Positions 1 through 64,000 of a stretch of 64,000 nt of DNA are shown piece by piece (the stretch's first letter is position 1; every line of letters begins with the position of its first letter). The position numbers and the translations under genes were made by a program. Origin of the DNA: Sandaracinus sp. (GTDB lineage Bacteria > Myxococcota_A > Polyangia > Polyangiales > Houyiibacteriaceae). Location: contig PABA01000008.1 of the NCBI GenBank assembly GCA_002699025.1, positions 124,001 through 188,000 of the forward strand, read 5' to 3'. The notes below the pieces were generated by a model. The model worked only from the letters and a program-made list of their open reading frames with translations. It had not been told where the DNA came from and did no database searches.

Positions 1-1188
1 GCGCCCTGGCGGGACCAGCTGCTGCTCTTCGAGAACCTCGACATGGTCTCCACGCGCCGGGACCCGACCGGGGCCGCGAACGCGCACCACAACGGCGCCA
101 CCCACTGCATGACGGCGGCGAACCGGCTGACCGGTGACCGGGCCGGCGACGTGAGCATCGACCAGCTCATCGCCCGGCGCCTGAACGACCCGGCGCCCCT
201 CACGCGCCTGCCCTCGCTCGAGGTCGTCGGCTCCTCCTGGCGGAACGGCGCCGAGAGCTCCGTGCTCTACAGCGGGCCCGGGGAGCAGGTGCCCTTCCTC
301 TACGAGCCGCCGGAGATCTACGACCGCGTCTTCCCGGGGGAGCTCGCCGACGAGGGCGCCGCGCTCCGGCGCGCCCGCCGGGATCTGGTCTTCGGCTTCG
401 TGCGCAGCGAGCACCAGGAGCTCCTCCGCCGCCTCCCGAGCGCCGACCGGCTGAAGGTCGAGCAGCACCTGGCGACGCGCTCGGACCTCGAGGCGCGGCT
501 CGGCCTCGGCAGCGGCCGCGAGGACCTCTGGCCCGGGCGCGACGTGATCGCCGCCTGGGACGACGTGGACTTCGGCTACAACGTGCCGCCGAGCGGCAAG
601 GACGCCATCTGGCAGGCGACGAGCGAGCTGAACATCCGCCTCGCCGTCGCCGCGCTCCACGCCGACGTCACGCGCGTGGCGACCGTCGCCATCCACGACG
701 CGCCCGCCTACACCTTCGGCTACGCGGACGGGGACTTCGAGTCGGACAACCCGCACGACCTCACGCACAAGGTGAACGGGCGCGACACCTGGCAGAGCGC
801 GGACCCGGACGCGCGCGCCGCCATCCGCCGGCAGCACCTGGCGACCATGGAGAAGATGCGCCTCCTGCTCGAGCTGCTCTCGGAGCGCATCGAGCCGGAC
901 GGGTCCACGCTCCTCGACAACACGCTCGTCGTCTACGTCAGCCAGATCGCCGACGGAAGCCACAGCACCGAGCGGCTCCCGTGGTTCACCGTCGGCCACT
1001 GCCAGGGCTTCTTCCGCACCGGGCGCTACCTCCGCTTCGCGCGCGCCGAGGATCCGGAGCGGAGCTGGCGCACGGACGGCCGCCCCCACAACGACCTCTT
1101 CGTGAGCGTGGCCCAGGCCATGGGCGTCGACCTCGAGAGCTTCGGGAACCCGGAGGTCTGCACGGGGCCCATCGCCGAGATGCGCTGA
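1..1188 (+). CDS. DUF1552 family protein, 5' end outside window
   Basis: The reading frame is already open at base 1, with no start nearby, so this is the C-terminal 395 residues of a longer protein. The text resembles the DUF1552 family: a stretch like SIDQLIARRL near residue 55 and a C-terminal motif HNDLFVSVAQAMGV followed by an FGNPEVCTGP-like end. These proteins are usually exported by Tat and paired with DUF1592 proteins in Planctomycetes and Myxobacteria; their function is not established. The intact paralogue at 8463-9875 ends differently, so this is a second divergent copy. Its stop lies 100 bp from the convergent TRAP binding-protein gene, and the ends of both genes are partly duplicated in that gap. 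Confidence 0.85.
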   Translation, partial: APWRDQLLLFENLDMVSTRRDPTGAANAHHNGATHCMTAANRLTGDRAGDVSIDQLIARRLNDPAPLTRLPSLEVVGSSWRNGAESSVLYSGPGEQVPFLYEPPEIYDRVFPGELADEGAALRRARRDLVFGFVRSEHQELLRRLPSADRLKVEQHLATRSDLEARLGLGSGREDLWPGRDVIAAWDDVDFGYNVPPSGKDAIWQATSELNIRLAVAALHADVTRVATVAIHDAPAYTFGYADGDFESDNPHDLTHKVNGRDTWQSADPDARAAIRRQHLATMEKMRLLLELLSERIEPDGSTLLDNTLVVYVSQIADGSHSTERLPWFTVGHCQGFFRTGRYLRFARAEDPERSWRTDGRPHNDLFVSVAQAMGVDLESFGNPEVCTGPIAEMR

Positions 1189-1345
1189 GCCTTCCGGCGT
1201 GCGCCGAGCCTACCGGCGGCGGCGCGGACGACGGCGTCGAGCAGCGGGCGCGGGAAGACGCCGCCCATCGCCGAGATGCGCCGAGCCCTCACTCGGCGGC
1301 GGCGCGAACGACGGCGTCGAAGAGCGGGCGCGGGAAGACGCGGCC
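1167..1345. repeat. Imperfect duplication of two convergent gene ends
   Basis: The 3' end of the DUF1552 gene (a 19-base stretch beginning at 1167) recurs at 1263-1281. The last about 60 bp of the TRAP binding-protein gene (1280-1340) also has a diverged copy at 1202-1260. The offsets differ (96 and 80 bp), so this is a composite of duplicated gene tails, not one clean tandem repeat. Read on the minus strand, the second copy would encode a near-copy of the final VFPRPLFDAVVRAAAE residues. Confidence 0.75.
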
Positions 1346-2269
1346 CATCAGCCGGTCCTTCGTCTCGAGGGCGGCCTCGACCCACTCCTCCTCGTGGGCG
1401 CGCGTGTCGACGGCGGTCATGCGCTGCTGGATCACTTCGAAGGCCCGGTCGTCCTCGCGGCGAACGGCGCGGGCGACCAGCCGGTGGCCGCGGCGTGAGG
1501 TCTCGAGCAGCACGCGGCGGTCCGCCTCGGGCAGCGCGTCGAGCTTCTCCTTCCGCAGGATGGTCGCGCCGATGAGGATGCCGGCGCCCTCCGCCGCGTA
1601 GTAGCGGAGCCGCGTGTGCCACTGGAGCGCGATGACGCCGAGGGCCGAGCCGGGGACCGTGTCGACCATGCCGGTCTGGAGCGCCGGGTAGACCTCGGGG
1701 ATGCCGAGGCGCCGCGGACGCGCGCCGACGACTTCGAGGAAGCTGCTGAACACCACGTCCGAGCGCGGGGCCCAAGGGCGCGCGCGGCGGAGGTCCGCCG
1801 GTCGGGCGATGCGCCGCCGCGAGAAGAGGCGCCCGCGGCCGACGTCGCCCCAGCCGAGGAGCGCGTAGCCGCGCCGGTCGAACTCGGCCTCGAAGCGGCG
1901 CCCCATGCGGCGGCGGACCCGGTCGAGGGTGGCGTAGTCGTCGACCACGCCGGGGAGCCCGAGGACGAGCACGGGGCGGACGATCTCCGAGAGGCCGGTG
2001 GAGGTGAGCGCGGCGCCGTCGAGCTGGCCCGCGTGCATCTTGTCGATGTAGTCGGGCTCCTGCCCCTGCGAGCCTCCCGGGTAGAGGCGAAGCCCGAGCC
2101 GGCCCTCGGTGCGCTGGCGGAGCTCCCGATCCCAGGCGCGGAAGACGCGCATCCAGGGCGAGCCCTCGGGCGCCACGGTGGCGATGCGGAGCTCGGTCGC
2201 CTGCTGGGCCGGCGCGGGGTGGGCGCCGACGGGGAGGAGCGCGAGGGCGATCAGCGCGAGGCGTCGCAT
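1289..2269 (-). CDS. TRAP transporter substrate-binding protein, DctP family
   Basis: This 326-residue protein has an N-terminal signal peptide (MRRLALIALALLPVG, then AHPAPAQQ) and a DctP-type fold. Recognisable parts are the TELRIATVAPEGSPW start of the mature domain, a YPGGSQGQEPDYIDKMHAGQLD stretch and a late IPEVYPALQTGMVDTVPG segment, all typical of periplasmic solute receptors for TRAP uptake of carboxylates. No dctQ or dctM permease gene lies in the window, so it is an orphan receptor here or serves a permease encoded elsewhere. I chose ATG 2269 over a GTG two codons upstream; neither has a clear ribosome site. It follows lgt in the same direction after 121 bp. Confidence 0.82.
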   Translation of the reverse strand: MRRLALIALALLPVGAHPAPAQQATELRIATVAPEGSPWMRVFRAWDRELRQRTEGRLGLRLYPGGSQGQEPDYIDKMHAGQLDGAALTSTGLSEIVRPVLVLGLPGVVDDYATLDRVRRRMGRRFEAEFDRRGYALLGWGDVGRGRLFSRRRIARPADLRRARPWAPRSDVVFSSFLEVVGARPRRLGIPEVYPALQTGMVDTVPGSALGVIALQWHTRLRYYAAEGAGILIGATILRKEKLDALPEADRRVLLETSRRGHRLVARAVRREDDRAFEVIQQRMTAVDTRAHEEEWVEAALETKDRLMGRVFPRPLFDAVVRAAAE

Positions 2270-2390
2270 GGGCACAGGGTCGGTGCTCGTGCGTTCGTCG
2301 TCGAGCGACCTCGTCGCCGAGCGGCTCTTCGGCGGCGCCTCCGAGGCATGCCGCCTCGGTGCCAGGCCGGCGCCGGGCCGGAGCGGAGCC

Positions 2391-3326
2391 CTATGCCGCG
2401 GCGGGCGGGGAGGCGTCGCGCCGCCCGAGCTTCACCCAGAGCCAGCCGACCAGGCCGAGGATGAGCACGCCGATGAGCTGGGAGGTGGAGAGGCCGAGCA
2501 GGCCGCCGCGGTCGTCGGCGCGGATGGCCTCGAGGCCGAAGCGGAGCACGGCGTAGAGGCCGAGGAAGGCGAGCATGAGCTGGCCGTCGAAGCGCTTCCG
2601 CGGGCGGAGGCCGAGCATGAGGAAGGCCGCGATGGCGAGGCAGCCGATGGCCTCGTAGAGCTGGGTCGGGTGCACCGGGAGCGACGGAAGGTGGGGGTGC
2701 TCGAGCAGGCCGCGCTTCCACTGGGACTCGCTCGCCGGGCTCCAGGCGGGGAAGCGCACGGCGGCCCAGTGATCGTCCGGCACCTGGGCGCCGAAGCAGC
2801 AGCCGCCGAGGAAGCAGCCCATGCGCCCGAAGAAGAGGCCGAGGGGCATGACCATGCCCACCAGGTCGACGCCCTTGCCGAGGGGGAAGCCCTCCTTGCG
2901 GAGGAAGTGGAGGCCGTAGGCGCTCGCGGCGATGAGGCCGCCGTAGTAGGCGAGGCCCCCGCGCCAGAAGGCGGCCCAGGCGAAGCAGTCGCGCTCGGCC
3001 GGGCGGCAGACGCCGGCGGCCGTGTCCCAGACGCCCTCGACCTGCGCGCAGCGGGCCTCGGTGATCTCCCAGGCGACCTGGGAGGGGTCCGTGCAGAGGT
3101 GCACGTAGTCCCAGAAGTAGCCGTCCGCGATGACGTGCAGGACCCGGGCGCCGATGACGCCCCAGATCAGCGCGAAGAGGCCGAGGTCGATCATCGTGTC
3201 GTGATCGAGGTCCATGCGCTTGGCCGCGCGCGCCGCCAGCCAGATGGCCAGGCCGAAGCCCACCATCACCATGGCGAAATAGGCGGGCATGGACTGCCCG
3301 AAGAGCTCGAAGAGCGTGGGCTTCAT
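2391..3326 (-). CDS. lgt: Prolipoprotein diacylglyceryl transferase
   Basis: Lgt transfers diacylglycerol from phosphatidylglycerol to the lipobox cysteine of prolipoproteins in the inner membrane, the first step of lipoprotein maturation. The 311-residue product has several membrane segments and the family signature: GRMGCFLGGCCFG near residue 170, HPTQLYE near 220, and a RADDRGG loop. An inserted Cys-containing periplasmic loop (about residues 75-115) makes it longer than the E. coli enzyme. It lies downstream of lspA, the gene for the next maturation step, separated by 295 bp that contain a minisatellite. Many lipoproteins in this window would be its substrates. Confidence 0.95.
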   Translation of the reverse strand: MKPTLFELFGQSMPAYFAMVMVGFGLAIWLAARAAKRMDLDHDTMIDLGLFALIWGVIGARVLHVIADGYFWDYVHLCTDPSQVAWEITEARCAQVEGVWDTAAGVCRPAERDCFAWAAFWRGGLAYYGGLIAASAYGLHFLRKEGFPLGKGVDLVGMVMPLGLFFGRMGCFLGGCCFGAQVPDDHWAAVRFPAWSPASESQWKRGLLEHPHLPSLPVHPTQLYEAIGCLAIAAFLMLGLRPRKRFDGQLMLAFLGLYAVLRFGLEAIRADDRGGLLGLSTSQLIGVLILGLVGWLWVKLGRRDASPPAAA

Positions 3327-3389
3327 GGCGGGGGCGGCCAGGGGGCCGTCGGGCGCACCATACGGACCGGCGGCGCGGCGGTCACGCCT

Positions 3390-3612
3390 CGGCTGCTCGG
3401 TCCAGGGCCGCTCGGGCCAACGCTGCTCGGGCCAACGCTGCTCGAGTCACCGCCGCTCGGGCCGGGGCTGCTTTGGCTAGCGCCGCTCGGGCCAACGCTG
3501 CTCGGGTCACCGCCGCTCGGGCCAACGCTGCTCGGGTCACCGCCGCTCGGGCCAACGCTGCTCGAGTCACCGCCGCTCGGGCCAACGCTGCTCGAGTCAC
3601 CGCCGCTCGGAC
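3390..3612. repeat. 15/30-bp minisatellite between lspA and lgt
   Basis: The interval is built from alternating 15-bp half-units, GCCGCTCGGGCCAAC and GCTGCTCGGGTCACC, giving a 30-bp unit. The copies at 3481-3610 are nearly perfect, and diverged ones extend left to about 3390. The unit is a multiple of three. In the frame that continues past the lspA stop there is no stop codon until 3382, so readthrough would add about 80 residues of an (ARAAVTRAAL)n type. It lies in the leader of lgt. It is not a CRISPR array, because there are no spacers. Confidence 0.9.
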
Positions 3613-3621
3613 CCGCACCGC

Positions 3622-4326
3622 TCACGCTTCGGCGGCCTCGCCCGCCTCCTCGGCGCGCGCCTTGGCCGCCCGCTCGCGGGCCTTCTCCTCGCGCCCCTCG
3701 ATCCAGCCGTCGATGAGCAGGAGGATCACGCCGAGCGTGATGGTCACGTCGGCGATGTTGAAGGTCGGCCACTCGCTCCCGAGGAAGGGGACCTCGCGCC
3801 GCCAGTGGAAGCGGATGAAGTCCACCACGTAGCCGAGCCGGAGCCGGTCCACGAGGTTGCCGATCGCGCCGGAGACGATGAAGGGGACGGCCCAGGCGAA
3901 CCACTTCTTCCCGCGCCCGCGCCAGAACATGAAGAGCAGCGCCAGGCTCGCCAGGATGGCCGCCGTGCCGAAGACCGTGTGGCGGACGCCCTGGCTCGCG
4001 CCCCGGAGCAAGCCGAACGCCGCGCCGCAGTTCTCGGCGTAGCGGAGCTCGAGCCAGTTCTCGACGAGGACGATGGGCTCGTCGCGGCCGCGCTGCATGG
4101 CCATGTAGCCCCGGTCGTCCGGCTCGCAGACGGGCGGGGTCTCGCCGAGGCGCTCGGTCGAGAGCGTGTCGAGCGCCCAGGCCTTGGTCCCGAGGTCGAG
4201 GGCGAGTAGCGCCGCGGTGGCCGCGAGGCAGATCGCCAGGGCCACGTGGCTGCGCGGGGTCGGCGCCGGCGGATCCAGCGCGTCGGGCGCGTCGGCCTTC
4301 GAGGCCTTCTCGGGGGCGTCGTTCAC
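3622..4326 (-). CDS. lspA: Lipoprotein signal peptidase II
   Basis: LspA is the inner-membrane aspartyl protease that removes signal peptides from diacylglyceryl prolipoproteins. Four hydrophobic segments are visible. The two catalytic aspartates are in GNLVDRLRLG and FNIADVTI, and the ENCGAAFG stretch corresponds to the usual NPGAAFG. The protein is long for the family (about 234 residues against 160-170) because of a charged N-terminal tail, a roughly 30-residue loop with TPPVCEPDDRG, and a basic/acidic Ala-Arg-rich C-terminus. The start is uncertain: GTG 4326 was taken, but TTG 4344 is also open. It sits 94 bp after the MoeB-type gene and before lgt, so the three may be co-transcribed. Confidence 0.9.
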   Translation of the reverse strand: MNDAPEKASKADAPDALDPPAPTPRSHVALAICLAATAALLALDLGTKAWALDTLSTERLGETPPVCEPDDRGYMAMQRGRDEPIVLVENWLELRYAENCGAAFGLLRGASQGVRHTVFGTAAILASLALLFMFWRGRGKKWFAWAVPFIVSGAIGNLVDRLRLGYVVDFIRFHWRREVPFLGSEWPTFNIADVTITLGVILLLIDGWIEGREEKARERAAKARAEEAGEAAEA

Positions 4327-4420
4327 GGGGGGACTCGTTAGCAACCAACGCCCCGCGAGGCCAGCGCGTTCCCGCGCTTTTCAGCGTGGGGCGACCGACC
4401 GCGTCTCCGGGGACGCGCGC

Positions 4421-5599
4421 TCAGCCGCCGGCGCAGAAGCCTTCGTAGTCGACGTACTCGGTGATGGTCGGGTTCTCCCCGCAGACGACGCACTCGGGAT
4501 CCTTCGGGAGCTTGAAGGTCCGCACGTTCATCGTGAGCGAGTCGTACTGCATGAGCCGACCGATGAGCGGCTCGCCCTGGCCGAGGAGGATCTTGATGGC
4601 CTCGGTCGCCTGGATGGTGCCGACGACGCCGGGGAGGACGCCGAGCACGCCGGCCTCGGCGCAGGACGGCGCCAGGTGGGGCGGCGGGGGCTCCGGGTAG
4701 AGGCAGCGGTAGCAGGGGCCCTTGCCGGGCCAGAAGGTCGTGACCTGGCCGTCGAAGCGGAAGATGGAGCCGTGGACGACGGGCGTGTCCTTCCAGACGC
4801 TGGCGTCGTTGACGAGATAGCGGGTCGGAAAGTTGTCCAGGCCGTCGACGATGACGTCCCAGCCCTTCCCGTCCGGCCCGTCGAAGATGCGGTCGACGTT
4901 CGAGCTGTCGAGGCGCTCCTGGTAGGGGATCACCGTGACGTCCGGGTTCAGGTCGGCGATGCGGGCGGCGCCGCTCTCGACCTTCGGATCGCCGACGCGG
5001 CCGCGACCGTGGAGCACCTGGCGCTGGAGGTTCGACTCGTCGACGACGTCGCCGTCCACGATGCCGAGCGTGCCCACGCCGGCCGCCGCGAGGTAGAGGG
5101 CGGCGGGGGAGCCGAGGCCGCCGGCGCCGAGGAGGAGGACCTTGCCCTGGAGGAGCGCGGCCTGCCCCTTCTCGCCGACCTCCGGGAGGAGGAGGTGGCG
5201 CGAGTAGCGGTTGAGCTGCGCGTCGGTGAAGGCGAAGGGCTGCTCGGTGGGGAAGCCCTTGTCCTTCCAGTCGTTGAAGCCGGGGTTGGCCGTCTCGACG
5301 TCCGCGTAGCCGAGGTCCTGGAGGACCTTCGCGGCGAAGGCGGAGCGGATCCCGCCGGCGCAGTAGGTGACGATCTTCGCGCCCTTGTCCGGGAGGCGGC
5401 TGGCGGCCTGCATCTCGAGGAAGCCGCGCGGGACGTGGACGGCGCCCGGGATGTGGCCCTGGCGCCACTCGTCCTTCTCGCGGACGTCGACGAGGGTGAG
5501 CGCCTCGCCGGCCTCGATGCGGCGGTGGAGGTCGTCCAGGGAGACCTGGGTGACGGCGGCCTTCACCTCCTGGAGGAGGTCGGAGTAGGTCTTGGCCAT
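4421..5599 (-). CDS. moeB: Rhodanese-MoeB/ThiF adenylyltransferase
   Basis: This 392-residue protein joins a rhodanese domain (about residues 15-110, active Cys in YCAGGIRS) to an E1-like adenylyltransferase (about 130-390) with the ATP loop GAGGLGSP and the zinc Cys pairs CYRC and CVVC. Such fusions adenylate the C-terminal Gly of MoaD- or ThiS-type carriers and donate sulfur for molybdopterin or thiamine-type pathways. The order is reversed relative to the common MoeZ layout, in which rhodanese is C-terminal. ATG 5599 was preferred over an upstream codon because GAGGT lies 4 nt before it. The protein itself ends in Gly-Gly, an unusual tail for an E1. A good promoter lies at 5661-5690. Confidence 0.9.
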   Translation of the reverse strand: MAKTYSDLLQEVKAAVTQVSLDDLHRRIEAGEALTLVDVREKDEWRQGHIPGAVHVPRGFLEMQAASRLPDKGAKIVTYCAGGIRSAFAAKVLQDLGYADVETANPGFNDWKDKGFPTEQPFAFTDAQLNRYSRHLLLPEVGEKGQAALLQGKVLLLGAGGLGSPAALYLAAAGVGTLGIVDGDVVDESNLQRQVLHGRGRVGDPKVESGAARIADLNPDVTVIPYQERLDSSNVDRIFDGPDGKGWDVIVDGLDNFPTRYLVNDASVWKDTPVVHGSIFRFDGQVTTFWPGKGPCYRCLYPEPPPPHLAPSCAEAGVLGVLPGVVGTIQATEAIKILLGQGEPLIGRLMQYDSLTMNVRTFKLPKDPECVVCGENPTITEYVDYEGFCAGG

Positions 5600-5660
5600 G
5601 GGTACCTCGCGGACCGGCGGGGGAGCGATGGAGGGAGGGAGAGCGCCGGGCGCTCCGTCT

Positions 5661-5690
5661 CTCATAGGGAATGGATCGGCGATACGTCAA
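5661..5690 (-). promoter_or_regulatory. Candidate sigma-70 promoter of the MoeB-type gene
   Basis: On the minus strand TTGACG (5690-5685) is followed after 18 bp by TATGAG (5666-5661). The predicted transcript start near 5654 would leave a leader of about 55 nt before ATG 5599. The surrounding bases are less GC-rich than the genes. Confidence 0.45.
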
Positions 5691-5883
5691 GCAGTCCCGT
5701 GCCTTTACGCGCGACCGCCACATTCTCGCATCGAATAACTCGTGTATGTTCGCGGGCGCACCTTCCAGCGCCTCGCCGAGGGCCTCGGTCGGGCCGCGGG
5801 TCGGGGGCGGCCGGGGGTCGCGGCCTCGCCCAGGGTCCGCGCGGTGGAGTGGGCTCTCGGCCCGGAGGGCAGGCGGAGCGCGC
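5691..5883. other. Intergenic stretch, no feature seen
   Basis: Between the promoter of the MoeB-type gene and the Uma2 stop. It includes a short AT-richer patch near 5710-5750. No gene, hairpin or repeat of note was seen. Confidence 0.5.
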
Positions 5884-6465
5884 TCAGGCCGGGAGCGCGT
5901 CGACCTTCTCGTAGATGGCGTCGAGCGAGAGCGTGACGCCCGCGAGCTCGACCTCGCCCTCCGGGCCGAGGTCGTCGAGGCGCCAGCTGCCGTCGCCCTG
6001 GCGCGCGACGCGGGTGAGGGCGCGCTCGTCCGCGCGCACGAAGAGGACCTCGCGCACCGAGGGGATGCGGCGGTAGTGCCCGAGCTTCGCGCCCATGTCG
6101 TGGTCGAGCGTGGAGGGGGAGAGCACCTCGACCACCGCGCTCGGGTTCCGGAGGGAGGCGGGGCGGTGCGCCTCGTCGAGCTCGGGCCGGTCGCAGACGA
6201 CGACCACATCCGGGTAGACGAAGCTCTCCGTGGCGGCGACGTGAACGCGCTGGTCCTGGGTCATCACCAGGCACGGGCCGCGCCGCAGCTTCTCCCGCAG
6301 CTCTCCCGCGAGGTTCGCCACGATCAGGTTGTGCCGCGGCGACGCGCCCGCCATCGCGACCACGGTCCCGTTCAGGAGCTCGAGCTTCCCCTCCGCCTCC
6401 GCGTCCAGGCGGAGGTACTCGGCGGGGGTCACGTGCGGGGCCGGCTCGTTCACGGACCCCATCAT
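5884..6465 (-). CDS. Uma2 family endonuclease-like protein
   Basis: This 193-residue protein belongs to the Uma2 (DUF820) group of PD-(D/E)XK nuclease-fold proteins. The core is visible as YPDVVVVCD (metal Asp), VVEVLSPST (Glu in the E-x-K position) and a following Lys/His-rich helix GAKLGHYRR. The N-terminal TPAEYLRLD and GKLELLNG are also typical. These genes are abundant in cyanobacteria and myxobacteria and occur in many copies; their biological role is unsettled. Two adjacent ATGs (6465 and 6462) could start it. It is divergent from the dehydratase gene with 54 bp between the starts. Confidence 0.85.
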   Translation of the reverse strand: MMGSVNEPAPHVTPAEYLRLDAEAEGKLELLNGTVVAMAGASPRHNLIVANLAGELREKLRRGPCLVMTQDQRVHVAATESFVYPDVVVVCDRPELDEAHRPASLRNPSAVVEVLSPSTLDHDMGAKLGHYRRIPSVREVLFVRADERALTRVARQGDGSWRLDDLGPEGEVELAGVTLSLDAIYEKVDALPA

Positions 6466-6519
6466 CGCGCGAAGCGCGCCGGCCGTCGAACGCGCCCGGG
6501 CTGCTGCTACCCTCGCCCC

Positions 6520-7539
6520 ATGGTCTACCGGGAGGCCGCCGGGCCGAGCGAGAACATCTGGCGCATCACCGAGGGCGAGCTCCTCGAGGCGCGCCGCGTC
6601 GTCGACGCCCACGCCCTCCGCACCCCGCTCGTGCCCGCGCCCTCCATCGACCCGCGCGTCTGGCTGAAGCTCGAGACGCGCCAACACACCGGCTCCTTCA
6701 AGGTCCGCGGCGCGCTCGCCAAGCTGGCCTCCCTGGCGCGGGCCGAGCGGAGCGGTCCCATCGTCACCGCCTCGGCCGGCAACCACGGGCACGGGGTGGC
6801 CTTCGCCGCGGGGAAGCTCGGCATGGAGGTGAAGGTCTTCGTGCCGAAGAACACGCCGCGGGTGAAGCTCGAGGGCATGCGCTCGCGCGGCGCCGAGGTC
6901 GTGGTCACGGAGGAGGCCGGCTACGACGCGACCGAGGCCCTCGCCCGCGAGGAGGTCGAGCGCGAGGGGGGCGTCTTCGTCTCGCCCTACGACGACTCCA
7001 CGGTCGCGGCCGGGAACGGCGGCACGGTCGGCCAGGAGCTCTTCGGGCTGCCGGCCGGCGCGGAGGGGCTCGGCAGCACGCTCGGCATGGGCGAGGTCGG
7101 CGCCCTGGTCGTCCCGGTGGGCGGCGGGGGGCTCGTCTGCGGGCTGGCGGCCGCGCGGGATCACGTGGGCTCCGGCGCGAAGCTCGTCGGGATCAATTGC
7201 GAGGCCTCGCCGGGGATGGCGCGCTCCTTCGCGGAGGGGCGCACGATCACGGAGTTGCCGCACGCGGAGACGCTCGCGGAGGGGCTCGAGGGCGGCGTCT
7301 CGCCCTCGACCTACACGAACGCCATGGCCGCCGGCGTGGAGATGCACACGGTCGGCGAGGACGCCATCGCCGAGGCCATGCGCTTCGCGAAGCACACGCT
7401 CGGGGAGCGGGTCGAGGGGAGCGCCGCCGTGGGGCTCGCCTGGGTGCGGGCGAACCTCGGCGAGATCCCGGGCACGGCGCCGGTGGTCGTGATCCTCACG
7501 GGCGCCAACGTGGACGACGCGCGCTGGGACGCCCTCTGA
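6520..7539 (+). CDS. Threonine/serine dehydratase-type PLP enzyme
   Basis: This is a fold type II pyridoxal-phosphate enzyme of 339 residues that likely deaminates threonine or serine to the keto acid. The PLP lysine is in TGSFKVRGA (about residue 60), the substrate loop is TASAGNHGHG, and the phosphate-binding Gly-rich loop is PVGGGGLVCG. There is no C-terminal ACT regulatory domain, so it resembles the catabolic or short biosynthetic form and not allosteric IlvA. Other members of the fold, such as serine racemase, cannot be excluded. It stands alone, divergent from Uma2 and convergent with a lipoprotein gene. Confidence 0.88.
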   Translation: MVYREAAGPSENIWRITEGELLEARRVVDAHALRTPLVPAPSIDPRVWLKLETRQHTGSFKVRGALAKLASLARAERSGPIVTASAGNHGHGVAFAAGKLGMEVKVFVPKNTPRVKLEGMRSRGAEVVVTEEAGYDATEALAREEVEREGGVFVSPYDDSTVAAGNGGTVGQELFGLPAGAEGLGSTLGMGEVGALVVPVGGGGLVCGLAAARDHVGSGAKLVGINCEASPGMARSFAEGRTITELPHAETLAEGLEGGVSPSTYTNAMAAGVEMHTVGEDAIAEAMRFAKHTLGERVEGSAAVGLAWVRANLGEIPGTAPVVVILTGANVDDARWDAL

Positions 7540-7704
7540 GCGTCGTCGCGGCGGCGACGCGCCACGTGGGGTCGCGACGCATCGAGCCGGCCGCCGCGGA
7601 CCGCCGAGCCGCGAGACGACGCCCCGTGGTGGCGCGATCGATCGGCCGACTCGCGGGAGCCGAGCAGCGGGGCCGGCGGATCGAGCGGTGGGAGCCGAGC
7701 GGCC

Positions 7705-8343
7705 TCAGCCGCAGATCACCGGGTCCGGGTTCTCGCAGATCATCAGCGGCAGCGTGTCGTCGATGGTGAAGGAGGGGAAGACCGCGCGGAGGCGGAGCAT
7801 CGGCGGCGCCTCGCGCGGGCGCTGCACCTGCGCCTCGCCCTCGGTGCTCTCCACGCAGGGCGCCCCGCCGCCCGGGCAGTGGGCGACGGTCGGGTCGAAG
7901 CCCTCGCCGTCCCAGGTGTAGAGCGTGCTCGGGCCGCCGCCGAAGAGGTAGAGCGTGATGGCCTCGCCCTCGACGCCGAGCACGTCGTCGCAGCTCAGCG
8001 CCGTCCGGGAGACCACGCCGCGCCAGGCGAAGCCATCCGCCGGGCCGCAGGTCTGCGTGACCACGGCGAAGCGGAACGGGTCGAGGCTGCCCGCGTCGGG
8101 CGAGCCGCCCGCGTCGAGCTCGCCGGCGTCGGGCTCGGCGCCCGCGTCCGTCGGCTCCCCGGCGTCGGCCGCGCCGGCGTCCCTCCCCGCGTCCGTCGGC
8201 TCCCCGGCGTCCATCTCCGCGCTGGCGTCCACCGCGCCGGCGTCCACCTCGCTCCCGGCGTCCTCCGCGGGGGGCTCGGTCGACGAACCGCAAGCGGCGA
8301 TCAGGAGGAGCAAGCTCGAGAGGACCGGGGCGACGCGAAGCAT
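7705..8343 (-). CDS. DAG-repeat lipoprotein, function unknown
   Basis: A 212-residue probable lipoprotein. The signal peptide ends in a lipobox LIAACGSS with Cys near residue 18. It is followed by a low-complexity linker of about 65 residues with repeated DAG units, then a compact C-terminal domain with six or more cysteines (TCGPADG, SCDD, HCPGG, CVES, MICENPDPVICG). Such Asp-Ala-Gly linkers recur in several lipoproteins here and probably hold the domain away from the membrane. No family was recognised. It may share a transcript with the DUF1592-DUF1552 pair upstream. Confidence 0.8.
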   Translation of the reverse strand: MLRVAPVLSSLLLLIAACGSSTEPPAEDAGSEVDAGAVDASAEMDAGEPTDAGRDAGAADAGEPTDAGAEPDAGELDAGGSPDAGSLDPFRFAVVTQTCGPADGFAWRGVVSRTALSCDDVLGVEGEAITLYLFGGGPSTLYTWDGEGFDPTVAHCPGGGAPCVESTEGEAQVQRPREAPPMLRLRAVFPSFTIDDTLPLMICENPDPVICG

Positions 8344-8462
8344 GCTCCCCAGCCTACTCCGCTCCGGCGTAGCGGGCAGGCCGACCCCTCGTCTCCATCC
8401 GTCGCCACCACTCGCACTCCGCCGAGGGACGTGGCTTCCGGACGGGGGGCGGGCTCGCCGAG

Positions 8463-9875
8463 CTATCGCCGCAGCACCGAGTCGAGCGCGCCCGGCGCGT
8501 AGTGGCGCTCGTCGCCCATCACCCGCCCCACGCCGAGCGCCTGGAGGCAGGTGTTGTAGACGTTGACCGAGCTCGAATCGACGTCGATCAGCCCACCCGT
8601 CCGCAGCCGCTCGTTCGCCCCGCTGATCACGTGGAAGGTGTTGCGCGTGTGGTGCGCGCTCCCGTCCCCGAGCTCCGCGCCGATCATGAAGAGCATGTTC
8701 TCGAGCAGCGTCTGCCCGTTCGCGTCCGGGGACGCCGGGTCGTCGAGCGCCCCGAGCAGATAGCCGAACTGCCGCATGATGTAGTGCGTGTGGTGCTCGA
8801 CCTCCGGGAAGCGGCGCCGGTGCCAGTACTCGTGGTGGTGGTCCCGGTCGTCGAAGGTGATCGTCCGCCCGTTGTAGTCGTAGTCGCCGCGCAGCCGGAC
8901 CCGGTCGCCGCTCGCCTGGAAGGTGATGTTCCCGAAGCGCACGAGGTCGCAGCGGAGCGCCATCGCGTAGAGGTCCGCGAGCAGCGCCTGTGTGCGGATC
9001 CACGTGCCCGCGTCGAGCTGCTCGGAGATCTCGGTCGCCTCGCGTCCATAGGGGAGCGAGGGGTCGCCGGGGGCGTCCCCGGGCGCGCAGGTCTCCATCG
9101 GCGGCTCCTCGCCCTCCGGCGGGAAGATGCGCCGCTCGAGCTCGCGGATGCGCTCGAGGTGGTCGGCGATGCGGCGCCGGCTGTCGGCGGAGAGCCCGCT
9201 CCGCTCGCTCGCGAAGTGCCGGTAGTCGTCGAGCACCGTGTCGAGCACGCTCCGCCGGTATCGGCGACGACGCGCCTCGGCGGGATCCTCGACGGGGTCG
9301 GGCACGCCGCCACCGAAGAGGCGCTCGAAGAGATCCGAGGGCCGCTCGATGGGGTTGCCCATGGGGGAGCCGTCCTCGTTCCAGCTGTGCACGCGCCGGT
9401 ACTGGTGGTCGCGCCGGAAGCCGCTGGTCACGAGGAGGGTCGAGAGCGGCGTCGGCGGGCCCTCGCGATGCAGGTCGCGCATGGCGACCACGTCGATGGA
9501 GGGCCCGCGCTGCGTGTCCTCGCGCCCCTCGAAGCCGGTGAAGGTGGCGCCGCCGCCGCGCGGGTGGCCGCCGCCCGTGTGCATGTCGATGCCGCGGAGC
9601 ACGGCGATCTTCGAGAGGTGGGGCCGGAGCGGGCTGAGCGGCCCGTCGGCGCGGAGCGGGTCGTCGTGGTCGAAGATCTCGGGGAGCACGCCGTTGCCGA
9701 AGAAGCCGGTGACGACGCGCACGGGCGGCTCGGGCAGCGCGGCGAAGGCGCTCCGGCGCACCATCTCGCCGAGGAAGGGGAGCGCGATGGCCACGCCGGT
9801 GCCGCGGAGCATGGTGCGCCGCGAGAGGCGCTGGGCGCGGGCGTGGCGGGGGCGGTCCGGTCGGGAGCGGCTCAC
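8463..9875 (-). CDS. DUF1552 family protein with Tat signal
   Basis: This 470-residue protein starts with a twin-arginine signal (LSRRTMLRGTGVAIALPF) and is therefore probably exported folded. The remainder is the DUF1552 domain, rich in His and Asp (HHHEYWHRRRFPEVEHHTHYI near residue 345), which suggests bound metal, though this has not been shown. The GTG start at 9875 overlaps the TGA of the DUF1592 gene (GTGA) and is preceded by a strong GGAGGT at 9882-9887 with a 6-nt spacer, so translation is coupled. Family function is unknown; pairs with DUF1592 are common in Planctomycetes and Myxobacteria. Confidence 0.88.
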   Translation of the reverse strand: MSRSRPDRPRHARAQRLSRRTMLRGTGVAIALPFLGEMVRRSAFAALPEPPVRVVTGFFGNGVLPEIFDHDDPLRADGPLSPLRPHLSKIAVLRGIDMHTGGGHPRGGGATFTGFEGREDTQRGPSIDVVAMRDLHREGPPTPLSTLLVTSGFRRDHQYRRVHSWNEDGSPMGNPIERPSDLFERLFGGGVPDPVEDPAEARRRRYRRSVLDTVLDDYRHFASERSGLSADSRRRIADHLERIRELERRIFPPEGEEPPMETCAPGDAPGDPSLPYGREATEISEQLDAGTWIRTQALLADLYAMALRCDLVRFGNITFQASGDRVRLRGDYDYNGRTITFDDRDHHHEYWHRRRFPEVEHHTHYIMRQFGYLLGALDDPASPDANGQTLLENMLFMIGAELGDGSAHHTRNTFHVISGANERLRTGGLIDVDSSSVNVYNTCLQALGVGRVMGDERHYAPGALDSVLRR

Positions 9876-11581
9876 GGCGCCACCTCCGTGTCGTCGGAGG
9901 GCGCGATGAGGCGGAAGGAGGGGTGCGTGACGATGGCGAGCATCAAGTCCTCGTAGCGGCCGCCGCGCGCCTCGTAGTCGTCGAGCACCTCGGCGACGGT
10001 GCAGGCGTCGGCCGCGACGAGGGGGCGACCGAGGGCGAACTGGGTGGCCTTCCGCACGACGCAGGAGCGGGCCCGGGGGCTGGCGGCGAGCACCTCGGCG
10101 AGCTCGCCGGCATCCGCGAAGGACGTGACGGTGCCGTCCGGCGCGTGGAGCGCTCCGTCGCTGAAGAGCGCGTTGCCGTGCGCGTCCTCGGCCCGGAAGG
10201 CGCCGGCCGCGTCGAAGCGGTCGAAGGCGTAGGCGATCGGATCGAAGCGGCTGTGGCAGCCGCCGCAGGTGCCCGAGGCCACGCGCTCCTCGGAGGCGTG
10301 CCGCTGGGCCGTGCCGGGGGCGAGCTCCGGGGGCGTGGCGTCGACGCTCGGCGGGGGCGGGGGGACGGCGTCGCAGAGCACGTCCGTGAGGACGAAGAGC
10401 CCGCGGTGGACGATGGAGGGCTCGGCCCCGTGCGCGTGGACGGCGAGCACGCCGGGCTGGGTGAGCAGGCCGCGCCGCTCCGGAAGCGCCTCCAGCGAAT
10501 AGCGCCGCCAGCCCTCCCCCTCCGGCTCGAGCCCGTAGTGCTCGGCGAGGCGCGGGTTCAGGAAGGTGTGCTCGGCCGTGTAGAGCGCCTCCATGGGCGC
10601 GCGGCTCTCCCAGGCGAGGTCCTGGAGGAAGCGCATGGACTCCTCGCGCATGGCCGCGGCGAGGGCGTCGTCGAAGGCCGGGTAGCGCGCCTCCGGGAGC
10701 GTCAGGCCGGGCACCTTGGCGAGGGAGAACCAGTCCTCGAAGAAGCGCTCCGAGCGGGCCCGCGCCCGCGGGTCGTCGAGGAGCCGCCGCGCCTCGGCCT
10801 CGAGGGCGTCGGGCTCGTCGAGGAGGCCGCGAGCGGCGGCGTCGAGGAGCGCGTCGTCGGGCGGGGCGCCCCAGAGGAAGTAGGCGAGGCGCGTGGCGAG
10901 GGCGTGGGAGGAGACGGGGCGCACGGTCTCGGCGGGCGTCTCCTCGAGCCGGTAGAGGAAGGCCGGCGAGGTGAGCATGGCGGAGAGCACGAGCCCCGCG
11001 GCGGTCTCGAAGTCGTCGCCCTCGTCGCGGACCACCTCGAAGAGCGCCGCGAAGCGCGCGACCTGTGCGTCGTCGACGGGGCCGCGGAAGAGGCGCGCGC
11101 CGAGGGCCCGCGCGATCTGCTCGGCGCAGTCGGCCGAGAGGTCCGCGCAGGAGGCGTGGCGGGCGACCACGGCGCCGACGTCCGCGCGAGCGACGGCGGC
11201 CTCGGCGATCTCCAGGTAGGCCTCCGCGAGCTCGACGCCGACGATGAGCGTCTTGGCGTTGTTGGTGAAGCCGTAGGCGCGCGGATCCGGCGGGAGGTCG
11301 ACGAGGAGCTCCGTGACGTCGACGCCGAGCTCCGCCTGGAGGGTCGCCGCGTACTCCTCGTGCGTCAGCCTGCGGAGCACGCCCGGGCCCGGGTCGGGGT
11401 CGACGTCGGCGCAAGCGTCGGCGGGCGGGAGCGTGGGCGGGAGCGGCTCGTCGGCCGGCGGGGAGGACGGGTCGGCCGGGTCGTCACGCCCCGGCTCGCC
11501 GCTCGGCTCGCTGCCCGCGTCGCCGATCCGCCCGGTACAAGCGAAGGCCAGCGCGAGGAGGAGTGGGAGTAGCCGGGGCAC
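9872..11581 (-). CDS. DUF1592/DUF1588-type secreted protein with CxxCH
   Basis: This 569-residue protein has a lipoprotein-type signal (LALAFACTG, Cys 15) and an acidic Pro-rich linker, followed by the chain of domains called DUF1587/1592/1588/1585. Landmarks are LRRLTHEEYAATL near residue 68, LATRLAYFLWGAPPD, FFEDWF, and a CGGCHSRFDPIAYAFDRFD segment near residue 440. The CxxCH could bind haem c, and the family is sometimes called planctomycete cytochrome-like; whether haem is attached is unproven. It starts at GTG 11581. The gene overlaps the downstream DUF1552 gene by 4 bp. Confidence 0.87.
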   Translation of the reverse strand: MPRLLPLLLALAFACTGRIGDAGSEPSGEPGRDDPADPSSPPADEPLPPTLPPADACADVDPDPGPGVLRRLTHEEYAATLQAELGVDVTELLVDLPPDPRAYGFTNNAKTLIVGVELAEAYLEIAEAAVARADVGAVVARHASCADLSADCAEQIARALGARLFRGPVDDAQVARFAALFEVVRDEGDDFETAAGLVLSAMLTSPAFLYRLEETPAETVRPVSSHALATRLAYFLWGAPPDDALLDAAARGLLDEPDALEAEARRLLDDPRARARSERFFEDWFSLAKVPGLTLPEARYPAFDDALAAAMREESMRFLQDLAWESRAPMEALYTAEHTFLNPRLAEHYGLEPEGEGWRRYSLEALPERRGLLTQPGVLAVHAHGAEPSIVHRGLFVLTDVLCDAVPPPPPSVDATPPELAPGTAQRHASEERVASGTCGGCHSRFDPIAYAFDRFDAAGAFRAEDAHGNALFSDGALHAPDGTVTSFADAGELAEVLAASPRARSCVVRKATQFALGRPLVAADACTVAEVLDDYEARGGRYEDLMLAIVTHPSFRLIAPSDDTEVAP

Positions 11582-11781
11582 GGCCTCGGAGGTTGCAAGC
11601 GACGGTCCAGCGCGCTCCGGAGCCGCACCTCCCCGCTCTCCCGGCGCGCGAGGGCTCGACGACGTCGCTCCGCGTAACCGAGAAGACTACGTCTGCGAGA
11701 GCGCCTGGGGGGTGTTGTCCCGGGCGGCGCGCCCGACCGAGCCGTCGACGCCTCCCCGCGTTCGGTCCAGCCCGCCCCGCG

Positions 11782-12492
11782 TCATCGGTCGAGGCCGAGG
11801 TGGGCCCGGAGCGTCCGCGCCACGTAGTCGGCCCTCTCGCGGGAGCCGAGCTCGTTCACGAGCAAGACGTCCGCGCCGGCCACCTCGCCGTGCACCTCGA
11901 TCCGCGGCCGGCCCTTCCGCCCGCGGCGCGTGCGCACGTGGACCGAGCGGATGTCCCGGGCCGGGTGGGAGCCACCGCCGCGCCAGGGCAGCGGCCCGTG
12001 CCGGACGCTCAGCTCCCCCTCGGCGAGCTCCACGGTCGTGCGGTTCAGCAGCCCCGCCAGCGTGAAGTACGTCAGCCCGACCCCGACCGCGACGTGGAGC
12101 AGCGGGAAGCACATGGCGACGATGGCGAAGGCGCCCGGCGCCGAGGCCGCGTTCGCGTACCAGACGACCAGGAAGCCATCCCAGAAGAGGCAGAAGAAGA
12201 GCAGGAAGACGTACTGGAAGCCGAACCAACGCCAGCGCATCTCGAGCTCCCCCTCCTGGCGGAAGGCGTCGCGGTAGCTCTCGCTCCGCCGGCTCGGCAG
12301 CACCGAGTGGAGGACCTCCACGCCGCGCGGCGCCTCCTCCGGCGCCGGCGGGGACTCGGGCTCCGGGAAGAGCAGCTCCGCGGCGGGCGTGCGCGCGCCA
12401 CAGCCTCCGCAGACCAGGTCGCCCCCCGCGAGGTCCTCCCGCGAGAGGGTCTCGCCGCAGCTCGGACAGCGCGTCTCCACGGCCCCGATCAT
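11782..12492 (-). CDS. Zinc-ribbon membrane protein, function unknown
   Basis: A 236-residue protein. The N-terminus carries a zinc ribbon (CPSCGETL ... CGGCGART). Two long hydrophobic segments in the middle (around residues 88-112 and 116-145) are followed by a soluble C-terminal half resembling a PH-like or DUF-type beta domain (TTVELAEGELSVRHGPLPW), as in many bacterial membrane proteins that lack an assigned role. No family name can be given. It is divergent from the thioredoxin-fold gene by about 60 bp and lies 200 bp upstream of the DUF1592 gene, with no obvious promoter or repeat between. Confidence 0.75.
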   Translation of the reverse strand: MIGAVETRCPSCGETLSREDLAGGDLVCGGCGARTPAAELLFPEPESPPAPEEAPRGVEVLHSVLPSRRSESYRDAFRQEGELEMRWRWFGFQYVFLLFFCLFWDGFLVVWYANAASAPGAFAIVAMCFPLLHVAVGVGLTYFTLAGLLNRTTVELAEGELSVRHGPLPWRGGGSHPARDIRSVHVRTRRGRKGRPRIEVHGEVAGADVLLVNELGSRERADYVARTLRAHLGLDR

Positions 12493-12554
12493 AGACGAAC
12501 CCCGCCCTCGTTCGCGTGCCGGGAGGCTCCCCGGCCTCGGGTATGCTCCGGGCC

Positions 12555-13085
12555 ATGCACCTGCAGCCCGGCATCCCCGCGCCCGCCCTCGAGCTCGAGG
12601 ACTGGAAGGGGGAGCGCCACACCCTCGCCTGCTACCGCGGCCGCCGCGTCTGGCTCGCCTTCTTCCGCTACGCCTCCTGCCCGCTCTGCAACCTGCGCGT
12701 CCACCGCATGATCCAGCGCTGGGACGTCTGGGCGGAGAGCGACTTCCAGCTCCTCGCCGTCTTCCAGTCGCCGCCGAGCTCCATCGCCGAATACGTCGGC
12801 GAGCAGAGGCCGCCCTTCCCGCTCCTCGGTGACCCGGACGAGGTCTACTACGGCCTCTACGGCTGCGACGCCTCGCTCCGCGCCTACGTCGCCCCGACCA
12901 ACGCCGCCATGCTCGCGAAGGCCGCCGGCGCCGGCTTCCTCCCGGGGCGCATGGAGGGCACCAAGACCCGCGTGCCCGCCGACTTCTTCATCGACGAGGA
13001 AGGCATCCTCACGCGCTGCTTCTACGGCAAGACCATCAGCGACCACGTGCCCTTCGAGGACGTGGACGACTGGCTCGGGGTCTGA
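12555..13085 (+). CDS. AhpC/TSA-type peroxiredoxin-like protein
   Basis: A 176-residue thioredoxin-fold protein of the AhpC/TSA redoxin group. The motif FFRYASCPLCNLRVH (about residues 35-50) places a CxxC at the usual peroxidatic position, while FFIDEEGILTRCFYG near the end matches the redoxin core. Such proteins reduce peroxides or exchange disulfides; the CPLC motif favours a thiol-disulfide role. ATG 12555 was chosen because it begins at the conserved HLQPGIPAP segment; in-frame ATGs at 12516 and 12543 are possible. It ends 4 bp before the methyltransferase fusion gene, so the two form an operon. Confidence 0.82.
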   Translation: MHLQPGIPAPALELEDWKGERHTLACYRGRRVWLAFFRYASCPLCNLRVHRMIQRWDVWAESDFQLLAVFQSPPSSIAEYVGEQRPPFPLLGDPDEVYYGLYGCDASLRAYVAPTNAAMLAKAAGAGFLPGRMEGTKTRVPADFFIDEEGILTRCFYGKTISDHVPFEDVDDWLGV

Positions 13086-13089
13086 GGAC

Positions 13090-15279
13090 GTGGAGGCGCG
13101 CGACGGGAGCGACCGCGGCGACGCGCGGGCCTACGACCGCTACCTGGCGGCCATGGACGCCGCCATGCGCGTGAAGATCGCGGTGACGGCGGCGCACCTG
13201 CCGGCGGCCGGCACGGTGGCGGACATGGGCATGGGATCGGGGACGGGCAGCGACGCCCTCGCCGCGCTCTACCCGCGCCTCGAGGTCGTCGGCGTGGACC
13301 TCGACCCGGAGATGGTCGAGCGGGCCCGGCAGCGCTTCGACCGCCCGAACCTCCGCTTCGTGATGGGGGACATCGCCGAGCCAGTCTTCGACGCCGAGAG
13401 CCTCGACGGCGTCTTCGACAGCTCCGTGATCCACCACGTCACCTCCTTCGGGGGCTACGACCACGACGCCGCGCGGCGCGCCTGCGCCGCCCAGGCCGCG
13501 CAGCTCCGGGCGGGCGGCACGCTCGTGATCCGCGACTTCGTGGCGCCCGAGGAGGGCGAGCGAGCGGTGATCCTCGCGCTGCCCGCGGACGATGGGGACG
13601 ACTCGGACGACCCGGCGCGCTGCTCGACGGCGCGGCTCTTCGAGCGTTTCGCGGGCGAGTTCCGCTCGCTCCACAACGCGCCGGGCTTCCCCACGGAGCG
13701 CCTCGAGGACGCGCCGGACGGCTGGCGGCGCTACCGGCTGAGCGAGCGACACGCGGCGGAGTTCCTGCTGCGCAAGGACTACCGCACGGACTGGGTGAAG
13801 GAGGCGCGCGAGGAGTACACGTACTTCACGGCGCGGGGCTTCGCCGAGGTCTTCGAAGAGCTCGGGCTGCGGCTCCTCGCGTGCACGCCGATCCGCAACC
13901 CGTGGATCGTGCGGAACCGCTTCGAGGGGCGCTTCCGTTGGGAGGGCGCGGGCGGCGCCTTCCTCGAGCCGCCGGCGACCCACGTGATCGTCGCCGGCGA
14001 GAAGGTCGCCGCGGGGGCCGGCGTGCGCTTCCGACGGCGGCCCTGTGGACCGGTCGGCTACCTCGAGCTCGAGGGCTGGCGGGACGGGGAGACGGGCCAG
14101 GTGCTCGATCTCGTGCGCCGCCCGGAGCGGACCCTCGACGTGCTGCCCTTCTTCCTGGATGAGGACGGGGATCCGCTCGTGCTCGCGCGGACGAGCTACC
14201 CGCGGCCCGTGCTCCTCGCCGGGGGGCCGGCGCTCGACGGAAGCCTGCCGCCCGCGTACGTGGCCGAGCCGATCGTGCTGCGCGAGGGCGCCGGGCCGCT
14301 CGGGACGGCGGTGGAGGACGGGCTCGCGCGGCTCGCGCACATCCCGCCAGAGTCGCTCCGGGCCTTCCACGCCGGGACCGTGACCTATCCCTCGCCCGGC
14401 GGGGTGCTCGAGGAGGTGCGCTCGGTGCTGGTGGAGCTGCGTGGGGACGCGCCGCTGCTCCGGGACGCGCCCGCCGGGAGCTCGGGCTTCGCGACGCCGG
14501 GGCGCATCCGAGCGCTCGACGCGCGGCAGCTCCTCCGGGCGGCGCAGGTCGGCGCCTTGCCGGACGCGCGGCTCGAGCTCCACGCGTACCAGCTCTTCGC
14601 GACGCTCGGCGTCTCGCCCGGTCCGTGGATCGGCGAGGTCATCGCGCTCGAGGGCGCCGACGATCCCGGCCCGCCGCCGACGCCACTCGCGGAGCTGCTC
14701 GCGCGACCGCCTCGGCGCCGCTTCGCGCGGACGGAGGCGCGCGCCGGCTTTCTGGAGGTGCACGCCGAGACCTTCGAGGAGCTCGACGCGAAAGGGCGCC
14801 GGCTCGCGACGCAGGACCTCGAGTACGTGACGCCGGGGCCGCTCTCGCTGCGCACCCTCGCCTGCGCGCTTCTGCGCCAGGTCGGCGTAGAGGTGCGGAT
14901 GGCCGTCGACGACGACGACCGCCCCGCGAGCCAGTGCTTCGACGGCAACAGCCAGCTCCTCGTGGCGCCGGCCTGGCGCCTGCCCCACGACCTCCCCTCG
15001 CCCACGCCCGCGCGGGCCTGGGTACGCGCGCGTCTCGAGGAGGAGCATGGCCTCCGCCTCGGCCAGGCCTGGGAGCTCGGCGGCCGCTATCACCCGACGC
15101 CCGGCCTCACCCCCGAGGTCGTGCACCCGCTCGCCTTCGAGGTCCTCGCGGCGCCCGAGGACGACCGCCTCGCCTGGGTCCCGCTCGCCGAGCTCGCCGC
15201 CCGCGCCTCCGACCTCCGCGACGGGCACCTCCGCCTCGTCGCCCTCCGCGCCGCCCACGCCCTCGACCTGCTGCGCTGA
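13090..15279 (+). CDS. Class I methyltransferase fused to NUDIX-like domains
   Basis: This is a 729-residue fusion. Residues 1-300 are a SAM-dependent methyltransferase: the SAM loop is VADMGMGSGTGS, followed by VVGVDLDPEMVERAR and an acidic substrate region. The remaining 430 residues contain two stretches that look like degenerate NUDIX folds. One runs around DVLPFFLDEDG, with YPSPGGVLEEVRS after it. The other has a box-like LEEEHGLRLG, then GGRYHPTPG and WVPLAEL. The catalytic NUDIX Glu pattern is incomplete in both, so hydrolysis is uncertain. The start is GTG 13090, just after the redoxin gene; ATG 13153 is an alternative. Substrate and pathway are unknown. Confidence 0.75.
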   Translation: MEARDGSDRGDARAYDRYLAAMDAAMRVKIAVTAAHLPAAGTVADMGMGSGTGSDALAALYPRLEVVGVDLDPEMVERARQRFDRPNLRFVMGDIAEPVFDAESLDGVFDSSVIHHVTSFGGYDHDAARRACAAQAAQLRAGGTLVIRDFVAPEEGERAVILALPADDGDDSDDPARCSTARLFERFAGEFRSLHNAPGFPTERLEDAPDGWRRYRLSERHAAEFLLRKDYRTDWVKEAREEYTYFTARGFAEVFEELGLRLLACTPIRNPWIVRNRFEGRFRWEGAGGAFLEPPATHVIVAGEKVAAGAGVRFRRRPCGPVGYLELEGWRDGETGQVLDLVRRPERTLDVLPFFLDEDGDPLVLARTSYPRPVLLAGGPALDGSLPPAYVAEPIVLREGAGPLGTAVEDGLARLAHIPPESLRAFHAGTVTYPSPGGVLEEVRSVLVELRGDAPLLRDAPAGSSGFATPGRIRALDARQLLRAAQVGALPDARLELHAYQLFATLGVSPGPWIGEVIALEGADDPGPPPTPLAELLARPPRRRFARTEARAGFLEVHAETFEELDAKGRRLATQDLEYVTPGPLSLRTLACALLRQVGVEVRMAVDDDDRPASQCFDGNSQLLVAPAWRLPHDLPSPTPARAWVRARLEEEHGLRLGQAWELGGRYHPTPGLTPEVVHPLAFEVLAAPEDDRLAWVPLAELAARASDLRDGHLRLVALRAAHALDLLR

Positions 15280-15360
15280 GCCACCGGAACCGCGCCCGCC
15301 GTGCCCGCATCGCGCCGTTCGTGGCGCGGCGGCCGAAGGGCGAGGCGCGATCGCCCGGGC

Positions 15361-16245
15361 TCAGCCCGTGCGTGCGATCGCTCGCGCCAGGAAGGCTTCC
15401 ACGCGCCGCTCGGCCCCGGGCTCGAGCGCGGCGCGCCACGGCGCCGGGATCGCCGCCGCCCCGACTCGTGCGCCGACCACGCCGCCCACCATCGCACCGA
15501 TCGAATCCGTGTCTCCTCCGAGCCGGATGGCCTCCCGCGCCGCCGCCTCGAAGCTGTCCGCCCGACGCGCGAGCCAGAGCGCAGCCGGCACGGACTCCGC
15601 AGCCAGCACGCCCGCCCCCACGCGGCGCAGGAGCTCGGCGGGGCTCTGGCAGGCCTCCGCCTCTCGAAGCGGGCCCGCCAGCGCCGGCGCCCTCTCCGCG
15701 AGCTCTTCGAGGCTCCACGGCCGCCCCGAGAGCTCCCTTCGCGTCGCCAGCGCCACGGCGACCGCGCCGTCGAGGGCCTCTGCATGCGCGTGCGTCGCTC
15801 GGCATGCCGCGCGCGCCGCCTCCACCGCGCGCTCCTCCGGCCCACGGAGGGGCCAGACGACGACCGGCGCCCCCCGCACCGCGCCCCCGTTTCCCCGGGA
15901 CCCCTCCGGCCAGGCGGCCTGCCCGGCTTCCTGCCAGCTCGCCCCCGCCGTCCAGGCGCGGAACGCCGCCCGCGTGCCCTTCCCGTAGCCCCGCGCCGGC
16001 TCGTGCCCCCGAGCGAGCACCTCGAGGAGGCGCGCCTCCTCGATGCGGCCCCCTTCTTCGAGGGCGCGCATCACGCCGAGCATCATCTCGCCATCGTCGC
16101 TGTGGCTCCAGGCCCGGGGGCGGAGGAGGCGCGCCGCGACCGCCCCGTCGAGCCGCTCCCCGGAGGAGGCCCCTTCGAAGGGCCTCCCGAGCCCGTCGCC
16201 GACGAGCGTCCCGAGGAGCGCCCCGCGCGCCCGGTCGACGTCCAT
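15361..16245 (-). CDS. ADP-ribosylglycohydrolase family protein
   Basis: This 294-residue protein has the fold of DraG/ARH enzymes, which remove ADP-ribose from proteins or small molecules with two magnesium ions. Visible signatures are GALLGTLVGDGLGRP at the start, SDDGEMMLGV (the usual TDDT-type first metal site, with Ser and Gly in place of Thr), GNGGAVRGAP in the middle and LGGDTDSIGAMVGG as the second metal site. The core aspartates are kept, so activity is plausible. It is convergent with the methyltransferase fusion gene across 81 bp. Confidence 0.88.
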   Translation of the reverse strand: MDVDRARGALLGTLVGDGLGRPFEGASSGERLDGAVAARLLRPRAWSHSDDGEMMLGVMRALEEGGRIEEARLLEVLARGHEPARGYGKGTRAAFRAWTAGASWQEAGQAAWPEGSRGNGGAVRGAPVVVWPLRGPEERAVEAARAACRATHAHAEALDGAVAVALATRRELSGRPWSLEELAERAPALAGPLREAEACQSPAELLRRVGAGVLAAESVPAALWLARRADSFEAAAREAIRLGGDTDSIGAMVGGVVGARVGAAAIPAPWRAALEPGAERRVEAFLARAIARTG

Positions 16246-16316
16246 GCCGAGCCAACGCGCCGCGCAGGCGCCGTCCTTCCCGAACCCGCGCCCGACGCCC
16301 GAGCCGGCCTTCGGGC

Positions 16317-16505
16317 GTTGCGGCCCTCGCCCCGGACTTCGAGGCGCCGGTCCTCCGCAACGCGTCGGACGCGCCCGAGTGGGACGCGAAGTTCCCGGAC
16401 CACCCGCTCTCGCGCTGCCGATCCCACCTGAGGGAGGCCCTCGCGGAGCTCACGCTCTCGGACGAGGCCCGCGCCTCCGCCCCGTTCACCGGTCCGGCCG
16501 GCTGA
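16317..16505 (+). pseudogene. Orphan 3' coding fragment
   Basis: About 62 codons run in frame to a TGA at 16503-16505 with a strong protein-like third-position bias (almost every third base is G or C). The text looks like a natural C-terminus (FEAPVLRNASDAPEW, then FPDHPLSRCRSHLREAL). No start codon or ribosome site precedes it, and the sequence upstream loses coding character. The likely reading is the surviving tail of a gene whose front has been lost. It overlaps the end of the convergent kinase gene by 20 bp. A 16-bp direct repeat, GAGGCCCGCGCCTCCG, occurs at 16464-16479 and 16504-16519, which may mark the recombination. Confidence 0.55.
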
Positions 16506-19500
16506 GGCCCGCGCCTCCGTCGGGCATCGGCACCAGGCGCATGCCGTCGAGCCGGAGCCCGGCGGCCTCCTCCGCGGCGCGCAGCCGCTCCTCCGGGGCC
16601 TGCGCCTCCCGCGCGTCCTCGAGCGGCACCCGGTGGATGCGGCCCCGGTCGTGGTAGAGGAGCGCGCCGCCGCGGAAGGCCACGCCGATGGCGAGCGTGC
16701 CCGTCGGGAAGATGCGGAGGAGCGCGCCCTCCTCGGCGTCCCAGACGCGCACGGTCCCGTCGTCCGAGGCGGTCGCGAGCCGCCGCCCCGCGCCGTCCCA
16801 GACCACGCGGTTGATCCACTGCCGGTGCGCGTCGATCTCCCGGAGCCGCTCACCGGTCGTCGCGTCCCAGAGGCGGAGCGTGCCCACGCCGTCCACGGTC
16901 GCCAGCCGCGCCCCGTCCGGAGAGAAGGCCGCGTCCGAGGCCAGGCCACCGTGACCCTCGAGCGCGTGCTCCACCGCGTCCTCGCTGCGTAGGCAGACGA
17001 CCCCGTCGCGCGCCGCCGAGGCGAAGCGCCGCCCGTCGGGCGCGACGGCCAGGCCGAGGACGGCGCCCTCGTGGTCGGCGAAGCGGAGGACCTGCCCACC
17101 CTCCCGCAGCTCGTAGATGGCGACGTCGCCCGGTCCGGCGCTCGCGTAGAGGCGCTCGCCCCGCGGCCCGAAGCGCAGGCCGAGGAGCGGCTGGGCGCGC
17201 TCGGCCCAGGGCTCGGCGAGGACCCGGAACGCGCCGTCCTCCGCGACGAGGATCGCCCCGTCGCTCGTGGCGACCGCCACCGCGCCCGTCGGCGCCACGT
17301 CCACCGCCACCGGTTGGCGCGCGCCCTCCGGCAGCGGCCAGCGCGCCACCACGCCCCCGTCCACCACGCGCACGCCATCCGCCGCGACGATGGCCAGGCG
17401 CTCCGCCTCGCCGCCGCCCACGGCGAAGGAACGCACGGCTGCGCCCACGTCCAGCGGCTCGGCGGCGCCCGGGACCGGCGCGAAGAGCGTGACCCCATCC
17501 GGCGCGCGCGGCCCCCGCGCCGGCACCGCCGCGAGCCAGGCGCCGGCCTCCGCGGCGGGCCCGACGGCGAGCCGGAAGCCGTTCCCCGGCGGCACGTGGA
17601 GCGACTCGAGCACCTGCCCGCCCACGGGATCTCGGGCGACGATGCGCGCGCTCCCCTCGCTCGCGAGGAGCCGGCCGGCGCGCCAGCTCAGCCCGCCGAC
17701 CCAGCCGAGCGTCTCGAGGCTGCGCGCCGGGCCGCCGTCCAGCGGGTGGAGCTCCACGCGCGGGTGCTGCCCGCCGACGGCGAGCGTCCGGCCCTCGGGC
17801 GAGAAGGCCAGCGTCTGCACGGCGCCGGGAGCGCTCGCCTCGAGCACGCGCTCCCCGCTGCGCAGGTTCCAGACCTCGACCCGGGCGAGCCCCCGCGCCG
17901 CCGCCGCCGCGAGACCCCGCGGCCCCGCCGCCACGCGCTCCGCCGAGGGCAACCCGGTCACGAGGCTCGCCCGCTCCGCGCCGTCTTCCTCCTCCACGAG
18001 CACGAGGTCGCCGTCGGCCGTGCCGAGCAGCAGCCCCTCGTCCGCGCGCACCACCGTGCGGGTCGTGGCCGGCAGGGCGAAGCGGCGGGCGCCGGTCGCC
18101 GCGTCGTAGACGCCGGAGCGCTCGCCCGCGACGATGGCCACGCCCCCGTCCCCGGTCCACGCCCAGACGGCCCGGGTCCCCGGCAGGGGGCGAAAGACCG
18201 GCTCGGCCCCTCCCTCGAGCTCCGCCACGACCCAGCCCTCGCCGAAGGCCGCCACGGCGAAACGCGCCCCGTCCGGCGAGAACGCCCCGCGGGACGCGAG
18301 CGGGCGCGCCGCGTCCCCGAGCCGCCCGGCGAAGCGATGGCGCCGCCGGCGCTCGGCCGCCAACAGCCGCGAGCGGGCTCGCACCACCCGCTCCCGCGCC
18401 TCGCGCCCGGCCGCGAAGCCCGCGTCGTGATGCGACGAGGCCGGGTTCGCCGGATCCTCCACGAGCGCCGCCGCCGCGTAGATGGCCGCCGCGGCCGCGT
18501 CCCCCTCCCCCATCGCCCGGTCGGCCTTCTCGAGGTACGCCTCCGCCAGCGCCGCCTGCGCCCGCCGCGCGCTCTCCCGCGCTCGCTCCTCCGCCGCCTC
18601 CGCCTGCGTGCGCCGCGCCTCGGCCTGCTCCCGCGCCGCCAGCTCGTCCCGGTAGCTCCGCCAGACCACGCCGCTCGACACCAGCGCGCCGACCAGGATC
18701 GCCAGCGCCGCGAAGGAGGCCGCCTTGTTCCGCGCCACGAAGCGCCGGAGCAGCTCCGCGGAGCTGTAGGCGTAGGCGCCGACCCGGCGGCCGTCCTGCC
18801 AGGCGGCGATCTCCTCGGCCAGCTCGGCGGCGCTCCCGTAGCGCTCGCTCGGGTCTCGCCGCAGCGCCCGGTCGGCCACCGCCGCGAGCTCCGGCGGCGC
18901 GTCCGGCGCCAGCTCGCGCACCTTCGGCGGCGCGTTCGCGACCACCTGGGTGAGCACGTCCCAGGCGTTCTTCCCCCGGTAGGGCGGCCGCCCCGTCAGG
19001 ATCTCGAAGAGGATCGCCCCGAGCCCCCACACGTCCGTGCGCTCGTCCATGGCGTCGACCTCGCCACGCGCCTGCTCCGGGCTCATGTAGCTCGGCGTCC
19101 CGAGCGCCGCGCCCTCGAGGGTCTCTCCCTCCCCGGCCATGCGCAGCCGCTCGCCGCTCTCCCCCTCCGCCCGCGGCCCGAGCTCCTCCCCCCGCAGATC
19201 CCGCGCCCCCCGCACCTTCGCGAGCCCCCAGTCCACCAGGACCGTCTCGCCGAAGGCGCCGACCATCACGTTGTCGGGCTTCAGGTCCCGGTGCACCACG
19301 CCCCGTGAGTGCGCGTAGGCGAGCGCCTCGCAGAGATCGCGGAAGTGGCCCAGCAGCCGGAGCCGCGCGTCGAGGTCCTCCGCCTCGCCGAGCGCCCGCC
19401 CCAAGGAACGCCCCCGCACGAGCTTCATCGTGTAGTAGAGCGAGCCGTCCGGACGCCGGCCGAGCTCGTGCACCGGCACGATCCCCGGGTGCTCGAGCTG

Positions 19501-19899
19501 CCCGGTGACCCGCGCCTCCCGGAGGAAGCGCGCCAGGGCCTGCCGCGACGGACCGGATCCCTCGGCGGGCTCGAGGAGGAGCTGCTTGACCGCCACCTCG
19601 CGCCCGAGGTGTTTGTCCATGGCGACGAAGACCCGGCCGATGCCGACCCGGCCGAGCTCCCGCCCCGGCGCGTAGCGCCCCCGATGCTCGTCCGTGACGC
19701 TGGCGTCGTCGATGGACCCGACCGCCACCTGTCCGGCGTCGCTCTGCACCGTCTCCGCGTAGGCGACCCGGCCCGCGTCGCTCTGCATCGTCTCGGCGAA
19801 GGCGACCTCCTCGCGCGCCGCTCGCTCACCCGAATCCGGCAGCGTGGCGGCGTGCGCCAGCGGGGCCTCGCCCTCCCCTCCGCGCTCGGGCTCGCTCAT
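16486..19899 (-). CDS. Ser/Thr protein kinase with WD40-like sensor region
   Basis: This is a 1,137-residue membrane kinase. An N-terminal low-complexity region carries two copies of an AET(M/V)QSDAG unit. The kinase domain (about 78-355) has VAVK (Lys105), HRDLKPDN (Asp205), DWG in place of DFG, and [11 protein letters not shown]. The glycine loop reads G-R-V-G-I-G, with Val85 where the second Gly is expected. One transmembrane helix follows ([20 protein letters not shown]), then a coiled-coil-like Glu/Arg/Ala stretch. The C-terminal half is a chain of WD40-like repeats ([38 protein letters not shown]). ATG 19899 was chosen because it follows the upstream non-coding-looking stretch. It probably senses a ligand or partner and phosphorylates targets. 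Confidence 0.9.
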
Positions 19900-20033
19900 G
19901 TCACCGACCGCCTGCGCCGCGCCATCCCCCGCAGGGTAGCCCCCACGCCCCGCCGCCCGAAACCGCCCGAAACCGTCCGCGACTCGCCCCCGCGTCACGC
20001 CCCGCGGGCTGTCCGCCTCACGCCGCCTCTGCT

Positions 20034-21095
20034 ATGAGCCCGGCGATGCGTAGCCCCAAGCACTTCTTCCAGCCGCTCGCGCTCGGCGCCCCGGAGCCCG
20101 CCCGCGAGATCCCCTTCAAGCCCTCGCGGATGATCCACTTCTTCGCGCCCAACAGCGAGAAGATGCGCTCCAAGGTGCCGTCCATCGTGCCCAAGGTGGA
20201 CGTGCTCCTCGGCAACCTCGAGGACGCCGTGGCCGCCGACCAGAAGGAGGCCGCGCGCGCCGGCTTCATCGAGGTCGCCGCGAGCACCGACTTCGGGGAC
20301 ACGCAGCTCTGGACCCGCGTCAACAGCCTCGACAGCCCCTGGTTCCTCGACGACGTCATGCAGATCGTCGAGAAGGTCGGCGAGAAGCTCGACGTGATCA
20401 TGGTGCCGAAGGTCGAGGGCGCCTGGGACATCCACTACGTGGACCGGCTCCTCGCCCAGCTCGAGGCGCGCCACGGGCTGAAGAAGCCCATCCTCGTCCA
20501 CGCCATCCTCGAGACCGCGCTCGGCGTGGCGAACGTCGAGGAGATCGCCGGCGCCAGCCCGCGCATGCAGGGGCTCAGCCTCGGCCCGGCCGACCTCGCG
20601 GCCTCGCGGCGCATGAAGACCACCCGCGTCGGCGGCGGCCACCCGGGCTACCTGGTGCGCCAGGACCCGAACCCGGACGATCCCGAGGCCCCGCGCGCCA
20701 CCGCCCAGCAGGATCTCTGGCACTACACGCTCGCGCGGATGGTCGACGCCTGCGTCGCGAACGGCATCCTCCCTTACTACGGCCCCTTCGGCGACATCCG
20801 CGACACGGTGGCCTGCGAGGACCAGTTCCGGAACGCCTTCCTGCTCGGCTGCGTCGGCGCCTGGTCGCTGCACCCGGTGCAGATCGGCATCGCGAAGAAG
20901 GTCTTCAGCCCGCCCGTCGACGAGGTGAAGTGGGCCATGCGCGTCATCGAGGCCATGGGCGACGGCACCGGCGCGGTGATGCTCGACGGCAAGATGCAGG
21001 ACGACGCGACCGTGAAGCAGTGCCGCGTCGTGGTCGAGCTCGCGCAGATGCTGGCGGAGAAGGACGCCGACCTGAAGGAAGCCTACGGGCTTTGA
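20034..21095 (+). CDS. mcl: Malyl-CoA/methylmalyl-CoA lyase (Chloroflexus type)
   Basis: This 353-residue CoA-ester lyase closely recalls the trifunctional malyl-, methylmalyl- and citramalyl-CoA lyase of Chloroflexus aurantiacus. Shared stretches are [34 protein letters not shown] (metal Glu/Asp), [25 protein letters not shown] and the end [13 protein letters not shown]. This type differs from the shorter CitE-like lyases. The reaction splits malyl-CoA to acetyl-CoA and glyoxylate, as in the 3-hydroxypropionate bicycle or glyoxylate metabolism. The start is uncertain between ATG 20034 and ATG 20046. The second CoA-ester lyase at 27512 is of the CitE type. Confidence 0.85.
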
Positions 21096-21134
21096 GCCGG
21101 GCCTGCCCTCCCCGGCCACCTCTGCCACCGGTCG

Positions 21135-21174
21135 CCCCGGTCGCGCGCTCCCGCGAAGAAGCGCTCGACCGGGG
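21135..21174. terminator. Candidate bidirectional terminator hairpin
   Basis: CCCCGGTCG at 21135-21143 pairs with CGACCGGGG at 21166-21174, giving a 9-bp stem between the convergent stops of the mcl and pnkp genes. An inner CGCGC/GCGC pairing is possible. There is no clear T-run. Confidence 0.4.
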
Positions 21175-21179
21175 TCGCC

Positions 21180-23708
21180 TCAGAGCCGCGGGTCGACCGG
21201 CTCGCTCTCGAGCGCGAGCACGCCGAAGACGCACTCGTGAACCCGGTGGAGGGGCTCGCCCTCCACGAAGCGGTGAAGCGCCTCGAGGCCGAGCGCGTGC
21301 TCCTTCCGGGCGAGGCGCCGCTTCGTCTTCAGCTTCCGGCGCCGGAGCGCCTCGAGCTGCTCGGGCGCGTCGTACTCGGGCCCGTAGATCAGGCGGAGGT
21401 ACGCGGGCCCGCGACACTTCAGCGCCGGCTGGAGCAGCCCGCGGCGCCCCCGCGCGTTCCAGTTCAGCGGCTTGACGACCATGCCCTCGCCGCCCGCCTC
21501 GGTGAGCGCGCGCCACCAGGTGCAGGCGGCCTCCACGCTCGCCGCGTCGTCCAGGTCCACGCTCCGGTGGCGGGTCGCGCGCAGCACCGACGACCCCGCC
21601 GCCGCGAGCCGGGCCAGCGTCTCCATGTGCCAGCGGTGATCCCGGTCGGTGTGCACGCCCCCCTCGCTCGCGAGCAGGTGGAAGGGAGCGAGCGCCCAGT
21701 CCTCGAGCCGCTCGACGGGCCAGCAATACGGCCGGTAGGCCTCCCGGTACTCGCGCACCCGCGTCAGCCGCGCGGCGAAGCGCGCTCTCAGAGCCCCTGC
21801 CTCGCCTCCACGCTCCACGCAGGCGTCGAGCGCCTCGATCGCGGCGCGGAGCCCCAGCGTCGCCGCCGCTCCCACCGGCGCGTACTGGCTCTGGAGGAGC
21901 CCGCGGGCCTTCGCGGACCAGGGCATGAGCTCCGCGTCCAGGCAGAGCCAGCTCGAGCCGAGCTCCTCCCAGAGCCCCGCCTCCGAAGCCGCCTCGGCGA
22001 CCCGCGCGAGGAGCGCAGCCTCGGGCTCCGGCGCGTCGAAGAAGGGGCGCCCGGTCCGCGTGTAGACCACCCCGCGGCGCCCGTCGCGCACGCCGAAGCG
22101 CTCGGCGGCGGCCCGCTCGTCGCGGCAGACGACCAGCACCGCTCGCGAGCCCATGTGCTTCTCCTCGCAGATCACCTCGCGCACGCCGCGCGAGCGGAAG
22201 TAGGCGAAGGCCTCCCGCGGGTGCTCGAGCATCCCCGGCTCGGCGCTCGTCTCGGCCGGGGACATGGTCGCCGGCAGGTAGATCAACCAACGCGGATCCA
22301 CGCCGTAGCGGCTCATGACCTCGAGCGCGGCCGCTGCGTTCTCCTCACGCACGGTCACGGTCCGATCGAGGCGCGTCTCCACGATGCGCTTGCCGAGCAC
22401 GTCCTCGACCTGGAGCCCCGCCCCGGACCGCTCCGCTTGCCCGGCGTGGAGCGGCTTCGCGGGCGCGCACCAGACCCGCTCGGCGGGCACGGAGACGCAC
22501 TCCTTCTCGGGCCAGCGGAGGGCCGTGAGCGCGCCCCCGAAGACGCAGCCCGTGTCCACGCAGAGCGTCCGGTTCACCCACTCGGCCCGCCGTACGGGCG
22601 TGTGGCCGTGGACCACGGTCGCTCGCCCCCGGTACGCGCGGGCCCAGTCGACGCGCACCGGCAGCCCGAAGGCGTCGGTCTCGCCCGTCGTCTCGCCGTA
22701 GAGCGCGAAGTCCCGGACGGCGCGGGAGGCGCGGCCCTGGAGCGCCTCCGGGAGCCCCGCATGCGCGACGACCAGCTCACCCCCGTCGAGCACGAGGTGA
22801 CTCACGAGCCCCTCGACGAAGCGCCGCGCCCGCTCGGCGAAGGCCGCCGGCCGCCCCTCGAGCTGCGCGAGCGTCTCTGCCAGCCCGTGGGCGACGCGCA
22901 CCTCCTTCCCGCGGAGCTTCCGCGCCAGCTTCACGTCGTGGTTGCCCGGAACGCAGAAGGCGCTCCCCCTCTCGACCATCCCCATCACGATCTCGAGGAC
23001 GCCGGGTGAGTCCGGGCCGCGGTCGACGAGGTCGCCGACGAACACGGCCCGGCGCCCGGCCGGATGCGCGAAGATGCCGTCCTCTCCCCTCGCGTAGCCG
23101 AGCTCGGCGAGGAGCCGCTCGAGCTCGCTCCGGCAGCCGTGCACGTCGCCGATCACGTCGAAGGGGCCCCGCTCGTCCCGCCGGTCGCTCCAGAGCCGCT
23201 GCCGCTCGATCCGGGCGCCCTCGATCGCCTCCGGCGAGCCGAGCACGTGCACCCGCGCGAAGCCCTCGCGCTTCAGGCTGCGCAGCGCCTTGCGGAGCTG
23301 CGCGTGCTGCTGCCGGACGACGTGCGGGCCGAAGCTCCGATCGCTCCGCTCGCGGTTCCGGGCCGCGCAGAGCTTCGCGGGGACGTTCAGCACGATGGCG
23401 ACCGGGAGGGCGTGCTCCTCCCGAGCGAGCGCGACGAGCGAGGCGCGGGCGGCTCGCTGGACGTTCGTCGCGTCCACCACCGTGAGCCGGCGGCGCCGCA
23501 GGCGCTTGCGCGCGAGGAAGTGGAGCAGCTCGAAGGCGTCCCGGGTCGCGCTCTGGTCGTTCGGATCGTCACCCACCAGGCCACGGCAGACGTCCGACGA
23601 GAGCACCTCCGTCGGAGCGAAGTGCGTGCGCGCGAAGGTGCTCTTGCCGCTGCCGGACGGCCCGACCAGGAGCACGAGCGAGAGCTCGGGGATGGGCAAG
23701 GTCGTCAC
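21180..23708 (-). CDS. pnkp: Polynucleotide kinase-phosphatase-ligase (Pnkp)
   Basis: This is the trifunctional bacterial RNA end-healing enzyme, 842 residues. A P-loop kinase (GPSGSGKST, residues 16-24) phosphorylates 5' ends. A calcineurin-like phosphatase (FDVIGDVHGC, GDLVDRG, PGNHD, VVHGHTP; about 180-430) removes 3' and 2' phosphates. A ligase-type adenylyltransferase has the nucleotidyl lysine in EEKHMGSRA (Lys517). With Hen1 it repairs RNA cut by ribotoxins, including a 2'-O-methylated 3' end. Its GTG start at 23708 overlaps the Hen1 stop (GTGA), so the two are translationally coupled in the usual order. Confidence 0.95.
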   Translation of the reverse strand: MTTLPIPELSLVLLVGPSGSGKSTFARTHFAPTEVLSSDVCRGLVGDDPNDQSATRDAFELLHFLARKRLRRRRLTVVDATNVQRAARASLVALAREEHALPVAIVLNVPAKLCAARNRERSDRSFGPHVVRQQHAQLRKALRSLKREGFARVHVLGSPEAIEGARIERQRLWSDRRDERGPFDVIGDVHGCRSELERLLAELGYARGEDGIFAHPAGRRAVFVGDLVDRGPDSPGVLEIVMGMVERGSAFCVPGNHDVKLARKLRGKEVRVAHGLAETLAQLEGRPAAFAERARRFVEGLVSHLVLDGGELVVAHAGLPEALQGRASRAVRDFALYGETTGETDAFGLPVRVDWARAYRGRATVVHGHTPVRRAEWVNRTLCVDTGCVFGGALTALRWPEKECVSVPAERVWCAPAKPLHAGQAERSGAGLQVEDVLGKRIVETRLDRTVTVREENAAAALEVMSRYGVDPRWLIYLPATMSPAETSAEPGMLEHPREAFAYFRSRGVREVICEEKHMGSRAVLVVCRDERAAAERFGVRDGRRGVVYTRTGRPFFDAPEPEAALLARVAEAASEAGLWEELGSSWLCLDAELMPWSAKARGLLQSQYAPVGAAATLGLRAAIEALDACVERGGEAGALRARFAARLTRVREYREAYRPYCWPVERLEDWALAPFHLLASEGGVHTDRDHRWHMETLARLAAAGSSVLRATRHRSVDLDDAASVEAACTWWRALTEAGGEGMVVKPLNWNARGRRGLLQPALKCRGPAYLRLIYGPEYDAPEQLEALRRRKLKTKRRLARKEHALGLEALHRFVEGEPLHRVHECVFGVLALESEPVDPRL

Positions 23709-25096
23709 GACGCCGCCTCCCGCTCGAAGATGGCCATCTGGGTCGGCGGGCCCACCTCCGGATCGGCGTCGCCGATGCCCGCGAAGCGCACGCCGTAGCC
23801 GCGGCGCCCGGCCACCCCCTCGGCCCACGTGGCGAGCTCCGCCCGCGACCACTCGAAGCGATGATCCGGGTGGCGCCGCTCCCCTGCCCCCAGCCCCTCG
23901 AAGCGCACGTTGTACTCCCGGTTGGGCGTGGTCAGCACCACCAGGCCGGGCCGCGCTCCGCCGAAGACGACCTCCTCGACCGCCGGCAGCCGCGCCTCGT
24001 CGACGTGCTCGAGGACCTCGATGAGGCACGCCGCGTCATGACCCGCCAGCCGCGCGTCGCGGTACGTCAGCGAGCCCTGGAAGAGCTCGAGGCGGGCGCG
24101 CTGCCGCGGCGCGAGCCCGTCCAGTCGGAGCCGCTTGGCCGCCCGCTCCAGCGCCCGGGGGGAGACGTCCATCCCGGCGATGTGCGTGAAGCGCCGGTCG
24201 GCGAGCAGCGCCCGGAGGAGCGTCCCTTCGCCACAGCCCAGATCGATCACCCGCTCCGCGCCCGCCTCCCGAAGCACCTCGATCACGGCGTCGACCCGCC
24301 GCGCGTTCAGACTGAGCGGCGCCTCCAGCGCCTCCTCGGGCTCGTTCTCGTCGCGCGCGCCGTCCTCGGGCGCGAGGCGCGCCAGCGCGTCCCGGGCGAG
24401 GCCGCGTTGCCGCTTCAGGTACCGCGCCGCGATGGTCGCCCGCAGCGGGTGGCGCTCGAGCCAGCCGGCCCCTTTGGCCAGCAGCTTGTCCACCTCGTCG
24501 TCGCCGACCCAGTAGTGCTTCTCGTCGTCGAGGACGGGCACCAGGACGTAGAGATGGCCCAGCAGCTCCGACAGCGTCGTCCGCGAGCGCAGGGTCACGC
24601 GATGGTGGGCGCTCGTACCCCAGCCGGGGAAGGCCGGATCGAGGAGCGTGGGCGTGGCCTCCACGGCGTAGCCGAGCGGCTCGAAGAGCCCGCGGAGGAG
24701 CGCCTCGCCCCCGTCGCGCAGGGGGAGCGCCGCGAGGGACGCCTCGAGGGGCAGCGGCGTCGTAGCGAGCTCGGGACGCTCGCGGCAACGGCCGCCGAGG
24801 GCGCTGCCGAGCACGCGGCTGATCGCCACGCTCAGGAGCGACGAGGCGACGTAGGGCCGGTCGTTGACGTACTGGGTGAGCGGGCCGCCGCCCCGCCGCC
24901 GGGCGCTGGCCACGAGGGCCAGCGGGTCGAGGTCGAGCAGGAGCGCCGCCGTGCAGGCGCCCTCGTCCGCCTCGGGGAAGAAGACGTGCGCTTCGCCGAA
25001 GGAGAGCGCGAAGCGCTGCACGCGCTGGGGGTGCTTGCCGAGCAGGTAGCCGAGATCCGTGGCCGGTCGGTGGGTGGTGCGGAGCGTGAGGAGCAC
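23705..25096 (-). CDS. hen1: 3'-terminal RNA 2'-O-methyltransferase Hen1
   Basis: Bacterial Hen1 (463 residues) methylates the 2'-OH of the 3' nucleotide at a break before Pnkp seals it, which protects the repaired RNA from a second cut. The N-terminal half (up to about 240) is the non-catalytic domain that activates the Pnkp ligase. The C-terminal half is the methyltransferase: IDLGCGEGTLLRAL binds SAM, and LIEVLEHVDEARLP holds the acidic and His residues used to bind Mn. The start is GTG 25096 with AAGGAA 4 nt before it. A perfect 17-bp hairpin lies 38 bp upstream in the leader. Confidence 0.95.
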   Translation of the reverse strand: MLLTLRTTHRPATDLGYLLGKHPQRVQRFALSFGEAHVFFPEADEGACTAALLLDLDPLALVASARRRGGGPLTQYVNDRPYVASSLLSVAISRVLGSALGGRCRERPELATTPLPLEASLAALPLRDGGEALLRGLFEPLGYAVEATPTLLDPAFPGWGTSAHHRVTLRSRTTLSELLGHLYVLVPVLDDEKHYWVGDDEVDKLLAKGAGWLERHPLRATIAARYLKRQRGLARDALARLAPEDGARDENEPEEALEAPLSLNARRVDAVIEVLREAGAERVIDLGCGEGTLLRALLADRRFTHIAGMDVSPRALERAAKRLRLDGLAPRQRARLELFQGSLTYRDARLAGHDAACLIEVLEHVDEARLPAVEEVVFGGARPGLVVLTTPNREYNVRFEGLGAGERRHPDHRFEWSRAELATWAEGVAGRRGYGVRFAGIGDADPEVGPPTQMAIFEREAAS

Positions 25097-25133
25097 GCCG
25101 TTCCTTTCGTCCTGAGAAAGGGAGAACGCGAAA

Positions 25134-25175
25134 CGCGAAGAGGCCGCCCGGGGGCGTCCGGGCGGCCTCTTCGCG
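25134..25175 (-). terminator. Perfect 17-bp hairpin upstream of hen1
   Basis: CGCGAAGAGGCCGCCCG (25134-25150) is repeated as its exact complement at 25159-25175 with an 8-nt loop. On the minus strand it is followed by TTTCGCG only, so the T-tract is short. It lies between the stop of the LysR gene and the start of hen1. It may end the LysR transcript or act as an attenuator or stabilising leader of the repair operon. Confidence 0.7.
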
Positions 25176-25353
25176 TCTCGCGGCGTCCCGTTGCGACGCG
25201 CTACGCGAGCCCCCCGGCCCGAACGAGATCCAGCTGCACGCCGAGAGGCGGCTGGGGGTGCTCGGGTAGGTCGCGGCGGGTCGGCACGGCCGGTACGGTG
25301 CGCACGACTTCGGCGCCGTCAAGCGCGGTGCCGCGACGGGGCCGACGACGCGC
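25176..25353. other. Intergenic stretch downstream of LysR gene
   Basis: This lies between the 17-bp hairpin and the LysR stop. It has GC-rich text with CGGTACGG and GGTCGGCACGG pieces near 25280. No gene, promoter or second hairpin could be supported. Confidence 0.4.
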
Positions 25354-26289
25354 TCAGCGCGATTCGCGGACGCGGCTCGGCGTCGGGTGCGTCTCGAAGT
25401 GCGCGCGGAGGGCGTCGACGAAGGCGCGGGTCCGCTCGGGCACGAAGCGCTCGCTCGGGTGGAAGACGTAGACGGCGAGCGCCGCGCTCCAGCCGGGCAG
25501 CACCTCCTCCACCTCGCCCTCCGCCAGCGCCTCCTCGAAGAAGGTCGGGAACGAGCGCGCGACGCCGAGCCCCTCGAGCGTCGCCGCCCAGAGCACGGCG
25601 TTGCTGTTGGTCGTCAGCGTGCCTTCGGTCGACACCACGACCGGCTCGCCCTCGGCCGTGCGGAAGACCCACTCGCGATCCGGGTAGCTCAGGCAGTTGT
25701 GGGCGACGAGCTCGCCGGGGTGGCTCGGTCGGCCGTGGGCGTCGAGGTAGGAGGGCGAGGCGTAGAGGGCCGCGCCGTAGTGGAGGATGCGCCGCCCGAC
25801 GAGCGAGGTGTCGGGGAAGCGGCGGTGCGGGGGGCGCGCCGCGACGAGGACGTCGGGCCGCTCGCCGAGCTCGTCGAGCGGATCGGTGACGATGCGGAGC
25901 CGGAGCTCGACCTCCGGGTGGCGCCGCAGAAAGCGCGGGACGACCCGCCGGTGGAAGCCCGAGCTCGCGAAGTAGGTGGGCATCACCACGTCGAGGCGCC
26001 CGCGGGGCCGGCGCGCGAAGCTCCGGACCCGGTCGAAGGCCTCGTGGGCCCGGCGCGGGAGGTCGCCGGCGTCCGCCACGAGGAGCTGGCCGGCCTGGGT
26101 GAGCTCGACCTTGCGGCTGTCCCGGCGGAGGAGCTGGACGCCGAGGCGCTGCTCGAGCGCCTTCACCCGCTTGCTCAAGGTCGAGGCGCCCACGCCCGCC
26201 CGGGCCGCCGCGCGCCGATAGCCGCCGGCCTCGACCACCGCGAGGAAGGCCGTGAGCTCGTCGAGCGCGCCGGGGGTCGTGTCCACCAT
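25354..26289 (-). CDS. LysR-family transcriptional regulator
   Basis: A 311-residue LysR regulator. The N-terminal winged helix-turn-helix reads FLAVVEAGGYRRAAARAGVGASTLSKRVKALEQRLG (split here by domain: the recognition helix is around residues 33-52). The substrate domain from residue 92 has the usual MPTYFASSGFHRRVVPRFL start and late SFPTFFEEALAEGE segment. It is divergent from the Cys-rich lipoprotein gene with 53 bp between starts, the normal arrangement for a LysR regulator and its target, so that lipoprotein is the first candidate. The inducer is unknown. Confidence 0.92.
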   Translation of the reverse strand: MVDTTPGALDELTAFLAVVEAGGYRRAAARAGVGASTLSKRVKALEQRLGVQLLRRDSRKVELTQAGQLLVADAGDLPRRAHEAFDRVRSFARRPRGRLDVVMPTYFASSGFHRRVVPRFLRRHPEVELRLRIVTDPLDELGERPDVLVAARPPHRRFPDTSLVGRRILHYGAALYASPSYLDAHGRPSHPGELVAHNCLSYPDREWVFRTAEGEPVVVSTEGTLTTNSNAVLWAATLEGLGVARSFPTFFEEALAEGEVEEVLPGWSAALAVYVFHPSERFVPERTRAFVDALRAHFETHPTPSRVRESR

Positions 26290-26342
26290 CGGAAACGCAG
26301 TGTGTCGAATCGGCGGCGTTCTGACGAGTCAGCGTGGAGGCG

Positions 26343-27452
26343 ATGACCTCGGCCCGCGCGCTCCTCGCCCTGTCGCTCCTCTCGCACCTCTTCATTATCG
26401 CCTGCGGCGACGATGACGGCGGCGGGGGAGACGCGGGGAGCGAAGAGGCGACCGACGCCGGCGCGCGCCTCGACGCCGGCGTCCCCGATGCGAGCGCCGC
26501 CGTCGATGCGGGCGTCGACACGGACGCGTCCCCTGCGGACGCGGGGGAGACCACGACCGACGCCGGCGCGGAGGGGCTCGCCCTCGACGCGCTGGTGCCG
26601 AGCGTCGCGGACGCGACCTGCGCGGGCCTCTTCCGCTGCTGTGACCCGTCGAGCCTCGCCCGCTACCTCGCCCCCTTCCGCGAGGACACCCGCCTGGACG
26701 ACGAGCTGCGCGCGCGCATCCCGGCGGCCGGCGCGCTCGAGGCGGAGGCTTGCCCGGCGCTTCTCGAGGAGATCTTCGCCGCGATGCCCATCGGCCGCTG
26801 GCGGGAGGAGCTCGAGGGCGGCCACGCCGGCTACGACGCCGACGCCGCGGGCGCCTGCCTCGAGACGCTGAGCGAAGCCGAATGCGGCGAGCCCTTCCGC
26901 GCGGCCCTCTTCGATCCGACCTGCTTCGCCACCCAGCCGCCCGCCGGCGGCGAGGAGCGGCGCCGCTGGGTCGAGCGGGAGGGCGGCCTCGGGGACGACT
27001 GCCGGACGGTCGCGGACGGCTTCGGCGGGCTCTTCTTCGGCACCTGCGACCCGGCGCGCTTCTTCTGCTGCGCGCCGACGGAGGGCGAGACCTTCGACTG
27101 CCAGCCCTTCCCGGGCGCCGGCCGCGAGGGGCGCTGCATCGCCGCCGGACAGGTCGGCGACGCCTGCGAGACCGGCTTCCGGGTCTGCGCGACGGGGCTC
27201 GACTGCGACTCCGAGACCGGCACCTGCGTCGCCCCCGCCGACGGCCCGCTCGAGCTCGGCGAGGCCTGCGTGAGCGAGAGCTTCTCGCTCCTCGGAGAGT
27301 GCGAGGGCGGCTGGTGCGACATCCTCGGCTCGCGGGTCTGCGAGCCGGTGAAGGAGAACGGTGAGGCCTGCGGCGGCTCCGCCGAGTGCGCGAGCGGCGT
27401 CTGCGAGGGCGAGCCGGCCACCTGCGGCGAGCCCACCTTCTGCGAGCCCTGA
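26343..27452 (+). CDS. DAG-linker, Cys-rich lipoprotein
   Basis: A 369-residue probable lipoprotein with lipobox FIIACGDD, then an Asp/Ala/Gly/Thr linker of about 55 residues, and a mature part with some 26 cysteines. The first half contains an FRCCDP motif; the second half has short Cys modules such as ACETGFRVCATGLDCDSETGTC and SAECASGVC that resemble the Dickkopf/EGF-like repeats of myxobacterial surface proteins. No enzymatic motif was seen. A GTG at 26334 is in frame, but ATG 26343 starts the signal peptide more naturally. It is divergent from the LysR regulator. Confidence 0.85.
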   Translation: MTSARALLALSLLSHLFIIACGDDDGGGGDAGSEEATDAGARLDAGVPDASAAVDAGVDTDASPADAGETTTDAGAEGLALDALVPSVADATCAGLFRCCDPSSLARYLAPFREDTRLDDELRARIPAAGALEAEACPALLEEIFAAMPIGRWREELEGGHAGYDADAAGACLETLSEAECGEPFRAALFDPTCFATQPPAGGEERRRWVEREGGLGDDCRTVADGFGGLFFGTCDPARFFCCAPTEGETFDCQPFPGAGREGRCIAAGQVGDACETGFRVCATGLDCDSETGTCVAPADGPLELGEACVSESFSLLGECEGGWCDILGSRVCEPVKENGEACGGSAECASGVCEGEPATCGEPTFCEP

Positions 27453-27511
27453 GGCACTCCCCCGCCGCCGGCTCTCGACGCCGCGCCCCCTTCGGCGCAT
27501 CCTCCCGCGCG

Positions 27512-28384
27512 ATGAAGACGACCTCCCGCCCCCGCCGCTCGGTCCTCTACATGCCGGGCTCCAACACCCGCGCCCTCGAGAAGGGGCAGACCCTGCCCTG
27601 CGACGGCATCATCCTCGACCTCGAGGACGCCGTGACCCCGGACGCGAAGGACGCCGCCCGCGGCCACGTCGTCGAGGCGCTGAAGACCAACGACTACGGC
27701 CCGCGCGAGCTCCTCCTCCGCGTCAACGGCCTCGACACGCCTTGGGGCTACGCCGACCTGGCCGCCGCCGCGACGAGCGGGGCCCACGCCGCCCTCCTGC
27801 CGAAGGTCGAGAGCGCCGACGACGTGCGAAAGGCCGCGCGCATCCTCGAGGCCCACGGCGCGCCGGACGAGCTCGCCCTCTGGTGCATGATGGAGACGCC
27901 CCGGGGCATCCTCCGCGCCGAGGAGATCGCCGACGCCCACCCGCGCCTCGCCGGCTTCGTCATGGGCACGAGCGACCTCGCCAAGGATCTCCACGCCGCG
28001 CACACGCCGATGCGCCTGCCGCTCCTCGTGGGCCTCGGCACCTGCCTGCTCGCCGCCCGCGCCGCCGGCCTCGCCATCCTCGACGGCGTGTACCTCGACC
28101 TGGGCGACGCCGAGGGCTTCGCCGCGAGCTGCAAGCAGGGCGCGGAGCTCGGCTTCGACGGCAAGACGCTCATCCACCCGAAGCAGCTCGAGGCCGCCAA
28201 CGAGGTCTTCGCGCCCAGCGCCGAGGCCGTGGAGTTCAGCCGCCGGATCATCGCCGCGCATGCCGAGGCCCAGAAGGAGGGCAAGGGCGTGGTGGTCGTC
28301 GACGGCAAGCTCATCGAGAACCTCCACGTCGAGAACGCCCAGCGCCTCGTCGCGCTCGCCGACGCCATCGCCGCCCGCGCCTGA
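27512..28384 (+). CDS. CitE-like CoA-ester lyase
   Basis: This 290-residue TIM-barrel lyase of the HpcH/HpaI-CitE group starts with RPRRSVLYMPGSN (the CoA-binding SxLYxPG pattern). It has the metal site DGIILDLEDAV and a GFDGKTLIHPKQLEAAN stretch near the C-terminus, all characteristic of beta-subunit citrate lyases and malyl- or citramalyl-CoA lyases. It is distinct from the larger Chloroflexus-type lyase at 20034, so the organism has at least two. No citD or citF genes are adjacent, which argues for a CoA-ester substrate. It is followed by a hairpin-rich interval. Confidence 0.88.
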   Translation: MKTTSRPRRSVLYMPGSNTRALEKGQTLPCDGIILDLEDAVTPDAKDAARGHVVEALKTNDYGPRELLLRVNGLDTPWGYADLAAAATSGAHAALLPKVESADDVRKAARILEAHGAPDELALWCMMETPRGILRAEEIADAHPRLAGFVMGTSDLAKDLHAAHTPMRLPLLVGLGTCLLAARAAGLAILDGVYLDLGDAEGFAASCKQGAELGFDGKTLIHPKQLEAANEVFAPSAEAVEFSRRIIAAHAEAQKEGKGVVVVDGKLIENLHVENAQRLVALADAIAARA

Positions 28385-28687
28385 GGCTCGCGTCGGGACG
28401 CGGGCGACGCCCCCGGGCCGCCATCGCGTGACCACCCCGTCACGGTTCACCCGGCACCTTTCAAGCCTGAAAGCCCCCTCTTGCAGATCCGTGCGAGCTG
28501 GGGGCTTTGCTGTACGTGGGTTGCGCAAATTCCGGGGAATTCAACCCCCATGAGGGGTGGCACATGGGTTGCTTGGTCCTCGGGCACCGCGAGCCAAGCT
28601 CATGCGGGCCTCGGTCCGAGGCGCGAAACGGACCGCGACCTTCCCCCGAGCCCGCCCCGATCCGACGACACCTCAAGGAGCCCCCCC
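28385..28687 (+). ncRNA. Hairpin-rich leader or small RNA candidate
   Basis: This 303-bp interval has no gene but several inverted repeats. They are CGTGAC/GTCACG (28427-28444), CTTTCA/TGAAAG (28458-28473), AAAGCCCCC/GGGGGCTTT (28470-28508, with an inner CTTGCA/TGCGAG), GGGTT...AATTCC/GGAATT...AACCC (28518-28547), GCTTGG/CCAAGC (28571-28599), and GCCTCGG/CCGAGGC (28608-28622). The second and third share bases 28470-28473, and CGGTCC/GGACCG (28612-28635) competes with the last. Alternative pairing of this kind is what an attenuator or riboswitch would need. No known class was recognised, and short stems are common in GC-rich DNA. Confidence 0.35.
28470..28508 (+). terminator. Terminator-like hairpin in the leader
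   Basis: AAAGCCCCC at 28470-28478 pairs with GGGGGCTTT at 28500-28508. The loop itself can pair as CTTGCA with TGCGAG (28480-28485 and 28492-28497). It could end the lyase transcript 86 bp after its stop or regulate the gene at 28688. The only Ts are inside the stem. Confidence 0.5.
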
Positions 28688-29092
28688 ATGAAGTCGATGC
28701 GCACCCTCCTCCTCGGCACCGCCACCTTCCTCTTCGCCACCTCCGTGCTCGCCCTCTCGAGCGACGGCGACGAGCTGCGCGTCTCGAGCGTCGCGAAGGC
28801 CCAGCGTCGCCACATGGACTACTGCGTGCGCCAGCAGCGCCCCAGCTGGAACGACACCTGCGAGGACGGCTACCACGTGCAGCTCAAGAACGTGTGCGAC
28901 GAGACCATCCGCGTGCACTGGTGTGTTCGCCAGAACGACGGTGACCTGCACTGCGGCGTCCAGCCCTCGCTGCGCCCCGGCGCCGTCTCCGACGCCCGCG
29001 CGTGCAACGCCGCGCGACCCGGCGAGGTCATCTACGAGGCGTGCAGCGCCGGCGAGCGCTGCCGCGTGAACCGAGCGGAGCACCAGCGCTGA
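28688..29092 (+). CDS. Small secreted Cys-containing protein
   Basis: A 134-residue protein with a clear Sec signal peptide (MKSMRTLLLGTATFLFATSVLA) and about eight cysteines in the mature part (DYCVRQQRPSWNDTC, NVCDETIRVHWCVR, HCGVQP, ACNAAR, ACSAGERC). The spacing resembles small periplasmic or extracellular proteins of unknown function in which Cys residues form disulfides. AAGGAG lies 8 nt before the ATG, a strong ribosome site. The gene is preceded by a structured leader and followed by three hairpins, which suggests a short, independently controlled and possibly abundant transcript. No family was recognised. Confidence 0.78.
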   Translation: MKSMRTLLLGTATFLFATSVLALSSDGDELRVSSVAKAQRRHMDYCVRQQRPSWNDTCEDGYHVQLKNVCDETIRVHWCVRQNDGDLHCGVQPSLRPGAVSDARACNAARPGEVIYEACSAGERCRVNRAEHQR

Positions 29093-29100
29093 ACGATCCC

Positions 29101-29153
29101 GAGCCGTCGGCGAGCGCGAGGTCTTTCCCCCCCGCCTCGCCCGCCGGCGGCTC
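29101..29153 (+). terminator. First of three tandem hairpins
   Basis: GAGCCGTCGGC at 29101-29111 pairs with GCCGGCGGCTC at 29143-29153 with one mismatch. The inner GCGAG/CTCGC also pairs. CCTTTCC follows. It begins 8 bp after the stop of the small secreted protein gene. Confidence 0.55.
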
Positions 29154-29161
29154 CCTTTCCC

Positions 29162-29201
29162 GGGCTCCTGGCTGGCCCACTCCCCCTGCCGCCAGGAGCC
29201 C
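29162..29201 (+). terminator. Second tandem hairpin, perfect 11-bp stem
   Basis: GGGCTCCTGGC (29162-29172) is exactly complementary to GCCAGGAGCCC (29191-29201). TCTCTTC follows. Confidence 0.6.
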
Positions 29202-29211
29202 TCTCTTCTCC

Positions 29212-29252
29212 GAGCCGTCGGCCCCCCTCGCGCGCCGGCGGCTCTCCTTTTT
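29212..29252 (+). terminator. Third tandem hairpin with T-run, Rho-independent terminator
   Basis: GAGCCGTCGGC (29212-29222) pairs with GCCGGCGGCTC (29234-29244) and is followed by TCCTTTTT at 29245-29252. Its two arms repeat those of the first hairpin. This is the most canonical terminator in the window. Confidence 0.75.
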
Positions 29253-29383
29253 CTGCGCGCACCTCGGCCCGGCACCGCCTTCCGGAGGCGCTGCGAGCAC
29301 ATGTGGACGAAACGTCCCCTTGCTGCAGAGATTCGATTGGACCAAATGGACGTCCCGACCCTTCCGCCTATAGAGGTGAGCCC

Positions 29384-30829
<1,446 letters not shown>

Positions 30830-30853
30830 CCGTCCCCTCGAGCCGACGCCGAC

Positions 30854-30897
30854 GCGCCCGCGAACGGCCCCTCGCAAGGGGAGGCCGGCGCGGGCGC
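30854..30897 (+). terminator. Hairpin after icd
   Basis: GCGCCCGCG (30854-30862) pairs with CGCGGGCGC (30889-30897), and the inner GGCCCCT pairs with AGGGG-GGCC. It starts 24 bp after the icd stop. The rest of the interval up to 31091 holds no gene that can be supported. Confidence 0.5.
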
Positions 30898-31091
30898 CGA
30901 CGCGTCGTGAGCGATCGGCGGCCCCAGGCGCGAGCGTCCGCTGCGAGCGCGGGCATCGGGTGCCGGCGGCGTGATCTGGCTCACCCGCGGCGGCGGACGC
31001 CGTTGGCGCCCGGGGCGCCGTCCGCTACACGTGGCGCGCTGGCCGGGCACGCGCGCCCGCCGAAGGACGAAGGAAGAGGAGAACGCACGCC

Positions 31092-32462
<1,371 letters not shown>

Positions 32463-32528
32463 ATCCGGCGACGGGCCCCTCCGTACCCGAGGCCTGACGG
32501 GAGCGCGGGGGACGCGTAGGCTCCGGCC

Positions 32529-33500
32529 ATGCGCGCCGCCCGCCACCACCGCTACGGCTCCCCCGAGGTCCTCCAGGTCGACGAGGTGCCGCCGCCCTCC
32601 CCCGGCCGCGGCGAGGCGCTGATCCGCGTCGAGGCCGCCGCGCTCAACCCGAAGGACCTCCTCATCCGGCAGGGCAAGGGCGCGGCGCTCTCGCGCTTCG
32701 GGCTCCCGCTCCCCGTGGCCCAGGACTTCGCCGGTACCCTCGCGAAGCTCGGCCCCGGCACGGAGGAGTTCGGCATCGAGGTCGGCGAGCCCGTCTACGG
32801 CATGCTCTCGGCCTTCCACCTGGGCGCCTGCGCCGAGCTCGTCACGGTCCGGCGCGACGAGGTCGCCCGCCGCCCGGTGGGCCTCGACGCCGCGGAGGCC
32901 GCCGCCCTCCCGCTGGTGGCGCTGACGGCGCTGCAGGCGCTCCGCGACGACGCCCGGCTGACGCCCGGCGACCGGGTCCTCGTCCACGGGGCATCCGGCG
33001 GCGTGGGCACGGTCGCGGTCCAGATCGCCAAGGCCTTCGGCGCCCACGTCACGGCGAGCTGCAGCGAGCGCAACCACGCCCTCGTGCGGGAGCTGGGGGC
33101 CGACGCCTGCGTCGACTACCGGGCCCAGGCGCCGAGCGAGCTCCACGCGCGCTTCGACGTCTTCTTCGACGTCTACGGCAACCAGCCCTTCTCCGTCGCG
33201 CGCCGCGTCCTGACGCCCGAGGGGCGGCACGTCAGCACCATCCCCGATCCGGCGAACTTCGCCTGGCAGGCGGGCACCGGGCTCCGCGCCCGCACCCCCG
33301 GCCTGCGCGGCCCGCGCACGGCCGTCGTCCTGGTGCGCGACAGCCGCCGCGACTTGAACGCCCTCGCGCGGCTGGTCGCAGACGGCCGCTTGAAGCCGGT
33401 CCTGGACCGGCGCTTCGGCCTCGAAGAGATCGCCGAGGCGCAGGCCTTCCTCGAGACGAAGCGCGCCCGGGGCAAGGTCGTCATCGACCTCGCCCCCTGA
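32529..33500 (+). CDS. NADP-dependent quinone-oxidoreductase-like protein
   Basis: This 323-residue zinc-free medium-chain dehydrogenase starts with MRAARHHRYGSPEVLQVDEV and has the nucleotide loop VLVHGASGGVGTVAVQIAKAFGA. Catalytic zinc ligands of alcohol dehydrogenases are missing, which puts it with the quinone-oxidoreductase/zeta-crystallin group that reduces enones or quinones with NADPH. It follows cbs after 66 bp. The substrate cannot be told from the sequence. Confidence 0.85.
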   Translation: MRAARHHRYGSPEVLQVDEVPPPSPGRGEALIRVEAAALNPKDLLIRQGKGAALSRFGLPLPVAQDFAGTLAKLGPGTEEFGIEVGEPVYGMLSAFHLGACAELVTVRRDEVARRPVGLDAAEAAALPLVALTALQALRDDARLTPGDRVLVHGASGGVGTVAVQIAKAFGAHVTASCSERNHALVRELGADACVDYRAQAPSELHARFDVFFDVYGNQPFSVARRVLTPEGRHVSTIPDPANFAWQAGTGLRARTPGLRGPRTAVVLVRDSRRDLNALARLVADGRLKPVLDRRFGLEEIAEAQAFLETKRARGKVVIDLAP

Positions 33501-33618
33501 CGCACCTCGACTCGGGACATGCGCGGAGCGGGCGTCCCGGGCCGGGCATCACGAACCGACGCGCCGAGGCGCGCTCCCCCTCGAGGTCCCTTCGCCCTCG
33601 AAGTGGCTCGACCTCCCG

Positions 33619-34056
33619 TCAGCTGGACGGGGTCGGCGGGCTGACCTCGATGCCCTCGGGGAGCGGCAGGTGCCGCGGCATCTGCGGGCCGGCGCGCTCG
33701 GGGCCCACCTCGACGATGTCGTTGTCGTCGTTGCAGAGGACGACGTTCGGCACGTGCCTCCGCGCCTCGGCGTCCTCCATCTCACCGAAGGTCGCGATGA
33801 TGGCGATGTCGTCGACCTTCATGAGGTGGGCGGCGGCGCCGTTCACGCAGATCACCTTCGACCCGCGCGGGCCGCGCAGCGCGTAGGTCATCAGGCGCGT
33901 GCCGCGGGTCACGTTCCAGATCTGGACCTCCTCGTGCTCGAGGATGCCCGCCGCGTCCATGAGGTCCGCGTCGATGGTGACGCTCCCCTCGTAGTCGAGG
34001 TCGGCGTGGGTGATCCGGCAACGGTGAATCTTGCCGAGGAACATGCGACGGCGCAT
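33619..34056 (-). CDS. panD: Aspartate 1-decarboxylase
   Basis: PanD makes beta-alanine for pantothenate and CoA. The 145-residue proenzyme contains the self-cleavage site YEGSVTID (about residues 22-29), where Ser becomes the pyruvoyl group, and the conserved [15 protein letters not shown] stretch. The family length is about 116-126, so the C-terminus has a 20-residue extension ([15 protein letters not shown] onward). ATG 34056 has GGAGG five nt upstream. It stands alone, convergent with the oxidoreductase gene. Confidence 0.92.
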
Positions 34057-34222
34057 GGCAGCCTCCGTGGCGGCCGGCTCGCGTCCGGTCCGCGCAGAGC
34101 GTGGGGTTCAGGGGGAGTCTCGAAATCGCGTGGCGTCCGTCTGGAGGTACGCCCGACACGTGCAGGTTACACACGACCCCCGAGCGACGCAACGCGCGCA
34201 CCGCGTGCTCGACCTGGGCGCG

Positions 34223-34255
34223 GCCGTGCGATCGGCCGTGCGATCGGCCGTGCGA

Positions 34256-34258
<3 letters not shown>
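34223..34258. repeat. Three 12-bp tandem repeats at the end of a kinase gene
   Basis: GCCGTGCGATCG is repeated at 34223-34234 and 34235-34246, then with one change at 34247-34258. The last copy contains the stop codon of the kinase gene. Each unit carries a GATCG/CGATC pair. Confidence 0.7.
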
Positions 34259-35698
<1,440 letters not shown>

Positions 35699-35862
35699 CG
35701 GCCAGCCCCGGGATATCACGTTTGTCGGGGGCGAGGGGCCGCGCGGAGCGATTTCGCCGGAGCCGTCTCGAAGGCGACGGGGCGCGGACGGCGTCGCGTG
35801 ACGCGATGCGCTCTTCCGAGGCGGAGAGATCGTTTGGCTCGCTCACCCGTCGAAGAGGGGAC

Positions 35863-35870
35863 GAGGTGAT
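35863..35870 (+). promoter_or_regulatory. Ribosome-binding site of the 35874 gene
   Basis: GAGGTGAT ends 3 nt before ATG 35874. It decides the start among three in-frame ATGs (35874, 35889 and 35904). Confidence 0.6.
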
Positions 35871-35873
35871 CAG

Positions 35874-36182
35874 ATGACGAAGCGAGAGATGACGAAGCGA
35901 GAGATGACGAGGAAGCTCCTTGGCACGTTCGGCCTGGCGGCCGCCCTGACGCTGGTGGGCTCGCCGGTCGCGGGGGCGCAGGAGCCCGCCGCGGCGGCGC
36001 CGACGCGAGGGGGCGACGAGGTCGTGGAGCACGACTTCGCGGACGCCGACCTGGTCCGTGGCGATCTGGTGCGGCCGGAGGGCGAGACGCTCTTCGTGCG
36101 GCAGGGGCGAACGTTCCGCAGCTTGATTCGGCCGCGGAGCACCTTCGTGCCCGAGCTCACGAAGTCGGTCGAGAACCTCTGA
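35874..36182 (+). CDS. Small secreted protein with duplicated start
   Basis: A 102-residue protein. The first 10 codons are two copies of a 15-bp unit encoding MTKRE, followed by MTRK, so three ATG codons are available; only 35874 has a good ribosome site (35863). A signal peptide follows (LLGTFGLAAALTLVGSPVAGA). The mature part is short and acidic, with LVRGDLVRPEG and a C-terminal SLIRPRSTFVPELTKSVENL-like tail that looks like a conserved motif; no function is known. It lies divergently from the kinase gene at 34256. Confidence 0.7.
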   Translation: MTKREMTKREMTRKLLGTFGLAAALTLVGSPVAGAQEPAAAAPTRGGDEVVEHDFADADLVRGDLVRPEGETLFVRQGRTFRSLIRPRSTFVPELTKSVENL

Positions 36183-36582
36183 GTCGGAGGCTCGGGCGCG
36201 CGGGCGGGCGTTCGGCTCGGCCAGCGCCCTCGCTGACGAACCGTCGAGGACCTCGGAGCTGGAGCGTGGGCGTGAGGCCGGGTGTTCGGCTCGGCCAGCG
36301 CCCCCGCGCCGGGGCCGACGCCACGGGTCCCCGCTGCGATGGGGCCGGACACGACGCCGCGCGACGAGGCGGCCGGGCTCTCTCGTCTGCGGGCCGAGGG
36401 CGCGGGCCTCGGAAATCGGGTGTGGACCCGCCGACGCCTCTGGGGCTCCGGATGACGCAGCGCGTCAGTACGTGAGGGTTTGGCGAAACTGGAAAGCTGG
36501 CGCTTGACCGTGCCCCGGCGGTCCGCTTTGTTGCCGGCGGGCTTCCGCGCGGAGTGTGCGCACGAAGCCCGATAGAGGTTTC
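36183..36582. other. Non-coding 400-bp interval with a direct repeat
   Basis: The interval contains a 20-bp direct repeat, GTTCGGCTCGGCCAGCGCCC, at 36210-36229 and 36284-36303, 74 bp apart. Further right is a candidate promoter: TTGACC near 36505 with a poor -10 about 17 bp on. No gene could be supported. Confidence 0.5.
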
Positions 36583-39500
36583 ATGCGCGCTGCTTCGATT
36601 CGTTCTCTTCCGACCCTCCTTCTCACCCTGCTCGTCGCCGGCCTCGCCGTCGGCTGCGGCGACGACGACGGCCGCGACCCGGACGGCGGCATCGACGCCG
36701 GCCCGCTCCCGGACGGCGCGATGCCCGACGGCTTCGTCCCCGGGGACGGCTCCATGCCCGACGGCGGCATGACCGAGACGGATCTCTTCCCGCCCCCGAC
36801 CATCACCACCTGCCCCGGTGACGCGCTCGAGCCCCCCGCCGAGGGCACCTGCACGACGAGCGGCAGCGGCGAGGCGACCCTCATCACCGGCGACATCCTC
36901 ACGCCCGGCGAGGTGCTCCGCGGCGGCCAGGTGCTCGTCGACGGCGACGGCATGATCGCCTGCGTGGGCTGCGACTGCAGCGGCATGGCCACGGACCCGA
37001 CGGAGGTCGTCTGCCCCGACGCGGTCGTCTCCCCGGGCCTGATCAACGGTCACGACCACATCCGCTTCGCCGGCGCGCAGCCCTTCCCGGCAGACGGATT
37101 TCTGACCGAGGAACGCTACGAGCACCGGCACGACTGGCGGCGCGGACGAGACGACCACACCGAGGTACCGAACGGTACCTCATCCAGCCTCGGGGACGCG
37201 GCGTTGTGGCTGGAGTTGCGTCAGATGATGTCGGGAACGACCAGCATCTTCGGAAGTAGCGGACGCGACGGTTTGCTCCGAAACCTCGACGGTTCGGAGA
37301 ACCTACGGGAGCAGCTTCCAGCTTCCGAGGCCGAGTACTCGACCTTTCCGCTCGATGACGTGGACGGCACCAAGCTCAGCGAAGGTTGCGACTACGGCGA
37401 TGGCCGAGACACAGCGAGCCTCGTGACGGCTCTGGACGGCGCCTACGGTCCTCATGTTGCCGAGGGTATCGATGCCGCAGCGCGGAACGAGTTCCTCTGC
37501 ATGAGAGAGGGCATGGAGGACCTGATTCAGCCGAAGTCGGCGTTCATCCACGGGATCGGCCTGTTGCCTCCCGACATCGGCGAGATGGCGCTCGAGCAGG
37601 TCGAGCTGATCTGGTCTCCCCGCACCAACATCGCTCTCTACGGCGACACGGCGCGCGTCACCGAGTACGCGCGCCTCGGCGTCACCATCGGCCTCGGCAC
37701 GGACTGGATCCGAAGCGGCTCGATGAACATGCTCCGCGAGCTGACGTGCGCCGATTACCTGAACGCCAACCACATGGGCGGCTTCTTCCCGGACGAGCAG
37801 CTCTGGCTGATGGCGACGCGCAACACGGCCATCGCCCTCGGCGTGGACTCGGCCATCGGCACGCTCGCGACCGGCAAGGTAGCGGACATCGCCATCTTCG
37901 ACGCCAGCGAGCGGACCGACCACCGCGCGGTCATCGGCGCCGAGCCCGACGACGTCGTGCTGGTCCTCCGCGGTGGTGAGGTCTTCTTCGGTGACGCAGA
38001 CCTGGTCGAGGCGCTGCGCCTCGGCTGCGACCCGGTCGGCGACGTCTGCGGCGTCACCAAGAGGGCCTGCCTACAGGAACTCGGCATGAGCTTCTCTGAG
38101 CTGATGGCCGATACCACGGCCTTCTACCCCTTGTTCTTCTGCGGCGAGCCCATGGGCGAACCGCCCTGCGTGCCCGAGCGGAACCACATGGGCTCGATGT
38201 TCCCCGACGCCAGCGAGAACGGCTCGAACTACTACACGGGCATGAGCACGCCGGACGACATGGACGGCGACGGCATCGCCAACGGCGACGACAACTGTCC
38301 GTCCATCTTCAATCCGATCCGCCCGCTCGACGAGGGCATGCAGGCCGACTTCGACATGGACGGCATCGGCGACGCCTGCGACGTCTGCCCGCTCGGTGGC
38401 GACGACGACCCCTCCACCTGCGTCGAGGTCGATCCGAACGACAGCGACGGCGACGACGTCCCGAACGACATGGACAACTGCCCGTCCGTGCCGAACCCGG
38501 AGCAGGAGGACATGGACGACGACGGCAAGGGCGACGCCTGCGACGCCTGCCCGATGGACGCCAACCCCGGCGGCCTCGCCTGTCCCGCGACCGTGTACGA
38601 CGTGAGCGACGGCACCCTGCCCGCCGGCACGGCGGTCTCCCTCGAGGGGCTGGTCGTGACCGCCGTGGCCCCGCGCGGCTTCTACGCTCAGCAAGACGTG
38701 GACTCGGCCGACTACGCCGGCGTCGATTTCTCCGGGATCTTCGTCTACACGGACAGCGCCCCCGCGCCGGCCGTGGCGCGTGGTGACGTGGTCACCATCA
38801 GCGCGGCGACCATCGGGGAGTTCAACTCCCAGCTTCAGCTCCAGGACGCCACCTACACCGTGAACGCCGGCGCAGGCACCCTACCGACGCCCGAGGCCGT
38901 CACCACCGCCGAGATTGCCTTCGGAGGCGACCGCTTCGACGAGCTCCAGGGGGTGCTGGTCAGCGTCAGCGACGTCACCGTGGCCTCCACAGAGATCGGT
39001 GGCAGCTTCGCCAACTTCACCATCGAGGACGGCGTCGAGGTGAACGACCAGATGTTCACGCTCGATCCCTTCCCCACCATGGGCGAGACCTTCACCGCCA
39101 TCACCGGCGTGCTCGCTCGCTTCATGGACGCCCCGCAGCTCCGGCCACGGGATGCGGCGGACATCATCGCCAGCAGCCTGCGCGTCTCGCCTGGCTCGAT
39201 CACCATCGCGCCCAGCGAGACCGTCGACATCACCGTCATCCTGCCGGGAGCGGCCCCGAGCGGCGGCGCCGACGTGGCCATCACCCTCCCCGGAACGGCC
39301 CTGACCGGACCGACGACCATCACGGTCTCCGAGGGGATGTTCTCCGCGACCGAGACCTACACGGCCGCGGCGGGTGAGGACGGCGGCACGCTCACCGCGA
39401 GCTACATGGGCGACACCGTCGAGGTCCCAGTCGTCATCGCGGAGCCGGCGCAGATCATCTTCTCCGAGTACGTGGAGGGGAACAGCAACAACAAGGCACT

Positions 39501-39957
39501 CGAGATCGCGAACCCCAGCGCGTCCGTGGCGGTACTCGACGGATGCCAGGTGCGGCTGTACCGCAACGCCGGCTCGTCCCCGAGCACGGTCGCCGACCTC
39601 AGCGGCATGCTGGCCGGGGGCGAGACTCTGGTGCTCTGTAACAGCAGCATCGACGATGACTCGAGCTGTGACATCACGACGGGCAGCCTCAACCACAACG
39701 GAAACGATGGCTACGACCTCATCTGCGACGGGATGGTCGTCGACACGTTCGGTCAGGCCGTCGGAGACGATCCGGGCGTCGGTTGGACGGGCGGCGGACT
39801 CTCGACCGCGGACTTCGTGCTCACTCGCCTTTGCACGGTGACCATGGGTGACCCCGACATCAGCGACGCTTTCGACCCCTCGGTCGACTGGGAGGGCGAG
39901 GCCTGGGTCAGTGCTGCGACCAGTCTCGACGGTCTCGGCAGCTACGACTGCCCCTGA
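36583..39957 (+). CDS. Secreted amidohydrolase with thrombospondin-3 and lamin-tail regions
   Basis: This 1,124-residue probable lipoprotein has lipobox VGCGDDD after a signal peptide and an Asp-Gly-rich linker. An amidohydrolase domain (about residues 100-490) carries the metal motif NGHDHI (His157, His159), a later SAFIHGIG His and GLGTDW Asp, so it may be an active hydrolase of the ATZ/TRZ or urease-like superfamily. Thrombospondin type-3 calcium repeats follow ([16 protein letters not shown], about 560-667), then beta domains, then a lamin-tail-like segment ([18 protein letters not shown], from 957). Base composition drops at 37080-37570 and again after 39440. ATG 36583 has GAGG upstream. 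Confidence 0.82.
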
Positions 39958-39981
39958 GAGCAAGTGAAGAACCGATCGATG

Positions 39982-40014
39982 AGCACGCCCCGGCGACTCC
40001 CGCCGGGGCGTGCT
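39982..40014 (+). terminator. Terminator hairpin after the amidohydrolase gene
   Basis: AGCACGCCCCGGC (39982-39994) is perfectly complementary to GCCGGGGCGTGCT (40002-40014) with a 7-nt loop. It is followed by TCGTTT. It lies 24 bp after the stop. Confidence 0.8.
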
Positions 40015-40058
40015 TCGTTTCGGGTATCGCCGCCGAGCAACCGGCGTGCTACTTCGCC

Positions 40059-40064
40059 GAGGAG
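40059..40064 (+). promoter_or_regulatory. Ribosome-binding site before ATG 40072
   Basis: GAGGAG sits 7 nt before an ATG that opens a signal-peptide sequence. It argues that the true start of the MopE-type gene is 40072 and not the internal ATG at 40181. Confidence 0.65.
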
Positions 40065-40071
40065 CCCGACC

Positions 40072-42004
40072 ATGAAGCGCCTCCTCCTCGCCGCCGCCGC
40101 CCTGCTCCTCCTGCCCCGAGGAGGACTTCTGTGAGCCCCTCGTCGAGCGCGAGGGAGTCTGCACCTGTCCAGAGGGCACCATGCCGACAGCGGACCCGTT
40201 CGTCTGCGGGCTGCCCGACGGCGGCCTGATTCGCGGCCCGGGAGCTGGCGAAGCAGGGGTCGACGCCGGAGACCAGGATGGGGGGATGGACTCCGGCCCG
40301 CCCGACGGCGGCACGGACGCGGGCCCGCCGGACGCCGGCCCCATGGACGCCGGCCCGTCGGACGCCGGGCCCGGGGACAGCTGCGTGTCCCGAACCTTCT
40401 ACGCGGACGCGGACGGCGACGGGTTCGGCGACCCGACGGTCCCCATGATGGGCTGCGAGATGCCGGAGGGCTTCGTCGAGAACGACGGGGATTGCAACGA
40501 CGATTGCAGGGACTGCTTCCCCGGCGGCACCGAGGTCTGCGAGGGTTCCCTCGACGAGGATTGCGCCGGCGGCGTGGACGACGGATGTGACTGCACCAGC
40601 GGCACGGAGCGTCCCTGTCCCGGCGGAACGGACACCGGCGAGTGCTCGGCGGGCACGCAGCGGTGTGAGGGGGGCACCTGGAGCGCCTGTGAGGGCGCGG
40701 TGGGGCCGGCGACCGAGGAGTGCGACACGCTGGACAACGACTGCGATGGCACGCCGGACGGGCCCGCGGCCTCGCTGACCTGCCCCAGCGGCGCGAACGT
40801 CGACTCGGTGCTCTGCTCCGCGGGCAGCTGCCTCATCGCGTCTTGCGTCGGCACCTTCCGGCACTGCGATACGAGCCTGGACAACGGGTGCGAGACCGAT
40901 ACTCGCAGCGATCGCCGCAACTGCGGGAGCTGCGACAACGAGTGTGGCCCGCTCGAGGTCTGCGACGAGCGCAGCTGCGTCGACGCGCCGGTGCTGGACT
41001 GGGTCGCCGTGGCGCCCGCCTACTGGATCGAGACCCAGTTCGAGCAAGCCCGACTCGCTGCCAACCGGACCACGGGCCAGACCCTCGTGGCGGACCCTTG
41101 GACCGCGGACATCGGCGAGGTAATCGGCACCCTCACCTCGATCTCCGCATCGGGCGCCATCGCGTGGAGCATCGACGAGTATTGGGCGGACGCCGCCGCC
41201 GGATCGGTGGGTCCGCGACTCGCGACGGTCCGCAAGCGGGAGAGCGACGACGCGCTGTTCTACGAGCGCTTCGATGCAGCCGGGGCCGTCCTTTCGACGC
41301 CCATCACCACGACGCACCGGAGCGGCACCCGGGTGCTCGACATGCCGATGTACGGCGACGTCGCACTGCTTGCCGGACGGCGGGCGACGGGAACGATCGT
41401 CGCGGACTCTCCGCTGTTCCACGACCACCTGATCTCCCGCTCGGGCGAAATGATCACGAGCATGGCCGTCGATGGTGACGTCGTCTTCGCAGCCGACCGC
41501 GACGGCAACCTGTACAGCACGAGCCCCGCTCGGACCGGCATCGGCTGGCGGCGTACGGTGGCTGGCGTGGCCGACCTCGTGTCCTACGAGAACTTCTACG
41601 TCGGCTATGTCCGCAACTCGGGCTCGAACGCCTTCGTCGAGCTCCGCGAACAGGCGGGTGGCCTCCTGGAGGAGTCGACGCAGATCTCCTTTGGTTCGAG
41701 GCGGGTCGAGGCCACGGCGCTCGCCGTCGACGACGAATGGGAGCGCGTCTACGTGACCGGACGGGTGGGCTCCGGCTCGGACGCACGCATCTTCTTGCGC
41801 GCCTATGACCTCCCCGACCTGACGCTCGCCTGGTCGGAAGAGTTCGGGGACCTGTACGGAGTCGACCTCACCTTCGACGCGGAGGGTCGCTTGCTGCTGC
41901 TGGGGCAGGTCATCGCTCCGTTCGACCTCCTGGGCACGACCGTCGACACGGGAGACGGCTCCCTTCCACAGGCGCTCTTCGTCGCGGCGCTGCGGGTCTA
42001 CTGA
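40072..42004 (+). pseudogene. MopE-type lipoprotein, frameshifted after the signal peptide
   Basis: ATG 40072 has a good ribosome site and encodes MKRLLLAAAALLLL, then ends at TGA 40132. In the next frame the sequence continues as CPEEDFCEPLVEREGVC into a long open frame to 42004. Inserting two bases (GC) near 40110 would give a perfect lipobox LLLAC, so a 2-nt loss or an assembly error is likely. The 607-codon second part has DAG-like linkers, a YADADGDGFGDP calcium motif, one MopE unit (ECDTLDNDCDGTPDG) and a beta-propeller-like C-terminal half. GC falls after about 41040. An internal start at 40181 would lack any signal peptide. Confidence 0.7.
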
Positions 42005-42020
42005 GGCCTACTGAGGCCTA
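42001..42020. repeat. Two direct 10-bp copies at convergent gene ends
   Basis: CTGAGGCCTA is repeated at 42001-42010 and 42011-42020. It covers the stop codons of the MopE-type gene and the convergent receptor gene. Confidence 0.6.
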
Positions 42021-42875
42021 CGCCTTCAGCAGCTCGGCGAGGGCGGGGAGGCCTTCTTCGAGCCAGGCGCCGTACCAGAAGAGGTGCTTGCCGCTGATGA
42101 AGCGGATGCGGCCCTCGGGGAGGCCGGCGCGGACGAGGGTCTGGGCGTCGGTGGCGTCGAAGGCGTGGGGCTCGTCGGGGAGGAGGACGAGGTCGGGGCG
42201 GCGCGCAAGGACCTCCTCGAGGCGGATGCGCGGGTAGCGGGTGTCGCGGCCCTGGGTGCGCGCCGGGTCGAGGGGGGCGCGGAGGCCGAGGTCGGCGGCG
42301 AGCGGGTAGCGACGCGGGCGATCGGCGAAGACGTTCTCGCCCCCGGCGAGCTCGAGCACGTCGCTGGCGAAGGCGTTCCCGTCGAAGGTCATCCAGGGGT
42401 CGTTCCAGATGGGCACGAAGACGCGCGCGCGCGCCTCGACCTCCCGGCGCGCGAAGCGCTCGTACGCGGCGCGCACCCGCTCGACGACGTGGACGCCGCC
42501 GCCGAGGAGCGCGGCGAGCGTGACCAGGTAGCTCACGGCGTCGCCCACCGTCTTCGGGAAGCTCACGTGCACGGGCAGGCCCGCGTCGATCAGCGCCTGG
42601 ACGCCCTTGCGCGCGTTCTCCTCTTGGTTCGCGAGGATCAGGTCCGGCTCGAGGGCACGCACGGCCTCGATGTCGACGTCCTTGGTGCCGCCGATGACGG
42701 GGACGGCCTCGATGCCCTCGGGCTCGACGCAGTAGCGGGTGCGGCCCACCAGGCGGTCGAGGCCCGCGAGCCGCGCGACCGAGTGGGTCTCGCTCGGCAC
42801 CAGGGAGACGACGCGCCGCGCCGGCCCCGGGAGCTCCACCCGTCGACCGAGGGCGTCGACGGCGACGAGGCTCAA
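42018..42875 (-). CDS. BtuF-like helical-backbone metal receptor
   Basis: A 285-residue protein with the bilobed fold of cobalamin and metal-chelate receptors. The opening RRVVSLVPSETHSVARLAGLD and the middle DLILANQEENARKGVQALIDAGLPV match the BtuF/COG0614 family. No signal peptide is present, so it is cytoplasmic or uses a nonclassical route. The likely start is TTG 42875, whose overlap with the patatin stop (TTGA) implies translational coupling. No ABC permease or ATPase is near. Its ligand is unknown. Confidence 0.82.
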   Translation of the reverse strand: MSLVAVDALGRRVELPGPARRVVSLVPSETHSVARLAGLDRLVGRTRYCVEPEGIEAVPVIGGTKDVDIEAVRALEPDLILANQEENARKGVQALIDAGLPVHVSFPKTVGDAVSYLVTLAALLGGGVHVVERVRAAYERFARREVEARARVFVPIWNDPWMTFDGNAFASDVLELAGGENVFADRPRRYPLAADLGLRAPLDPARTQGRDTRYPRIRLEEVLARRPDLVLLPDEPHAFDATDAQTLVRAGLPEGRIRFISGKHLFWYGAWLEEGLPALAELLKA

Positions 42876-44431
42876 AGGCCGATCCCCAGCTCGCGGCGGA
42901 AGCGCGCCGGGCTCGGCGCCGGCTCGCCCTCCGGGTCGCGGAAGACCACCCCGTGCCGCTCGAAATCGCGCCGCAGATCGGTGAAGGAGGCGCGCACCTT
43001 CGCCAGCGTGCTGCGGTACGCGAGCTCCTCGATCTCGCGCCGGTAGAAGTACTTCATCGGCGAGCCGCTGAGGATGCGCATCTCGTCCCCGTGCGGCCGG
43101 AAGAGGTAGAAGCTGACCTGCGGGTAGAGCTCCCGGATGGCCCGCACGGCCTTGTCGAAGCGACCGTTCACGAGCGCCTTCAGCGCCTGCATGCTGCTGA
43201 AGATGCCGCCGCGCTTCCAGACGTAGCCGGGCTCGTCGCTGTGCACGGGCACGAGCGGGTCGACGAGGATCACCATGGTCGCGCCCTGGCGGACGGCGAC
43301 GCGCATGTTGGTGGTGCGCGTGAAGGCGCCGTCGATGTAGTAGCGGCCGTCGATCTTCTCGGGCGGGTAGAAGGGGACGAGGGCCGAAGAGGCGCGCACG
43401 GCCTGGTGGATGGGGACGTGATCGAAGGGCGGCTCGCCGAAGACGACCGCGCTCGAGGTGTCCTGGTCGGTGGCGCCGACGAAGAGCGGGCGGCGGAGCT
43501 CGCGGAAGTCGTCGCTGAGGCCCGGCCGGTGGAGGTGGCGCTTCAGGTAGCCGCGCAGCCGGGCGCCCGTGAAGACGCCGGTCGGCAGCGAGCGCGCCAC
43601 CGAGGAGAGCGCGCCGCGCGGGCCGACGCCGCCGCGGGCGAGCTCGCGGGCGAGCGCCGGCAGGCGGCGGCCGAGCTCCGGCAGGTTCGGCATGAAGAGC
43701 TCGTCCTTGCGGATCGCGTCCACGCGCGCCGTGCCGCCGGCGAAGGCCCGCGCGATCTCGTCGGGCCCGATGCCGTTGGCGAGGAAGGCGCCGAGCACGG
43801 CGCCGGCGCTGATGCCGCAGAAGAGATCGAGCTCCTGTACGCGCCGGTTGACCAGGAAGGTGTCGAGCGCGCGGAGCACGCCGAGCTCGTAGAGGAGCCC
43901 CTCGATGCCGCCGCCGGCGAGGCAGATGGCCACCTTGCCGGGAGCGCCCTCTTCGAGGAGCGCGTCGATGCGGCCGTGGAGTCGCTCCCAGCTCGGCGCC
44001 GAGAGCACCCCGCCCACGCCGAGCTGACCGAGCCGATGGGCGGCCTCCGTGCCGCGGACGTCGGGCCCGACCAGGGCGAGCACCCGATGACGCTGTAGGC
44101 CCGCGACCACCTCGTCCTCGGGGAAGAGGCGCGCGAGGAGGCGGCCGGCCCGGCTGGCGTCGAAGGGGACGTCCTCGGTGGAGGCGGCTTGGCCGTGGCG
44201 CGGGGCGCGGTCGCGCAGCTCGAGGACTAGGAGGTCGACCGCGTGGCGGCCGAGGTAGGCGAAGGCGCGTTCGGCGTCGGAGGTGGCCCAGACCTCGCGC
44301 TCGCGGCCACCCACCGTGTAATGGAGCGCCCCCTCCGGGGTACGGCGGGCGGCGGCGACGCGGTCGATGCCGAGCGGATCGGCGCCGCCCGTGGGGCCGA
44401 CGTAGACGATGCGTTGAGGGCGCGCTTGCAC
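42872..44431 (-). CDS. Patatin-like phospholipase
   Basis: This 519-residue protein has a catalytic patatin domain from about residue 170. The oxyanion loop is CLAGGGIEG, the nucleophile Ser is in GISAG, and the aspartate is in YYIDGAF (DGA/G motif), so the Ser-Asp dyad is complete. The 160 N-terminal residues resemble a response-regulator receiver (IVYVGPTGG, LLVLELRD), as in several bacterial cyclic-nucleotide or regulator-linked patatins, but the phospho-Asp is not clear. It likely hydrolyses membrane lipids. GTG 44431 was chosen because coding character starts there. It is divergent from the gene at 44583. Confidence 0.88.
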   Translation of the reverse strand: MQARPQRIVYVGPTGGADPLGIDRVAAARRTPEGALHYTVGGREREVWATSDAERAFAYLGRHAVDLLVLELRDRAPRHGQAASTEDVPFDASRAGRLLARLFPEDEVVAGLQRHRVLALVGPDVRGTEAAHRLGQLGVGGVLSAPSWERLHGRIDALLEEGAPGKVAICLAGGGIEGLLYELGVLRALDTFLVNRRVQELDLFCGISAGAVLGAFLANGIGPDEIARAFAGGTARVDAIRKDELFMPNLPELGRRLPALARELARGGVGPRGALSSVARSLPTGVFTGARLRGYLKRHLHRPGLSDDFRELRRPLFVGATDQDTSSAVVFGEPPFDHVPIHQAVRASSALVPFYPPEKIDGRYYIDGAFTRTTNMRVAVRQGATMVILVDPLVPVHSDEPGYVWKRGGIFSSMQALKALVNGRFDKAVRAIRELYPQVSFYLFRPHGDEMRILSGSPMKYFYRREIEELAYRSTLAKVRASFTDLRRDFERHGVVFRDPEGEPAPSPARFRRELGIGL

Positions 44432-44582
44432 CGTGCGGGAAGCTACACGCTGGCCTTCGCGCCGCAAGACGGAATCGCCACGGCGGAGGCTCGGGGGCTG
44501 GAGTGTCCACGATTTGTCCGCGCTTCCCCGAAAGTGGTAGGGTGGGCCGTGGTTTCGGGGGAGAAGAAGGACTCGGGACGAC

Positions 44583-45017
44583 GTGAGCACGCTTGACGTC
44601 AAGACGATCAAGCAGGCCCTCAAGGACGCCGGCGTGGAGATCTATCGCTCGCGTCCCGACGAGGTGCAGATCGCGGAGCGCATCCGGCTCCACATCATGG
44701 ACTCGGGTGTGCGCGTGGTGCTCGCGGAGGGCAGCCCGCGCGTGCGCTTCACAGCGCGCTCTCAGCGGTCCGACTTTCCGAACGCGGATGGCGACGCGCT
44801 CTTCGCGCGCGTTCGCGAGCGGGTCGGGGCGCCGGCCCAGGAGCGCGGCTACACGGAGCACGGCGCGCAGGTCCACGAGGTGAAGGACCCGGTGGACGAG
44901 GCGAAGACGCTCGATGTGTGGCACGAGGTCGTCTACGAGAAGGCCGCCGAGGACGTGGGCGCGCTCGTCGACGAGGTGCGCTGGGCCGTCGAGCTCGAGA
45001 AGTACGTGGCGGACTGA
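44583..45017 (+). CDS. Conserved-looking protein, function unknown
   Basis: A 144-residue soluble protein with no signal peptide or membrane segment. It starts at GTG 44583 (VSTLDVKTIKQALKDAGVEIYRSR) and is rich in charged residues, with a central VRVVLAEGSPRVRFTARSQ beta-like segment and a helical end (EDVGALVDEVRWAVELEKYV). Third-position bias is strong, so it is real. No family was recognised. It is divergent from the patatin gene. Confidence 0.7.
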   Translation: MSTLDVKTIKQALKDAGVEIYRSRPDEVQIAERIRLHIMDSGVRVVLAEGSPRVRFTARSQRSDFPNADGDALFARVRERVGAPAQERGYTEHGAQVHEVKDPVDEAKTLDVWHEVVYEKAAEDVGALVDEVRWAVELEKYVAD

Positions 45018-45684
45018 GCTCGCTTCGAGCGGCGGCCGCGTCCGCGCCGTCGCACCTCCCCCGCCCTCCTCTCGGCGGACCTTCACGCATCGCGTACGCG
45101 GCAGCGAACGAGCGGCTGCGTGACGGACGCGACGCGGGGGGTCGCGCGCTCCTGTGCTCGCGCTCCCGTTCTCGCTCGGCTGCGAGTCCCGCGCTCCTCT
45201 CGGGCGGAGGGCGGAGGGCGCGCGGCGCACGGGCTCCCGCATCGCCAGCGCCTCCGGGGATCACGCGCCGCGCATCGGGATCACCGATGGCCCACACCGG
45301 ACGTGCACGAAGGCTGCCCCTCAGGCGCCACGCACGACACCACGAACCGGGCGAGCTCGTGGGTGATCCGCGTGAGGGCTCGCCTGCGATCCGAGGATTC
45401 TCGCGTGATCCCGACGGGTTGAGCGAACCGCAGAGCGCCGCGAGCGAGCCGAGGCGAAAAAGGCCCGTCGATCCGCGAGGTTGCGGGAGGGTGTCAAGCG
45501 ATCGCGTTCGAGACGTAGCGATCGCGAGACACGAGACGATTTCGCGCTCCGAATTTTCGTACGCGCGATCTCCGTGTGATCTCGCGGGGATCGACGTCGA
45601 GACCATCCATGAAGTGACGTTCTGTGACCCTACATGGCACGTCATTGATTGTCATGAGGGGTGCTGGCTGGTAGATCTCCTCTC
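45018..45684. other. 667-bp non-coding interval with paired GCGATCGC
   Basis: Nothing here has convincing coding bias, although long open frames exist. Composition becomes more AT-rich from about 45440. An 8-bp palindrome, GCGATCGC, occurs at 45498-45505 and 45518-45525, 20 bp apart (two helical turns). GTGATC or GATCAC words recur across the interval (near 45258, 45279, 45361, 45403 and 45576). This looks like a regulatory region for the gene at 45685. Confidence 0.5.
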
Positions 45685-45933
45685 ATGCGCATCAGCAACT
45701 CGTTCAGCGAGGGCGAGATCCAGGTCCTCGAGTTCATCCTCCAGACCCTGCTTCGCGGCGGCACGCCGGCCATGGCCACGCGCAACAAGGACTTCGCCTC
45801 CCTCTACCGGAAGGTGGTGACCATGAAGAAGCGCGTGCAGGAGAAGAAGAAGAAGGAGATCCTGCAGTCCTCCGTCGGGACGGTCGAGGCGGCGACGCCC
45901 GCCGACGAGGACGACGTCAAGGCCGTCGGCTGA
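45685..45933 (+). CDS. Small protein of unknown function
   Basis: An 82-residue soluble protein (MRISNSFSEGEIQVLEFILQ) with a helical first half, a basic segment (TRNKDFASLYRKVVTMKKR) and a Lys-rich centre, ending in an acidic tail. It could be a DNA- or RNA-binding regulator by size and charge, but no fold is identified. The start is ATG 45685; no strong ribosome site is visible. A long regulatory-looking region precedes it. A 9-bp hairpin at 46079-46110 lies downstream. Confidence 0.65.
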   Translation: MRISNSFSEGEIQVLEFILQTLLRGGTPAMATRNKDFASLYRKVVTMKKRVQEKKKKEILQSSVGTVEAATPADEDDVKAVG

Positions 45934-46078
45934 GCCGAGGCCCTTCCCTCCCCCGATCGGGCCGACCAGCGCGCGATCGCCTTCGCGCGGCTCCCGCGTC
46001 CCAGCCCATCTTCGCTCGCCCTGCGCGGCGTCCGTCCATCCGTCCCGGACGGCGCGGTCCCGCGCCATGCGCACCTTC

Positions 46079-46110
46079 GCGCCCCGCCCCCACCCCAGGG
46101 AGCGGGGCGC
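46079..46110 (+). terminator. Perfect 9-bp hairpin between 45685 gene and pyrC
   Basis: GCGCCCCGC (46079-46087) pairs exactly with GCGGGGCGC (46102-46110) with a 14-nt loop. It is followed by GCTCGTT. It lies 145 bp after the small gene's stop and could end that transcript. The remainder of 45934-46220 holds no gene. Confidence 0.5.
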
Positions 46111-46220
46111 GCTCGTTGCGCGGCCCCTCTCGGCGGCGCGTCGCTGACATCGTCCATCGCGCCGCGAACGGCACGGCGACCCCGCGGGCGGGCTTCGACA
46201 GATGGAGCGGGCGAGAGCCA

Positions 46221-46249
46221 TTGACTCTCCCCCCGCCGTCACGTAACCC
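46221..46249 (+). promoter_or_regulatory. Candidate promoter giving a leaderless pyrC mRNA
   Basis: TTGACT at 46221-46226 is followed after 17 bp by TAACCC at 46244-46249. The expected transcript start is at or next to ATG 46257, and no ribosome site precedes that ATG. The -10 match is weak. Confidence 0.35.
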
Positions 46250-46256
46250 GCGCGGG

Positions 46257-47567
46257 ATGCTGGTGCTCCGCGGCGGCCTGGTCATCGACCCAGCCCACGA
46301 GCTCGAGACCCAGGCCGACGTCGTGCTGGAAGAAGGCCGCGTCGTCGCCGTCGAGCCCTCCTTCGATGCGCCCGCCGACGCCACGGTCCGGGACGTCTCC
46401 GGGTGCTGGCTGGTCCCCGGGCTCATCGATCTCCGCACGCACCTGCGCGAGCCGGGTCAGGAGTACAAGGAGGACCTCGCCTCGGGCCTGGCGGCCGCGG
46501 CGGCAGGCGGGTTCGGCGCGGTCTGCGCGATGCCCGGCACCTCGCCGGTGAACGACACACGGGCGGTCACCGACCTCATCGTCTCCCGCGCCCGCGCCCT
46601 CGGCGGCGTCCGCGTGTGGCCCTTCGCGGCCATCACCAAGGGTCTGGCCGGGCGCGAGCTCACGGAGATGCACGAGCTCCGCGAGGCCGGGGCGGTCGGC
46701 GTCACCGACGACCTCCACCCGGTCACGGACGCCGGGCTGCTCCGCCGGGCCCTCGAGTACGCCCGCACCTTCGACCTCGTCGTCATGCAGCACTGCGAGG
46801 AGCCGAACCTCGCCCGCGGCGCGCAGATGCACGAGGGCGTCCACTCGACCCGCCTCGGCCTCAGCGGCTGGCCCCGGGAGGCAGAGGAGGCGGCCGTGGC
46901 GCGCGACGTGCGGGTGGCCGAGCTGACGGGCGCGCACCTGCACGTGGCGCACGTCTCGAGCCGAGGCGCGGTCGCGCTCATCCGGGACGCCAAGGCGCGC
47001 GGGGTGCGGGTCACGGCCGACGTCACGCCGCACCACCTGACCTTCACGGACGAGGCGGTCCTCGGCTACGACACGATGGCCAAGGTCCTGCCGCCGCTCC
47101 GCGAGGCGAGCGACCGCGACGCGCTCCGCGAGGGCCTCGAGGACGGCACGCTCGACTGCATCGCCACGGACCACGCCCCGCACACGGCGCTGGAGAAGGA
47201 CTGCGAGTTCGACGCGGCGGCCGTCGGCATGACCGGCCTCGAGCTGGCCCTGCCCATGGTCTGCGCGCTGGTCGAGGCCGGCGTGCTCTCGCGCCGGCGC
47301 GCCATCGCGGCCCTGACGACCGGCCCCGCGGGCGTGCTCGGCAAGACGTCGAGCGTCCGCGGAGGCGACGCCCTCACGGTGGTCGACCCGGCCCACGGCT
47401 GGACGGTCCGCCCCGAGGCCCTGCGCTCCAAGTCGCACAACACGCCGCTCCTCGGGCGCGAGGTGCGCGGCGCGGCCCGCATGACCTTCGTCGAGGGTCG
47501 CCTCGTCTTCGACCGCGAAGCCGAGGCGGCGCCCGACCCCCACTCTCCCCCCGAGGCACGAGCATGA
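46257..47567 (+). CDS. pyrC: Dihydroorotase (type I), HxH first metal motif changed
   Basis: This 436-residue amidohydrolase heads a pyrimidine operon and would convert carbamoyl aspartate to dihydroorotate. It has NDTRAVTD, MQHCEE, LHVAHVSSRG and IATDHAPH, which provide an Asn contact, two zinc His and the catalytic Asp. The first metal motif, normally D-x-H-x-H, reads LIDLRTHLREPG, so Arg replaces the first His. The DDG position reads DDL. It may be a low-activity or inactive PyrC'-type paralogue acting with a carbamoyltransferase, or it may tolerate one metal. Its stop overlaps the carA start (ATGA). Confidence 0.88.
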   Translation: MLVLRGGLVIDPAHELETQADVVLEEGRVVAVEPSFDAPADATVRDVSGCWLVPGLIDLRTHLREPGQEYKEDLASGLAAAAAGGFGAVCAMPGTSPVNDTRAVTDLIVSRARALGGVRVWPFAAITKGLAGRELTEMHELREAGAVGVTDDLHPVTDAGLLRRALEYARTFDLVVMQHCEEPNLARGAQMHEGVHSTRLGLSGWPREAEEAAVARDVRVAELTGAHLHVAHVSSRGAVALIRDAKARGVRVTADVTPHHLTFTDEAVLGYDTMAKVLPPLREASDRDALREGLEDGTLDCIATDHAPHTALEKDCEFDAAAVGMTGLELALPMVCALVEAGVLSRRRAIAALTTGPAGVLGKTSSVRGGDALTVVDPAHGWTVRPEALRSKSHNTPLLGREVRGAARMTFVEGRLVFDREAEAAPDPHSPPEARA

Positions 47568-48670
47568 CGCGAGCACACCTGGTCCTGGCGGACGGCACCC
47601 ACTTCGAGGGCATCGCCATCGGCGCCGAAGGCGAGACCGTCGGCGAGGTCGTCTTCACGACCGGCATGACGGGCTACCAGGAGGTGCTCACCGATCCCTC
47701 CTACTGCGGGCAGATCGTCACCATGACGGCGCCGCAGATGGGCAACACGGGGGTCAATGACGAGGATCCGGAGGCCGAGGCGCCGGCCGTGGCGGGCTTC
47801 GTCGTCCACGAGCTGGCGCGGCGGGCGAGCAACTGGCGGATGACCGAGACGCTCGAGGCCTACCTCGCGCGGCACGGCATCGTGGCCATCGCCGGCATCG
47901 ACACCCGGGCGCTCACGCGGCACATCCGCGACCACGGCGCGCAGATGGCGGCCATCGGCACCGGCGAGCTCGAGGCGCTGAAGGAGAAGGCGCGGACGGC
48001 GCCGCCGATGACGGGGCGGGATCTCACGGGCGAGGTCACGGCGAAGGCGCCCTACGAGTGGACCGAGGGGACGGGGCGCTGGGGCGAGGAGCCCGCGAAG
48101 GAGAAGCGCTTCCGGGTCGTGGCCTACGACCTCGGCATCAAGCGGAACATCCTGCGCTGCCTGGTGGACGCGGGCTGCGAGGTGACGGTCGTGCCCTCGT
48201 CGACCTCGGCGGAGGACATCCTCGCGCGGGAGCCGGACGGCGTCTTCCTCTCGAACGGCCCCGGCGACCCGGCGGCGGTCGGCCACGCCATCGAGACGGT
48301 GAAGGGGCTCGTCGGGAAGAAGCCGCTCTTCGGCATCTGCCTCGGCCATCAGCTGCTCTCGCTCGCGCTCGGCGCCAGCACCTACAAGCTGAAGTTCGGC
48401 CACCGGGGCCTGAACCAGCCGGTGAAGGACCTGGCCACCGGGCGCATCGAGATCACGACGCAGAACCACGGCTTCGCCGTCGACCCGAAGTCGCTCCCGG
48501 ACGCGGCGGAGCTGACGCACGTGCACCTGAACGACAACACGTGCATGGGCATCGCGGCGCCGAGCCTCGACGCTTTCAGCGTGCAGTACCACCCGGAGGC
48601 GGCCGCGGGCCCGCACGACTCGCGCTACCTCTTCGAGCGCTTCACGGACGCGATGGAGAAGCGCGGGTGA
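47564..48670 (+). CDS. carA: Carbamoyl-phosphate synthase small subunit
   Basis: A 368-residue glutaminase subunit that supplies ammonia to CarB for carbamoyl phosphate (pyrimidines and arginine). The class I glutamine amidotransferase triad is visible: Cys in FGICLGHQLL, and His and Glu in VQYHPEAAAGPHD. The N-terminal half has the family start DGTHFEGIAIGAEG and FTTGMTGYQE. ATG 47564 overlaps the pyrC stop by 4 bp, and the following lipoprotein overlaps carA by GTGA, so all three are translationally coupled. carB is not in this window. Confidence 0.95.
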   Translation: MTRAHLVLADGTHFEGIAIGAEGETVGEVVFTTGMTGYQEVLTDPSYCGQIVTMTAPQMGNTGVNDEDPEAEAPAVAGFVVHELARRASNWRMTETLEAYLARHGIVAIAGIDTRALTRHIRDHGAQMAAIGTGELEALKEKARTAPPMTGRDLTGEVTAKAPYEWTEGTGRWGEEPAKEKRFRVVAYDLGIKRNILRCLVDAGCEVTVVPSSTSAEDILAREPDGVFLSNGPGDPAAVGHAIETVKGLVGKKPLFGICLGHQLLSLALGASTYKLKFGHRGLNQPVKDLATGRIEITTQNHGFAVDPKSLPDAAELTHVHLNDNTCMGIAAPSLDAFSVQYHPEAAAGPHDSRYLFERFTDAMEKRG

Positions 48671-49080
48671 GGGAGCGGCTCCGCCCGGCGCCGAGGCCCG
48701 GCTCGTCCCGGGTGCCGGCGCCCGCGCAGCTCGCCCTCCCTCTCGCGCTCCTCGCGGGCTGCCCCCAGCCCCTCCCCCACTCCGTCTCCGCGCTCGACGC
48801 GGAGGTCGCCCATGTCGCGGAGGGCGCCGGGCTGGTGGTCACCAACGACGCCTCCGTGACCGTCTGCTACGTCGAGGCGCGCCGGCCGGGCGCCCGCGAG
48901 CGGCCGCGCGACCTCCTCGAGCCCACGGACGTCGTCCTCGCCGGGGAGGAGCGCTCCTTCGCGCTCGATCCGGGGGTCTGGGGCATCACGCTCCTCGACT
49001 GCAACCGCCGCGTCCTCGCGGAGGAGAGCGCGCTCGAGCTCGAGCCGCCGGGGCAGCGCATCCGCCTGACGGACGGCTGA
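48667..49080 (+). CDS. Lipoprotein coupled to carA, function unknown
   Basis: A 137-residue protein starting at GTG 48667, with overlap GTGA at the carA stop. A basic N-terminus leads to a hydrophobic core and lipobox LLAGCPQP. The mature part (about 105 residues) has two further Cys and an immunoglobulin- or PEGA-like beta pattern (TVCYVEARRPG, FALDPGVWGITLLDC). A GTG at 48711 would give a shorter signal peptide. Why an envelope protein should be coupled to a pyrimidine gene is unclear. No function can be assigned. Confidence 0.75.
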   Translation: MRERLRPAPRPGSSRVPAPAQLALPLALLAGCPQPLPHSVSALDAEVAHVAEGAGLVVTNDASVTVCYVEARRPGARERPRDLLEPTDVVLAGEERSFALDPGVWGITLLDCNRRVLAEESALELEPPGQRIRLTDG

Positions 49081-49165
49081 GCGGGACGGCGGAGCGCCTG
49101 AACCGGGCGGCGGAACGGCCCGCCGAATCGACCCGCGGGCCTCGGTCACGGCCCGGGGCGGATCG

Positions 49166-49522
49166 TCAGTCCAGGGCCTCAGAGATGTTGAGCATGGCCA
49201 GGAAGACGATGTAGACGACGACAACGGCCGCCGCCGCGGCGACCAACGCGAGCAAGAGGCCCGCGACCGCGACCGCCACCGTTCGCCGCCCGCGCTTTCG
49301 CTCCGCGACGAGCGAGCCGACGCCGCCGACCAGGCCGACGAGGGCGCCGAGGCCCACGAGCGGGAGGCCGACGCTCACGAAGCCGACGAGGAGCACGGCG
49401 AGGAGCCCGAAGAGCGAGACCACGCCGCCGACGAGGGCCGTGAGCGCGAGGGGGCCGGTCGCCTTCGCCTCCTCGGGCTCGACGGGCTCGCCGCGCGCAT
49501 CCAGCCGCGGCTCCTCCCTCAC
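49166..49522 (-). CDS. Small membrane protein, unknown function
   Basis: A 118-residue protein with a charged N-terminus (REEPRLDARGEPVEPEEAK), then two or three hydrophobic Leu/Val/Gly-rich segments (GPLALTALVGGVVSLFGLL, GLPLVGLGALVGLVG, VAVAVAGLLLALVAAAAAVV). The start is GTG 49522, with AAGG upstream. It follows the lipoprotein at 49535 by 12 bp and is likely in the same operon. No family was recognised. Confidence 0.75.
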   Translation of the reverse strand: MREEPRLDARGEPVEPEEAKATGPLALTALVGGVVSLFGLLAVLLVGFVSVGLPLVGLGALVGLVGGVGSLVAERKRGRRTVAVAVAGLLLALVAAAAAVVVVYIVFLAMLNISEALD

Positions 49523-49534
49523 GCCTTCACCCTC

Positions 49535-50200
49535 TCACTCGGTCGGCTCGAGCGAGGCGACGAGCGCCTCGAAGGCCTCGGCGGCCTGGGCGACGGTGGC
49601 GCTCGGACCGACGAGCTTGAAGAAGACGGGCCCGTTCGGTCCGCGCACGATGGCGCCGAGGAGCCGGTGATCGGGCTGAGGGGTCGAGGGGCCCATCATG
49701 CCGGCGGCGAAGGTGCCCTCCACGTCGAGCGTGTGCACCTCGAGGCCGGACACGGTGCGCGTCTGGGGCTCGGCGTCGACGGCGCCGCCCTCCGACGACT
49801 GGAACTGGCCCTTCCAGCGCTCGAGGTTCGACGCGAGGTCGCCGCCCATACCGGGGAAGTGGAAGACCGTGAGCACGGCCTCGCCGCCCTCCCCCTCCAC
49901 GACGTACTCCCCGTTGCGCATGGGCCGGGAGGGCTCGCGCCAGGTGAGCGGCTCGCGCACCGCCCAGCGGACGCCGGCGAGCTCGGGCGCGTCGGCCGAG
50001 ACCGTGGGCGCCGGCGGGCGCTCGTTCGGCGTCGGCACCGCGGGGTGGTCCGCGGGCGGGTGGCCGGGCGGCATCATGGCGGAGGGAGCGGGCGCCTCGG
50101 CGGTCGGAGCCTCGGGCGTCTCCGGCTCGGACTCGAGGGGCGCCGGCTCCGGGCCGCGGGAGCAGGCGAGGAGGAGGGCGAAGACGAGGGCGCTGCGCAT
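49535..50200 (-). CDS. Lipoprotein with Pro-rich linker, unknown function
   Basis: A 221-residue probable lipoprotein: the signal peptide is MRSALVFALLLACS (Cys 13), followed by a Pro/Glu/Ala-rich linker of about 60 residues. The C-terminal domain (about residues 80-221) starts WREPSRPMRNGEYVVEGEGGEA and contains FHFPGMGG and VSGLEVHTLDVEG. It is reminiscent of small secreted domains of unknown role in myxobacteria. It is upstream of the small membrane protein at 49166. Confidence 0.75.
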   Translation of the reverse strand: MRSALVFALLLACSRGPEPAPLESEPETPEAPTAEAPAPSAMMPPGHPPADHPAVPTPNERPPAPTVSADAPELAGVRWAVREPLTWREPSRPMRNGEYVVEGEGGEAVLTVFHFPGMGGDLASNLERWKGQFQSSEGGAVDAEPQTRTVSGLEVHTLDVEGTFAAGMMGPSTPQPDHRLLGAIVRGPNGPVFFKLVGPSATVAQAAEAFEALVASLEPTE

Positions 50201-50443
50201 CGCTGGCGTTGTACTCCGAGGGGGATGGGGGGCGCCACCGCTGCCCTGGGAAGCCCGGGCGCGAGCGGCTCTCGGGCTGGCGAGGTCCGGCGTCGCGCTG
50301 TGTCAGCGTCCCGCTGTGCTGGTATCGGGTGCTGGCGTCGCGCAGGGGAGACGGGCCGCTCCTCTCCCGAGCGGCGCTCGGGCGACCCCCGTGCCGGCTT
50401 GGTTCGGCTCGACCGTGCGCGCGCCGATGAGGGGGCGTCGCCT
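50201..50443. other. Intergenic stretch, no feature seen
   Basis: This lies between the lipoprotein start and the DUF255 stop. It is GC-rich text without a supported gene, repeat or terminator. Confidence 0.4.
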
Positions 50444-52228
50444 TCAGCGGCGCGGGTCCGCGACCCGCCCAGCGTCGAGGAAGCGCTCCGCGGCCCCCGC
50501 CAGCTCTGCCGGATCGTGGACCGGCAGGGAGCAGGCTTCGTCGTCGCAGAGGTAGGCCGCCGGCTCACCCGGGTACGGGTAGCGGCTGGCGCCGGGCCGG
50601 CCGAGCTCCACGCGGCGGGTGGGCAGCGGCAAGGCGAGCGCCGCCCGATGGAGCGCGGCCGTGCGCGTCTCCTCGGGCCCGACGATGGAGACGCGGAGCC
50701 AGGGCGCCTCGAGCTCCTCGAGCGCGAGCAGGAGCTCCGCGATGCGCCGACCGCGACGCCGGAGCCGCGACCGATCCGCGACCGCCTCGAGGGCCGCCGC
50801 CGCGTCGGCCCGGAGCCCCTCCCCGAGCCCCAGCCGATGGGCGCGGAGGAGGCCGCGGGCGACCACCCCTTGGAGCACGAGCGGGCGCCGCCGCTCCGCC
50901 AGCGCGCCGGCCGCCTCCGGATCCTCCGTGTGGGCGTACCAGCCCCCGTCCGGATGGCGGAGCGCGTCCAGCGCGCGGAGGGTGCGCGCCGCCCGCTCCC
51001 GCCAGACGCCCTCGCCCGTGGCCTCGAGGAGCGCGAGCTCGGCGCGGAGCATCCAGGCCTGGTCGCCCAGGTGGAGCAGCCGGCCTCCCTCCCCGTGGAG
51101 GTAGGCGTCGCCGCGGCGGAGGCGCCCGTCCACGGCCTCGGCGGCGCGCCGGGCCCGCTCGAGCGTGGCTGGGTCGCCGGTGGCGGCGTGAAGCTCCGCG
51201 AGGGCGACGACGAGCCGTCCGTTCCGATCGGCGTAAACGCTCCGATCGACGCGCGGCTGGCCGGCCTCGCGCCGCCGCTCGGCGCCCCAGCCGTAGTAGG
51301 TCTCGCCGGGCGTGTCGGCGTCGAGGTCGGCGTCCTGGCTCGCCCAGAAGGCCCCATCGGGTGCCGTGAGCTGGGCCGCGAGGTAGCGCTCGACCTCGCG
51401 CGCCGGCGCGATCCAGCGGGGCTCTTCGAGGAGCCGGGCCGCCGCCGCGAAGGCGAAGAGCACGTCCGCCTGCACCGGCGCGATCTTCTCGTAGTGCGGC
51501 CGCGTCCAGACGCCGCGGAGCGAGTACTGGTAGGCGCCGCCGTCGACCGGGTCGAGGAGCGCGGCGTGGCCCTCCAGCGTCGGCGCGATGCGCCGGGCCG
51601 CGGCGGCGTCGTCGCGGACGAGGGCCTCGAAGAGCGCGTGCTCGAGGGGCGCCCCATAGGGGTACTTCTGCCGACTCCCCCAGCCGCCCGCGGCGGGATC
51701 GTAGAGGCGCGCGAGCTGGGCCCGGCCGGCCTCGCGGAGCGCGCCGAGGGCGAGGGGCTCGGGCGTCGGCGGATCGGCGTCGACGACCCGCCGACCGGAG
51801 CGCACCGCGCGCAAGAGGCGCAGGAAGCGCGCGGGCGGTCGGTAGCCCCGGAGCGGGAGGGCGACCTCGGCCTCGGGCGTCATGAGCACGGTCGCCGGCC
51901 AGGCGTAGTCCTGGAAGCGCTCGGCGAGGTCCGGCCGCGCGTCGGCGTCGACCCGGACGGCGATCCAGTGGCGGGCGAGGAGGCGACGGACGCGCGGATC
52001 GCCGAAGGTCTCGTCGTTCATGACGTGACACCAGTGGCACCAGCCGGCCTGGACGCTGACGAGGACGTGCTTCCCGCTCCGCCGCGCCTCGGCGAAGGAC
52101 TCGGCGTCCCAGGGCCGCCAGTCGACGGCCGGCGCCGCCGCGACCGAGGCCGGTGCCTCCGCCGCGGAGCCATGGGCGCAGGAGAGGAGGAGGAGCGAGA
52201 GACCGAGCGGGGAGAAGCGGCGCGCCAT
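50444..52228 (-). CDS. DUF255 thioredoxin-domain lipoprotein (YyaL type)
   Basis: A 594-residue protein with a lipoprotein signal (LSLLLLSCAHG) and an N-terminal thioredoxin-like DUF255 domain. QAGWCHWCHVMNDETF (about residues 65-80) is its hallmark, with the WCHWCH double Cys. The rest is an alpha/alpha-barrel like N-acylglucosamine epimerase or a six-hairpin glycosidase (GGAYQYSLRGVWTRPHYEKI, SQDADLDADTPGETYYGW). Family members (YyaL) are implicated in redox or carbohydrate processing, with no settled function. ATG 52228 starts the signal peptide; an in-frame ATG upstream at 52273 is less likely. Confidence 0.85.
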   Translation of the reverse strand: MARRFSPLGLSLLLLSCAHGSAAEAPASVAAAPAVDWRPWDAESFAEARRSGKHVLVSVQAGWCHWCHVMNDETFGDPRVRRLLARHWIAVRVDADARPDLAERFQDYAWPATVLMTPEAEVALPLRGYRPPARFLRLLRAVRSGRRVVDADPPTPEPLALGALREAGRAQLARLYDPAAGGWGSRQKYPYGAPLEHALFEALVRDDAAAARRIAPTLEGHAALLDPVDGGAYQYSLRGVWTRPHYEKIAPVQADVLFAFAAAARLLEEPRWIAPAREVERYLAAQLTAPDGAFWASQDADLDADTPGETYYGWGAERRREAGQPRVDRSVYADRNGRLVVALAELHAATGDPATLERARRAAEAVDGRLRRGDAYLHGEGGRLLHLGDQAWMLRAELALLEATGEGVWRERAARTLRALDALRHPDGGWYAHTEDPEAAGALAERRRPLVLQGVVARGLLRAHRLGLGEGLRADAAAALEAVADRSRLRRRGRRIAELLLALEELEAPWLRVSIVGPEETRTAALHRAALALPLPTRRVELGRPGASRYPYPGEPAAYLCDDEACSLPVHDPAELAGAAERFLDAGRVADPRR

Positions 52229-52480
52229 CGAGAGAGGTACGCGCCAGCGGCCCGTTCGGTTCGGTGGACGCATCCGGAAACGTGCCTCCCTTCCGCCTCG
52301 AGGCTCGAGCTGCCGTCTGGGCTTCGGGCAAGGGCTTCGGGCGAGGGCTTCCCGCTCGAGCTTCCGGCTTGGGTTCGGGCTTCCCGCTCGAGCTCGGGCT
52401 TCCGGCTCGGGCTTCTCGCTCGCGCTGCCCGCTCGCGCTCGGACTCCAGCCGCTCTCGGACGCCCCCGCGCCCGGCTCCC
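52229..52480. repeat. Degenerate minisatellite, 252-bp intergenic
   Basis: From about 52301 to 52445 the text is a run of imperfect GGGCTTCCCGCTCGAG and GGGCTTCGGGC units. It lies in the promoter region of the DUF255 gene and after the SDR stop. No gene is supported. Confidence 0.6.
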
Positions 52481-53242
52481 TCAACAGGCCGTCAGCCCCC
52501 CGTCCACCGTCAGCACGCTCCCCGTCACCCACTGCGCATCCAGCAGGTAGAGCACCGCCTCCGCCACGTCCCGCGGATCCCCCAGCCTCCCCAGCGGGTG
52601 CAGCCCCCGGAGCGCCTCGAGCTGGTCCGCGATCCGCGTCACCGGGTCCTCCGGCATCGCCTCCCCCGGCGCCAGCCGCACCTGCCGGATCATCTGCGTG
52701 TCCACCACCCCCGGCGCCACGGCGTTCACGCGCACCCGCGGCGCGAGCTCCGCCGCGAAGGTCTTCGTCCACGCCACCATCGCCGCCTTCGTCGCCGCGT
52801 ACGCCGCCGTCCCCGGCGCCGGCCGCGCCGCCAGCGTGCTCGTCACGTTCACGATCGCTCCCCGCGACTCCGAGAGCGGCTCCACCGCCGACTGCGCGAG
52901 CATCAGCGGCCCCACGAGGTTCACGTCCAGCTGCTCCCGCAGCGCGTCCTCGCCGATCCCGCCGACCCCCTCGTAGCGCACCACGCCCGCGCACTGCACG
53001 AGCCCGTCCAGGCCCCCGAGCGCGTCCACGGCCTTCCCCACGAGCCGGTCCCGCGCCCGCGCGTGCCGCAGGTCCCCCACGGCCACCCAGACCTTCTTCC
53101 GGTGCGGCTGCGCCACCGCCCGCAGCGCCGCCTCGTCCCGCCCGAAGGCCATCACCCGGTCGCCCCGGCGCGCCAGCGCGTCCACCACCGCCGCGCCGAT
53201 CCCCCGGCTCGCCCCGGTGACCAGATATCGCTTGCCGCTCAT
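52481..53242 (-). CDS. SDR family oxidoreductase
   Basis: A 253-residue classical short-chain dehydrogenase. TGASRGIG binds NADP(H), and NVTSTLAARPAPGTAAYAATKAAM contains the Ser-Tyr-x3-Lys triad (near residues 144-160). The PG-type loop RVNAVAPGVVDTQM is present. The ATG at 53242 overlaps the stop of the FolB-cupin gene (ATGA). Because dihydroneopterin aldolase is its neighbour, a pteridine reductase role like FolM is a reasonable guess, but nothing in the sequence proves the substrate. Confidence 0.88.
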   Translation of the reverse strand: MSGKRYLVTGASRGIGAAVVDALARRGDRVMAFGRDEAALRAVAQPHRKKVWVAVGDLRHARARDRLVGKAVDALGGLDGLVQCAGVVRYEGVGGIGEDALREQLDVNLVGPLMLAQSAVEPLSESRGAIVNVTSTLAARPAPGTAAYAATKAAMVAWTKTFAAELAPRVRVNAVAPGVVDTQMIRQVRLAPGEAMPEDPVTRIADQLEALRGLHPLGRLGDPRDVAEAVLYLLDAQWVTGSVLTVDGGLTAC

Positions 53243-53991
53243 CCCGCCCCCACGATCGGCCCCCAGGGCGGCTCCGGCGCCACGTCCGCCGGCTCCCCCT
53301 CGACCTCGATCTCGTCCTCGGGGATGAAGCGCGGCAGGTCGACGCAGAGGATGCTCTGCCAGCGCTCGCTCGGGTTGTCGTAGCGATGCGCTGCCCCCCG
53401 CGGCCAGCGATGCACGGTCCCCGGCGGCACCTCCGACCCCTGACAGAGCAGCCCCCGCGTGAGCACCATCTCGCTCTCGCGCATCTGCCGGTGCACGTGC
53501 AGCGGGATGCCCTCCCCCGGCGCGATGTTGAGGCGGTAGATCCCCGCGTCCCGCGTCTCGTAGAGCACGTCCACGGAGCCCCAGGGCTTGTCCTCGTGCC
53601 CGATCTCGCACCAGCTCGCCGCCCGCCGGATCGTCAGGCTCGGCGTCGCGAAGCCCTTCAGCGCGCCCGGCTTGGTCAGCGAGACGGCCACCTCGTCCAC
53701 CTGCGCGCCGCGCTCTCCCGGCGCCGGCGGCGCGAGCACGAGCGTGGCGATGGCGTGGGCGGCGGTCTCGAGCAGCCGGAAGCGCCCGCTCCGAAGCAGG
53801 AAGACCACCTGCGAGGCCGTCGCGGCGTAGTCGGCGGTCTCGAAGACGCTCTCCTTGCGGGCGGCGCGCTCCGTGTCGAGCACGAGCTCGAGGTCGACCT
53901 TCAGCGGCTGGGAGGCGTTCCGCTCGTGGGGGTAGAGGCCGACCACGCAGTCGACGTGCAGGCTCTCGATGCGGACGATGTCGCGGTTCAT
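53239..53991 (-). CDS. FolB dihydroneopterin aldolase fused to a cupin
   Basis: Residues 1-125 form a FolB domain: DCVVGLYPHERNASQPLKVDLEL has the position of the FolB Glu, and VSLTKPGALKGF contains the catalytic Lys. This enzyme cleaves dihydroneopterin in folate biosynthesis. The C-terminal 120 residues are a cupin (IPLHVHRQMRESEM with a His/Glu cluster, WPRGAAHRYDN). Such a fusion is not the usual FolB layout. The His pattern of the cupin could hold a metal. It overlaps the SDR gene and follows the DAG lipoprotein at 54098. Confidence 0.85.
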   Translation of the reverse strand: MNRDIVRIESLHVDCVVGLYPHERNASQPLKVDLELVLDTERAARKESVFETADYAATASQVVFLLRSGRFRLLETAAHAIATLVLAPPAPGERGAQVDEVAVSLTKPGALKGFATPSLTIRRAASWCEIGHEDKPWGSVDVLYETRDAGIYRLNIAPGEGIPLHVHRQMRESEMVLTRGLLCQGSEVPPGTVHRWPRGAAHRYDNPSERWQSILCVDLPRFIPEDEIEVEGEPADVAPEPPWGPIVGAG

Positions 53992-54097
53992 GAATGCTCT
54001 CGGGCGGGCGCGTGCCTCCGTGGAGACGCGCGAGGAGCGCGAACGCTACCGCAGCCGGCCCGAACGGGCGACGCCGGCGGCCTTCTCATGGAGCGCC

Positions 54098-55093
54098 CTA
54101 CGGAACCACGACCGTGTAGAGCTCGCTCACGCTCTGGGGCATGAGCGGCTCGTCCTCGGGGAGCGTCTGCCCGTTGTCGAAGGCGGTCCCGTTGTTGTTC
54201 GTGATGCGGGCGAACATCGCCACCGTGTCCCCGCTCGCGGCGCCCAGCGCGCTCAGCCGGATGCGCGTCTCGCAGGCCTCCGTACCGCAGACGGCCGGCG
54301 CCTCGCTCCCGTTGATCCACGCGAAGTCCGCCACGTCGCTCGCCACGTCCCGCCAGCCGATGCGCTCGTCGAAGCCGTCGACCTGCTCGCTCATGCCGCG
54401 CGTGCCCCAGGCGTAGTCCGTGAGGAAGCCCGCGGGCGTCAGGTAGCCGGCGCTGATCGCGTCGTCGAGCGCGCCGGCCCCATCCGTCAGCGTCGTCAGG
54501 TCCGCCACGCCCACCGTCGCGTCGGCGAGGTCGGCGTCGACGTAGAGCACGATCCCGTTCACCTCCGCGCCCGCCTCCCCCTCGACGATCCCCTCGATGC
54601 CCACGTAGAGCCAGGTCCCGTCCGTGAACGCGCGCAGCGTGCGGAGCTCGTTGCCCGCCCAGCCGGTCGGCTCGCCGTTCATCGCGACGGGGACGCCCGC
54701 CCACTCCGTCGCGCCGATGGTCCCGTCGATCGTCACGCTCGGCGTGCCGCCGCCCGCGTCCGTGCCCGCGTCCTCCATCGCGCCGGCGTCCGTCCCCGCG
54801 TCCTCCATCGCGCCCGCGTCGTCCGCCCCGGCGTCCGCCCCCGCGTCCAGCTCACCGGCGTCCAGGCCGCCACCGTCCACGCCCGCGTCCTCGCCGCCCG
54901 CGTCCATCGCCGGCAGCCCACCGTCGCGCGCGCCGGCGTCCTCGCGCCAGGCCCCGCCGTCCTCCATGGGGCCCGCGTCGACCTCGCCGCCCCCGGCGTC
55001 CCGGCCCGCGTCCCTGCTCCCGCCGCCACCGTTCGCCGCGCAGGCGCCCAGCAAGAGGCAGCTCATCACGATCCCCGAGATCGTCTTGCCCAT
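54098..55093 (-). CDS. DAG-linker lipoprotein, C-terminal beta domain
   Basis: A 331-residue probable lipoprotein with lipobox CLLLGACAANG, then about 95 residues of DAG repeats (MEDAGTDAGAMEDAGTDAG). The C-terminal region (VTIDGTIGATEWAGVP, IGWRDVASDVADFAWING) resembles the carbohydrate-binding-like or CBM9-type domains of secreted proteins; the likeness is structural guesswork. ATG 55093 was chosen over a GTG two codons earlier. It is a good candidate for a surface protein. Confidence 0.8.
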   Translation of the reverse strand: MGKTISGIVMSCLLLGACAANGGGGSRDAGRDAGGGEVDAGPMEDGGAWREDAGARDGGLPAMDAGGEDAGVDGGGLDAGELDAGADAGADDAGAMEDAGTDAGAMEDAGTDAGGGTPSVTIDGTIGATEWAGVPVAMNGEPTGWAGNELRTLRAFTDGTWLYVGIEGIVEGEAGAEVNGIVLYVDADLADATVGVADLTTLTDGAGALDDAISAGYLTPAGFLTDYAWGTRGMSEQVDGFDERIGWRDVASDVADFAWINGSEAPAVCGTEACETRIRLSALGAASGDTVAMFARITNNNGTAFDNGQTLPEDEPLMPQSVSELYTVVVP

Positions 55094-55236
55094 GTTCACC
55101 CCAGCTCTCCGACGCCGCCGCCCCGTCCCGCGGAAGCCGCCCGCCCGAGGGCTGCTCCCCCCGACGGGGGCTGCTAACGTAGCGCGTTCCGTAGGGCCCG
55201 GGCACCCCGCCCGGGCTCGTCACCCATCATAGAGTC

Positions 55237-56589
55237 ATGACCCGAGAAAACACCCTCTCGCATCCCTCCGCCGACGTCCAGCCTCCGCGCGGCTCGGCGG
55301 CGGCGCGAGACGACGCCCACGCCCCCGATCCGGGCGCCGCCTTCCGCAAGGTGCCCCGCACGGGCGTCATCTACGTCAGCGTCGAGGCACAGAAGCGCGG
55401 CTTCGGCTTCGGCGCCGAGGGCTGGTGCAACCTCGGGCAGGGGCAGCCGGACACGGGCGACCTCCCCGGCGCGCCGGCGCGCGTCCGCCACATCGACATC
55501 GAGCAGGCCGACCTGGACTACGCCCCCGTGCCCGGCCTCTGGGAGCTCCGCGAGGCCGTCGCCGGCCTCTACAACCGGCTCTTCCGCCGCGGCATGCCGA
55601 GCCAGTACAGCGCCGAGAACGTCGCCATCTGCGGCGGCGGGCGCGTCGCCATCATGCGCACCTGCGCGGCCGTGGCCCCCGTCCACCTCGGCCACTTCCT
55701 CCCGGACTACACGGCCTACGAGGAGCTCCTCGACGTCTTCCGGCGCTTCCAGCCCATCCCCATCCTCCTCGACCCGGACAAGGGCTACGCCTTCAGCACC
55801 GAGGACCTCCGCCGCGAGATCAACGGCCGCGGGCTCGGCGCCATCCTCATGAGCAACCCCTGCAACCCCACCGGCAAGGCCATCGCCGGCGACCAGCTCG
55901 CGGCCTTCGTCGGCGCCGCCCGGGGGCTCGGCTGCGCCCTGCTCCTCGACGAGTTCTACTCGCACTACGTCTGGAGCCAGGACCCCGAGGACGAGGACGC
56001 CGACCCGCCCATCGTCAGCGCCGCCCAGTACGTCGAGGACGTGAACCGCGACCCGGTCGTCGTCTTCGACGGGCTCACGAAGAACTGGCGCTACCCGGGC
56101 TTCCGGGTCTCCTGGATCGTCGGCCCCAAGCACGTCATCGAGTCCGCCGCGAGCGCCGGCTCCTTCCTCGACGGGGGCGGCTCGGCGCCCATGCAGCGCG
56201 CCGCCATCCCGCTCCTCGACACGGACCACACGCTGGCCGAGACGCGCGCCATCCGCGCCGCCTTCCAGCCCAAGCGCGACCTCCTCGTACGGAAGCTCCG
56301 CGAGATCGGCGTCCGCTTCGACCTCGAGCCCGAGGGCACCTTCTACGCCTGGGGCAACCTGAAGGACCTCCCGCCCTCGCTCCGCCACGGCGAGGACTTC
56401 TTCCAGGCGGCCCTGGACCGGAAGGTCATCTGCGTGCCCGGGCACTTCTTCGACGTGAACCCGGGCAAGCGCCGCATGGGCCGCCCCTCGCGCTTCCGCC
56501 ACCACGTGCGTTTCAGCTTCGGCCCCTCCATCGAGGTGCTGGACGAGGCCACGGACCGCCTCGCCGAGATGGTCCGCTCCGCGCGCTGA
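55237..56589 (+). CDS. Class I/II PLP-dependent aminotransferase
   Basis: A 450-residue fold type I aminotransferase. WCNLGQGQPDTGDLPG is the N-terminal substrate loop, GGGRVAIMRTCAA and MSNPCNPTGK are core motifs, DEFYSHYVW contains the PLP-pyridine Asp, and the Schiff-base Lys is in DGLTKNWRYPGFRVSW. The first 40 residues form a disordered tail. The substrate could be an aromatic or aspartate-type amino acid. There is a weak stem (GTCGGGA/TTCCGAC, 56590-56609) just after the stop. Confidence 0.88.
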   Translation: MTRENTLSHPSADVQPPRGSAAARDDAHAPDPGAAFRKVPRTGVIYVSVEAQKRGFGFGAEGWCNLGQGQPDTGDLPGAPARVRHIDIEQADLDYAPVPGLWELREAVAGLYNRLFRRGMPSQYSAENVAICGGGRVAIMRTCAAVAPVHLGHFLPDYTAYEELLDVFRRFQPIPILLDPDKGYAFSTEDLRREINGRGLGAILMSNPCNPTGKAIAGDQLAAFVGAARGLGCALLLDEFYSHYVWSQDPEDEDADPPIVSAAQYVEDVNRDPVVVFDGLTKNWRYPGFRVSWIVGPKHVIESAASAGSFLDGGGSAPMQRAAIPLLDTDHTLAETRAIRAAFQPKRDLLVRKLREIGVRFDLEPEGTFYAWGNLKDLPPSLRHGEDFFQAALDRKVICVPGHFFDVNPGKRRMGRPSRFRHHVRFSFGPSIEVLDEATDRLAEMVRSAR

Positions 56590-56709
56590 GTCGGGAGGCC
56601 ACTTCCGACCTTTCCACGCCCGAAGCCCACCCGCCACCACGAAGGGCGAATCATTGCGTGATTTCGGACGCTTGCGCAGATTCGGAGCCCCGCTTCACCC
56701 TGAGCGCAA

Positions 56710-56738
56710 TTAACCCTGGACGGATTCTCTATTGTAAT
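56710..56738 (+). promoter_or_regulatory. Candidate sigma-70 promoter of the giant MopE gene
   Basis: TTAACC at 56710-56715, a 17-bp spacer, and TGTAAT at 56733-56738 (5 of 6 match) stand in an AT-richer patch. The predicted start near 56745 leaves a 40-nt leader with a purine-rich ribosome site (GGAAGAGGGGGGAGG) before ATG 56786. Confidence 0.6.
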
Positions 56739-56785
56739 TTTCTAACGCCACGGCAATATTCGCCCTTGGAAGAGGGGGGAGGCCG

Positions 56786-62991
<6,206 letters not shown>

Positions 62992-62995
<4 letters not shown>

Positions 62996-64000
62996 GCCGC
63001 CTGCTCCAGCGCTTCGCCACGCTCTCGGCCCTCGGCCTCGCGGCCGGCGCCCTCGCGGGCTGCGACGTCGAGCCCTACTGCCTGACCTGCGTCGACGGGG
63101 ACGTCGAGGAGGACGCCGGGCCCGACGCGGGGGCGCGCGACGGCGGCCCGGACACGGGCCCGCCCGACACGGGGCCGGACGTGGGGGTCGGCGACGGGGG
63201 CTGCCTCCTGAACGAGCTCTGCAACGACGAGGACGACGACTGCGACGGCATCGTGGACGAGGGCATCGACCTCGAGACGGACACGTCCAACTGCGGCGAG
63301 TGCGGCAGCGTCTGTTCGCCGCCCCACTCCTTCCCCGTCTGCGAGGCCGGCGTCTGCGGCATCGCCGACTGCGACGTGGGCTGGCTGGACCTGAACGAGG
63401 ACCCGGAGGACGGCTGCGAGTACCGCTGCCTCCAGACCTCCGACGAGGACGCCATCTGCGATCTCCGCGACAACGACTGCGATGGGGAGGTCGACGAGGA
63501 CGTCGAGCTCGAGACCGACGTGGACAACTGCGGGAGCTGCGGCCGCGTCTGCCGCTTCCCGAACTCGACGGCGAGCTGCGCGGCCAGCATGTGCGGCCTC
63601 GAGAGCTGCGCGGACGGCTTCTACGACATCGACATGCGCGTCGACAACGGCTGCGAGTACGCCTGCACGCTGGCGGACCCGGCGACCGAGACGTGCAACG
63701 TCCGCGACGACGACTGCGACGGCACGATCGACGAGGGCGATCCCGGCGGCGGGGAGGCCTGCGGGGACGACACGGGCGCCTGCATGATGGGCGTGACCCA
63801 GTGCCTCGGCGGCATCGTCGAGTGCGTGGGGGCCGTCGAGCCGACGACCGAGCTCTGCAACGGCGTCGACGACGACTGCGACGGGAGCACCGACGAGTCG
63901 AACCCGGAGGGCGGCCGCCTCTGCGGCTCGCGGACGGGCGTCTGCGTGCAGGGCCGCGAGGTCTGCACGGGGGGCGTGCTCGTCTGCGAGGGCGAGGTGA
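62992..64000 (+). CDS. MopE-repeat lipoprotein, 3' end outside window
   Basis: A second MopE protein whose ATG overlaps the previous stop (ATGA), so it is coupled to the giant gene. The signal peptide ends in lipobox GALAGCDVE, then a DAG/DTGP linker, and four MopE units are visible before the window ends (ELCNDEDDDCDGIVDEG, ICDLRDNDCDGEVDED, TCNVRDDDCDGTIDEG, LCNGVDDDCDGSTDES). It lacks the VWA domain. The frame is still open at base 64000 with no stop. It may form a surface complex with the giant protein. Confidence 0.85.

Follow-up and report, generated by a model that had tools for sequence, protein, structure and literature searches.

A dihydroneopterin aldolase (FolB) domain that shares one polypeptide with a cupin, and whose gene runs directly into that of an SDR, raises the question of whether the three serve one pathway or two. 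The arrangement lies in a 64,000-nucleotide stretch of DNA from a Sandaracinus sp., referred to here as the window; the genome from which it comes (G000) is an assembly of 238 contigs.

The fusion gene and its distribution

The fusion gene (P0001), identified by ORF reading, Pfam and AlphaFold, occupies positions 53239-53991 of the reverse strand, starts with ATG and encodes 250 amino acids. Its FolB half covers residues 4-124 approximately (53620-53982), as delimited by Pfam, by alignment A3 and by a structure match to dihydroneopterin aldolase (DHNA), and its cupin half residues 131-233 approximately (53293-53601), on the evidence of alignment A3, the AlphaFold model and a structure match. 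The model of the whole protein has a mean pLDDT of 92.6 and a pTM of 0.91. The stop codon of the fusion is overlapped by the start codon of the next gene as ATGA at 53239-53242, read directly from the sequence, and that gene (52481-53242, same strand) encodes a classical SDR (type 1) of 253 amino acids, recognised from its ORF, from Pfam and from the motifs TGASRGIG, S135-Y148-K152 and R35. The original prediction was of a FolB joined to a histidine-containing cupin and coupled through ATGA to an SDR, and both elements are borne out, the first by the Pfam FolB match, the AlphaFold model and the structural matches, and the second by the overlap itself. On the forward strand, a divergent PLP class I aminotransferase (55237-56589) was assigned from Pfam, NCBIfam and synteny. 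Cys-rich repeats are numerous in a very large ORF of 2069 amino acids further along that strand (56786-62995), which has a hydrophobic segment at its C-terminus and whose homologue in genome G007 adjoins the aminotransferase.

The FolB-cupin fusion is a real, conserved feature. Of 33 FolB places, 30 were fetched, counting that of the window, and 26 of these share the C-terminal domain, which argues against a chance event; the domain is absent in L002, L021 and L023, and L020 is cut by the end of its contig. A cupin-only query of the genome_contigs collection returned 45 related loci, 39 of them with an SDR match in the locus. The scan was built on patterns taken from close relatives, gave no match under 36% identity and has no bearing on absence in other phyla. 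More distant fusions, beyond the reach of that scan, were met by later searches. Within the class, the fusion profile matched 204 of 289 genomes, a count that includes FolB proteins without the cupin. Outside the class, ten loci gave a strong cupin match. Read by eye, seven of them have an intact FolB half, which in L252 is cut and in L249 and L255 decayed; an SDR match lies directly downstream in all ten, three of these matches being weak or cut (19, 46 and 47 bits). In the two loci with a decayed FolB half (L249 in G519, L255 in G308) the cupin ligands are present and the downstream SDR match is retained. The cupin had no match in plasmid records at E 1e-3. No description of a FolB-cupin fusion was found in the literature searched, including the accessible portion of PMC9040561.

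The FolB half and the folate pathway

The FolB half matches the Pfam FolB family (PF02152) at E 2.7e-21 over residues 5-119, with 76.6 bits against a cut-off of 31.8, and at 59.2 bits exceeds the cut-off of TIGR00526 (45.05). Its score against the NCBI folB equivalog, TIGR00525, is below the cut-off (55.7 bits vs 72.15), and the protein is therefore placed in the FolB family as a likely, but not certain, aldolase. Residues E23, Y55, E75 and K107 are invariant in 34/34 aligned fusions (alignment A3), and we take these Glu, Tyr, Glu and Lys residues to have the catalytic-type roles of FolB. Among solved DHNA structures the model resembles the enzymes of Staphylococcus aureus (1dhn, Z 13.0) and Escherichia coli (2o90, Z 12.7). 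The window protein thus shares with known FolB (PF02152) the fold, the four catalytic-type residues and the status of sole copy beside other folate genes, but differs in carrying a cupin on the same chain and in its sub-cut-off equivalog score. Its FolB half also shares a superfamily with the FolX and bifunctional FolB epimerases, against whose models it scores 29.8 bits (PRK11245, cut-off 152) and 45.9 bits (PRK11593, cut-off 184).

The whole of G000 contains a single FolB match, and in a search of G000 with 36 relatives, 37 genomes in all, 33 gave exactly one. Matches to HPPK, FolE and DHFR turned up in 34, 33 and 34 of these genomes respectively, G000 among them each time. A normal folB elsewhere had been named in the original prediction as the observation that would speak against it; a second FolB was looked for in G000 by a search of the 95.9%-complete assembly, and none was found. 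Given the lack of a second FolB match, the presence of FolE, HPPK and DHFR and the retention of the four catalytic-type residues, the FolB half is most likely, judged by sequence, the dihydroneopterin aldolase of the folate pathway.

The cupin half

Assignment of the second half draws mainly on structure. Cupin_2 matches residues 153-210 at E 0.0023, under the cut-off, with 18.1 bits for the whole protein and 20.4 for the cupin half alone (cut-off 27.2). The AlphaFold model matches cupin barrels over residues 131-232 approximately, and pLDDT reaches 95-98 per block in this half. The His-x-His, Glu, His ligand pattern of cupin motifs 1 and 2 is present, although the spacing within motif 1 is not exactly what we take to be the cupin consensus. 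In alignment A3, H165, H167, E174 and H202 are invariant in 34/34 aligned fusions and E172 is nearly so; N206 is likewise invariant. H165, H167, E174 (E172) and H202 are thus putative metal ligands.

The best fold match is the phosphomannose isomerase of Thermococcus (7zvy; Z 14.7, rmsd 1.6 over 99 residues), with the Z values of many other cupins close behind, and the score against PF01050 is 18.1 bits (cut-off 23.6). The barrel fold is shared with phosphomannose isomerase cupins (7zvy, 7zvm), DddK, KdgF, the C-terminal domain of CapF and BacB, and the His-x-His, Glu, His pattern is common to the phosphomannose isomerase cupins, the small cupins and the window cupin. In sequence, no significant relation to any solved chain was detected, the best match of the cupin profile among solved structures having an E of 0.16. 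A reaction type for the cupin can be suggested from the fold, to which many other cupins also come close.

Separate loss of the two halves

The relation between the halves was followed in 82 loci of the class, a non-random sample made up of 22 loci from relatives and 60 picked for full-length or partial profile matches. The state of the cupin was scored by automatic alignment, which places the letters of degenerate copies only approximately; for 20 loci the whole sequence was read. The four FolB residues are kept in 78 of the 82 loci. A live cupin is present in 59, and in the remaining 23 its ligands, or the domain as a whole, are missing; the FolB half is intact in all 23 of these dead-cupin loci. 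The opposite state, an intact cupin with a decayed FolB half, was found in 4/82: the FolB half is unrecognisable in L126-L128, from genus g27, and mutated in L167 (G151). By profile comparison the g27 proteins are related to the fusions with a probability of 99.9%, the match lying mainly in the cupin and reaching weakly into FolB.

In lineages with a live cupin the two halves are equally conserved, with a mean identity of 48% for the cupin and 48% for FolB. At matched FolB divergence, live pairs share on average 41% identity in the cupin and dead pairs 19%. Many genomes keep a C-terminal extension of about the same length that lacks the ligands. One such case is perhaps L071 (G033; 4615-5298, forward strand), in which FolB is followed by a C-terminal stretch resembling a ligand-less cupin and the divergent aminotransferase still adjoins. 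The existence of FolB-bearing lineages with neither cupin nor SDR suggests that a second reaction would be dispensable for folate synthesis, and the retention of cupin and SDR in other lineages whose FolB half has decayed suggests that it would also be independent of FolB activity in the same protein. The data thus incline us, by a modest degree, to the view that cupin and SDR form one functional unit which is attached to FolB and dispensable for folate.

Genomes without FolB and their PTPS genes

According to the available part of PMC5041015, ExxHGH marks PTPS-III, by which the FolB step is bypassed. Four of the 37 genomes gave no FolB match (G004, G026, G035 and G036). G035 and G036 each carry two PTPS genes, the second with ExxHGH. 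In G004 a cupin fragment lies at a contig end, so that its FolB has probably fallen into an assembly gap. G026, which is of the same order and 92% complete, has matches for HPPK, FolE and DHFR and none for FolB; its sole PTPS is of the Cys type, and an assembly gap may be the cause of the FolB absence. FolB was likewise not matched in any of the three g27 genomes. Each of them contains two PTPS genes, of which the second is truncated in G271 and bears ExxHGH in G099 and G165. In G151 there are two other FolB genes besides L167.

ExxHGH alone is no proof of FolB replacement, since the motif is also found in genomes that keep FolB: in PTPS of the FolB-intact genomes G033, G145 and G150, as CExxHGH in G153, and in G151 with its other FolBs. 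Among genomes with no fusion-profile match, it was not read in G086, G092 and G140, and G119 has it. G519 has a Cys-type PTPS. The PTPS paralogues with ExxHGH that accompany FolB in G033, G145, G150 and G151 (L205, L207, L213 and L208) look like subfamilies other than the EGERLHGHNW type of FolB-less genomes. In G228 (C1:5731815-5732572), a PTPS with a QueD-type Cys motif directly adjoins a short, cupin-less FolB on the same strand.

The downstream SDR and the pteridine-reductase question

The window SDR matches Pfam adh_short at E 1.3e-45, and G10, G14, G16, S135, Y148 and K152 are invariant in 29/29 aligned sequences, as expected of a classical SDR with TGx3GxG and the Ser-Tyr-Lys residues. 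The Arg-containing form TGx3RxG is a published mark of PTR1, FolM and PruA, and the Gly form has been noted in some PruA/FolM-like groups, according to the accessible parts of PMC1971073 (for the Arg form) and PMC13259868 (for both). The window SDR has TGASRGIG, and the Arg occurs in 0/29 of the aligned sequences, the window's included. Like FolM, PTR1 and PruA it is an SDR beside a FolB gene, but it differs from them in having Gly for Arg in TGx3(R/G)xG and a catalytic-type Ser. Among NCBIfam models the PRK09135 pteridine reductase ranks second for it, at 162.4 bits against a cut-off of 288, and the dihydromonapterin reductase PRK06483 is not among the best 25 of 227 families listed. The two best-scoring solved relatives are named glucose 1-dehydrogenase, and much of the list consists of 3-oxoacyl-ACP reductases. 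A profile search of the PDB with the SDR alignment returned nothing at E 1e-55, a threshold too strict to be informative. A role for the SDR as pteridine reductase or alternative DHFR was rejected, given the motif TGASRGIG and the presence of FolA in G000, and the suggestion in the original prediction that it could reduce pterins becomes less likely in view of the same motif and the sub-cut-off PRK09135 score.

SDRs with the Arg motif do occur nearby in other genomes. They lie upstream of the fusion in 12 of the 82 loci (L126-L128, L139, L144, L153, L156-L159, L161 and L167), with Asp in place of the catalytic Ser wherever that stretch was read, and for three of them compared with NCBIfam, the top-ranking model was pteridine reductase, at 221-236 bits against a cut-off of 288. 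Four of the ten loci outside the class (L246, L250, L253 and L254) combine an upstream Arg-motif SDR with a downstream SDR match, the latter weak in L253 and L254. A pteridine-reductase-type gene thus belongs to the FolB neighbourhood in places and is distinct from the window SDR. In the same order, L023 (G029; 649-1836, reverse strand) contains a second kind of FolB fusion, a 395-residue ORF that joins the FolB domain to an SDR whose pteridine-reductase motif reads TGSAKRLG.

These observations bear on the reading proposed originally, that FolB, cupin and SDR together make or modify a pterin other than folate, with a pteridine-reductase role for the SDR and the side chain as the target of the cupin. 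The PRK09135 rank speaks for it, as do the Arg-motif SDRs beside the fusion in some relatives, above all in g27, where such an SDR stays with cupin and SDR despite the decayed FolB half. The window SDR and its orthologues are, however, of the TGx3GxG type, with no Arg in 29 sequences, as opposed to the TGx3RxG of PTR and FolM (as given in the same two sources). FolB is the sole copy found, moreover, and the other folate genes are present in G000, which also has no phenylalanine hydroxylase. What endures of the original idea is the sense of something beyond folate; FolB itself is likely the folate aldolase, being the sole copy alongside FolE, HPPK and DHFR, and the reading as a whole appears unlikely, while still deserving attention. 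Phenylalanine hydroxylase is the classical user of a non-folate tetrahydropterin. Its gene (PF00351) was present in 2 of the 37 genomes and was not found in G000, and supply of tetrahydropterin to this enzyme was rejected on that count.

Association of the SDR with the live cupin

Type 1 SDR genes on the same strand and within 1.5 kb were counted after four contig-edge loci had been left out of the 82. Such a gene is present at 41/56 live-cupin loci and at 0/22 dead-cupin loci (Fisher p 6.6e-10, kinship being ignored). On the FolB tree there are eight changes of cupin state, gains and losses taken together, of which two are forced by well-supported branches. When all branches of the best tree are used there are eight independent live/dead pairs, in which the SDR follows the cupin in 5-6, is tied in 2-3 and runs counter to it in none; the well-supported branches give two independent pairs, too few for co-loss to be significant. 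G174 and G132 belong to a single genus and share their upstream neighbour; the first combines a live cupin with the SDR, and the second lacks both.

This distribution bears on a rival explanation, in which the cupin serves FolB only as a tail with a structural or regulatory role and the SDR is an unrelated operon neighbour. Some cupins are non-catalytic, ligand-less extensions of similar length persist, and a nearby type 1 SDR is lacking at 15 of the 56 loci with a live cupin, six of these 15 having an Arg-motif SDR instead. A tail would, however, hardly account for ligands that are invariant in all 34 aligned fusions and kept where the FolB half has decayed, nor an unrelated neighbour for the absence of the type 1 SDR from every dead-cupin locus and for the contrast between G174 and G132. 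The explanation is accordingly doubtful. The 15 loci may mean that the pairing of cupin and SDR is not obligatory, or that the SDR is encoded elsewhere in the genome.

Neighbour clustering, carried out for 38 of the 82 loci, placed an SDR cluster first (19 loci, with both SDR types merged) and the aminotransferase next (10 loci). The aminotransferase is a syntenic neighbour of FolB in several families of the order; it is divergent from or near FolB in families f1, f2, f3, f8, f9 and f11, and was not found in any scored locus of families f12 and f18. Its nearest NCBIfam model is the guanitoxin cyclodehydratase GntC, at a score far below the cut-off (128.5 vs 415). As a candidate part of the module it was rejected, since at L070, L071 and L185 it is found next to a FolB that has no live cupin, and it probably lies outside the cupin-SDR module.

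A proposed function for the fusion and its SDR

The explanation that we favour, by a narrow preference and with the FolB, cupin and SDR data taken together, is that one polypeptide carries two separable jobs, those of a folate aldolase and of an accessory cupin enzyme paired with the SDR. In the scheme that we infer, for catalysis by each half and metal binding as well as for cofactor and reaction type, the FolB half would convert 7,8-dihydroneopterin to 6-hydroxymethyl-7,8-dihydropterin and glycolaldehyde for folate. The cupin half, with its phosphomannose-isomerase-like fold, would be metal-dependent and work with the co-translated classical SDR. Modelled on that fold, it would most likely isomerise or epimerise a small alpha-hydroxy-carbonyl compound, whose carbonyl the SDR would then reduce or oxidise with NADP(H). 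Cupin and SDR would stand outside folate synthesis, as an accessory function carried along with FolB; candidate substrates are the side chain of a pterin or the C2 hydroxyaldehyde that the aldolase sets free.

Isomerisation or epimerisation coupled to redox chemistry is suggested by the occurrence of a metal-type cupin of such a fold beside an SDR, for which RmlC/RmlD and CapF provide parallels. In these systems a cupin isomerase or epimerase is paired with an SDR, and CapF is in addition a structure match of the window cupin; they act on nucleotide sugars, whereas the window pair is joined to an enzyme of folate synthesis. What points to the side chain of a pterin as substrate is the company of FolB and, in some lineages, of the pteridine-reductase-type SDR that stays where FolB has decayed (g27).

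Disposal or use by the cupin-SDR pair of glycolaldehyde, or of a phosphorylated C2 unit, from side-chain cleavage would be a narrower form of this chemistry. Phosphomannose isomerase as the best fold match of the cupin would agree with it, as would the glucose 1-dehydrogenase names of the two nearest solved SDRs, although many others are 3-oxoacyl-ACP reductases; FolB and, by extension, PTPS-III would set free a C2 hydroxyaldehyde, which fits the keeping of the pair where FolB is gone. The flux through folate synthesis is small, however, and dead-cupin lineages manage without the pair, so that this role seems improbable. That the cupin is the missing phosphatase, converting dihydroneopterin monophosphate to dihydroneopterin ahead of FolB, is very improbable, since the cupin stays in FolB-less genomes with a PTPS-III-type gene, is missing in 23 loci with an intact FolB, and would leave the SDR unexplained.

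The idea of two separable jobs can be taken further, on a speculative footing, to an undescribed branch of pterin metabolism. A metal cupin would rearrange the sugar-like side chain of a dihydropterin, or else the hydroxyaldehyde that cleavage yields, and the SDR would reduce it; fusion to FolB would bring the two to the pathway, a neighbouring PTR-type reductase would join in some lineages, and the unit would be kept when PTPS-III replaces FolB. Of the two parts of the locus, the fusion is a variant of a known enzyme and the separable cupin-SDR unit is the part that deserves a test. The separate loss of the halves across lineages supplies natural mutants for function finding, and cupin and SDR are a concrete gene pair in which a new pterin or hydroxyaldehyde reaction can be sought in Myxococcota. 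If the proposal is true, a gene normally annotated as folB would hide a second activity that is able to outlive the folate activity.
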